This document shows, piece after piece, positions 1 to 34,951 of a DNA stretch of 34,951 bases (position 1 is the first letter of the stretch; each line of letters starts with the position of its first letter). Position numbers and translations under genes: made by a program. The stretch lies in contig JAGAFR010000010.1 in assembly GCA_017612555.1 (NCBI GenBank), positions 1 through 34,951 of the forward strand. The letters run 5' to 3'. The stretch comes from Lachnospiraceae bacterium. Its GTDB lineage: Bacteria > Bacillota > Clostridia > Lachnospirales > Lachnospiraceae. The notes beneath the pieces are model-generated. The model saw nothing but the letters and a program-made list of their open reading frames with translations, was not told where the DNA came from and did no database searches.

Positions 1-2358
1 AATATTTCCGGTGGGACCGTCAATATAACCGAAGAGATCTACGGTGACGGTATCCAGGCCGAGAATGTAAATATCAGCGCAGGTAATGTTAATATCACGA
101 CTGTATTTAACAATGCCGCTGTCGCATATTACACTTCAGGAAGTTCCTCAACCACACTCAACACCATTACAGAGAAGAATGATAAGTATAAGACAGAGAG
201 GATCAATGTCTGTACCGGAGATCACGCAGGTATAAAGGCCGGAACCAAGGCTTCTACGAGAATATACAGTGATCTGAAATCGTCTGATCCGGATAATGCG
301 ACCAAGACATATTCAGCTTCAGGAGGTCTTACCATATCGGGCGGAACCGTTGTAATAGATACTCTCGGGGCGGGGCTTAAGTCAAACAGGGTGACCGGAT
401 ATACTGCATGTGATAACGGTGTATATATAGTTGGTTCGCCGGATGACGCCCTTCATTCAAATAACAGCATGTCAGTAACAGGCGGCACGGTAATCCTGTA
501 CGCATCTGATGATGGTATCACGGCAGCAGGTGATCTGACCATTACGGGGAGTGACACGACAGTTGACATCAGGTCATCTTTTGAAGGGATCGAAGCAGCG
601 AATATAACGTTTGGTACAAGCGGAAGCGAAACAGGACCATCGGTGGCAATAGTATCTGATGACGATGGTATCAATGCCGCACAAAAGACTAATGTCACAT
701 ATGCATATGACAGCAGTGAAAATGAGGATTATAACTACACCAAGACGACGGAGAAGAGCGGCGGAAATAAATGTACCGTGTACAGCGGCAGCGTTACGAT
801 AAACATCGACAGTGCTTCGACTAAGACGAGGATGCTCAGAAACGGAAGTGCTGCTTCAACAAAGAGTGTAACATATATGTCTGACGGCGACGGAATAGAC
901 TGTAACGGAACTCTTGATCTTGAAGGCGGTGTGACAACAGTGTTCGGTGCATCTCCAAGTACGAGCAATTCCCCTATAGATACGGATGAAGGATTTACTC
1001 TTGGTACATCGGCAGTTCTTCTTGCTGCAGGTTCGGACGGAATGAATGAGTCGAAGCCTCAAGATGGTGGTGGAACATACATTTACTACGGCGGAAGCGG
1101 ATCATCCGGGACACCGGGAGTACCCGGGAGCCCGGGAAACCCCGGCAATTTCGGTGGACCTTCAGTACCTGGAAATCCCGGGGGAATGCCGGGAGATGTG
1201 GCAGCCTCGATCAGTGCGGGATCGGTATTTAAGGTCACATCCGGAAACAGTGTGTTAACGGAAACAACAATTCCATATGCGGCTTCGTTTCTGATATATG
1301 CTTCGCCTGCATTGGCAGCGTCGGAATATTTCACGGCTACGCTTAACGGAAGTGCGGTTTCGATGACCAGGGCTTCAGCCGGATCCGTCGGAACTGATGA
1401 TCCTGTAGTACCCGTTTGTCCGATAGGACCGGTATGTCCTGAAGGACCAACAGAACCGGAGCAGCCTGTAGCGACAACACCGGTTAAAAAGATAAAGCTT
1501 AATACAACAAAAGTGTCTATTGGCGTAGGACGCACATATCAGCTCAGTGTTGCTTCAGTGACACCGGCGGATGCGAGCAGCAGAGTAACATGGACCAGTG
1601 CTGACAGCAGCATCGCTTCGGTAGACAAGAATACAGGCATAGTAACTGCGGTTTCGACAGGGCTTAATAAGAAGGGGATACCGAACAAGACGAAAACTGT
1701 TAAGATAACAGCAACTGCATCAGACGGAAGCGGCAAGACCGCCGTGTGCACGGTAACCGTCGGTAATGCCGTAACAGATGTGAACTTCTATGTAAACGGT
1801 GACAAAACAAAGTCTGTCGTAACTGAAGCGGAAGTAGCAAGATCGAAAAAGATAAAACTGATACCTGTGTATACAACCACATACAGTTCCCAGGGAATGA
1901 TCGTGCCGATGAACAAGAAGTTGATCTGGTCAAGCTCCGATGAATCCGTAGCAAAGGTGTCAAACGGAGTAATAACAGGTCTTAAGCGTGGCGAGGTAAC
2001 GATAACGGCCAAGACCGCAGAATATGCCGGCTGTACAGAAGGAGGAGATGTTGTTGCAAACTGTAAGGTAACAGTCATTGTTCCCGTTACTTCCGCGAAG
2101 CTCAAGAAGGTCATATCGATAAAACAGGGAGCGGAGTATGATATGAACCTGAATCTCGTTGTTCTGCCGGCGGATGCACAGTACTCGGTAAAATGGAGCA
2201 CATCAGATGACTCGATCGCATCCGTTGGCGAGAACACGGGAGTTATTACTGCATCAACGCAAAAAACAGGAACTGCAAAGATATCCGCGACAGTGACATC
2301 CACACAGGGTAATTACGTTAAGACCATAACAAAAAATGTTAAAGTCACTGCAAAATAG
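1..2358 (+). CDS. Cthe_2159-type carbohydrate-binding surface protein with Ig-like tail (5' truncated)
   Basis: The frame is open from base 1 to the TAG at 2356-2358, so the gene begins before the window and 785 residues are visible. The first ~360 residues are beta-helix-like and repeat phrases such as SDDGITAAGDLTITG and GDGIDCNGT. This pattern is typical of the Cthe_2159 (PF14262-like) family, whose founding member binds polygalacturonate at the cell surface. Next comes a Gly/Pro-rich linker (residues ~362-400) with Gly-X-Y triplets, and a Pro/Cys stretch around residues 470-487. Three BIG2-type Ig-like domains follow (~495-585, ~585-692, ~692-785), each with a W-[TS]-S-x-D-x-S-[IV]-A core. 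No sortase motif or transmembrane segment is seen at the C-terminus. The stop lies 14 bases inside the 3' end of the convergent peptidase gene. Role inferred: extracellular polysaccharide binding or wall-associated scaffold. Confidence 0.8.
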   Translation, partial: NISGGTVNITEEIYGDGIQAENVNISAGNVNITTVFNNAAVAYYTSGSSSTTLNTITEKNDKYKTERINVCTGDHAGIKAGTKASTRIYSDLKSSDPDNATKTYSASGGLTISGGTVVIDTLGAGLKSNRVTGYTACDNGVYIVGSPDDALHSNNSMSVTGGTVILYASDDGITAAGDLTITGSDTTVDIRSSFEGIEAANITFGTSGSETGPSVAIVSDDDGINAAQKTNVTYAYDSSENEDYNYTKTTEKSGGNKCTVYSGSVTINIDSASTKTRMLRNGSAASTKSVTYMSDGDGIDCNGTLDLEGGVTTVFGASPSTSNSPIDTDEGFTLGTSAVLLAAGSDGMNESKPQDGGGTYIYYGGSGSSGTPGVPGSPGNPGNFGGPSVPGNPGGMPGDVAASISAGSVFKVTSGNSVLTETTIPYAASFLIYASPALAASEYFTATLNGSAVSMTRASAGSVGTDDPVVPVCPIGPVCPEGPTEPEQPVATTPVKKIKLNTTKVSIGVGRTYQLSVASVTPADASSRVTWTSADSSIASVDKNTGIVTAVSTGLNKKGIPNKTKTVKITATASDGSGKTAVCTVTVGNAVTDVNFYVNGDKTKSVVTEAEVARSKKIKLIPVYTTTYSSQGMIVPMNKKLIWSSSDESVAKVSNGVITGLKRGEVTITAKTAEYAGCTEGGDVVANCKVTVIVPVTSAKLKKVISIKQGAEYDMNLNLVVLPADAQYSVKWSTSDDSIASVGENTGVITASTQKTGTAKISATVTSTQGNYVKTITKNVKVTAK
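1084..1200 (+). repeat. Collagen-like Gly/Pro-rich linker coding region
   Basis: This stretch encodes about 39 residues rich in Gly-X-Y triplets such as GTP-GVP-GSP-GNP-GNF, with CCCGGG-rich DNA. It joins the beta-helix domain to the Ig-like domains of the first gene. It is likely a flexible or polyproline-like spacer and is too short to claim a stable collagen triple helix. Confidence 0.6.
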
Positions 2359-5300
2359 TCTTTACGCCCTGACGTTTGATCTTAAACTTTAATGATCTTT
2401 TGCCACCGTATTTGCCAGTTCCTCTGAGCACTACGGTGGCGGTTCCTGATTTTCTGTTGTTCTTATATGACTCCACGTAGAAGTCTTCATCGACGCCCAG
2501 GAAAAATCCCGGGTTGTCTTCGGTCCGTCCGTCGACGAGCAGTTCATTCAGTTCGGAATTACCGAGGGTAATATCCGAGCCTGTGTATGTTTTGTCGGAG
2601 ATCTGCTGCCATAACGGGATATTGGACAGGTCATGAGCCTTGTCGTAATACATATACTTTGCTTGGACATAACCAAAATAGTTGCCTTTTCCGAATATGG
2701 TCGCTCTGATCTGCATGGATCTGTTATCCTCGGACCCTTCTTTTACTATCTCATACGTACCGATCACATAATCTGTATTATTTTTCAGTTTCTTTCCCTT
2801 TTCGTCGGTGATCGTGATATTGGGATTCTCATATCCTTTATCCGGCGGATCCTTGGGCATGAGCTTATCAGCTATATCTACGGTCATCCGGTTTATACTT
2901 GCGGTTACGACATAGTAATCGAGAGTAACACTTCCTTTATACAGACCTTTACCTTTAATGGTCAGTTTGGCGGGATCTTTATCTTGCGAAATCTTTTTGT
3001 TGTTACTGAAGCTTACGGTATAATCCCTGCCTTTCACGAGGTCTTTGTCGCCGTCTTTTACTTCAATCCACGAAGGTATAGCTCCGCTCTTGGAATAAGG
3101 TACATAATTTTGCCAATTATATGTAAAATCACCCTTATCCGGTTCCTGCAGTTCACGGCCCTTTGTTATCTTAAATGTTGCCTTTACACTTCCGGTTATG
3201 CCATTTTCGTTTCCGGGGATTGCCGTAAAGGTCACGGTTGCTTTGCCCGGGTCAGTGTTATTCGAGACCAGGCTTACCTTATAATCGGTGTTTTCCGTAA
3301 GAGAAGTCGGCGTTCTGCCGTCGAGCTTCAGCGAGAGAGTGTACTTACCCGGCTCCGGAACTATAGGTTTACCGGTATAAACGTATGAAGCCGGATTAAA
3401 CACAACCTTGGCATTTTTAAGAAGCTTATTGGTGCTGTCGGTAACCGTAAGACCGGTGGTCATCTTACCGGTAAAGTATGATCGATCTCCCGAGGGCTCT
3501 ATTATGATCGTGTATTGACCGGCCTCAGAAATACTGTCTGTTATCTCTTCCGAACCATCCTTTTGATAGCTGAACTTGAAACTGTTCTTTGCAATCTCTT
3601 TGCCGCCATCACCCGCGTATCTTATTTCCGGCACAGGTTTTATCGCGCTTCCGGTATATGCCGCACCTGTATCGGAAACATTAACACAGGTTTCCTTGGG
3701 ATCGTCGGAGAGGAGAGCCTTGGAGATATTAAACTCTTTCTGATATTTTGGCGTCTCGCTGTATTCGCCCCTGAAAGTTATAGTCAGTACCGCCTTCTTA
3801 CCACTAATATCGGTGGGTTTGTTATTGTTACTGTAAGAGATCTTATAATCCTCACCCTCAGTCATAAGATCCGTGCCGTCGTACAGTTTCAGATCATTCT
3901 GAATGACGGGAGAGCCCCAATAATAGTAGTCAGGCTCAAATCCCACAAGCCGAATGTTTGATGAGATCTTGATGATCCTGCTGTCATCTATGATCCTGCG
4001 GGAGACTTCATTACCGTCGATCTTTTCTGAAATGATCCTTCCGTCATCACTTTCCCCGTTTTCGGTCGTAACTGAGTTGAATCCCTCGGGTATGCTGCTT
4101 ACAGGGATCTTCATTTCGCTGTAGGCGTTGTCGATATTGACATTTACGTTTGAAGAGATCGAATCCATTTCGGGGATGAGATACAGCCACAGATAATGAC
4201 CCGGTTGTACGGTATATACGGTGGGCAGCATATGAATGGTATAGTCATAATACGAACCGGCTGTTATATCACCCTTTACGGCAGAAGCGGGATAATAACC
4301 TGCTTCGGGAGAACCCAGATCGATCACGCCTTTTGTTATGAGTTTTTTATCAACATATGTAGTCGTGTACTCTTCGAGATCAAATGGATCAAGTTTGCCT
4401 CCTCTGTCGATATAATAACTGATCAGGGATGACTTGGACGGAGAATCACTTTCTTTTGATACATAAGCCGGAAACTTATCCGGGGAGATATCATAGAGCA
4501 TTGCACCAAGTACCATCCGGCCTTTTCCGGTTTTCGGTATCTCGGGAACTCCGGCTCTTATACGAACTTCAGCCTTACCCTGTATCGTTATCTCTTCGGA
4601 CACGCGTCGTATCCAGTTCGACGAATAGATCTGTCCGTCTTCGCCAACGCCGTTTTGATCACATTCGATCCCCTCGAAGTAATCATCTATTGAATAGTAC
4701 GGATCGTCACCTGACATCAGGATGTCTTTGCCGGGATCATAAGGTTTATTGTCAGCTGACCCTGTAGCGCCTGATTCGTATGTAGTGTTTTTTTCGGGTG
4801 TTTCGATGGTTATCTGATCATCGTTTCCCGGAGAGAGGGTAATGCTCCTGGAAGTATCGTCACACCAGCTGTCATCGACCCATTCATCATATGCTGCAAA
4901 GCGTCCATCCTTGTTGCTCTGGACATAATACTTGGGAAGTGTGTTCTCTATATCGTTGTTTAAGTCGCAAAGATAACGGCAGTACCATTTATTGAGTATT
5001 TCCTCATAGTAATTATTATCTATTTCGATCGTCTCAAGAGTCTCGTGCCCGCCCTGATGAAGTATCACCCTGACATCGCAGCCGCTTTTTTCAAAGGCCC
5101 TTCTCATAAGGTCGGCCTGCTTGGTGCGGACATTGTAATCATTAAAACCCTGTACGATAAGAGCCGAGGCCTTTATCGTACCTGCCGCCACATCAGAGTA
5201 TTCTCTTTTTGTCCAAAAATCGCCGAAGTGACCTGCAAGGGTTGTTTCGGAAAGGTCAAAATAGCCGAACAGTTTGGAGGCAAGAGAACGAATTGAATCG

Positions 5301-6391
5301 GATTTGGTATCCCTGCCGAAGAATCTGCTCGAGTTATCACCTGAAATACCACCGGTGTATTTGTTTTCTTCATATTGCGCTACACCCTGAGTGTTCGTAT
5401 AAGAGTACCAGCTTGCAATACCGGCTTCGGGTACGATCGTCATCAGTCCGTCAACGCCTGTTGCGGCAACTTCATATGCCATGGTGCCGTTATAAGAACA
5501 CCCTCTCATTGCCACTTTTCCGCTGGCCCAATCGGCAGTAACGGGAATGGTTCCTTCCCTGTCGGCAAATGCCATCCTGCCGTCTTTATGATTTATCCAT
5601 TCAACGACATCTTTGAAGGCTTCAACTTCAGCGATGCTGCCGCACGATGACAGTCCGTCGGAACCGTTCGTTCCAAGCCCTGCGGATTCAACAACGGCAA
5701 ATCCGCGAACAAGGAAATAATCATGATTATTCAGCGCATCAATGAAATAAGTGTTACTGTCTTTGACATTATCATAATGGTAGTACCAGTTGTTTGATGA
5801 AAATGCTTCCTCATTGTCCCGCGAGGCAAGTTCGAGAGATGATATCGCAGGGCATACGGGAGTGTGGTCATTGCCCGCCTTGTAAAGATCATCTTCGGTA
5901 AATCCATCAAGATCTTTTTCTTCTGCGGGTTGTGGTATGAGCTGATCTTTTTCATCATCACTGAGAATGTCTTTTGTACCGGCCATATACGGACTTGCCT
6001 CAAATATGGCAGGAGCTGCATTGGTACCGGCAGCCCGGCGCGGAACCTGAACCACGGCCTGGACAAGATCGTTCATTCCGTCAAGATCCGTATCGTAATC
6101 GGTCTCAACATAAACGGCAAAGCGGAGGATATCACTGTTAGTGTTGGTATATCCGGCTTTGATCTTATTCTTATCCTCCATGTCTATGATCGGCTTAGCC
6201 ATGCCGTCTTCGAAGACCATGTATGAGGATCCGTCTTCATCTACGGCCGGTTCCGTGTCTGCTTCAACAATGACAGGTTCATAGGCGAACTCTTCGGCAT
6301 AGGCATTTACGTCCATGGCCAGAGCGCCGGTCAGTATGGACCAGATGATCAGCCAGGATGTTTTTGATCTTAAACTCTTAAAATGATTCAT
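2345..6391 (-). CDS. Secreted Xaa-Pro dipeptidyl-peptidase-like S15 hydrolase with Ig-like repeats
   Basis: The start is set at 6391, where a GAAGGGAG ribosome site lies 6-7 bases upstream and a signal peptide follows; this gives 1348 residues. Residues 1-~32 are a signal peptide. A CocE/NonD-type alpha/beta hydrolase (peptidase S15) spans roughly 75-480. Visible triad candidates are Ser299 in GCSYNG, Asp418 in GFNDYN and His449 in GGHE. A DxDxDG loop (DTDLDGMND) near residue 100 may bind calcium. A jelly-roll C-terminal S15 domain runs to ~780. About five or six Ig-like modules with the recurring phrase DY-x-V-S-x-x-NN then fill ~830-1348. The family removes X-Pro dipeptides from peptide N-termini. 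The gene is 46 bases downstream of the subtilase on the same strand, so the two probably form one operon for extracellular protein breakdown. Substrate specificity is inferred. Confidence 0.85.
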   Translation of the reverse strand: MNHFKSLRSKTSWLIIWSILTGALAMDVNAYAEEFAYEPVIVEADTEPAVDEDGSSYMVFEDGMAKPIIDMEDKNKIKAGYTNTNSDILRFAVYVETDYDTDLDGMNDLVQAVVQVPRRAAGTNAAPAIFEASPYMAGTKDILSDDEKDQLIPQPAEEKDLDGFTEDDLYKAGNDHTPVCPAISSLELASRDNEEAFSSNNWYYHYDNVKDSNTYFIDALNNHDYFLVRGFAVVESAGLGTNGSDGLSSCGSIAEVEAFKDVVEWINHKDGRMAFADREGTIPVTADWASGKVAMRGCSYNGTMAYEVAATGVDGLMTIVPEAGIASWYSYTNTQGVAQYEENKYTGGISGDNSSRFFGRDTKSDSIRSLASKLFGYFDLSETTLAGHFGDFWTKREYSDVAAGTIKASALIVQGFNDYNVRTKQADLMRRAFEKSGCDVRVILHQGGHETLETIEIDNNYYEEILNKWYCRYLCDLNNDIENTLPKYYVQSNKDGRFAAYDEWVDDSWCDDTSRSITLSPGNDDQITIETPEKNTTYESGATGSADNKPYDPGKDILMSGDDPYYSIDDYFEGIECDQNGVGEDGQIYSSNWIRRVSEEITIQGKAEVRIRAGVPEIPKTGKGRMVLGAMLYDISPDKFPAYVSKESDSPSKSSLISYYIDRGGKLDPFDLEEYTTTYVDKKLITKGVIDLGSPEAGYYPASAVKGDITAGSYYDYTIHMLPTVYTVQPGHYLWLYLIPEMDSISSNVNVNIDNAYSEMKIPVSSIPEGFNSVTTENGESDDGRIISEKIDGNEVSRRIIDDSRIIKISSNIRLVGFEPDYYYWGSPVIQNDLKLYDGTDLMTEGEDYKISYSNNNKPTDISGKKAVLTITFRGEYSETPKYQKEFNISKALLSDDPKETCVNVSDTGAAYTGSAIKPVPEIRYAGDGGKEIAKNSFKFSYQKDGSEEITDSISEAGQYTIIIEPSGDRSYFTGKMTTGLTVTDSTNKLLKNAKVVFNPASYVYTGKPIVPEPGKYTLSLKLDGRTPTSLTENTDYKVSLVSNNTDPGKATVTFTAIPGNENGITGSVKATFKITKGRELQEPDKGDFTYNWQNYVPYSKSGAIPSWIEVKDGDKDLVKGRDYTVSFSNNKKISQDKDPAKLTIKGKGLYKGSVTLDYYVVTASINRMTVDIADKLMPKDPPDKGYENPNITITDEKGKKLKNNTDYVIGTYEIVKEGSEDNRSMQIRATIFGKGNYFGYVQAKYMYYDKAHDLSNIPLWQQISDKTYTGSDITLGNSELNELLVDGRTEDNPGFFLGVDEDFYVESYKNNRKSGTATVVLRGTGKYGGKRSLKFKIKRQGVKTILQ

Positions 6392-6437
6392 GATATTTCT
6401 CCCTTCTGTGAGCTCTGTGTATATCAGCATTTCCTGC

Positions 6438-9400
6438 TTAGAATACCTTGAACGGGATGGTTAGTTTCTTGCCGGATCCGTCCCTTGCTCTGATGTTGAT
6501 CTTTCCCGAACCTTTTTCTCGGATGACCGCGGTTAACCTGTAAAGCTTTTTCCCATCAACGGTCACGTATGATCCCAGCGCTTTTGAAAATCCAATTGCT
6601 TCCGGATTGGTTGAGGAAACCTGGATTATGGTTCTTTCATCCAAACGGTCCGAACCGGATAATTCAACTAAAAATGTAACGTTGTGTACATGATCTTTGC
6701 TTACATTACCGATCTTGGATAAGTCAGCATTATACTCCTTAACTTCAACAAGTTTATTGGATGATTGTATGCCATAACACTTGATACTCTGAGTCGGCTT
6801 TGCCGCATATACGGAATAGGTACCGAGGCAGCCTGTTCCGTCGGTTGCACTTGCACTGACCTTTATGATGAACTTTGAAAAAGCATATCCTTCACCGGCG
6901 CTGTCGGGAACAACGGGTATAAAGTCTGCTTTTTTATTAAGCGAGAGTTTCCCTGAAGAACTTATCGAAGCGAGTTTTTTATCCTTAAACTCTTTTGTCA
7001 TATCAACCACCTGATCGGTTTTGCCCTTGCAGGAAAAGACCGCTGATACGCCAAAGTCCCATGTGAGTTTTGTGATCGTAGGGTTTCCGTAAGTCCGGCC
7101 GGGGGTTGCCGTCAGCTGAAGGCTCTTACCGTAAGCCAGAGCAGCCTGTCCGTCCTTGGTGTTGATCGACACACCTGACATCGGAACGATCGTATTTACC
7201 GAAAAAGTTGCCTTCTTATTGCTTCCGTCCGTAGCGGCAAAAGTGATCTTGGCAGAACCGGCTTTTTTACCGGCTCTTATCACGAATGTGTTTTCCTTTT
7301 CGTCGTATTCAACATGTGCCACGGCAAGGTTACTTGAAGAAAAGCTCAGTCGTGACTGTTCTCCGAGATCCGTACCCGCATCGACAAAGATGGCGCTTTC
7401 ATCCGTATCCTCAGTACTGAGAATATCCACGTTATACAGCCTTACGGAAGAGAGCGTTCCTTTCTTCTCAACGGGCATATGTACTTTCTTTTCATAGTCA
7501 GTCATTGAGGATATTCTTGCTTTTGCAGTCACATTTGTTACAGGGGGTTTTACGACAACTCTGTACTGCGCCGGTGCGATATCATCGTCACCGTTGATCG
7601 ATGCCGTGATCGTTATTTCCGTATCTGCAGGTACATTTTTCTTAACGGAAAGCTTTCCCGAAGAGGAGATGGCAATCCCCGGGACTTCGTTTGCCAGGGA
7701 CCACTTCACACCGTGTTTTTTGAGAAATGAAGGGTCGGCGGGATCCAGTCCTGCGGTAAATGAAACGGACTTACCCGCAGCCGCATATTTGCTTCCGTAA
7801 ATTACCAGTTTAGCGCCGGCAGAGGGTTCGTCTCCGGCAAGCTTTAAGTCCTTGACTGTAACGATCTTGCCTATCGTACCTTTGGCGCTGACATAAGCTG
7901 CTTTTAGAGTAAACGGCTCTCCCGATCCGACACCGGCGCTTACCAGTTCACCGGACCCTATCAACTGATCGTTATCTGCACGGAATGTCCCTTTGGAGCA
8001 AATGCCGTCCTTCATTACGGGATTGCTTCCGTTTACGGTGTACAGATAACCGAATGAACTGATGTTTTCCGGAGCTTCAAAGCGGATCGAAGATCCTTCT
8101 CCAAGCTCGGTACCGGAGGTGAGTTCCCGGAATTCCGTCTCGGAAGCATCTTTTTTAAACTTTATGGAAACGGAAGATGTATCGGGGCTTTTGGCGGTAT
8201 CTTCAAACAATGCTGCGGCATTGACGATGCCGGCTCCGATAAGCTTGTCCGGATTGGCGGTTGCGCTTTTTGTGATCGCATCCCTGACTTCGGAAGGAGT
8301 AGGGTATTTACCGGTCTTTTCATAACAGTAGCTTATATAAAGAGCACATACTCCGGTAACGACAGGTGCCGCCATCGAAGTTCCGTTAAGTGCGGCATAC
8401 CAGTCATTATGATCCACGGAAGAGTACACATACGGATAATTTGTTTTTGCATTATGTCCGTTTACCGTAGAATATATCAATGCCCCCGGAGCGGCTATTG
8501 TTGCATAGCCGTATGTTGAAAAATAAGTGCGATTTCCGTCCCTGTCTACCGCAGCAACGGAGATCACACCGTCATAGCAGGCAGGATACTTGATGATATT
8601 GGTTGCGTCATTTCCGGCGGATGCAACAACAGTAACGTTATTTTCAATCGCCGTTTTTATGGCTTTATCCAGTTCAACGCTGTATTGCGTGTAGCCTAAA
8701 CTCATGTTGATCAGCTGAGCATACGGCTCGCGGTCACTGTCCGCGCATGCTACATATCGTATGGCTCTGCATATATCACTCGTCTGTGTTGTTGCATAAG
8801 TTCGCCCGGAAGAATCTGTTGCTTCTTTGGAGATCGGAACTCCGAGGATGTTGACTCCGGGAGCTACTCCGACACCGCCTTTTTTATTGTTGGGTGTCAT
8901 ACTGATTATTCCGGCCACATGGGTTCCGTGCCCGGCTGTGTCCAGAGGTGTGCCTCCGCCGAGTATCGCGCGAAGATCTTCCTCCGGTACCAATGTCACG
9001 CTTCGAAGGTCATTGGTCATAAGATCCTCATGATCCACATCTACTCCCGAATCGATGACGGCTACGGTGACTTTGTTTGATCCGCGTGTTGTTCCCCACG
9101 CTTCATATGTGCCGATCATATCGTGCATCCACTGATATCCGTTCTTGTATTCGCTTTCAGAAGGTGTTACCACCACGGGCTGATCATTTTGATCATATTT
9201 TATGCTGTGCTCCGCGAATCTGTATTCGGGGTCAAAGGCCGGATCGTCGTACTCCTTTACCACATCCGACCATGACCGGGCAGATGTTGCAGAACCCGTA
9301 AGAGGAGAGGAGTCTGATGATCCGACATAAACTGTTTCGTCATCAGATTCCACCGGTTCTTCAATGGGAACGATATAGACCGGACTGACCGCCGGAAGAT

Positions 9401-9806
9401 CAGTTAACGGATCTGCGCCTGCAGCGACTGCCTGTGCAACGGTAACTTCCGGATCGGTGAGCACTGCAACGGCAATGCCGTATGCGTAAGATTCGAGCTC
9501 GGCATTATATGCTGCCGCAACTTCTTCGGCGTACTCCTGTGAATCTGCGGAATACATGATCCTGTCCCGGACGTAATCAACATCCGGTGTAAGAGAAGCA
9601 ACGGTGCCCGCAACGTCATGTTCGAGATTTGCAGCCTTATCATTGATATTTTCTTCACTCAGTACAAATCCCTGATCCATTCCCGGCAGACCGAAGGGAA
9701 GGTCGGAAGATTCCTCGGCCATAACGGGTATGCCGTTTGACAATATCAACGCAAGTATCAGCAGAACCGCCCCCGCTTTCTTAACGTAACCCATTGATCC
9801 GTTCAT
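6438..9806 (-). CDS. Secreted subtilase (peptidase S8) with C-terminal Ig-like domains
   Basis: Two in-frame ATGs lie close together (9812 and 9806). AAAGGAG sits 3 bases before the first and 9 before the second, so 9806 is preferred (1122 residues). A signal peptide ends near residue 29. An acidic propeptide-like region precedes the catalytic domain (~240-535). The full subtilisin triad is visible: Asp252 in VIDSGVD, His293 in GHGTHVAG and Ser477 in NGTSMAAP, with oxyanion Asn399 in ASAGND. About 580 further residues form a chitobiase/Fn3-like module (~545-650) and several BIG2-like modules with GKLS phrases. There is no sortase signal or membrane anchor. The enzyme should be an exported endoprotease, perhaps wall-associated through its tail. 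It is the first gene of a minus-strand operon with the X-Pro peptidase and has its own promoter at 9849-9878. Confidence 0.92.
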   Translation of the reverse strand: MNGSMGYVKKAGAVLLILALILSNGIPVMAEESSDLPFGLPGMDQGFVLSEENINDKAANLEHDVAGTVASLTPDVDYVRDRIMYSADSQEYAEEVAAAYNAELESYAYGIAVAVLTDPEVTVAQAVAAGADPLTDLPAVSPVYIVPIEEPVESDDETVYVGSSDSSPLTGSATSARSWSDVVKEYDDPAFDPEYRFAEHSIKYDQNDQPVVVTPSESEYKNGYQWMHDMIGTYEAWGTTRGSNKVTVAVIDSGVDVDHEDLMTNDLRSVTLVPEEDLRAILGGGTPLDTAGHGTHVAGIISMTPNNKKGGVGVAPGVNILGVPISKEATDSSGRTYATTQTSDICRAIRYVACADSDREPYAQLINMSLGYTQYSVELDKAIKTAIENNVTVVASAGNDATNIIKYPACYDGVISVAAVDRDGNRTYFSTYGYATIAAPGALIYSTVNGHNAKTNYPYVYSSVDHNDWYAALNGTSMAAPVVTGVCALYISYCYEKTGKYPTPSEVRDAITKSATANPDKLIGAGIVNAAALFEDTAKSPDTSSVSIKFKKDASETEFRELTSGTELGEGSSIRFEAPENISSFGYLYTVNGSNPVMKDGICSKGTFRADNDQLIGSGELVSAGVGSGEPFTLKAAYVSAKGTIGKIVTVKDLKLAGDEPSAGAKLVIYGSKYAAAGKSVSFTAGLDPADPSFLKKHGVKWSLANEVPGIAISSSGKLSVKKNVPADTEITITASINGDDDIAPAQYRVVVKPPVTNVTAKARISSMTDYEKKVHMPVEKKGTLSSVRLYNVDILSTEDTDESAIFVDAGTDLGEQSRLSFSSSNLAVAHVEYDEKENTFVIRAGKKAGSAKITFAATDGSNKKATFSVNTIVPMSGVSINTKDGQAALAYGKSLQLTATPGRTYGNPTITKLTWDFGVSAVFSCKGKTDQVVDMTKEFKDKKLASISSSGKLSLNKKADFIPVVPDSAGEGYAFSKFIIKVSASATDGTGCLGTYSVYAAKPTQSIKCYGIQSSNKLVEVKEYNADLSKIGNVSKDHVHNVTFLVELSGSDRLDERTIIQVSSTNPEAIGFSKALGSYVTVDGKKLYRLTAVIREKGSGKINIRARDGSGKKLTIPFKVF

Positions 9807-9848
9807 GAACATAAGCTCCTTTCAGTGCTTTTGAAGAGTTAGATTTAT

Positions 9849-9878
9849 ATTATACCAAAATCTTTGCAAAAATGGTAA
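9849..9878 (-). promoter_or_regulatory. Predicted sigma-A promoter of the exoprotease operon
   Basis: On the minus strand, TTACCA (9873-9878) is followed after 18 bases by TATAAT (9849-9854). TGG directly precedes the hexamer, making an extended -10. The start would fall about 35 bases before the subtilase ATG at 9806. Confidence 0.6.
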
Positions 9879-9918
9879 ACTCAATGGAAAGGAAGTTTAA
9901 ACAGGAGGAGGAATAAAA

Positions 9919-10221
9919 ATGGTTAAGCATGTGATTTTGTGGACGCTCAAGTCTGAGTATTCAAAAGAGGAGAAAGCAGGCATCAAAGCCGGTATCAAGA
10001 GCGGGCTTGAGGGCCTAAAGGGTGTGGTCCCCGGACTTGTGGATATAAAGGTCAATACCGAACCGCTGGACAGCTCCAACTGCGATGTGATGCTCGATTC
10101 TACTTTTGAAGATGAAGCTTCGCTCAAAGGATACTCGGTGCACCCGAGTCATGTGGAAGTGGCGAATACCAAGGTGCGTCCGTACACGGCAAGCAGAGTG
10201 TGTATGGATTACGAAGTATAA
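9919..10221 (+). CDS. Dabb family (stress-responsive alpha/beta barrel) protein
   Basis: This 100-residue protein starts at an ATG 7 bases after an AGGAGGAGG ribosome site. It begins MVKHVILWTLK and has the Dabb (PF07876) pattern: a first strand with a conserved His, a helix rich in Lys/Glu, a central G-V-V-P-G-L segment, and an H-P-x-H-x-E phrase near the C-terminus. Dabb proteins form dimeric ferredoxin-like barrels. Many are of unknown role, and some act as cyclases or heme-type enzymes. It lies 31 bases upstream of an alpha/beta hydrolase on the same strand, so the two are probably cotranscribed. I see no clear promoter in the 110-base divergent gap for this direction. Biochemical function is not assignable. 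Confidence 0.85.
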   Translation: MVKHVILWTLKSEYSKEEKAGIKAGIKSGLEGLKGVVPGLVDIKVNTEPLDSSNCDVMLDSTFEDEASLKGYSVHPSHVEVANTKVRPYTASRVCMDYEV

Positions 10222-10252
10222 GGTAGCTCTCAAGGAACGGCAGGGATAAGAA

Positions 10253-11053
10253 ATGGCAGAAATAGGAACGGTTATCAAAGACCGGATAGAGATGGACTAT
10301 TGTAGATTCGGAACAGGAAACGGTGTATTTGTGATCCTGCCGGGACTCAGCATCAGGAGCGTAATGATCGCAAAGGATACAATAGAGGAAGCCTATTGTG
10401 TCTTCAAGGATGATTATACGACGTATGTATTTGACAGGAACAGGAACATCACCGATGACTATTCGATCTATGATATGGCAGATGATACGGCAGCAGCCAT
10501 GAAGGAACTGGGCCTGTTTGATGCATGTGTCTTCGGAGCTTCTCAGGGAGGGATGATAGCAATGGCGCTTGCCATAAAGTATCCCGAACTTGTGGGAAAG
10601 CTTGTCCTTGGTTCCACGTCACCGCATGTCAAACCTTTCCAAAGGGAAGTTGTGAACAGGTGGATCAGGCTTGCTGCTGATAAGGACAGGGAGGGATTGT
10701 ATCAGGAATACGGAAAAGAGATATATCCTCCCGATGTATATGAACAGTATAAAGATGCCTTTTCGAAAATGGCACAGGATGTAACCGATGAGGAACTTGA
10801 CAGGTTCATCATATTCGCAAAGTCGATAATAAACTATGACGTATCGCGTGATCTTAAGAAGATAAAATGTCCGGTCCTTGCACTCGGGGTATACGAGGAT
10901 CCGGTACTTGACAGCGATGCTACGATGGAGATAGCTGAAAATCTTGACGACAGGCCGGACTTCTCTCTTTATATGTACAGAGGTTACGGACACGCCGCTT
11001 TTGATACGGCACCGGACTATAAAAAGAGGATAATTGATTTTCTCGAGACATAA
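10253..11053 (+). CDS. Alpha/beta hydrolase
   Basis: This is a 266-residue single-domain alpha/beta hydrolase with no signal peptide, so cytosolic. The oxyanion region is ILPGLS near residue 28. The nucleophile elbow is GASQGG with Ser97. An acid lies near Asp216/Asp220, after the strand CPVLALGVYEDP. The catalytic His is His247 in GYGHAAF. The lid region (~125-190) is helical. The family includes esterases, lactonases and C-C hydrolases; nothing here identifies the substrate. It is likely cotranscribed with the Dabb gene. The ribosome site (CAGGGAT) is weaker than those of its neighbours. Confidence 0.85.
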   Translation: MAEIGTVIKDRIEMDYCRFGTGNGVFVILPGLSIRSVMIAKDTIEEAYCVFKDDYTTYVFDRNRNITDDYSIYDMADDTAAAMKELGLFDACVFGASQGGMIAMALAIKYPELVGKLVLGSTSPHVKPFQREVVNRWIRLAADKDREGLYQEYGKEIYPPDVYEQYKDAFSKMAQDVTDEELDRFIIFAKSIINYDVSRDLKKIKCPVLALGVYEDPVLDSDATMEIAENLDDRPDFSLYMYRGYGHAAFDTAPDYKKRIIDFLET

Positions 11054-11077
11054 ACATACGGTATACAGCGTATTTCA

Positions 11078-11107
11078 TTGACTTGAACGGATTGCCTGGA
11101 TTATAAT
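11078..11107 (+). promoter_or_regulatory. Predicted sigma-A promoter of the repeat-sensor chemoreceptor
   Basis: TTGACT (11078-11083), an 18-base spacer and a perfect TATAAT (11102-11107). The start would be near 11114, about 50 bases before the ATG at 11166. This separates the chemoreceptor from the hydrolase gene upstream. Confidence 0.7.
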
Positions 11108-11165
11108 ATTTTTTGAATTATCAAGCCGTATGGCTAATGATAGTGGAAATCGGAGGAGATTACAA

Positions 11166-13619
11166 ATGGAGAAGGGAAAGGTTACAAGGAACGTTAAACC
11201 AAGAAGCAAAGCAACGATCCTGTCCAAGATGAGCACCAAGATAACGCTTCTTATAAGCGCGATCGTATTTGCGGTCATACTCGTTTTGGTAATAGTTGCG
11301 GAGTCTCGCGCAACCGGAGCGCTGGAAGATACTTATCTTAATTACGCTCAGAATCTTGCAGAGGAGGCAGCGATAGGTGTTGACTTTGCTACGGAATTCG
11401 GTGAGCAGGCTTACGGAGGATATGCCAAGAATCTTGCACAGGAAGCCGCTGTTTCGATCAATTTCTCAAGACAGTTCGGAGAGACCGTTTACAAGGCTTA
11501 TGCGCAGAATCTTGCCGAGGAAGCTGCCAAGGCGGTTAATCTTGCGGCAGCCAGAGACGGCGCCAACCTCAACGCAATCCTCGGCAGTGTTAAGATCCAG
11601 GGTGTGGAAGGTTCATATGCATATATGGTATCACCGACCGGAACCATGCTGTGGCATCCTAATGCCGAGAAGATCGGTAAACCGGTTGAGAATGCGGCAG
11701 TCAAAGGGATCGTTGAGGATCTGAAGGCCGGCAAGAAGGTTGAGAACGGATCCGTCCTTTACGAATACAAAGAAGCACTTAAGCTTGCGGGTTATGCATT
11801 TACCGCATCAGGGAATATCATGATCGTTACGGCTGACTATGATGAGTTCATGAAGATCGATTATGACACGCTCCTTGGAAATATCACGATAGACGGTGTA
11901 GAAGGCTCATATGCATACATGGTCGCACCTGACGGAACGATGCTGTGGCATACGAATCCCGAGAAGATCGGACAGCCCGTTGAAAATGCAGCAGTAAAAG
12001 GAATAGTCGCTGATCTTGCCGCCGGCAAGACTGTGGAAGACGGATATGTCATATATGAGTACAAGGATGCGCTTAAGCTTGCAGGGTATTCATTTACAGA
12101 TACAGGCAATATAGTACTTGTTACTGCCGATTACGACAAGCTCATCAACATAGATTATGATAAGTTGATAGGCCAGATCGAGATGTCGGGAGTAGAAGGC
12201 TCATATGCTTATATGGTATCACCCGAAGGAACGATGCTCTACCACAAGGATGCATCCAAGATCGGCAATCCGGTTGAGAATGCCGCAGTTAAGGGAATTG
12301 TCGCGGACCTTGCCGCAGGAAAGAGTGTTCCGAACGGTTCATGCACATATGAATACAAAGATGCATACAAAGTAGCCGGATATGCGTTCACAAAAGCAGG
12401 AAACATAGTTATCGTAACAGCCGACAGAGATGTCATGATGTCCGGTGTTGACAGCATGAAAGCGGCACTTATCATCATAGGTATCATATTCATGATCATT
12501 GCCGTTGTTCTTGTGGCGTTCTTTACAAGCTTCATGTTAAAAGGCCTTGATAAGCTCATTCCCGTTATCAACAAGACCGCAAACTATGACTTTACCGAAG
12601 ATGCCGAGTCGAGGAAACTTGAAACAAGAAGTGATGAGATCGGTGTTATCGCAAGAGCGCTCGGCAAGACGAGGAACAATCTGCGCGATATGGTTGCGAT
12701 GATCTCCCGCGCAGGATCCAGTATCGATACCAACGTCAATATGCTTCAGGCTACGATCGATAAAGTCGGTACCATATGTGAAGACAACTCGGCAACTACC
12801 GAGACACTTGCTGCAGGAATGGAAGAGACAGCAGCTACAACTTCAACCATTGCCCAGAATGTTGCCAATGTCCAGGGTAATGCCAAAGACATCGACAGGA
12901 TGGCTGATGAAGGAACACAGCTTGCAAACGAAGTCTCCAAGCGAGCCAACGAACTGGCAACAACGACCGAACTTGCCAGCAGGAAGACGATGGAGATATA
13001 TGAAAGCGTTAAAGTCAAGTCTGATGAAGCGATCCTCGCTTCACAGGCTGTTAATAAGATCAATGAACTGACGGGAACGATCATGGCGATCTCATCACAG
13101 ACATCACTCCTTGCACTTAATGCTTCAATCGAGGCGGCAAGAGCAGGCGAGGCAGGACGCGGATTTGCGGTAGTCGCTACGGAGATCGGTAATCTTGCCA
13201 CACAGACGTCTGAGGCTGTCCAGAGCATCGGCGGTATCGTTGAAGAAGTCAACAGCGCAGTAGGTCAGATGTCCGACTGCCTGACTCAGACGACGTCATT
13301 CCTTGAGACCAATGTATTGTCCGATTATCAGGAGTTCGGAAAGGTGAGCGTACAGTACAGAGATGATGCCAATACATTCGGTAACAGCATGCATGATATA
13401 CGAAGCAGTGTAGGAAGCCTGACCGGTGATATCGAGAAGATAGCGGGAGCCATAAGCGGGATCGATACCAACGTTACCGAAACAAGCCACGGAGTTGTGG
13501 ATATCGCCGAGAGGACTACCGAGATGGCATCAGATACGTCCACAAGCGTTGAGAAGGTAAATGAGTGTCGCGGCGCTGTTTCCGACCTGAACGATATAAT
13601 CAATAAGTTCAGCCTGTAA
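11166..13619 (+). CDS. Methyl-accepting chemotaxis protein with triplicated sensor
   Basis: The ATG at 11166 is chosen over one at 11130 because GGAGGAG lies 7-8 bases before it; the product has 817 residues. TM1 is at ~26-46. Outside the membrane are three 26-residue helical repeats (57-134), each with a [YN]-A-[QK]-N-L-A-[EQ]-E-A-A core. Three 98-residue Cache-like repeats (~138-431) follow, each with [14 protein letters not shown] and a [11 protein letters not shown] phrase. TM2 is at ~433-457, then a HAMP-like region, and a cytoplasmic signalling domain with the conserved tip [24 protein letters not shown] (shown here in part: [15 protein letters not shown]). It should signal to CheA/CheW and control motility. 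Most chemoreceptors carry one or two Cache domains, so three near-identical serial copies are unusual. The ligand is unknown. Confidence 0.93.
11334..11567 (+). repeat. Three 78-bp in-frame tandem repeats (26-residue stalk units)
   Basis: Units at 11334-11411, 11412-11489 and 11490-11567 encode helical repeats with the shared core [YN]AxNLA[EQ]EAA, followed by F-x-x-x-F-G in the first two. The period is exactly 26 codons. They lie immediately after TM1 of the chemoreceptor. Confidence 0.85.
11577..12458 (+). repeat. Three 294-bp in-frame tandem repeats (98-residue sensor units)
   Basis: Units begin near 11577, 11871 and 12165 with an exact 98-codon period: the GVEGS motif falls at residues 146, 244 and 342. 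Each unit holds GSYAYMV[SA]PxGTML, an [EK]-K-I-G or S-K-I-G turn, [11 protein letters not shown], a YEYK strand and a closing I[MV][IL]VTAD strand. The copies are very similar, which points to recent internal duplication or ongoing homogenisation. Confidence 0.9.
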
Positions 13620-13668
13620 GCCGGAATTGAAAGATTTGAAATTTTTTAGTGTGTTTTAACGATGTTTG

Positions 13669-13677
13669 TGTTATCAT
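13669..13677 (+). promoter_or_regulatory. Possible extended -10 promoter of the DUF805 gene
   Basis: TGTTATCAT is an extended -10 (TGn then TATCAT) about 44 bases before the ATG at 13721. No convincing -35 is present. The chemoreceptor stop is 49 bases upstream, and I see no strong terminator between them, so readthrough is also possible. Confidence 0.35.
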
Positions 13678-13720
13678 GTAACGGTAACAAAAATCTATCT
13701 CAATTATGAGGAGGAGAAAT

Positions 13721-14077
13721 ATGTCATTTGTTGATGCTATTAAATCAGTATTTACGCAGTATGTAGGTTTTTCAGGCAGAGCACGCCGCAGTGAGTATTG
13801 GTACTGGACTCTTTGCAATTGTATCATCAGCGGTGTTCTCAGCGGACTTGCAAGAAATGGCGGATTCTTCACGGTTCTCAGCGTGATCTGGTCACTCGCT
13901 GTTCTTCTTCCCGGTCTTGCAGTTTGCGTCCGCAGACTTCATGATATCGGCAAGTCAGGATGGTGGCTTCTTCTTGCGCTGATACCTGTTGTCGGTGCTA
14001 TCATACTTATCGTGTTCTTCGTTAAGGATTCAGAGCCCGGTGAGAATGCTTACGGACCTAACCCCAAGGAAGCGTAA
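13721..14077 (+). CDS. DUF805 family membrane protein
   Basis: The ATG at 13721 follows AGGAGGAG by 4-5 bases; the product has 118 residues. It has the DUF805 hallmarks: an N-terminal F-x-G-R-A-R-R-S-E-Y-W-Y-W segment, three to four hydrophobic helices, the phrase RRLHDIGKSGWW before the last helices, and a short polar tail with GENAYGPNP. Family members are small integral membrane proteins of unknown function found widely in bacteria. A strong hairpin terminator follows 30 bases downstream, so this looks like a one-gene unit or the end of the chemoreceptor unit. Confidence 0.9.
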   Translation: MSFVDAIKSVFTQYVGFSGRARRSEYWYWTLCNCIISGVLSGLARNGGFFTVLSVIWSLAVLLPGLAVCVRRLHDIGKSGWWLLLALIPVVGAIILIVFFVKDSEPGENAYGPNPKEA

Positions 14078-14106
14078 TACATAAACCGGATAAGACAATA
14101 TGATAC

Positions 14107-14141
14107 AAGAAAGCAGTCTGCATTATGCAGGCTGCTTTCTT
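14107..14141 (+). terminator. Rho-independent terminator after the DUF805 gene
   Basis: AAGAAAGCAG (14107-14116) pairs with CTGCTTTCTT (14132-14141). The inner CTGCAT/ATGCAG pairs extend the stem to about 16 base pairs around a tiny loop. A T-rich run (GTTTGTAATT) follows on the plus strand. It lies between two converging genes and could also stop minus-strand transcripts, although the T tract on that side is poor. Confidence 0.75.
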
Positions 14142-14175
14142 GTTTGTAATTCATTCTGGAGAAATGTGTTATTCT

Positions 14176-16779
14176 TTATCCTTCGGTCTCAATCTTATCC
14201 TTCGGAAGACGGTCGTATATCATCTGTTCGAGTTCTTCCGAATCTATAGGCTTGGTGAGATAACCGTCAAAACCGCATTCCATATAGTATTCCCGGGCTC
14301 CGGCAACAGCGTTGGCGGTAAGGCATATGACAGGAGTCTCGCGGTTTATGTTGCCGGGATCGGCATTCATTTCTCGAAGAGTCTCAACACCGTCTTTTCC
14401 GGGCATCATATGATCAAGGAAGATGATGTCATATTTATTCTCAGCGGCAAGTCTTACGGCGTCATCACCGTTATCTGCCGTATCTATCCCGATCTCTGTC
14501 TTGGCCAGAAGCCCCCGGAACACTACAAGATTGACTGCCATGTCATCAACGGCAAGTACACGTGCGCCGCTTGCCTTGAACTTGGGAACATACTTTTTCT
14601 CGGTCAGGTTCTCATCGGATTCAAGCTTGTATTCACCGATAGGATCCCATTTGCGGACGGTCTGTACAAGTTTTATTGTAAATTGCGAACCTTTTCCGTA
14701 GTCACTCTTGATTTCGATCGTACCACCCATCATCTTGAGAAGGTTATTTGTGATAGCCATTCCCAGTCCGGTTCCCTGGATGCCGCGGTTCTTCTTCTGG
14801 TCAAAACGTTCGAATTCCGTAAATATCCGTTGGATGTTTTCGGGTTTGATACCGATACCGGTGTCAGCAACGGATACGGATAATACGACACAATCATTTA
14901 TCTTGATATCTTTATCATAAGTGGCGATCATCCGTACGCTTCCTTCGGGAGTATATTTAACTGCGTTCGTAAGGATATTTGTGATGATCTGCTTGAGCTT
15001 CAGTTCATCGCCGTACAGAGACCTGGGGATCTCGGGATCGATGTCTATCTCAAACTTAAGGCCTTTGTTTTCCGCCTGAGGTCTGATCATTGCGATCAGA
15101 GCATCCAGAAGAGAAGTAAAGTCATAATCGTTTGCTATTATCTCCATCTTACCGGATTCTATCCTGGACAGATCGAGTATGTCATTCACTATGCCAAGGA
15201 GCGTGTCGCCGGAATTCTTGATGTTACGTGAATAGGAGAGGATCTGAGGATCATTTGATTCACGCAGTATCATTTCATTCATTCCGAGGACGGCGTTGAT
15301 AGGTGTCCTGATCTCATGAGACATGCTTGACAGAAAAGCTGTCTTGGCTTCGTTTGCCGTAACGGCCCTCTCTGTCATACCGATAAGGTTATCACGCTCC
15401 TGCCTCTCAAGTGAGATGTTCTCAAGCATCCACAGAAGGCCTGTTATCCTGCCGTTTGCCTCACGCTTGGACACTATAAACCTGGCTCTTACCCAAATAT
15501 TTCCGTAGCTCATGTATTCCGTAGTGATCGTGTCGGTATCTTTCATACGCTCCTGAATGGTGCTCAGATCCGTAAAATCGATGGCATTCTGTTTAGTGGG
15601 ACTCTCGGGGAGCCTGTGCATTATGCCTGCAAATATCTCATCCATATTGTGATCCATGACTTTTATGGCTTCGGCTACTGCGGGAGTGGCGCTCTTGATA
15701 ACGTTGGCATCGTTATTCACAAGATCGAGTTCGATGAGCAGCATGTAGATATCGGCAGAAGACGTCAGAAGAGAGCGCAGGTGATTGGCTCTTGCTTCCC
15801 TTTTGCCGGAATAGATCATAATAAGGGTAAACACGATAAGAGTAAGTATAACGGCAAAGATACTGAGTAACATCATACGCCTTAAAGGCTTGTATATAGT
15901 TTCGGAATCAACGATGGAAACGCTGTACCAGCCGCTGCCAAGGGAAGCTGCATATACGGTATAGCTTCGGCCGTCATATGTAACGTCGAAACTGTCATCG
16001 GAAGTGCTTGAAAGATATTCCATTATATTGCCGTACATTGAATCCTTCTCTTCAAGGTAGTTCCTGCCGATCTGCGCGCTGTCACTGTGGGCTACCACAA
16101 AGCCGTCACGGCTTACGATGAAGTTGATGGAATTAACATATTTCTGCGTGGATTCTTCAATGATCTCCTGAATACGCTCAAGAGTAACATCTACCGCTAT
16201 GACGCAATCATGCTGGGGGATGCTTTGCGACAATGTCATGACTATACTTCCGGAGTAGAGGTCAAGATATGGGTTAACCAGTACTATATCTCCATCCGCA
16301 GCCATGGCCTCTGTATACCACGGGCGTTCAACGGGATCATAGTCTGCATCCGGTTCCCACAAAGATCCGTCAACATACTCACCGTTCACGTAGCCGTATA
16401 TACCGGTGGTGTTGGGCAGTATAGAGCCGATTACGGTATCTGTTTCGTCAACGAGATAATCAAGTATCATGTCTTTACTTGCGTTGCTGTGGATCATTTG
16501 ATGCACGGCATATACAGACCGCTCAAGAGTATATCTGGCAGACGAAAAGTACAGATCTATCTCTTCAACGGTGTCTGCTGCGTTGATCTCGCCGGCCTCA
16601 AGGATGCTCTGTCTCGTATATGTTAGCAGAAGCATATGATAGGTAAGCACAATGGCGATAAATAATACCGCTATTATCGGAAATACGATGGCTTTCCTCA
16701 GTCCGTACCCCTGAATGACCTCTTTAAATGGGATTTTTGTTTCTTTTTGTTGCAGATTTGATTTTTCTTGTGTATTCAT
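14176..16779 (-). CDS. Cache-domain hybrid sensor histidine kinase with receiver domain
   Basis: I place the start at 16779 (867 residues); the alternative is 16797 (six residues longer). Neither has a Shine-Dalgarno sequence. TM1 lies at ~30-54, an extracellular double-Cache region at ~60-295 (with ERPWYTEA, typical of dCache) and TM2 at ~302-324. A PAS-like segment follows. The HisKA phosphoacceptor is His488 in SMSHEIRTP. ATP-binding boxes are NAVKYTPEG, DTGIGI and GTGLGMA. The C-terminal receiver has Asp789 in FLDHMMPG and Lys843 in LTKP. The kinase would autophosphorylate on His and pass phosphate to its own Asp; the output partner (an Hpt or second receiver) is not in the window. No HAMP is obvious. 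It is a single-gene unit facing a chemoreceptor across a divergent intergenic region. Confidence 0.92.
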   Translation of the reverse strand: MNTQEKSNLQQKETKIPFKEVIQGYGLRKAIVFPIIAVLFIAIVLTYHMLLLTYTRQSILEAGEINAADTVEEIDLYFSSARYTLERSVYAVHQMIHSNASKDMILDYLVDETDTVIGSILPNTTGIYGYVNGEYVDGSLWEPDADYDPVERPWYTEAMAADGDIVLVNPYLDLYSGSIVMTLSQSIPQHDCVIAVDVTLERIQEIIEESTQKYVNSINFIVSRDGFVVAHSDSAQIGRNYLEEKDSMYGNIMEYLSSTSDDSFDVTYDGRSYTVYAASLGSGWYSVSIVDSETIYKPLRRMMLLSIFAVILTLIVFTLIMIYSGKREARANHLRSLLTSSADIYMLLIELDLVNNDANVIKSATPAVAEAIKVMDHNMDEIFAGIMHRLPESPTKQNAIDFTDLSTIQERMKDTDTITTEYMSYGNIWVRARFIVSKREANGRITGLLWMLENISLERQERDNLIGMTERAVTANEAKTAFLSSMSHEIRTPINAVLGMNEMILRESNDPQILSYSRNIKNSGDTLLGIVNDILDLSRIESGKMEIIANDYDFTSLLDALIAMIRPQAENKGLKFEIDIDPEIPRSLYGDELKLKQIITNILTNAVKYTPEGSVRMIATYDKDIKINDCVVLSVSVADTGIGIKPENIQRIFTEFERFDQKKNRGIQGTGLGMAITNNLLKMMGGTIEIKSDYGKGSQFTIKLVQTVRKWDPIGEYKLESDENLTEKKYVPKFKASGARVLAVDDMAVNLVVFRGLLAKTEIGIDTADNGDDAVRLAAENKYDIIFLDHMMPGKDGVETLREMNADPGNINRETPVICLTANAVAGAREYYMECGFDGYLTKPIDSEELEQMIYDRLPKDKIETEG

Positions 16780-16786
16780 GGGTAAT

Positions 16787-16792
16787 ATTATA
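16787..16792 (-). promoter_or_regulatory. -10 element placing a leaderless start on the hybrid kinase mRNA
   Basis: On the minus strand a perfect TATAAT lies exactly 7 bases before the ATG at 16779, so transcription should begin at or next to the start codon. The -35 is weak: TTTGTA at a 16-base spacing or TTGTAT at 15. No ribosome binding site is visible upstream of the ATG, which fits a leaderless mRNA. Confidence 0.5.
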
Positions 16793-16823
16793 CACATTTT
16801 TTACAAAATACAAAAGGATTTAC

Positions 16824-16851
16824 TTGAATACATCGTCATTTTTGATATAAT
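16824..16851 (+). promoter_or_regulatory. Predicted sigma-A promoter of the second chemoreceptor
   Basis: TTGAAT (16824-16829), a 16-base spacer and a perfect TATAAT (16846-16851), about 70 bases before the ATG at 16921. It is divergent from the kinase promoter. Confidence 0.6.
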
Positions 16852-16920
16852 TATTCATATGTATACACCTGACTTACATCAGGGAAGTATAGGGGTAGTA
16901 AGAAGAAAGGTGGTTAGAAC

Positions 16921-18621
16921 ATGAAACTACGTACAAAGATTATCATGGTTGCAGTGCTTCCTGTAGTTGTTCTCGGTATCTTCATTTATTTCTTTGCAGA
17001 TGCCAAGGTAACGAGCAGCATGGAAGCCGAAGTATTCACAGGCCTGCATTCGTCGGTTCTGGCAGTCAGGGATTCGCTGGAAGAGGTCAATCAGGATCCG
17101 TTCGTACTCGATGGCGATAACCTGATGAAGGGTGATTACAACGTTACCGCAGAGACAGCCATCGTGGATGGTATCAAGTCGGGAACAGGTACGGTTACGA
17201 CGATCTTCTTCGGTGATACGCGTTATGCAACGAGTGTTACGAAGCCGGGAACGAGCGAGAGAGTGCTCTACACCCAGGCCGGTGAAGCCGTCATCAACAA
17301 GGTACTTAAGGGCGGCCAGGAGTATTCGGCATCAAATGTTGATATAGTAGGAAGCAAGTATTATACATATTATGTTCCGCTGTACCAGTCGGGCACCAAG
17401 GAAGTTGTCGGTATGGTATTCTGCGGACGCGCTCAGGAAGACGTTGAAAAAGAGATCAATGTTGTTACCAACAGTATTCTTATCGGAACTATCATAGCGG
17501 TTATCATTGCATCGATAATCGCGGTTGCGGTTGCTCTTGCGATCACCAATGCGATCAACGGCGGTATTTCGATCCTCAACAAGGTTTCACAGGGAGACCT
17601 TACGGAGCCTGTTCCGGACGGTGTGATCAACCGCAAGGACGAGCTCGGGCTTATGGGAAGCTGTATTGAAGAGCTTCGTACGAGCCTGATCGAGATCATT
17701 TCGGAGATCAAGAATCAGTCGTCGAACCTGTATTCTTCATCCGATAAGCTTGATATCGCTTCACGTGACGCAAGCGATTCCATCGGTCAGGTCAATCAGG
17801 CTATCGCCGAGATCTCGGACGGTGCATCATCACAGGCAAGCGAGACTCAGTCTGCTACAGAGAATGTCATCCTTATGGGTAACATGGTCGAAGATACATC
17901 ATCAGAGCTCAAGAATCTCGTTGAGATATCAGATGCCATGAGAGATGCAGGTAACAAGGCTATTGAGACACTCGGACAGCTTGACAAGATCAACAGGAGA
18001 GCTTCGGGTGCCATCGATCTTATATATGAACAGACCAATACGACCAATGAATCCGTAGCAAGGATCCGTGAAGCTACAGCGCTTATCACGGATATCGCCG
18101 AAGAGACAAACCTCCTGTCGCTCAACGCTTCCATCGAGGCGGCAAGAGCAGGAGAGCAGGGTCGCGGATTCGCAGTCGTTGCAAATCAGATACAGAAGCT
18201 TGCCGAGCAGTCAAATGAGAGTGCCAGCAAGATCGCAGCTATCATCACAGAGCTTCTTGCAGATTCCGAGAACAGCGTTAAGACTATGGATGAAGTTCGC
18301 CAGATCATGGAAGAGCAGAGTGAGGATGTACGCAAGACTCAGGAAGCGTTCGAAGACGTCAGAAGCGGTATCGACAAGACTTCACAGGGTATGGGCAATA
18401 TCTCCGAGAAGACTACGAGTCTTGATTCCGCGAGAGTATCGGTTGTCGATGTTGTACAGAACCTTACGGCTATTGCCGAAGAGAATGCGGCAAGTACCCA
18501 GCAGACAAGCGCAAGCGCAAATGAGTTCTCCAGTCTTGTCGGCAACATCAAGGATGAGACCGTTGCCCTTAAGGGAATCGCGGAAGGCATCGAGAAGAGT
18601 GTCGGAGTATTCAAGCTTTAA
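16921..18621 (+). CDS. Methyl-accepting chemotaxis protein with single Cache sensor
   Basis: This 566-residue protein starts at an ATG after AAAGGTGG. TM1 is at ~7-25. A single-Cache-type periplasmic-side domain (~30-178) holds [19 protein letters not shown] and [21 protein letters not shown]-like strands (cited in part: [15 protein letters not shown]). TM2 is at ~185-208, HAMP at ~208-262, and the signalling domain at ~290-535 with [20 protein letters not shown] at its tip. It should form trimers with CheA and CheW at the membrane and bias flagellar rotation according to an unknown small ligand. There is no CheW-binding pentapeptide tether at the C-terminus. It has its own promoter and is followed by a hairpin at 18649-18674. 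Confidence 0.94.
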
Positions 18622-18648
18622 GCTGTGTTTTAACCATATGAACTTTGA

Positions 18649-18674
18649 GAAAGCGGTATTTATACCGCTTTCTT
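18649..18674 (+). terminator. Hairpin terminator or attenuator after the second chemoreceptor
   Basis: GAAAGCGGTA (18649-18658) pairs perfectly with TACCGCTTTC (18663-18672) around a 4-base loop. Only a very short T run follows. It ends 8 bases before the GGAGG of the next gene, so it could be a partial terminator or an attenuator for the two downstream genes. Confidence 0.55.
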
Positions 18675-18693
18675 GCGTAGTGGAGGTATTACG

Positions 18694-19263
18694 GTGGCTG
18701 ACAGATCGACCATAGACGGATTTGCATTTTCGGATGATGCGGATGTATCCCTTGCGGCATCTGAGATCGAGAAGATCAAGTATATAGCGAGCAAGATGAA
18801 CATGGATAATCCACAGGGGGTGCTGGCGGTTTATGACAAGCTCATAACCGGCGGTATATTCGTAACTCCTGTAGGATACGAATACCTTCGTACTCTCCAG
18901 AGTTTTCTGTACAAGAATAAGGATATCCCGGACGACGCGGTTCGCGAGATCCCCGTTCCGATCTCATATACGAGGGCTCTTAACTTAAGGAGCGAGGAAC
19001 GAGAGGAAAAGTTTGCCAAACAGCGTGAGATGAGAACGCTTCGCAAGACATTCAGAACAGAGTACAAAATCTCGCTCATAGTTAATATCATACTTGTGAT
19101 CATGGTGATAGCGATGTTCATCATCACCCTCAAAGCCGAGAATCCCAACATGATCAATTACAGGACAGCCATACTTAATCAGTACAGTGAATGGGAACAG
19201 GAGCTTAGCCGACGAGAAGAGGCTGTCAGACAGAAGGAACTACAGTTGCAGGAGCAGGAGTAG
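18694..19263 (+). CDS. Membrane protein of unknown function, coiled-coil tail
   Basis: A GTG at 18694 with GGAGG 7 bases upstream is the best start; an in-frame TTG at 18673 overlaps the hairpin. The 189-residue protein has a soluble N-terminal part (~1-95), a highly charged stretch rich in Arg/Glu (~96-125), one transmembrane helix (~126-146) and a Glu/Gln/Arg-rich coiled-coil tail (~160-189). I recognise no family. The gene ends 6 bases before the response regulator start and is almost surely cotranscribed with it. That suggests, without proof, an accessory or sensory role for that regulator, which has no kinase beside it. Confidence 0.8.
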   Translation: MADRSTIDGFAFSDDADVSLAASEIEKIKYIASKMNMDNPQGVLAVYDKLITGGIFVTPVGYEYLRTLQSFLYKNKDIPDDAVREIPVPISYTRALNLRSEEREEKFAKQREMRTLRKTFRTEYKISLIVNIILVIMVIAMFIITLKAENPNMINYRTAILNQYSEWEQELSRREEAVRQKELQLQEQE

Positions 19264-19269
19264 CCAGGT

Positions 19270-19944
19270 ATGGATAAGGTCAAGATACTCGTTGTAGACG
19301 ATGAGAGCAGGATGAGAAAACTTGTAAGGGATTTTCTTGTCAAGAAAGATTATGCCGTGGTGGAAGCCGCTGACGGACAGGAAGCGATCGATATCTTTTT
19401 TGAACAGCAGGACATTTCTCTTGTAATACTGGATGTCATGATGCCGAAGATGGACGGCTGGGAAGTGCTCAAGGAGATCCGTGCATATTCAAAGGTTCCG
19501 GTCATCATGCTGACGGCAAAAGGTGATGAGAGCGATGAACTTAGCGGATTCGAGCTCGGTGTGGATGAGTATATCTCCAAACCTTTCTCACCCAAGATCC
19601 TTGTTGCAAGAGTGGATGCACTTCTTCGAAGGAGCAATCTCATAAATGAGGAAGCCAAGCTGGAGTACAAAGAGATCGTACTTGATAAGGCAAGCCATAC
19701 GGTTACGATATCAGGTAAGAACATAGAACTGTCGTTTAAGGAATTTGAACTCCTGGCGTACTTCATGGAGAATAAAGGACTTGCCCTTTCCAGGGAGAAG
19801 ATACTCAATCACGTATGGAACTATGATTATTTCGGTGACGCGAGAACTATAGATACGCACGTCAAGAAGCTGCGCTCCAAAATGGGAGAGTGCGGTGATT
19901 ATATAAAGACCATATGGGGTATGGGCTATAAGTTCGAGGCGTGA
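19270..19944 (+). CDS. OmpR/PhoB-type response regulator
   Basis: This 224-residue protein has a receiver domain (~1-120) with acidic pocket Asp10/Asp11, phosphoacceptor Asp55 in LVILDVMMPKMDGWEV, switch Thr82 and Lys104. A winged-helix DNA-binding domain follows (~130-224) with YFGDARTIDTHVKKLRSK and the family-typical end WGMGYKFEA. It should be a phosphorylation-controlled transcription factor. No histidine kinase is adjacent; the nearest candidate partner of matching type is the HAMP kinase at 32335-33819, some 12 kb downstream. The gene follows an unknown membrane protein with a 6-base gap. A diverged copy of its last ten codons lies at 21548-21580, beyond the C69 gene. Confidence 0.93.
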   Translation: MDKVKILVVDDESRMRKLVRDFLVKKDYAVVEAADGQEAIDIFFEQQDISLVILDVMMPKMDGWEVLKEIRAYSKVPVIMLTAKGDESDELSGFELGVDEYISKPFSPKILVARVDALLRRSNLINEEAKLEYKEIVLDKASHTVTISGKNIELSFKEFELLAYFMENKGLALSREKILNHVWNYDYFGDARTIDTHVKKLRSKMGECGDYIKTIWGMGYKFEA

Positions 19945-20004
19945 TAAAAAAGGATAAGGTCATATAACAGTTTTAATAACATAATTGGAAGGAGAGAATA
20001 AATC

Positions 20005-21516
20005 ATGAAGACTTTTGTAAAAAACTCGGAAAAGGTGTATGTACGTTTCGCATTAGGTTTCCTTAGGAGTTTCCTTCCGGTGCTTCTCTGTGTTTTGCTG
20101 GTAGGAGCCGACACCGTCTCGGCATGCACCACGATCATTGTGGGTAAGAAAGCCTCCGCCGATGGCAGTATCATATTCGGCCGTACGGCAGATACCCACG
20201 GGCTCAGTCCGGTCCGTTTTGAGTACCGGGAAGCACGGGAAGATGGCGCCTTCTTTACAGACCCTTCCAACGGGTTTTCATGCCCTCTGCCGGGGAACGC
20301 CTGCGGCTATCTGACCATGCCCGGTATTGACATCGGAACCAACGGCAGCTGGGATGAAGCTACCATCAACGACCATGGCGTCTGCATCAGCGCCACGGAA
20401 AGCATATATACCAACGATAAGGCAAAAGCAGCGGATCCCTTCGTGGATAACGGCATCGGTGAGCAGTCAATTCATGCCGTGACCGCACCTTACGTGCATA
20501 CAGCCCGTGAGGGTGTGGAATACTTGGGAAAACTGATCGACAAGTACGGTAACGCAGATGCAGGCAACGGTGTTATCTTCGGTGACCGGGACGAGGTTTG
20601 GTATATGGAGATCTATGCCGGTCACCAATGGGCAGCAGTCAGAATTCCCGACGATTGTTATGTTATCGCGCCAAATGATGGCCGGATCGGGGAAATCGAC
20701 GTTACGGACACGAAAAACGTGATCGTTTCCAAACATCTGGTGGATCTTGCAAAGAAAGGCGGATTCTTCGTCGGAAACGGGAATGTTATCGACACCACCC
20801 GCACCTATTGTACGGAGCTTAGGAATTACAGCCAGATCCGCGCCTGGGAAACTCAGCGCAGATTCAGTCCTTCATTGACGTCCAAAACCTACGATGTCAA
20901 TACATATTATCCTTTTGCCCTGAAGCCGGATAAGAAGATAGGTCTGGAGGATGTAATGGAACTGTGCCGTTGGCGCTACGAAGGCACTGAATACGACGTG
21001 AATGAGCATCCCGATGTTCGGGCCATTGGTATCAATCGGACCCGGCAGACCTCCATATTCTGGCTGCGTCCAAATAAACCGGAGATCATGTGGAACTGTT
21101 TCGCCAATCCGGAGATGAGCGTCTTCCTTCCGATGTACAAGAACACCAAGGTGTTCCCGGAAGCCTACAGCATAGCTCCGTCTCAAACCTATGATGAGCA
21201 GGCGGCTTACTACCGTTTCTTGCGGACCGGCATTCTTGCTGCCGATGATCGCGAAGGATTCGGAAAAAAGGTTCGCAAAAGCTGGAAAGACATGCAGAAA
21301 GATCTGATCGATAAGACGGAAGATCGGGATAGGGATTACATGGCCAATAGCTGCAGCGATGGTGCCGCGGCCCGGATTTTTGACTCCGTTGGCACGAAAG
21401 CCCTGGAGCAGGCGGATCAGCTTTACTTTGAGGGCATGTCAGACTGGCTGAACGCCCGTATGCAGGACGGCGGATCCGATTCTCCGGATGCCGCTTACGA
21501 GAATATTACCAATTAA
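20005..21516 (+). CDS. C69 family dipeptidase (Ntn hydrolase), exported
   Basis: This is a 503-residue protein starting after GAAGGAGAG. A signal peptide runs to about residue 40 (ending TVSA), directly followed by Cys41 of CTTIIVGKKA. In C69 peptidases the mature N-terminal Cys is the nucleophile. The N-terminal block (ADGSIIFGRTAD) and the later GEQSIHAVT, GDRDEVWYMEI and TSIFWLRP phrases match the family. It should hydrolyse dipeptides, probably outside the membrane given the signal sequence. Arginine codons here are often CGG/CGC and third-position G/C is common (GGC, ACC, GCC). Flanking genes prefer AGA/AGG and GGA, so the gene looks transferred. It sits between an intact response regulator and the relic of another regulator's 3' end. 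A role in trimming the RiPP encoded next door is possible but unsupported. Confidence 0.88.
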   Translation: MKTFVKNSEKVYVRFALGFLRSFLPVLLCVLLVGADTVSACTTIIVGKKASADGSIIFGRTADTHGLSPVRFEYREAREDGAFFTDPSNGFSCPLPGNACGYLTMPGIDIGTNGSWDEATINDHGVCISATESIYTNDKAKAADPFVDNGIGEQSIHAVTAPYVHTAREGVEYLGKLIDKYGNADAGNGVIFGDRDEVWYMEIYAGHQWAAVRIPDDCYVIAPNDGRIGEIDVTDTKNVIVSKHLVDLAKKGGFFVGNGNVIDTTRTYCTELRNYSQIRAWETQRRFSPSLTSKTYDVNTYYPFALKPDKKIGLEDVMELCRWRYEGTEYDVNEHPDVRAIGINRTRQTSIFWLRPNKPEIMWNCFANPEMSVFLPMYKNTKVFPEAYSIAPSQTYDEQAAYYRFLRTGILAADDREGFGKKVRKSWKDMQKDLIDKTEDRDRDYMANSCSDGAAARIFDSVGTKALEQADQLYFEGMSDWLNARMQDGGSDSPDAAYENITN

Positions 21517-21547
21517 TATGGGGGTATTGTTGTAAACAGGGATTTAC

Positions 21548-21580
21548 TTATGGGGAATGGGATACAGATTTGAAGCGTGA
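21548..21580 (+). pseudogene. Relic of a response-regulator 3' end
   Basis: Read in frame, this stretch encodes LWGMGYRFEA and a TGA stop, matching the end of the regulator at 19270-19944 (IWGMGYKFEA, stop). Of the ten codons from TGG to TGA, five differ only synonymously and one is a Lys/Arg change. Diverged coding sequence explains this better than chance. A TAA at 21533-21535 closes the frame upstream, so only a tail remains. The TTG start of the radical SAM gene lies inside it, and its purine-rich GGGGAATGGGA now serves as that gene's ribosome site. Confidence 0.65.
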
Positions 21581-22928
21581 AGAAACATCAGAAAAAAAGA
21601 GTATCCGAACCGCTGGCGAGGCGGGTTGGCATATCTCCGGATATAACCTGAAGTTAAAGGTTCCCGATTCACATGATACTATAATCGTGAACCTGTACAA
21701 GGGAACATGTGCAGTATATAACCCGATCGAGATGTTTCTGTTATCGATCCTCAGCGAGCTTAAAGAAGATCATCCGATCATACCTCGTTTCGCAGATCGG
21801 GGCATAATAGCGAACTTTGATGAACGATCAGCGCTTGAAGCAATGGCTCGCGGAGGCTGTATGTTCTTTTCCGACATCAGTCTGACTATCTGTCCCACCA
21901 TGAGTTGTAATTTTGACTGCCCGTATTGTTTCGAGGATCACAGAGAAGGAAAAATGAGTGCCGGGGTTCAGGATGACGTGGTTGCCCTTGCGGAACGTCT
22001 CCTGGATTTTTCCGGTGCAAAGTCTCTCAGAATAAGCTGGTATGGCGGCGAGCCTCTTCTGGCAGCGGATGTGATCGAATCTCTTTCGCAACGTCTGATA
22101 AAGCTTGCAGATAAAAAAGGTGTTTCTTACGGGGCAAGTATCGTTACCAACGGTTATCTGCTTACATCGGAAAATATCGATATGCTGGTCAAAAGCGAAG
22201 TTTCAAGTGCTCAGATCACACTTGACGGAGTCGGAGATGTACATGATCTGACCCGGCATTTGGCCGGAGGAGGACCGACTTTCCGGCGTATCATTGACAA
22301 TATCAGCAACAATAAGATCCCATTCAAGATAAGCATACGTCATAATGTTCATAAAGATAATTTGAACGAAATAAACGGGTTAAGGGGGCTGATCGAAAGG
22401 ATCTCTGAAGAAAGCGGAAATGATCTTAAGTATTATCCTTCACCGGTCCGGGACAATGATGCCGCAGCAAGGCGCGGAAAACAGGTGAATCTGCTGTGCG
22501 GCTCTGACATGCATGATATCGACATACTTAAGGATTCAGCACCTTTTTTTGCGGGACGCGGGGTACACTGTGTAGCGAATATGGGACTGAGTATGTGTAT
22601 TGATGATAGGGGAAATCTGCTGAAGTGCTGGGACGATGTAGATAAGGCCGATCGCAGTTTCGGAAATGTGGCCGGATGGGACCCCGAAGATCCGATAGGT
22701 ACTGCCACATCGCCCGATAATCTTACGTCTTACCTCAACACTTCGGGAGCATTGGATGATCCCGAATGTCAGGAATGTATCTGGCTTCCGGCATGTGCGG
22801 GAGGGTGTCCGCATCAGAGGCTGTATTATGAGAAATCGTGCATTCCGTTTAAGGATTGTCCGGAGGAGTATGTTCTTGCTCTTTACAGGAGGATGAATGA
22901 GCGAACTCAACAACAGAAAAGCGTTTGA
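21570..22928 (+). CDS. Radical SAM/SPASM peptide maturase
   Basis: A TTG at 21570 is the only plausible start; it overlaps the response-regulator relic. The 452-residue protein has an N-terminal ~100-residue region like those of RiPP maturases. The radical SAM cluster motif is C-x3-C-x2-C at Cys113, Cys117 and Cys120 (MSCNFDCPYCFED). A GGEPLL motif lies near residue 159. The C-terminal SPASM domain has many Cys (334, 343, 353, 400, 403, 409, 413, 424, 430), enough for two auxiliary iron-sulfur clusters. Such enzymes form thioether or C-C crosslinks in ribosomal peptides (sactipeptide/ranthipeptide type) by abstracting a hydrogen from the substrate. The next gene overlaps it by 32 bases, and a Gly-Gly leader precursor lies just beyond. 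Crosslink type is inferred. Confidence 0.9.
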   Translation: MKREETSEKKSIRTAGEAGWHISGYNLKLKVPDSHDTIIVNLYKGTCAVYNPIEMFLLSILSELKEDHPIIPRFADRGIIANFDERSALEAMARGGCMFFSDISLTICPTMSCNFDCPYCFEDHREGKMSAGVQDDVVALAERLLDFSGAKSLRISWYGGEPLLAADVIESLSQRLIKLADKKGVSYGASIVTNGYLLTSENIDMLVKSEVSSAQITLDGVGDVHDLTRHLAGGGPTFRRIIDNISNNKIPFKISIRHNVHKDNLNEINGLRGLIERISEESGNDLKYYPSPVRDNDAAARRGKQVNLLCGSDMHDIDILKDSAPFFAGRGVHCVANMGLSMCIDDRGNLLKCWDDVDKADRSFGNVAGWDPEDPIGTATSPDNLTSYLNTSGALDDPECQECIWLPACAGGCPHQRLYYEKSCIPFKDCPEEYVLALYRRMNERTQQQKSV

Positions 22929-23910
22929 ATTGTTGTGTGCTTTCTGCGGATCAGGCGGCAAGGCAGAGACTCTTTTTGGAGAAGATATCAAACGGCTGCC
23001 CGAAAGGATCGGACCGTTCTTGAATACTGATCCGTTTCCGAGCATTCATCTTGAGTTTCCGTTGCTGGGAGAACCCTTTACGGATGTTACGGTCCTTTAC
23101 AGGGACATAGAAGCGGGTATGAGGATAAAATCGGAAGCTGTGGGGGATACAGGCTCCCTTCTTGACTGGTATGCGGATGTGTGCCGTAAATATCCGAGAA
23201 TATGCTTCGGTTTTGAGTTGGACAGTGCACTTGATCATAAAAAAGCGGCTTTTGGTTTTCAACCGAGAGAATCCGAAGAACTGGTCAGACCTTTTTGCAA
23301 GATCACAGGAACCGTTTTACAGGGTGAGCACTATCTGAGGGCGGCGCAGAAGATGCCGGCAAGATGGCCGCTTTCGTATTTTGGTGTATACCCCGGAAGG
23401 GATAATGCCCCGTTTCGTGTCTGTGGATACTATGATAGAAGAGAGCTGTCATCGCATGATATTTCCCCTGAAAAGATCAGGGCTGATCTTGACACCATAG
23501 GTTTTCGTTCATATGATGCTACGATGCTTGAGCAGATATCAAAGATCCTGTCACTTGAAGTCAATGCGATCGACTTTCAGTTTGATATTTGTCCTGATGA
23601 GAGCTTCGGTGATGTATTCTCGCTTGATGTGCAGCTTAAGGAAATGGGGTCGGCTAAGGTCAGTGAAGCTTTTGAAAGCGGAGTGTCTGCCGAGGTCATG
23701 AGCATACTCAGATCATGGGGGATCGCCGACGGGCGAACATCGATGATCAAGAAAACATCCCTGTCGCGAGGTATTAAAGTGATGAGCGAAAATGATGGTA
23801 TGATCGACTATGCACTGATATGTAAGCCGGAATGGATAAAGATCAGATGGAAGAGTTGTAAGCTCCAACCTTCCAAATGCTACTGCTTACTGTATGCAGG
23901 AAAGCTATAG
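22897..23910 (+). CDS. Unknown protein coupled to the radical SAM maturase
   Basis: The ATG at 22897 is inside the 3' end of the maturase gene (32-base overlap), with ACAGGAGG four bases upstream. The product is 337 residues, soluble, with no signal peptide or membrane helix. I do not recognise the family. Visible features are Cys14 and Cys17 (CAFC), alternating beta-rich phrases such as SIHLEFPLLGEPF and FGFELDSAL, a central YFGVYPGRDNAPFRVCGYY segment, a hydrophobic-acidic strand AIDFQFDICPDE, and a Cys-containing C-terminal tail. Translational coupling to the maturase points to a second modification enzyme, a recognition/scaffold subunit or an immunity factor for the same peptide. It ends 2 bases from the convergent precursor gene. 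Confidence 0.8.
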   Translation: MSELNNRKAFELLCAFCGSGGKAETLFGEDIKRLPERIGPFLNTDPFPSIHLEFPLLGEPFTDVTVLYRDIEAGMRIKSEAVGDTGSLLDWYADVCRKYPRICFGFELDSALDHKKAAFGFQPRESEELVRPFCKITGTVLQGEHYLRAAQKMPARWPLSYFGVYPGRDNAPFRVCGYYDRRELSSHDISPEKIRADLDTIGFRSYDATMLEQISKILSLEVNAIDFQFDICPDESFGDVFSLDVQLKEMGSAKVSEAFESGVSAEVMSILRSWGIADGRTSMIKKTSLSRGIKVMSENDGMIDYALICKPEWIKIRWKSCKLQPSKCYCLLYAGKL

Positions 23911-23912
23911 TA

Positions 23913-24197
23913 TTAAAGCATCGGCCAGTAAGGAATGCAGTCGGGAGCGCTTGCGGCGTAGCAATGACTGCAATTTCCGCCGCTCAAAGCCTTCAGCTGT
24001 TCTTCGCTCAACTCGTAGCCGTATCCATCGATGAGCTTCATCAGCTCTTCGTCTGTCGAGCAGTTCATCAGTCCCTCTGCAAGAGCATTCAGCTGGTCAT
24101 CATTAAGATCGAGCCCTGAGCTTTTGGCCAAATCCTTCATGGATTCGTCGAATCCGTTTTCTTTTGCCTTTTCTTTAAGTTCATCCAACAATCCCAT
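23913..24197 (-). CDS. RiPP precursor peptide with Gly-Gly leader and Cys-rich core
   Basis: The ATG at 24197 has GGAGG six bases upstream, giving 94 residues. Residues 1-74 form an acidic helical leader that ends ELSEEQLKALSGG, a double-glycine cleavage site like those of Nif11-type and other bacteriocin leaders. The 20-residue remainder starts N-C-S-H-C-Y and has Cys76, Cys79 and Cys87, a P-D-C-I-P-Y-W-P stretch and no charge-rich tail. One more Cys (46) is in the leader. Core Cys residues are the expected donors for thioether bonds by the neighbouring radical SAM enzyme. The gene faces the maturase operon with its stop only 2 bases away and has its own promoter. No C39 peptidase or ABC exporter is in the window. 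The Nif11-like assignment is from general pattern only. Confidence 0.75.
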   Translation of the reverse strand: MGLLDELKEKAKENGFDESMKDLAKSSGLDLNDDQLNALAEGLMNCSTDEELMKLIDGYGYELSEEQLKALSGGNCSHCYAASAPDCIPYWPML

Positions 24198-24237
24198 GAT
24201 AAACCTCCAATCTGCAACTGAGCCTGACCACCACACA

Positions 24238-24266
24238 AGTATAGCATACATTGTCCTGATTCACAA
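24238..24266 (-). promoter_or_regulatory. Predicted promoter of the precursor peptide gene
   Basis: On the minus strand TTGTGA (24261-24266), a 17-base spacer and TATACT (24238-24243), preceded by TGC, form an extended -10 promoter. The start would be near 24231, leaving a ~33-base leader with the GGAGG. The precursor is therefore expressed separately from its maturase. Confidence 0.6.
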
Positions 24267-24400
24267 GTTAGTGCGCCCCGGGTAATACACGGCGAGTGTA
24301 AGATATTCCCGTCGAGCATCATAAGCTTCTGGCGCTTATGTATCCATAATTCAGTCAGGTTGTACAGCTCCTCATAATCAGGTGCATGCAAAAGGGCATA

Positions 24401-24429
24401 TTGCGCGGGATATGATGCTGCACTATAAT
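24401..24429 (+). promoter_or_regulatory. Predicted promoter of the six-gene operon
   Basis: TTGCGC (24401-24406), a 17-base spacer and a perfect TATAAT (24424-24429). The -35 is poor (three of six), which suggests activator help or low basal use. The wall hydrolase start is about 37 bases beyond the expected transcription start. Confidence 0.5.
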
Positions 24430-24431
24430 AT

Positions 24432-24448
24432 ATAACCGTATTGGTTAT
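24432..24448 (+). promoter_or_regulatory. Palindrome at the expected transcription start (possible operator)
   Basis: ATAACC-GTATT-GGTTAT is a perfect 6-base inverted repeat lying 2 bases after the -10, across the expected +1. The position suits a repressor site. No regulator is identified. Confidence 0.35.
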
Positions 24449-24472
24449 TTACGGGAAGGATAATGATCGGCA

Positions 24473-25882
24473 TTGAACAGATATAAGATAATAAGGGGTA
24501 TATCGTGGGTTCTTGTTGTAGCGGTTGTTATGATGAACTTCTGTAACTGTGTTGTCTGCAGGGCGGATGAATATGAAGACAAGCTCGCCGAGATGCAGAA
24601 CAATGAACAGCAGACGCAGAATATGATCACGAATCTGGAGAAACAGACAAAGGCTACAAGAGAATCGATCAATCTGCTGCAGGAGCAGAAAAAGCAAACC
24701 GAGAACAATGTAAATGTACTTAAGGGTCAGAGCGACGTTCTTAAAAGTGAGATAGAAGGTTACTCGGGCAAGCTTGATGAGCTTGACACAGAGATCGAAA
24801 AAGCCGAAGGCGAAATGGCACGTGTTTCGGCAAAGATCGTCAGCCTGAATAATGAACTTGACGAAATGCGTCAGGTTCTTAATGATAAGCAGGATCTGCT
24901 TAAAAAGCGTATCAAGAACGTATATGAAAAGGGCGGATCCACGGGAATGATCAGGAGCATTCTCGAGGCAGATTCGTTTACGGATATACTGACAAGGTAC
25001 GAATATGCCAATGCCATGATCAGGTATGACAGGCAGAGGATCGCGGAATGTCAGGAACTGAAAAAGGAGCTCGAAGCAAAGATAGCCGAAGTTGAGGAAA
25101 GAGAAGCGGAACTGGATGCCTACCAGGACGATCTTGATGAAAAGTATTCCGAAATTGAGAGTATCACCGATGAGGTTCAGGGTAAACTTGATAAGACCAA
25201 CAGCAGTCTGTCAGCCGAAAAAGGTAAGCTGCAGGATTTTGACAAGAAACTCGCAGAACTTGATAAGACGATGAAGTCTCTTGAGTCGCAGACGGCTGCG
25301 GCTCAGGCACAGTTGGCCAAGCAGGTTGCCCAGAGACTTTCGCTCAAGAAGGAAGACACATCCGGATCTTATTCGGCCAGCGGCTCCGAACTTGAGTGGC
25401 TTGCGGCAACGATACAGGCCGAGGCCGGCGGTGAATCATATACGGGCAAACTGGCCGTCGGTTCCGTAATAATGAACAGGGTAAAGAGTTCAGCTTTCCC
25501 GAATGACATAAAGAGTGTCATAACCCAGAACATGCAGTTCGCATCGTACCGGTCCGGTAAGGTCGAACTCATAATAGCAAACGGTCCCAACTCCACGTGT
25601 GTCAGTGCCGCGCAGGAAGTATTGGGCGGTGCACGTGTCGGTGATTACCTCTTTTTTATGACGAAGTATTATGCGGATTATTACCGTATCGCCGATTATA
25701 CCATGATCGGTAATCATGCATTCTTCTACAGATGGGTCACAAAGGATAAGCAGGAGACGGGGAACGTCGAGGAAAAGAAGTCTGATGAGGATGAAGAACA
25801 GCAGCCTCGGGAAGAGAACACGGAAGATGATTCGGATGATGAAGAAGATGAAGACGATGATGATGATTCGGACGAAGAGTAG
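24473..25882 (+). CDS. PcsB-like coiled-coil cell wall hydrolase with SleB-type domain
   Basis: No in-frame ATG precedes the signal sequence, so the TTG at 24473 is used; GGAAGGA is 12 bases upstream, a long spacing. Residues 1-31 are a signal peptide. A long coiled coil (~33-290) has the PcsB-type segment GGSTGMIRSILEADSFTDILTR. The SleB/Hydrolase_2 domain (~305-421) shows the family start LAATIQAEAGGES (probable catalytic Glu317), VIMNRVKS and a closing GNHAFFYRW. A tail of ~40 residues is mostly Asp/Glu. It should cleave peptidoglycan, with the coiled coil holding it inactive until bound by a membrane partner, as known for PcsB/FtsX. It is first of six same-strand genes; the MATE gene starts 17 bases after its stop. 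Confidence 0.88.
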   Translation: MNRYKIIRGISWVLVVAVVMMNFCNCVVCRADEYEDKLAEMQNNEQQTQNMITNLEKQTKATRESINLLQEQKKQTENNVNVLKGQSDVLKSEIEGYSGKLDELDTEIEKAEGEMARVSAKIVSLNNELDEMRQVLNDKQDLLKKRIKNVYEKGGSTGMIRSILEADSFTDILTRYEYANAMIRYDRQRIAECQELKKELEAKIAEVEEREAELDAYQDDLDEKYSEIESITDEVQGKLDKTNSSLSAEKGKLQDFDKKLAELDKTMKSLESQTAAAQAQLAKQVAQRLSLKKEDTSGSYSASGSELEWLAATIQAEAGGESYTGKLAVGSVIMNRVKSSAFPNDIKSVITQNMQFASYRSGKVELIIANGPNSTCVSAAQEVLGGARVGDYLFFMTKYYADYYRIADYTMIGNHAFFYRWVTKDKQETGNVEEKKSDEDEEQQPREENTEDDSDDEEDEDDDDDSDEE

Positions 25883-25899
25883 GAAATGAGGGTACAGAT

Positions 25900-27696
25900 T
25901 TGAATCACAGTGAAGATTATTTCATAAAGCATACGTTTACAAGATTCCTTGGACCGACGATACTGGCGCTTCTGGGGACTACTTTCTCCTCATTCGGAAA
26001 CACACTTCTGGCCGGAAGATTTCTCGGTAAGGAAGCATTGTCGGCCATGAGCCTGATGTCGAGCTTTACATTCCTGTATGCGATGCTGGGATGCCTTATA
26101 TCTATAGGCGCCGCAACGAGATCGTCGATATGCATCGGTTGTCATGATTTTGAGACTGCGGCAAAATATGAGTGGCTGTCGCTTGTGCTGTCACTGGCAG
26201 TTCCGATACTCATATCCATTCCGTGCCTGATCGGTTTCAAAGGACTGTTTACGTGGCTCGGAGGAGATGAGGGAGCATATGCGATCGGCGCCGGTTACGG
26301 AAGACTGGTAATAGCTTTCGGATTTCTTAATACGCTCATGTATTTTCCGTACAACTTCCTGCGGCTGATCGGAAAAGGACGGTACGGAATGTACTGCTTC
26401 GGATCGATGGGTATCATAGATGTCATACTTGTGTATATATTCCTGAAGGCCGATATGGGACCTGTCGGGATCGCACTCGGATTTATCCTTTCCATGCTGA
26501 TCGCAAACGGAGCGGGGTTGTATTTTCTGCTTGCAAAGAATGCACTGTTTCATATTATGAAACCGGAAATGTCAATGATGTGGCCGATGATCAGAAATAT
26601 TTTTGTTTTCGGAAGTTCCGCCGGTCTTAATAATCTGTGTAAGATGCTTCGAACCGTTGCCCTTAACAGGATCGTGTCGATCCATCTCGGACGTGACGGT
26701 CTGGCGGCTCTTGCTGTAGGCTTTTCCGTGATCAATCTTGCATCTTCGTCGGTTACGGGGTTCGGGCAGGCGATATCGCCGATCATAGGAGTACTTCACG
26801 GAGAACGTGACAGGAAGGGACAGAGACAGACTGTCAGGATAAGTATAATAAATGCGCTTGCTTTTCACGCTATAGTCGCACTTGTCATCGTGATATTTGC
26901 GCCCGCGATCGCAACGTTCTTCGGTATAACGGGGAGAACTCATGTGGCTGAAACGGCCCTTCTTGTACGGCTTGTAGGTATCAGCCTCATCCCGTCAGCC
27001 GTGATCAATATACTGATATACTATTATTCGGCGATAGGACAGAACAGATGCGCAAGGATCATGACGGTAATGCATGTCCTTGTATTTACGGCAGCACTTG
27101 CCGCGGTCCATCTGTCATTTGATGAGTCCAACTGGTACGGCCTGTCATTTATATTTGCCGAACTGCTCGATATTCCGGTTATGATACTGTACAGTATGAT
27201 CCGGCGAAAGAGAAGACCTGATCTTACAGGTGTGCTCCTGGAAGAGAAGTCGTATTCGGAGAAGTTCTTCATGACTGTATCGGACGGGACCGAGGAGGGC
27301 GCCGTAAAGACTTCCGGAGAGGTAGTTACGTTCTGTGAGGAGAATGACGTGGATCCGGCACTGTGCATGAAACTTCCGCTTGTCGTCGAGGAACTTCTTG
27401 TTGTTCTGGCCAGGCATTGTGCAACGGATCAGTCCTTCAGGATCGATGTGCGGATATCTCTTGTTGAAGACGAGGTCGTTATGAGACTTCGTTGCCACGG
27501 TCTGGCGTTTAATCCCATAGAATGGTTCCGTGACAGAAAAGCAAAGCTTTCCATGGAAGAATTCATGGAAGATGAAAGCTTTGGCATGAATGTGGTTGAC
27601 AAACTGGTCAGCAATGTTAAATACTCTAATGTGTTTGATATGAACAATCTTATAGTATCAATGAAAAAAGCCGAGAGGACGGTTAAAAATGCCTGA
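25900..27696 (+). CDS. MATE transporter fused to degenerate RsbW-like ATPase domain
   Basis: The start is a TTG at 25900 after GAGGG; no better start exists. Residues 1-~440 form a MATE/NorM-type transporter with about 12 helices (early FLGPTILALLGTTFSSFGNT, repeated in the second half). Residues ~450-592 look like a GHKL ATPase of the RsbW/anti-sigma type: LPLVVEELLVVLARH corresponds to the N-box helix, RCHGLAFNP to the G1 box, and FGMNVVDKLVSNVKY to the later motif. The expected N-box Asn is Val502 and the expected G1 Asp-x-Gly is Cys-His-Gly, so ATP binding or kinase activity is doubtful. The 3' end overlaps the GNAT gene by 8 bases. The SpoIIE-type phosphatase two genes on suggests a partner-switching arrangement controlling the transporter. 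Confidence 0.85.
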   Translation: MNHSEDYFIKHTFTRFLGPTILALLGTTFSSFGNTLLAGRFLGKEALSAMSLMSSFTFLYAMLGCLISIGAATRSSICIGCHDFETAAKYEWLSLVLSLAVPILISIPCLIGFKGLFTWLGGDEGAYAIGAGYGRLVIAFGFLNTLMYFPYNFLRLIGKGRYGMYCFGSMGIIDVILVYIFLKADMGPVGIALGFILSMLIANGAGLYFLLAKNALFHIMKPEMSMMWPMIRNIFVFGSSAGLNNLCKMLRTVALNRIVSIHLGRDGLAALAVGFSVINLASSSVTGFGQAISPIIGVLHGERDRKGQRQTVRISIINALAFHAIVALVIVIFAPAIATFFGITGRTHVAETALLVRLVGISLIPSAVINILIYYYSAIGQNRCARIMTVMHVLVFTAALAAVHLSFDESNWYGLSFIFAELLDIPVMILYSMIRRKRRPDLTGVLLEEKSYSEKFFMTVSDGTEEGAVKTSGEVVTFCEENDVDPALCMKLPLVVEELLVVLARHCATDQSFRIDVRISLVEDEVVMRLRCHGLAFNPIEWFRDRKAKLSMEEFMEDESFGMNVVDKLVSNVKYSNVFDMNNLIVSMKKAERTVKNA

Positions 27697-28720
27697 TGCA
27701 GATTCGAGGACGGTTGTTCTCGAGAACCATAAAGATAAGACAGAGAAAACATTCGTACTCCGACCTTTTGTTTACGGCGACGAGGAAGACGTGATAAAAT
27801 GCGTACAGGAAGAGTATGGGGATACATACTACCGCAGAGAGTATTATGATAAAGATCTGCTCCTTGAAGAAGTAAAGACAGGCAGACTCCATCTGTTCAT
27901 GGCATATTGCGGGCAAGACGTATGCGGTATTCAGTCGATGATATTTTATACTCCCGAAGAGACGAGACTTGAGGCGGCGTCTCAGATATTCAGGAAAGCA
28001 TACAGAGGATACGGACTGGCATATGAACTTGTAAAATATACGTATGAATATGCCAAAAAGCTTGCACCCAGCTGCATATATGCTTCGACTGTAGTATTTC
28101 ACAATCTGACGCAGAGCATGTGTGAAGGCGCCGGGATGACTCCGGTGGCATTCAATCTCGGAAGCCATCTGACAAGCCGTATGAAGAACAGCTTCGATCT
28201 CGGAAGCAGTGAAAAATACGCACAGGCGATACTTATTCTTCCGGTCGCCAAGAAAGATCTTGGAGATGTTTATATTCATCCGTCGATAGCTGACAAGGCT
28301 GCGAGCCTGTACGGAGATCTGGGTGTATCATATAACATCATCAGTTCGGCGCCTGCCGATGAACAGACGGTTTCGGGATCGGTACTTACCGTATCCGAAA
28401 ATCAAAGAGAACAGAGCATTTCGATCAAGGTTAAGACTATAGGAAGTGACCTTATCGAAAAGGTTCGCGATATCATGTCGTCGCATTCCGGAAAATACTG
28501 GACTATACAGCTGATCCTTCCGGTAAGTACCGGATCGGCCATAAACGCATATGAAAAGCTTGCCGGCGAAGGATTCTATTTTATGGGTGTAAGGGCGGCA
28601 TGCTCGGATACAGAACAGATATTTATGCAGTATACGAAAGACGTATATTTTAACTTTGATGAATTTGTACTCACGGACAGATTCAGGAAACTTCTTAAAT
28701 TGCTCGGGAGAGATAAATGA
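27689..28720 (+). CDS. GNAT family N-acetyltransferase with C-terminal extension
   Basis: This 343-residue protein overlaps the MATE gene by 8 bases and the phosphatase gene by 4 (ATGA). The N-terminal half is a GNAT domain: TFVLRPFVYGDEEDVIKCV at the start and an acetyl-CoA-binding loop of the form R-x-x-x-R-G-Y-G-L-A in FRKAYRGYGLAYEL. An asparagine-containing helix (VFHNLTQSMCEGAGM) follows. The C-terminal ~170 residues have no family I can name; they may be a second, degenerate GNAT-like fold. The protein is cytosolic. GNAT-like domains are known companions of anti-sigma ATPase and phosphatase modules, but the acetyl acceptor cannot be told from sequence. Confidence 0.8.
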   Translation: MPDADSRTVVLENHKDKTEKTFVLRPFVYGDEEDVIKCVQEEYGDTYYRREYYDKDLLLEEVKTGRLHLFMAYCGQDVCGIQSMIFYTPEETRLEAASQIFRKAYRGYGLAYELVKYTYEYAKKLAPSCIYASTVVFHNLTQSMCEGAGMTPVAFNLGSHLTSRMKNSFDLGSSEKYAQAILILPVAKKDLGDVYIHPSIADKAASLYGDLGVSYNIISSAPADEQTVSGSVLTVSENQREQSISIKVKTIGSDLIEKVRDIMSSHSGKYWTIQLILPVSTGSAINAYEKLAGEGFYFMGVRAACSDTEQIFMQYTKDVYFNFDEFVLTDRFRKLLKLLGRDK

Positions 28721-30879
28721 AAAAAAACAGACCGCTTGTAACAACAGTACACATTTCAATGATCTCATTGGTCATACTAACGCTTATCGTGGTATCGGCC
28801 ACAATTGCAATCCGCCTTTTTTCAATTAAGAATACGCTTGTAAGTAACAGCACAGAGCTAGGGAAGCGTGCCGGAGAGATATCGTCTACATCAATGGAGG
28901 AAGAAGTTGATGCACGCCTTAACCGCATAGCAAACGGGCAGGCGGATATCGTTGATTCAAATTTTGCACATTTCAGATCGTCGGTTGAACTGCTTGCAAG
29001 TGATGCCGAGTATCTGTATGAGCATGCGGATGAATACGGAAGGATCCCTGTGGAAGAACCTAAGGCCGAGAATGACGGTAAGCTTGTTGTACACGTGACT
29101 CACAGCGAGAAAACCGACATGGAAGATCCTGCTGTTATAGATGAACTGGGACTTCTCGGAAACGAAACAAATACACTTATATCGACTCATGCCGGGAATC
29201 CCGCTATGGCAAAGTGTTATATAGCGACTGAATCCGGCCTGATGATCGAGGCTGACAGGGACTCGTCAGCCAAGCTTAATGAGGATGGGACGGTTGCATT
29301 CTATGAGGCATCGAAGCGTCCATGGTATATAGGTACCAAAGAGGCGATGGATACATATTTTACAAATGTTACTCCCGAGGCCAACGGAAAGAGGATCGGT
29401 ATGATGTGCGGATCTCCCATCATAGTAAACGGGAAGTTCAAGGGAGTTGCCTGTGCCGGCATGTATCTTGATGATCTTGATGAAATGGTGCACTCAACGA
29501 ACATTGGTGCTGAAGGGATCGCGTGTGTAGTTAACAATCAGGGTCAGCTTCTGTTCTCATCCGCACAAACTCCGGAACTGATGATCACAAGGGAAAATGC
29601 CGAGAGGGATCTTCGAGAGTCTGATAATGCAGCGCTTGCCAATATGGTAAGAGATGCCGTAAACGGAGTCGAGGATTCGGGCATATTGGAGATAGACGGT
29701 GAATCATACTATGCAGCATTTGCATCTATGGAGACCGTAGGATGGTCGTTTATCATAATGATCCCGCAAAAAGTAGTTATGGAGTCGACCGATAAACTGG
29801 TCGGTGAGATATCCGATATGACAGAACAAACGGAAACAGAAACCAATTCAGCCATCGGGAAACTGCTGCTGGTTATCCTTGGTATAGGAATAGTTGCGGT
29901 GGTTATCGCATCGATAACAGCTTTTTATATGTCAAAGACCATAGCTGCCCCTCTTTCTGATCTTACTTCAAAGGTCAGAAAGATCCAGGGTGAGGATCTC
30001 GATTTTTCGTGGGATGCTCCCGGCGGAGAAGAGATACAGACACTTGCCGAATCGTTCCGCAGCATGACGGTGCGAATGAAACAGTATATCGATGAAGTCA
30101 CAAGGGTGACTGCCGAAAAAGAGAGGATAGGAGCCGAACTGTCGGTAGCAACACAGATCCAGGCAGACCTCCTTCCGAGGATATTCCCGCCGTTCCCCGA
30201 GCGCAAGGAGTTTGACCTGTATGCATGCATGGATCCCGCAAAGGAAGTCGGCGGAGACTTCTATGATTTCTTCCTGATAGATGACGATCATCTTGGACTT
30301 GTTATCGCGGATGTATCCGGAAAAGGAGTTCCGGCCGCCCTCTTTATGGTCATTGCCAAGACGCTTATCAAGAACAGGGCACTTCTTAACGGATCACCAT
30401 CTCAGGTGCTTGAGTATGCCAATGAGCAGCTTTGCGAAGGAAATGAAGCGGAACTGTTCGTTACGGTATGGTTTGCGATAATTGAGATATCTACCGGAAA
30501 AGGTCTTGCTGCAAATGCAGGCCATGAGCATCCTGCCATAAAACGTGCGGGCGGTGATTGGGAACTGGTGGTCTACAGGCATTCACCTGCCGTCGCGACA
30601 TTTGACGGTTTAAAGTTTTCCGAGCATGAATTTGAACTTCATCCGGGTGATTCACTGTTCGTATATACTGATGGTGTTCCGGAGGCAACAAATAAAAATG
30701 ATGAGATGTTTGGAACGGACAGGATGCTTGCTTCACTTAACAGCTCTCCCGATGCGGATATTACCGAACTGCTTAGGATAGTCAGAAAAGATGTTGATGA
30801 ATTCACAGGTGACGCGCCGCAGTTTGATGATGTGACAATGCTGGGGCTGGCATGGTACGGATCACCGGATAAACAATGA
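28717..30879 (+). CDS. Cache-HAMP-SpoIIE family serine phosphatase
   Basis: This 720-residue protein has TM1 at ~13-34, an extracellular double-Cache sensor (~55-355, with KRPWYIGTKEA), TM2 at ~382-405, HAMP at ~405-458 and a short coiled coil with the ELSVATQIQADLLP linker typical of RsbU/SpoIIE proteins. The PP2C domain (~495-715) keeps its metal ligands: Asp514 and Asp517 in GGDFYD, Asp532 in DVSGKG, Asp652 in YTDGVPEA and Asp704/705 in FDDVTM. It should dephosphorylate a phosphoserine partner, classically a STAS anti-anti-sigma factor, in response to an external ligand. No STAS protein is encoded here. The start overlaps the GNAT stop by 4 bases, so synthesis is coupled. Confidence 0.93.
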   Translation: MKKNRPLVTTVHISMISLVILTLIVVSATIAIRLFSIKNTLVSNSTELGKRAGEISSTSMEEEVDARLNRIANGQADIVDSNFAHFRSSVELLASDAEYLYEHADEYGRIPVEEPKAENDGKLVVHVTHSEKTDMEDPAVIDELGLLGNETNTLISTHAGNPAMAKCYIATESGLMIEADRDSSAKLNEDGTVAFYEASKRPWYIGTKEAMDTYFTNVTPEANGKRIGMMCGSPIIVNGKFKGVACAGMYLDDLDEMVHSTNIGAEGIACVVNNQGQLLFSSAQTPELMITRENAERDLRESDNAALANMVRDAVNGVEDSGILEIDGESYYAAFASMETVGWSFIIMIPQKVVMESTDKLVGEISDMTEQTETETNSAIGKLLLVILGIGIVAVVIASITAFYMSKTIAAPLSDLTSKVRKIQGEDLDFSWDAPGGEEIQTLAESFRSMTVRMKQYIDEVTRVTAEKERIGAELSVATQIQADLLPRIFPPFPERKEFDLYACMDPAKEVGGDFYDFFLIDDDHLGLVIADVSGKGVPAALFMVIAKTLIKNRALLNGSPSQVLEYANEQLCEGNEAELFVTVWFAIIEISTGKGLAANAGHEHPAIKRAGGDWELVVYRHSPAVATFDGLKFSEHEFELHPGDSLFVYTDGVPEATNKNDEMFGTDRMLASLNSSPDADITELLRIVRKDVDEFTGDAPQFDDVTMLGLAWYGSPDKQ

Positions 30880-30892
30880 GAAGGAGATCATG

Positions 30893-32335
30893 ATGGGACA
30901 AAGCATTTCGGAACTTGAACCGAAGAGGGTATTTACATTCTTTGACCAGATCACGAAGATCCCTAGAGGATCGGGAAACGAGAAGGCCATAAGCGATTAT
31001 CTTGTTGATTTTGCGGACAGGAGAGGTCTTCTTGCTTATCGGGATGATTTCAATAATGTAACTATATTAAAGCCCGCAACAGCCGGGATGGAAGATAAGG
31101 ATACGGTCATTTTGCAGGCTCATATGGATATGGTCTGCATAGCCGATAAAGAAGCAACTGCAGATCCGGCAAAGGATCCGATAGATACCTATGTTGACGG
31201 TGATCATATAAAAGCAAGAGGCACGACGCTCGGAGCCGATGACGGAATAGGTATGTCACTGATCCTTGCGGTTCTTGACAGCGACGATGTGGCTCACCCG
31301 ATGATCGAAGCGGTATTTACATCGGATGAAGAAGTCGGTCTTAACGGTGCGAACGGCTATGACTGTTCACGCCTTAAAGGCAAGAGATTTATCAATCTTG
31401 ATTCGGAAGAAGAGTACCATCTCGTTATCGGCTGTGCCGGCGGATGTAAGTGTGACCTTACGACAAAGTGCAAGAATACAAAGGCTGAGGGCGTGATATA
31501 TGAACTTACGATAACAGGTCTTGCAGGCGGTCATTCGGGCATGGAGATCGACAAGGGAGGTGCAAACGCCAATTCACTTATGGGATGGCTCTTATCCGAA
31601 GCACTTCAAAGTGTCGAACTCAATCTCGGGTCTTTCGAGGGAGGCATCAAGGATAACGCTATATGTGCCGAAGCAACGGCAACGGTTGTTGTTAAGAAGA
31701 AACATACCAAGACTTTTGAAAAGATCGTCAAGACTTTTACAGACCTTGTAACTGTGGAATACGGTAAGACAGATCCCGGTTTTACTTTAAAATGTAAAGA
31801 CAAAGGTAAAGGCAAGCTTGAAGTTATGTCAACCAAAGACCTTTACAGGTTTGCTTCGCTTCTGAACATCCTGCCTCACGGTGTTGCCAAGATGAGCCAG
31901 ACGACCGATATGGTAGAGACAAGTTCGAACCTTGCGATCGTATCTGCCAAGCCAAAGAGCTTCAGGATATGCGTAAGTATCCGCAGTAACAAGGAAGCAA
32001 CGCTTGAACTGTTGCTAAGGCGTATCGAGACTATGGCTGATGCTTTCTCTGTTACACACGAGCGCCGCGGTTTTTATTCAGCGTGGGAGACTGATGAGAT
32101 ATCTGATTTTGCACGTAGTGCCAAGGAGTTATATACAAGAAAGTTTAACAGGAATATAGAGATAATATCGATCCATGCAGGACTGGAATGTGCAGTCTTC
32201 TCGCAGAAGATAAAGGGGCTTGATGCGATCTCGATAGGACCTGATATGGAGGGAGTTCACAGCCCGAGTGAAAAACTGTCGATATCAAGTACCGCGAGGG
32301 AATGGGAATTCCTGCAGGAACTTCTTAAACTGTAA
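30893..32335 (+). CDS. pepD: Aminoacyl-histidine dipeptidase (M20)
   Basis: Two adjacent ATGs follow AAGGAG; the second (30893) has the better 6-base spacing and gives 480 residues. It is a full-length M20/PepD enzyme. Metal ligands are visible at His77 and Asp79 (QAHMDMVC), Asp116 (LGADDGIG), Glu146/Glu147 (TSDEEVG) and Asp170 (NLDSEE), with the C-terminal GPDMEGVHSP His. The dimerisation lid contains GLAGGHSGMEI. It is cytosolic and two-zinc, and cleaves Xaa-His and other dipeptides after peptide uptake. Its stop and the kinase start share a base (TAATG), so the two are translationally coupled. It would complete peptide breakdown begun by the secreted proteases. Confidence 0.93.
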   Translation: MGQSISELEPKRVFTFFDQITKIPRGSGNEKAISDYLVDFADRRGLLAYRDDFNNVTILKPATAGMEDKDTVILQAHMDMVCIADKEATADPAKDPIDTYVDGDHIKARGTTLGADDGIGMSLILAVLDSDDVAHPMIEAVFTSDEEVGLNGANGYDCSRLKGKRFINLDSEEEYHLVIGCAGGCKCDLTTKCKNTKAEGVIYELTITGLAGGHSGMEIDKGGANANSLMGWLLSEALQSVELNLGSFEGGIKDNAICAEATATVVVKKKHTKTFEKIVKTFTDLVTVEYGKTDPGFTLKCKDKGKGKLEVMSTKDLYRFASLLNILPHGVAKMSQTTDMVETSSNLAIVSAKPKSFRICVSIRSNKEATLELLLRRIETMADAFSVTHERRGFYSAWETDEISDFARSAKELYTRKFNRNIEIISIHAGLECAVFSQKIKGLDAISIGPDMEGVHSPSEKLSISSTAREWEFLQELLKL

Positions 32336-33819
32336 TGTTCAGAATTTTAAAAAGATCGATCAACAGAGAATACACCGTGGTTTTCGGCCTTTTGCTGAGC
32401 TTGTGCATAGCTCTTATCAGCATTGTTAACATGCTGACACTTGAGAGCGCATATATGTACAACAAGCAAAAGGTTCTTTTGTCATGTTATAACGATATTG
32501 ATAAGGCTGCTGCGTCAGGTGATCTTACGTCAAGTGATTTTGACGAATCAATAAGCCGTACAGCCAGTATCAATAATATTGAAATGCTGATCATAGATTC
32601 GGACAAGCAGATAGTAACGACTACAAACAGGGATTCTTCCCTTATGGTAAAGAGGCTTCTGGAGTTTGTGTTCGGAAGCAATGAAGATGTTGAAACGATA
32701 TATGAGAACTCCAAGTTCAGGATACAGAGGACGACCGATCCGAGGGTCCATATCGAATATATGGAATTGTGGGGCTCGTTTGATAACGGGTATCTGGTCC
32801 TCCTTCGAACTCCGGTACAGAGCATGAAGGAAGCTTCAATGCTTGCCAACACGATCTTTGTCAGATTCGGAACCATAGCGATAATCGCGGGGATAGTGTT
32901 TGTATTCATAGCTACCAGAAGGATAACCAAGCCGATCATGAAGCTTGTGGATATATCCGAAAAGATGACGCGGCTTGATTTTTCCGAAAAATATGTAAGC
33001 AGTACCGGCAATGAGATAGATGCACTCGGAGAGCATATGAACGGCTTGTCGGACAAACTGGAAAGAACGATACTGGAGCTTAAGAGTGCGAACGCCGCAC
33101 TTGTACAGGATATAGAAAAGAAGACGGAGATAGATGAGATGCGAAAAGAGTTCCTCTCGAACGTATCTCACGAACTGAAGACTCCCATCGCGCTCATACA
33201 GGGCTATGCGGAAGGACTGCGTGACTGTGTGAACGATGATGCCGAAAGCCGTGATTTTTACTGCGACGTTATAGTGGATGAAGCGGACAGGATGAACAGA
33301 CTCGTAAAGAGTCTGCTGACTCTCAATGAACTTGAATCCGGCAATCAGACGGTTGATATGCAGCACTTCGATCTGATGGAACTGATCAGGAACTGTGCGT
33401 CATCAATGGATATACTGATCAAGCAGAATGATATACGGCTTGAGATGCCCAACGACGATAAAGTGCTCGTATGGGCGGATGAATTCAAGACTGAGCAGGT
33501 ACTTAACAATTATCTTGCAAATGCGATCCATTACGCTTCGGGCGAAAAGATCGTCAGGATTACCGTAGAACGCATGGATCCTCTTGTCAGGGTCGGTGTA
33601 TATAACTCCGGTGACCCGATACCGGAAGATGTCATGCCCAAGCTGTGGACCAAGTTCTATAAGGTAGACAAGGCAAGGACGCGTGAGTACGGCGGAAGCG
33701 GCATTGGATTGTCCATCGTGAAGGCAAGCATGGAGGCAATGGGAAGACGTTACGGTGTAGAAAATGCGGACGGTGGTGTGAACTTCTGGTTTGAGGTTGA
33801 CGGAAGCGATTCGATATAG
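32335..33819 (+). CDS. Sensor histidine kinase (HAMP type)
   Basis: This 494-residue kinase starts at the TAATG shared with the dipeptidase stop. TM1 is at ~14-34, an extracellular sensor of ~135 residues follows (no family recognised), then TM2 at ~173-193 and HAMP at ~194-246. The HisKA phosphoacceptor is His279 in SNVSHELKTP. ATP-binding boxes are Asn396 in NYLANAIHY, NSGDPIPE (with Asn in place of the usual Asp, as in many VanS-like kinases) and GGSGIGLSIV. No response regulator is adjacent. The orphan OmpR-type regulator at 19270 is the natural candidate partner. It is the last gene of the six-gene operon. Confidence 0.93.
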   Translation: MFRILKRSINREYTVVFGLLLSLCIALISIVNMLTLESAYMYNKQKVLLSCYNDIDKAAASGDLTSSDFDESISRTASINNIEMLIIDSDKQIVTTTNRDSSLMVKRLLEFVFGSNEDVETIYENSKFRIQRTTDPRVHIEYMELWGSFDNGYLVLLRTPVQSMKEASMLANTIFVRFGTIAIIAGIVFVFIATRRITKPIMKLVDISEKMTRLDFSEKYVSSTGNEIDALGEHMNGLSDKLERTILELKSANAALVQDIEKKTEIDEMRKEFLSNVSHELKTPIALIQGYAEGLRDCVNDDAESRDFYCDVIVDEADRMNRLVKSLLTLNELESGNQTVDMQHFDLMELIRNCASSMDILIKQNDIRLEMPNDDKVLVWADEFKTEQVLNNYLANAIHYASGEKIVRITVERMDPLVRVGVYNSGDPIPEDVMPKLWTKFYKVDKARTREYGGSGIGLSIVKASMEAMGRRYGVENADGGVNFWFEVDGSDSI

Positions 33820-33839
33820 GCTGATATATAGGGCCTGAT

Positions 33840-33868
33840 TCGACAACTGCAGATTTGTGTGTTATTAT
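33840..33868 (+). promoter_or_regulatory. Promoter giving a predicted leaderless lipoprotein mRNA
   Basis: TCGACA (33840-33845), a 17-base spacer and TATTAT (33863-33868) preceded by TGT, each hexamer one mismatch from consensus. Seven bases separate the -10 from the ATG at 33876, so transcription should begin at the start codon. No ribosome binding site is present. Confidence 0.6.
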
Positions 33869-33875
33869 TTGCGTG

Positions 33876-34688
33876 ATGAAAAAAGGATTTCTCAAGAAGA
33901 TCATATTACTGACAGCTTCATGCGTATGTGCTTTTGCGCTTGCGGGATGTGAAATTGTGCCGTCGCTGAACCTGTCGGAAGAACAAAGTGAGCTTGTCGC
34001 GGAGTTTGCCGCGGGCAAGCTTATTGAGTATGTCAAGGGACATCCGGGCGGACTTATGATACTTGAAGATGTGGACCGCTCCGAAGTCAATCCGGGAATG
34101 AAGAAAGAAGAGGAGGAACCACAACTTCCGGGCGCTCTTCCGGGTGAACCCGTAAACAACAATCCCGAGCCGCCTTCGCCCGAAGGTGAGGATGGTGCTC
34201 CCGCTGTGCCTGAGAGCATTCCGGATGATGAGGCACTTGCTCCCGCACCGGAAGCAATAGCTGCGCCCACTAAGTCCATAGCGGAATCCATAGGTGCATC
34301 GGGTGCGGACATAACATATTCTCATTATGAAGTATGCAGCGCATATCCCGATGATAAAGAAGAACTTGCTTTTTCCATGAGAGCAGCACAGGGGAAAGAT
34401 CTTTTGGTGGTTCATTTTAATGTAGCCTCTCAATCGGGAGAGGACGTTGAGATACATACGGATTCAACCGATTTTAAAGTCAGGCTCATGCTCAACGGCA
34501 GTGACAGGATCCGGGGAGACGTGACTTTCCTTGCGAATGACCTGACCAACTACAGCGGCACCGTATCGTCGGGGGAGACCGCTGACGGTGTATTTGTATT
34601 CGAGATCGAAAAAGGAGTCGAAGTCGAGTCTTTGGATCTGATCATTCTCGGAAGCGAAGGCGAGCAGACATACCGGCTGGAAAACTGA
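33876..34688 (+). CDS. Lipoprotein with Pro/Glu-rich linker and Ig-like C-terminal domain
   Basis: The ATG at 33876 gives 270 residues beginning with a basic start, a hydrophobic core and a lipobox ALAGC, with lipidated Cys25. A helical segment (~30-60) is followed by a Pro/Glu-rich linker (~75-130) and a C-terminal beta-rich domain (~145-270) resembling the DUF4352/DUF5067-type Ig-like folds of surface lipoproteins (YSHYEVC, LLVVHFNVAS, FVFEIEKGVEVESLDLI-type strands). The binding partner is unknown. An upstream TTG in the same frame is rejected because it lacks a ribosome site and would spoil the signal peptide. It sits just before the rRNA operon and may be leaderless. Confidence 0.82.
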   Translation: MKKGFLKKIILLTASCVCAFALAGCEIVPSLNLSEEQSELVAEFAAGKLIEYVKGHPGGLMILEDVDRSEVNPGMKKEEEEPQLPGALPGEPVNNNPEPPSPEGEDGAPAVPESIPDDEALAPAPEAIAAPTKSIAESIGASGADITYSHYEVCSAYPDDKEELAFSMRAAQGKDLLVVHFNVASQSGEDVEIHTDSTDFKVRLMLNGSDRIRGDVTFLANDLTNYSGTVSSGETADGVFVFEIEKGVEVESLDLIILGSEGEQTYRLEN

Positions 34689-34723
34689 TCATTTTTTATA
34701 ATCAAATTATTTAAAAAAAGTGC

Positions 34724-34752
34724 TTGACTTACGTATTGACGGGTGATATATT
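34724..34752 (+). promoter_or_regulatory. rRNA operon promoter
   Basis: TTGACT (34724-34729), an ideal 17-base spacer and TATATT (34747-34752). A/T-rich DNA with A and T runs at 34691-34720 could act as an UP element. The start would be near 34759, about 160 bases before the 16S gene. Confidence 0.75.
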
Positions 34753-34765
34753 TATTAAGCTGTCC

Positions 34766-34785
34766 GCGCGAGAAAGCGCTTTTTT
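34766..34785 (+). promoter_or_regulatory. Terminator-like hairpin in the rRNA leader
   Basis: GCGC-GAGAAA-GCGC followed at once by six T residues, about 7 bases into the predicted transcript. The stem is only four pairs, so termination would be weak. It lies upstream of the boxA-like element. Confidence 0.4.
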
Positions 34786-34820
34786 CTTTGTAAAATGGGG
34801 CTTTGCGAGGGGACAGTTTC

Positions 34821-34833
34821 TGATCTTTGAAAA
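34821..34833 (+). promoter_or_regulatory. boxA-like antitermination element
   Basis: TGATCTTTGAAAA resembles the boxA consensus (TGCTCTTTAACA) of rRNA leaders, where NusB/NusE bind to prevent premature termination. The distance to 16S is about 85 bases. Confidence 0.5.
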
Positions 34834-34917
34834 CAAAATAGTACAACCAAACCCGAATTCCTTATAGTAAATTCAAGAAATAATCGCCAAGCGTGAAAGC
34901 GTAAGGCATCAAACATT

Positions 34918-34951
34918 TTTTTAGAGAGTTTGATCCTGGCTCAGGATGAAC
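34918..34951 (+). rRNA. rrs: 16S ribosomal RNA gene, 5' end only
   Basis: The conserved 5' sequence AGAGTTTGATCCTGGCTCAG is at 34925-34944, followed by GATGAAC. Counting back seven bases, as in E. coli numbering, puts the mature end near 34918. The gene runs off the window. Confidence 0.95.

Follow-up and report, generated by a model that had tools for sequence, protein, structure and literature searches.

The 34,951-nucleotide stretch of Lachnospiraceae DNA analysed here (the window) contains a genuine small modified-peptide gene set, consisting of a radical SAM/SPASM peptide maturase of 452 aa (R; 21570–22928, forward strand), an undescribed RiPP-associated protein of 337 aa (P; 22897–23910, forward strand) and, convergent with both, a Nif11-type precursor of 94 aa (23913–24197, reverse strand). 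We posit, at somewhat less than even odds (roughly 0.46), that these genes encode a two-enzyme RiPP pathway combining thioether formation by R with the action of P as an ABBA-barrel prenyltransferase, followed by leader cleavage and C39-type export. More specifically, R would bind the Nif11-type leader and, judging from its family and from core statistics, introduce at least one Cys-based thioether crosslink into the core. P, probably coupled to R also through translation, would tailor leader-core peptides of the same kind as a second enzyme in its own right, and an aromatic prenyltransferase with an ABBA barrel, alkylating a core Trp or Tyr (W17, Y16 or Y6 in the window), is its most likely identity. 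Cutting after Gly-Gly and export would fall to a C39 peptidase ABC transporter encoded elsewhere in the genome; three C39 domains occur on its other contigs, and a search of the window contig recovered none.

The three open reading frames lie where the original prediction had placed them. R begins with TTG and its start position is uncertain because no clear ribosome site accompanies this codon, while P starts at an ATG at 22897 behind an AGGAGG (22887–22892) inside the 3′ end of R. P is thereby coupled to R through overlapping genes (32 bp, 22897–22928); the same 32-bp overlap recurs at locus L080, and the two genes also overlap or abut at L021, L029, L040 and L054. The precursor starts at an ATG at 24197, six bases downstream of a GGAGG, and its stop codon is separated from that of P by 2 bp. 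No strong terminator or structure was seen at this junction, where predicted RNA folding between the stops was no better than that of shuffled sequence (z 0.30). The convergent arrangement holds for the window but is not peculiar to it, as 12 of 55 precursor–R pairs within 1.5 kb are convergent. The GC content of the locus is close to that of its surroundings.

The precursor comprises a leader of 74 residues (23976–24197, reverse strand) ending in ALSGG and a core, NCSHCYAASAPDCIPYWPML, of 20 residues (23916–23975, reverse strand) with three Cys (C2, C5 and C13) in addition to Y6, Y16 and W17; the leader ending and the three-Cys core were both correctly described before. A Pfam scan assigns it a Nif11 leader (PF07862, 24.3 bits against a cut-off of 23.8), and the NCBIfam leader_Nif11 model (TIGR03798) scores 29.8 bits, under its cut-off of 32.3. 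A model built from precursors at other loci (70 rows, window excluded) retrieved the window ORF with E 4.4e-19, the runner-up among 302 window ORFs of 30–220 aa reaching E 5.1, and the identification of the precursor thus exceeds chance. The leader also contains a tandem repeat (residues 17–42, 24072–24149; residues 49–74, 23976–24053; both reverse strand), with relatives' precursors matching most often at the second copy. Neither the Nif11 leader type nor this repeat formed part of the original prediction.

R carries the radical SAM motif CNFDCPYC (CX3CX2C; Radical_SAM PF04055, 56.6 bits against a Pfam cut-off of 29.5) and a SPASM domain, as evidenced by seven cysteines (C334, C353, C400, C403, C409, C413 and C424) invariant in 30 sequences and by matches of the TIGR04085 SPASM model to 26 of 30 clade members at 1e-10. 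Its N-terminal ~100 aa are presumed to be the leader-binding region. The top model for R is the radical SAM/SPASM RiPP maturase family TIGR04463 (NCBIfam; E 1.9e-61), which matches all 30 scanned clade members at E 1e-10 or better, although R, with 208.2 bits against an equivalog cut-off of 525, is not assigned to it. Judged by sequence, R falls in a clade without a name. Relatives of the window gene set are mostly from ruminant gut bacteria. At E 1e-20, R relatives were found in 5 of 37 genomes of the genus, its own genome included, the others being distant or partial.

Among the loci of the best 80 of 140 relatives of R, a precursor was detected within 3 kb of R at 36, P at 22 and neither at 35, only 14 of the latter having flanking sequence shorter than 3 kb on a side. 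The 36 of 80 loci uphold the co-occurrence of maturase and precursor in relatives, lack of which had been named in advance as grounds for abandoning the prediction, and there is good support for a radical-SAM RiPP locus whose precursor is of the Gly-Gly type. Viral contigs contained 20 loci with R relatives (best 45%, L126). A search for P at these loci gave no match, nor was P found in phage records or, with a single-protein query, in viral contigs.

A thioether-type product, as originally proposed, is plausible, as suggested by sub-cut-off matches of R to the maturase models for Clo7bot (E 9.8e-55) and CefB (E 4.2e-43), both far under their cut-offs, and PapB (E 4e-29; 101.9 bits of 340 required), and by the cores of the clade. 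PapB is described as joining Cys to Asp or Glu (PMC9413430). It uses CX3D, whereas the R-clade cores are enriched in CX2D (20 of 42 unique cores, 8.8 expected) and not in CX3D (3 of 42, 8.2 expected) or DX2C (8 of 42, 8.8 expected), which suggests that these cores carry Cys-Asp thioethers with a spacing unlike that of PapB. The R-locus core list was restricted to cores of at most 45 aa from precursors lying no further than 3 kb from R; the CX2D count, as well as a narrower Trp count given below, excluded loci L104 and L105, cores longer than 45 aa and those lacking Cys or a recognised Gly-Gly, leaving 42 of 50 cores after deduplication. The window core itself contains neither CX3D, which sets it apart from PapB-type ranthipeptides, nor CX2D, which weighs against the thioether claim for this copy, and its crosslink sites therefore cannot be named. 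A lanthipeptide or lasso reading of the window was rejected, as no such domain was found among the scanned window genes.

P, which the original prediction had left as an unknown overlapping protein, is the more novel part of the locus. It gave no match of note in Pfam or NCBIfam, its best hit among PDB sequences was a bile salt hydrolase at E 1.5, and P used alone against PDB sequences gave none. Nevertheless, across 39 relatives at 19–41% identity many polar residues are strictly conserved, E53, D63, R168, R174, Q228, D278, R280, K315 and Y329 being invariant and K327 nearly so. The alignment has no invariant Cys or His. Pentein-type enzymes, considered with a fivefold repeat in mind, would require such a residue, and this type was set aside for P on that ground; a self-comparison of the P profile gave no significant repeats.

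In genome searches with E limits set at 1e-10 (P) and 1e-80 (R), P was found in 5 of 197 Coriobacteriia genomes of a drawn sample and R in 4 genomes of a same-size draw with the same handles, all 4 among the 5 with P; the fifth (G565) has P and lacks R. All six genomes reached via R loci carry P, including those of L037, L016 and L072, whose R locus has none, and P is present in all 8 distinct close-R genomes searched for it. No P was found in G025, a genome of the same genus with a distant R relative (28%). On the R tree, P presence changes 18 times against a shuffled mean of 22.7. Two P paralogues often lie side by side. P also occurs beside Nif11 precursors with a shared core, AWYNCMNETW, in R-free stretches of two genomes (L152 and L159). 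On a Butyrivibrio fibrisolvens D1 plasmid, a P homologue with 24% identity, in which the invariant polar and aromatic residues are retained, lies in a run of genes that includes PqqD, ABC genes, a putative peptidase and a short ORF containing Cys and Trp; no rSAM is annotated there. Because P accompanies R in all 8 close-R genomes and also occurs independently of it, next to Nif11 precursors and in the RiPP-like B. fibrisolvens operon, it is probably a RiPP enzyme in its own right. Of 15 stretches surrounding P genes, 11 showed no detected Nif11 precursor, and when these 11 loci were searched for small ORFs that contain Trp and have a ribosome site, nothing convincing emerged.

The prenyltransferase assignment draws on a predicted resemblance of P to ABBA enzymes, namely its invariant polar positions and a pattern of beta-like stretches in pairs split by helices. 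P has four close pairs of such stretches, a DMATS control three and R one, and with propensities added P reads as five hairpins separated by helices. Comparison of the P profile with four actinobacterial DMATS proteins gave a P-value of 0.053 (0.047 with a re-cut profile); as this high a score was also reached by decoys (150 of each kind; 3% of the column-shuffled, 18% of the block-shuffled) and is thus not significant, we do not use it as evidence. The failure is itself weak evidence, since the control profile retrieves DMATS-type entries and none named cyanobactin or NphB-type; by the same token, the lack of sequence similarity of P to a known ABBA subfamily refers to the DMATS-type entries that this profile reaches. 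All 9 unique cores located no more than 300 bp from P contain Trp, compared with 24 of 36 that have no P in 3 kb (p 0.044); the narrower filter gives 13 of 13 against 20 of 29 (p 0.022), and a wider set 17 of 19 cores with P within 3 kb against 24 of 36 (p 0.06), both filters having been chosen after the cores had been seen. For the wider set, 15 precursor hits were removed (4 from L104/L105, 5 with cores above 60 aa and 6 without a recognised Gly-Gly), and deduplication reduced 64 cores to 55. The link between P and Trp is weak and fades in the wider set, which slightly lowers the odds of a prenyltransferase.

The linkage and co-occurrence of R and P would fit equally well if R formed the thioethers and P were a second tailoring enzyme of some other, new kind. 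We consider this unlikely: it draws on the lack of a sequence link from P to known enzymes and on how weakly Trp is linked to P in the wider set, but the spacing of the beta-like pairs and the conserved E, D, R, Q, K and Y residues on them are ABBA-like. The gene overlap and the adjoining P paralogues would also suit a non-enzymatic helper of R, i.e. a peptide chaperone or leader-binding partner for thioether formation; this role is improbable in light of P occurring beside precursors without R (L152, L159) and in the PqqD gene run, and of its many conserved polar residues, which suit an active site. An immunity or target-binding function would agree with none of the 8 searched close-R genomes lacking P, which sometimes lies away from R, yet such strict polar conservation over 19–41% identity is better explained by an enzyme, and we give this function very little credence.

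It is similarly far-fetched that the locus in the window has become idle or is decaying. Such a state could be read into the missing adjoining exporter and C39 domain, the lengthened leader with its duplication, a core that departs from the CX2D family motif and the sparse, mostly distant or partial R relatives in the genus (5 of 37 genomes), but all three frames are open, P and the precursor have good ribosome sites, the catalytic motifs are intact and C39 domains exist elsewhere in the genome.

The prenyltransferase pathway has a counterpart in the MppC/MppE system, in which MppC, an ABBA-type prenyltransferase, is described as geranylating a core Trp of a Nif11-leader lanthipeptide in a leader-requiring reaction (PMC12715784). 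As far as that account goes, both systems combine a Nif11-like leader with a ring-forming enzyme and a second soluble enzyme, the ring being made by a lanthionine synthetase there and presumably by a radical SAM enzyme in the window; MppC and P are likened by description rather than by sequence, the fold of P being a prediction. The barrel would be common to P, DMATS and cyanobactin F-type prenyltransferases. P has no significant sequence similarity to DMATS or PDB chains; the similarity of the cyanobactin enzymes to other ABBA enzymes is itself reported as low (PMC13290415).

R represents an unnamed clade of SPASM maturases whose substrates show a readable regularity (CX2D), and P an undescribed family found alongside RiPP precursors in both Coriobacteriia and Clostridia as well as on a B. 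fibrisolvens megaplasmid. Titles and abstract openings among the literature matches listed gave no account of either. P may attach a lipid to the peptide as an enzyme. If it is a prenyltransferase, some radical-SAM gut peptides would be lipidated and a new peptide-prenylating tool could become available; if not, P would be a new RiPP enzyme or helper. Tentatively, and with some doubt, we extend the proposal to a new lipidated RiPP class in gut anaerobes, with CX2D-type thioethers made by R, Trp prenylation by a new, sequence-isolated ABBA branch (P, often as paralogous pairs), and P also recruited without R to Nif11 peptides and the Butyrivibrio PqqD operon. These readings can be tested because the genes are present in records of named strains, namely Olsenella intestinalis KCTC 25379, Lachnospiraceae AC2029 and B. 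fibrisolvens D1.

The same genome holds a second RiPP cluster (G000 contig C70, L104), whose SPASM-like rSAM shares 35% identity with R across the matched region. It lacks P and differs further in its NHLP-type leaders and two tandem ABC transporter genes, and it shares with the window locus Gly-Gly precursors and Cys-containing cores.

The radical SAM RiPP locus of the original prediction is genuine, and its broad kind, a radical SAM/SPASM maturase with a Nif11 leader, is known. All three proposed genes are present: R, the radical SAM maturase with a CNFDCPYC motif and SPASM cysteines (21570–22928, + strand); P, an undescribed protein that overlaps R by 32 bp and has its own AGGAGG inside it (22897–23910, + strand); and the convergent precursor gene, starting 6 bp after a GGAGG (23913–24197, − strand), in whose product the predicted leader ending ALSGG is followed by the core NCSHCYAASAPDCIPYWPML. 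R scores 56.6 bits against Pfam Radical_SAM (cut-off 29.5), and its SPASM cysteines are invariant across 30 aligned sequences. The Nif11-type leader scores 24.3 bits in Pfam, above the cut-off of 23.8, and 29.8 bits against the NCBIfam model, under the cut-off of 32.3. A precursor model built from 70 precursor rows, all from loci other than the window, recovered this ORF at E 4.4e-19, the runner-up among 302 small window ORFs reaching E 5.1. The leader contains a tandem repeat (residues 17–42 against 49–74; score 49, shuffled mean 21.3, p 0.0004). Directly 5' of R on the same strand lies a C69-family dipeptidase gene (20005–21516, +), whose membership of the pathway is without support, and two very large peptidase genes, S15-type (1361 aa) and S8 subtilase (1124 aa), stand back to back at 2345–9812 (−).

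P represents a previously undescribed family of RiPP-associated proteins. Across 39 aligned members (19–41% identity to window P), E53, L56, D63, R168, R174, G202, Q228, D278, R280, K315 and Y329 are invariant, with no invariant Cys or His, and none of the 39 matches Pfam or NCBIfam better than E 0.03. P is rare in all four broader samples: 4/299 genomes of the window's taxonomic family by single-sequence query and 3/275 by profile, 1/291 genomes of its class (the window's genome counted in each of the three), and one of 296 Actinomycetota genomes, the Olsenella used as centre. One draw of Coriobacteriia gave P in 5 of 197 genomes; in a same-size draw listing the same genomes, R was detected at E 1e-80 in four, all of which also have P, and the fifth P genome (G565) had no R at that threshold. 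P was likewise present in all six genomes that were traced from their R loci, three of which lack it at the locus itself, so that all eight distinct genomes with R searched for P in these two sets encode it. It was not found in G025, from the same genus, whose R relative is distant.

Fifteen stretches around P genes in P-bearing genomes included R once (L160) and a Nif11-type precursor four times (L152, L154, L159, L162), with neither detected in ten; in two genomes (L152 and L159) P adjoins precursors sharing the core AWYNCMNETW. On plasmid pNP243 of Butyrivibrio fibrisolvens D1, a protein homologous to P (24% identity, E 1e-17), in which the polar and aromatic residues invariant in the family are retained, is encoded first in a gene run that also includes a pair of ABC ATPases, a short ORF containing Cys and Trp, a PqqD protein and a putative S24/S26 peptidase; the 19 kb examined have no annotated radical SAM gene. 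An asparagine synthase, a further PqqD protein and a short ORF of lasso-like type lie on the other side. Because P occurs beside precursors without R, and in a run without an annotated radical SAM gene, these gene arrangements are best explained if P is an independent member of RiPP pathways, most likely with a tailoring activity, and not a subunit of R. The pNP243 run, from a type strain (L147:8950–13774), is itself an unnamed RiPP-like assemblage beside lasso-type genes.

ABBA prenyltransferases are built of hairpins separated by helices, with alternating polar residues in a diphosphate-binding lumen. Hydrophobic periodicity in the alignment gives beta-like stretches in P at 49–56/61–66, 104–111/118–124, 170–177, 201–204, 223–234/242–248 and 313–319/325–332, including four close pairs, and a Chou-Fasman reading contributes a further stretch around 160 and intervening helices; together these look like five hairpins separated by helices, as in the ABBA plan. 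Conserved E, D, R, Q, K and K-x-Y residues alternate along them. Four actinobacterial DMATS control sequences gave three close pairs (72–82/87–93, 143–152/157–166, 202–208/211–219) and single stretches at 37–43, 302–311, 369–376 and 389–393, and R, as a second control, gave twelve stretches with one close pair (102–106/111–119). In overlapping, small tests picked after the data were seen, Trp occurred, among unique cores, in 9/9 lying no more than 300 bp from P, 8/10 at 300–3000 bp and 24/36 lacking P inside 3 kb (nearest class against the last, p 0.044; both near classes pooled, p 0.06), in 13/13 cores with P versus 20/29 without under a narrower filter (p 0.022), and within the last six residues in 5/9 versus 5/36 (p 0.017). 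A known parallel is MppC, an ABBA-type enzyme: it attaches a geranyl group to Trp of a lanthipeptide with a Nif11 leader and depends on that leader (PMC12715784). Counting against the reading, profile comparison and PDB sequence search with P gave no significant match, though the control profile built on DMATS recovers nothing beyond DMATS-type entries, and ABBA groups have been reported to share little similarity with one another (PMC13290415). We place the prenyltransferase reading of P at a little under even odds. Should P's chemistry be confirmed, the locus would be more than a variant of a known RiPP kind. The Hungate1000 rumen bacteriocin survey reports many ranthipeptide clusters, but its main text uses none of the words Nif11, AC2029, Olsenella, prenyl or radical SAM (PMC13289728).

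The maturase clade of R is unnamed, and its substrates show a new regularity. The best 80 of 140 relatives from one scan of genome contigs (45–60% identity to R in the best segment) come, by record title, mostly from ruminant MAGs of Eggerthellaceae, Atopobiaceae, Coriobacteriaceae and their kin, with a minority from some Clostridia and others. The TIGR04463, Clo7bot, CefB, FlmE/OhkG and PapB models each match all 30 clade-alignment proteins with E values no higher than 1e-10, and window R scores far under every curated cut-off. The tree places it with modest support (82) beside L080, from an Erysipelotrichaceae-labelled MAG, where the R–P overlap is also 32 bp. A maturase 45% identical to R occurs on L126, a 60-kb IMG/VR contig filed as viral, with no P match on it, and a same-genus genome carries, in an open frame of 125 aa, 91 residues that share 55% identity with R's C-terminal part (G029:C8:93296–93568), possibly a remnant.

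The regularity is CX2D, found in 20 of 42 deduplicated cores, where shuffling within cores predicts 8.8 (p 0.001, the minimum attainable with 1000 shuffles), and in 14/33 against 6.6 under the strictest deduplication tried (p 0.004), with 30 Asp at +3 from Cys versus 9.5. CX3C occurred in 20/42 cores (10.4 expected); neither DX2C (8/42, 8.8 expected) nor CX3D (3/42, 8.2 expected) was enriched. PapB, in contrast, joins Cys to Asp/Glu inside CX3D (PMC9413430). Given the CX2D enrichment and R's relation to PapB, the simplest inference is that enzymes of the clade would join Cys to Asp by a thioether, the two residues standing one position closer together than in PapB's motif. In addition, Tyr at +3 was over-represented (11 versus 4.6, p 0.005, uncorrected for the many offsets and residues tested). 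The window core has CX2Y (C13–Y16) but no CX2D. Near-identical precursors with core MMWGDVCVGVACKVCRGYKGCK[VC]Y were seen on five contigs of four MAGs (L018:7639–7848, L028:5753–5962, L033:4093–4302, L035:9466–9675, L050:2163–2372).

Within 3 kb of R at the best 80 of 140 loci, a precursor was found at 36, P at 22, both at 13 and neither at 35; for 14 of those 35, less than 3 kb of sequence is available on one side or the other. Precursors within 1.5 kb of R, counted over these loci plus the window, L106 and L107, lay upstream (21) or downstream (14) on the same strand, convergent (12) or divergent (8). ABC transporter genes resembling the C39-containing one of locus L081 are present in many R loci, frequently as tandem pairs. 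No C39 domain is encoded on the window's contig; three lie on other contigs of the same genome, including one on contig C70 that belongs to a second and more complete RiPP cluster (L104:4271–13717), with a radical SAM maturase, two tandem ABC transporter genes and three NHLP-type Gly-Gly precursors.
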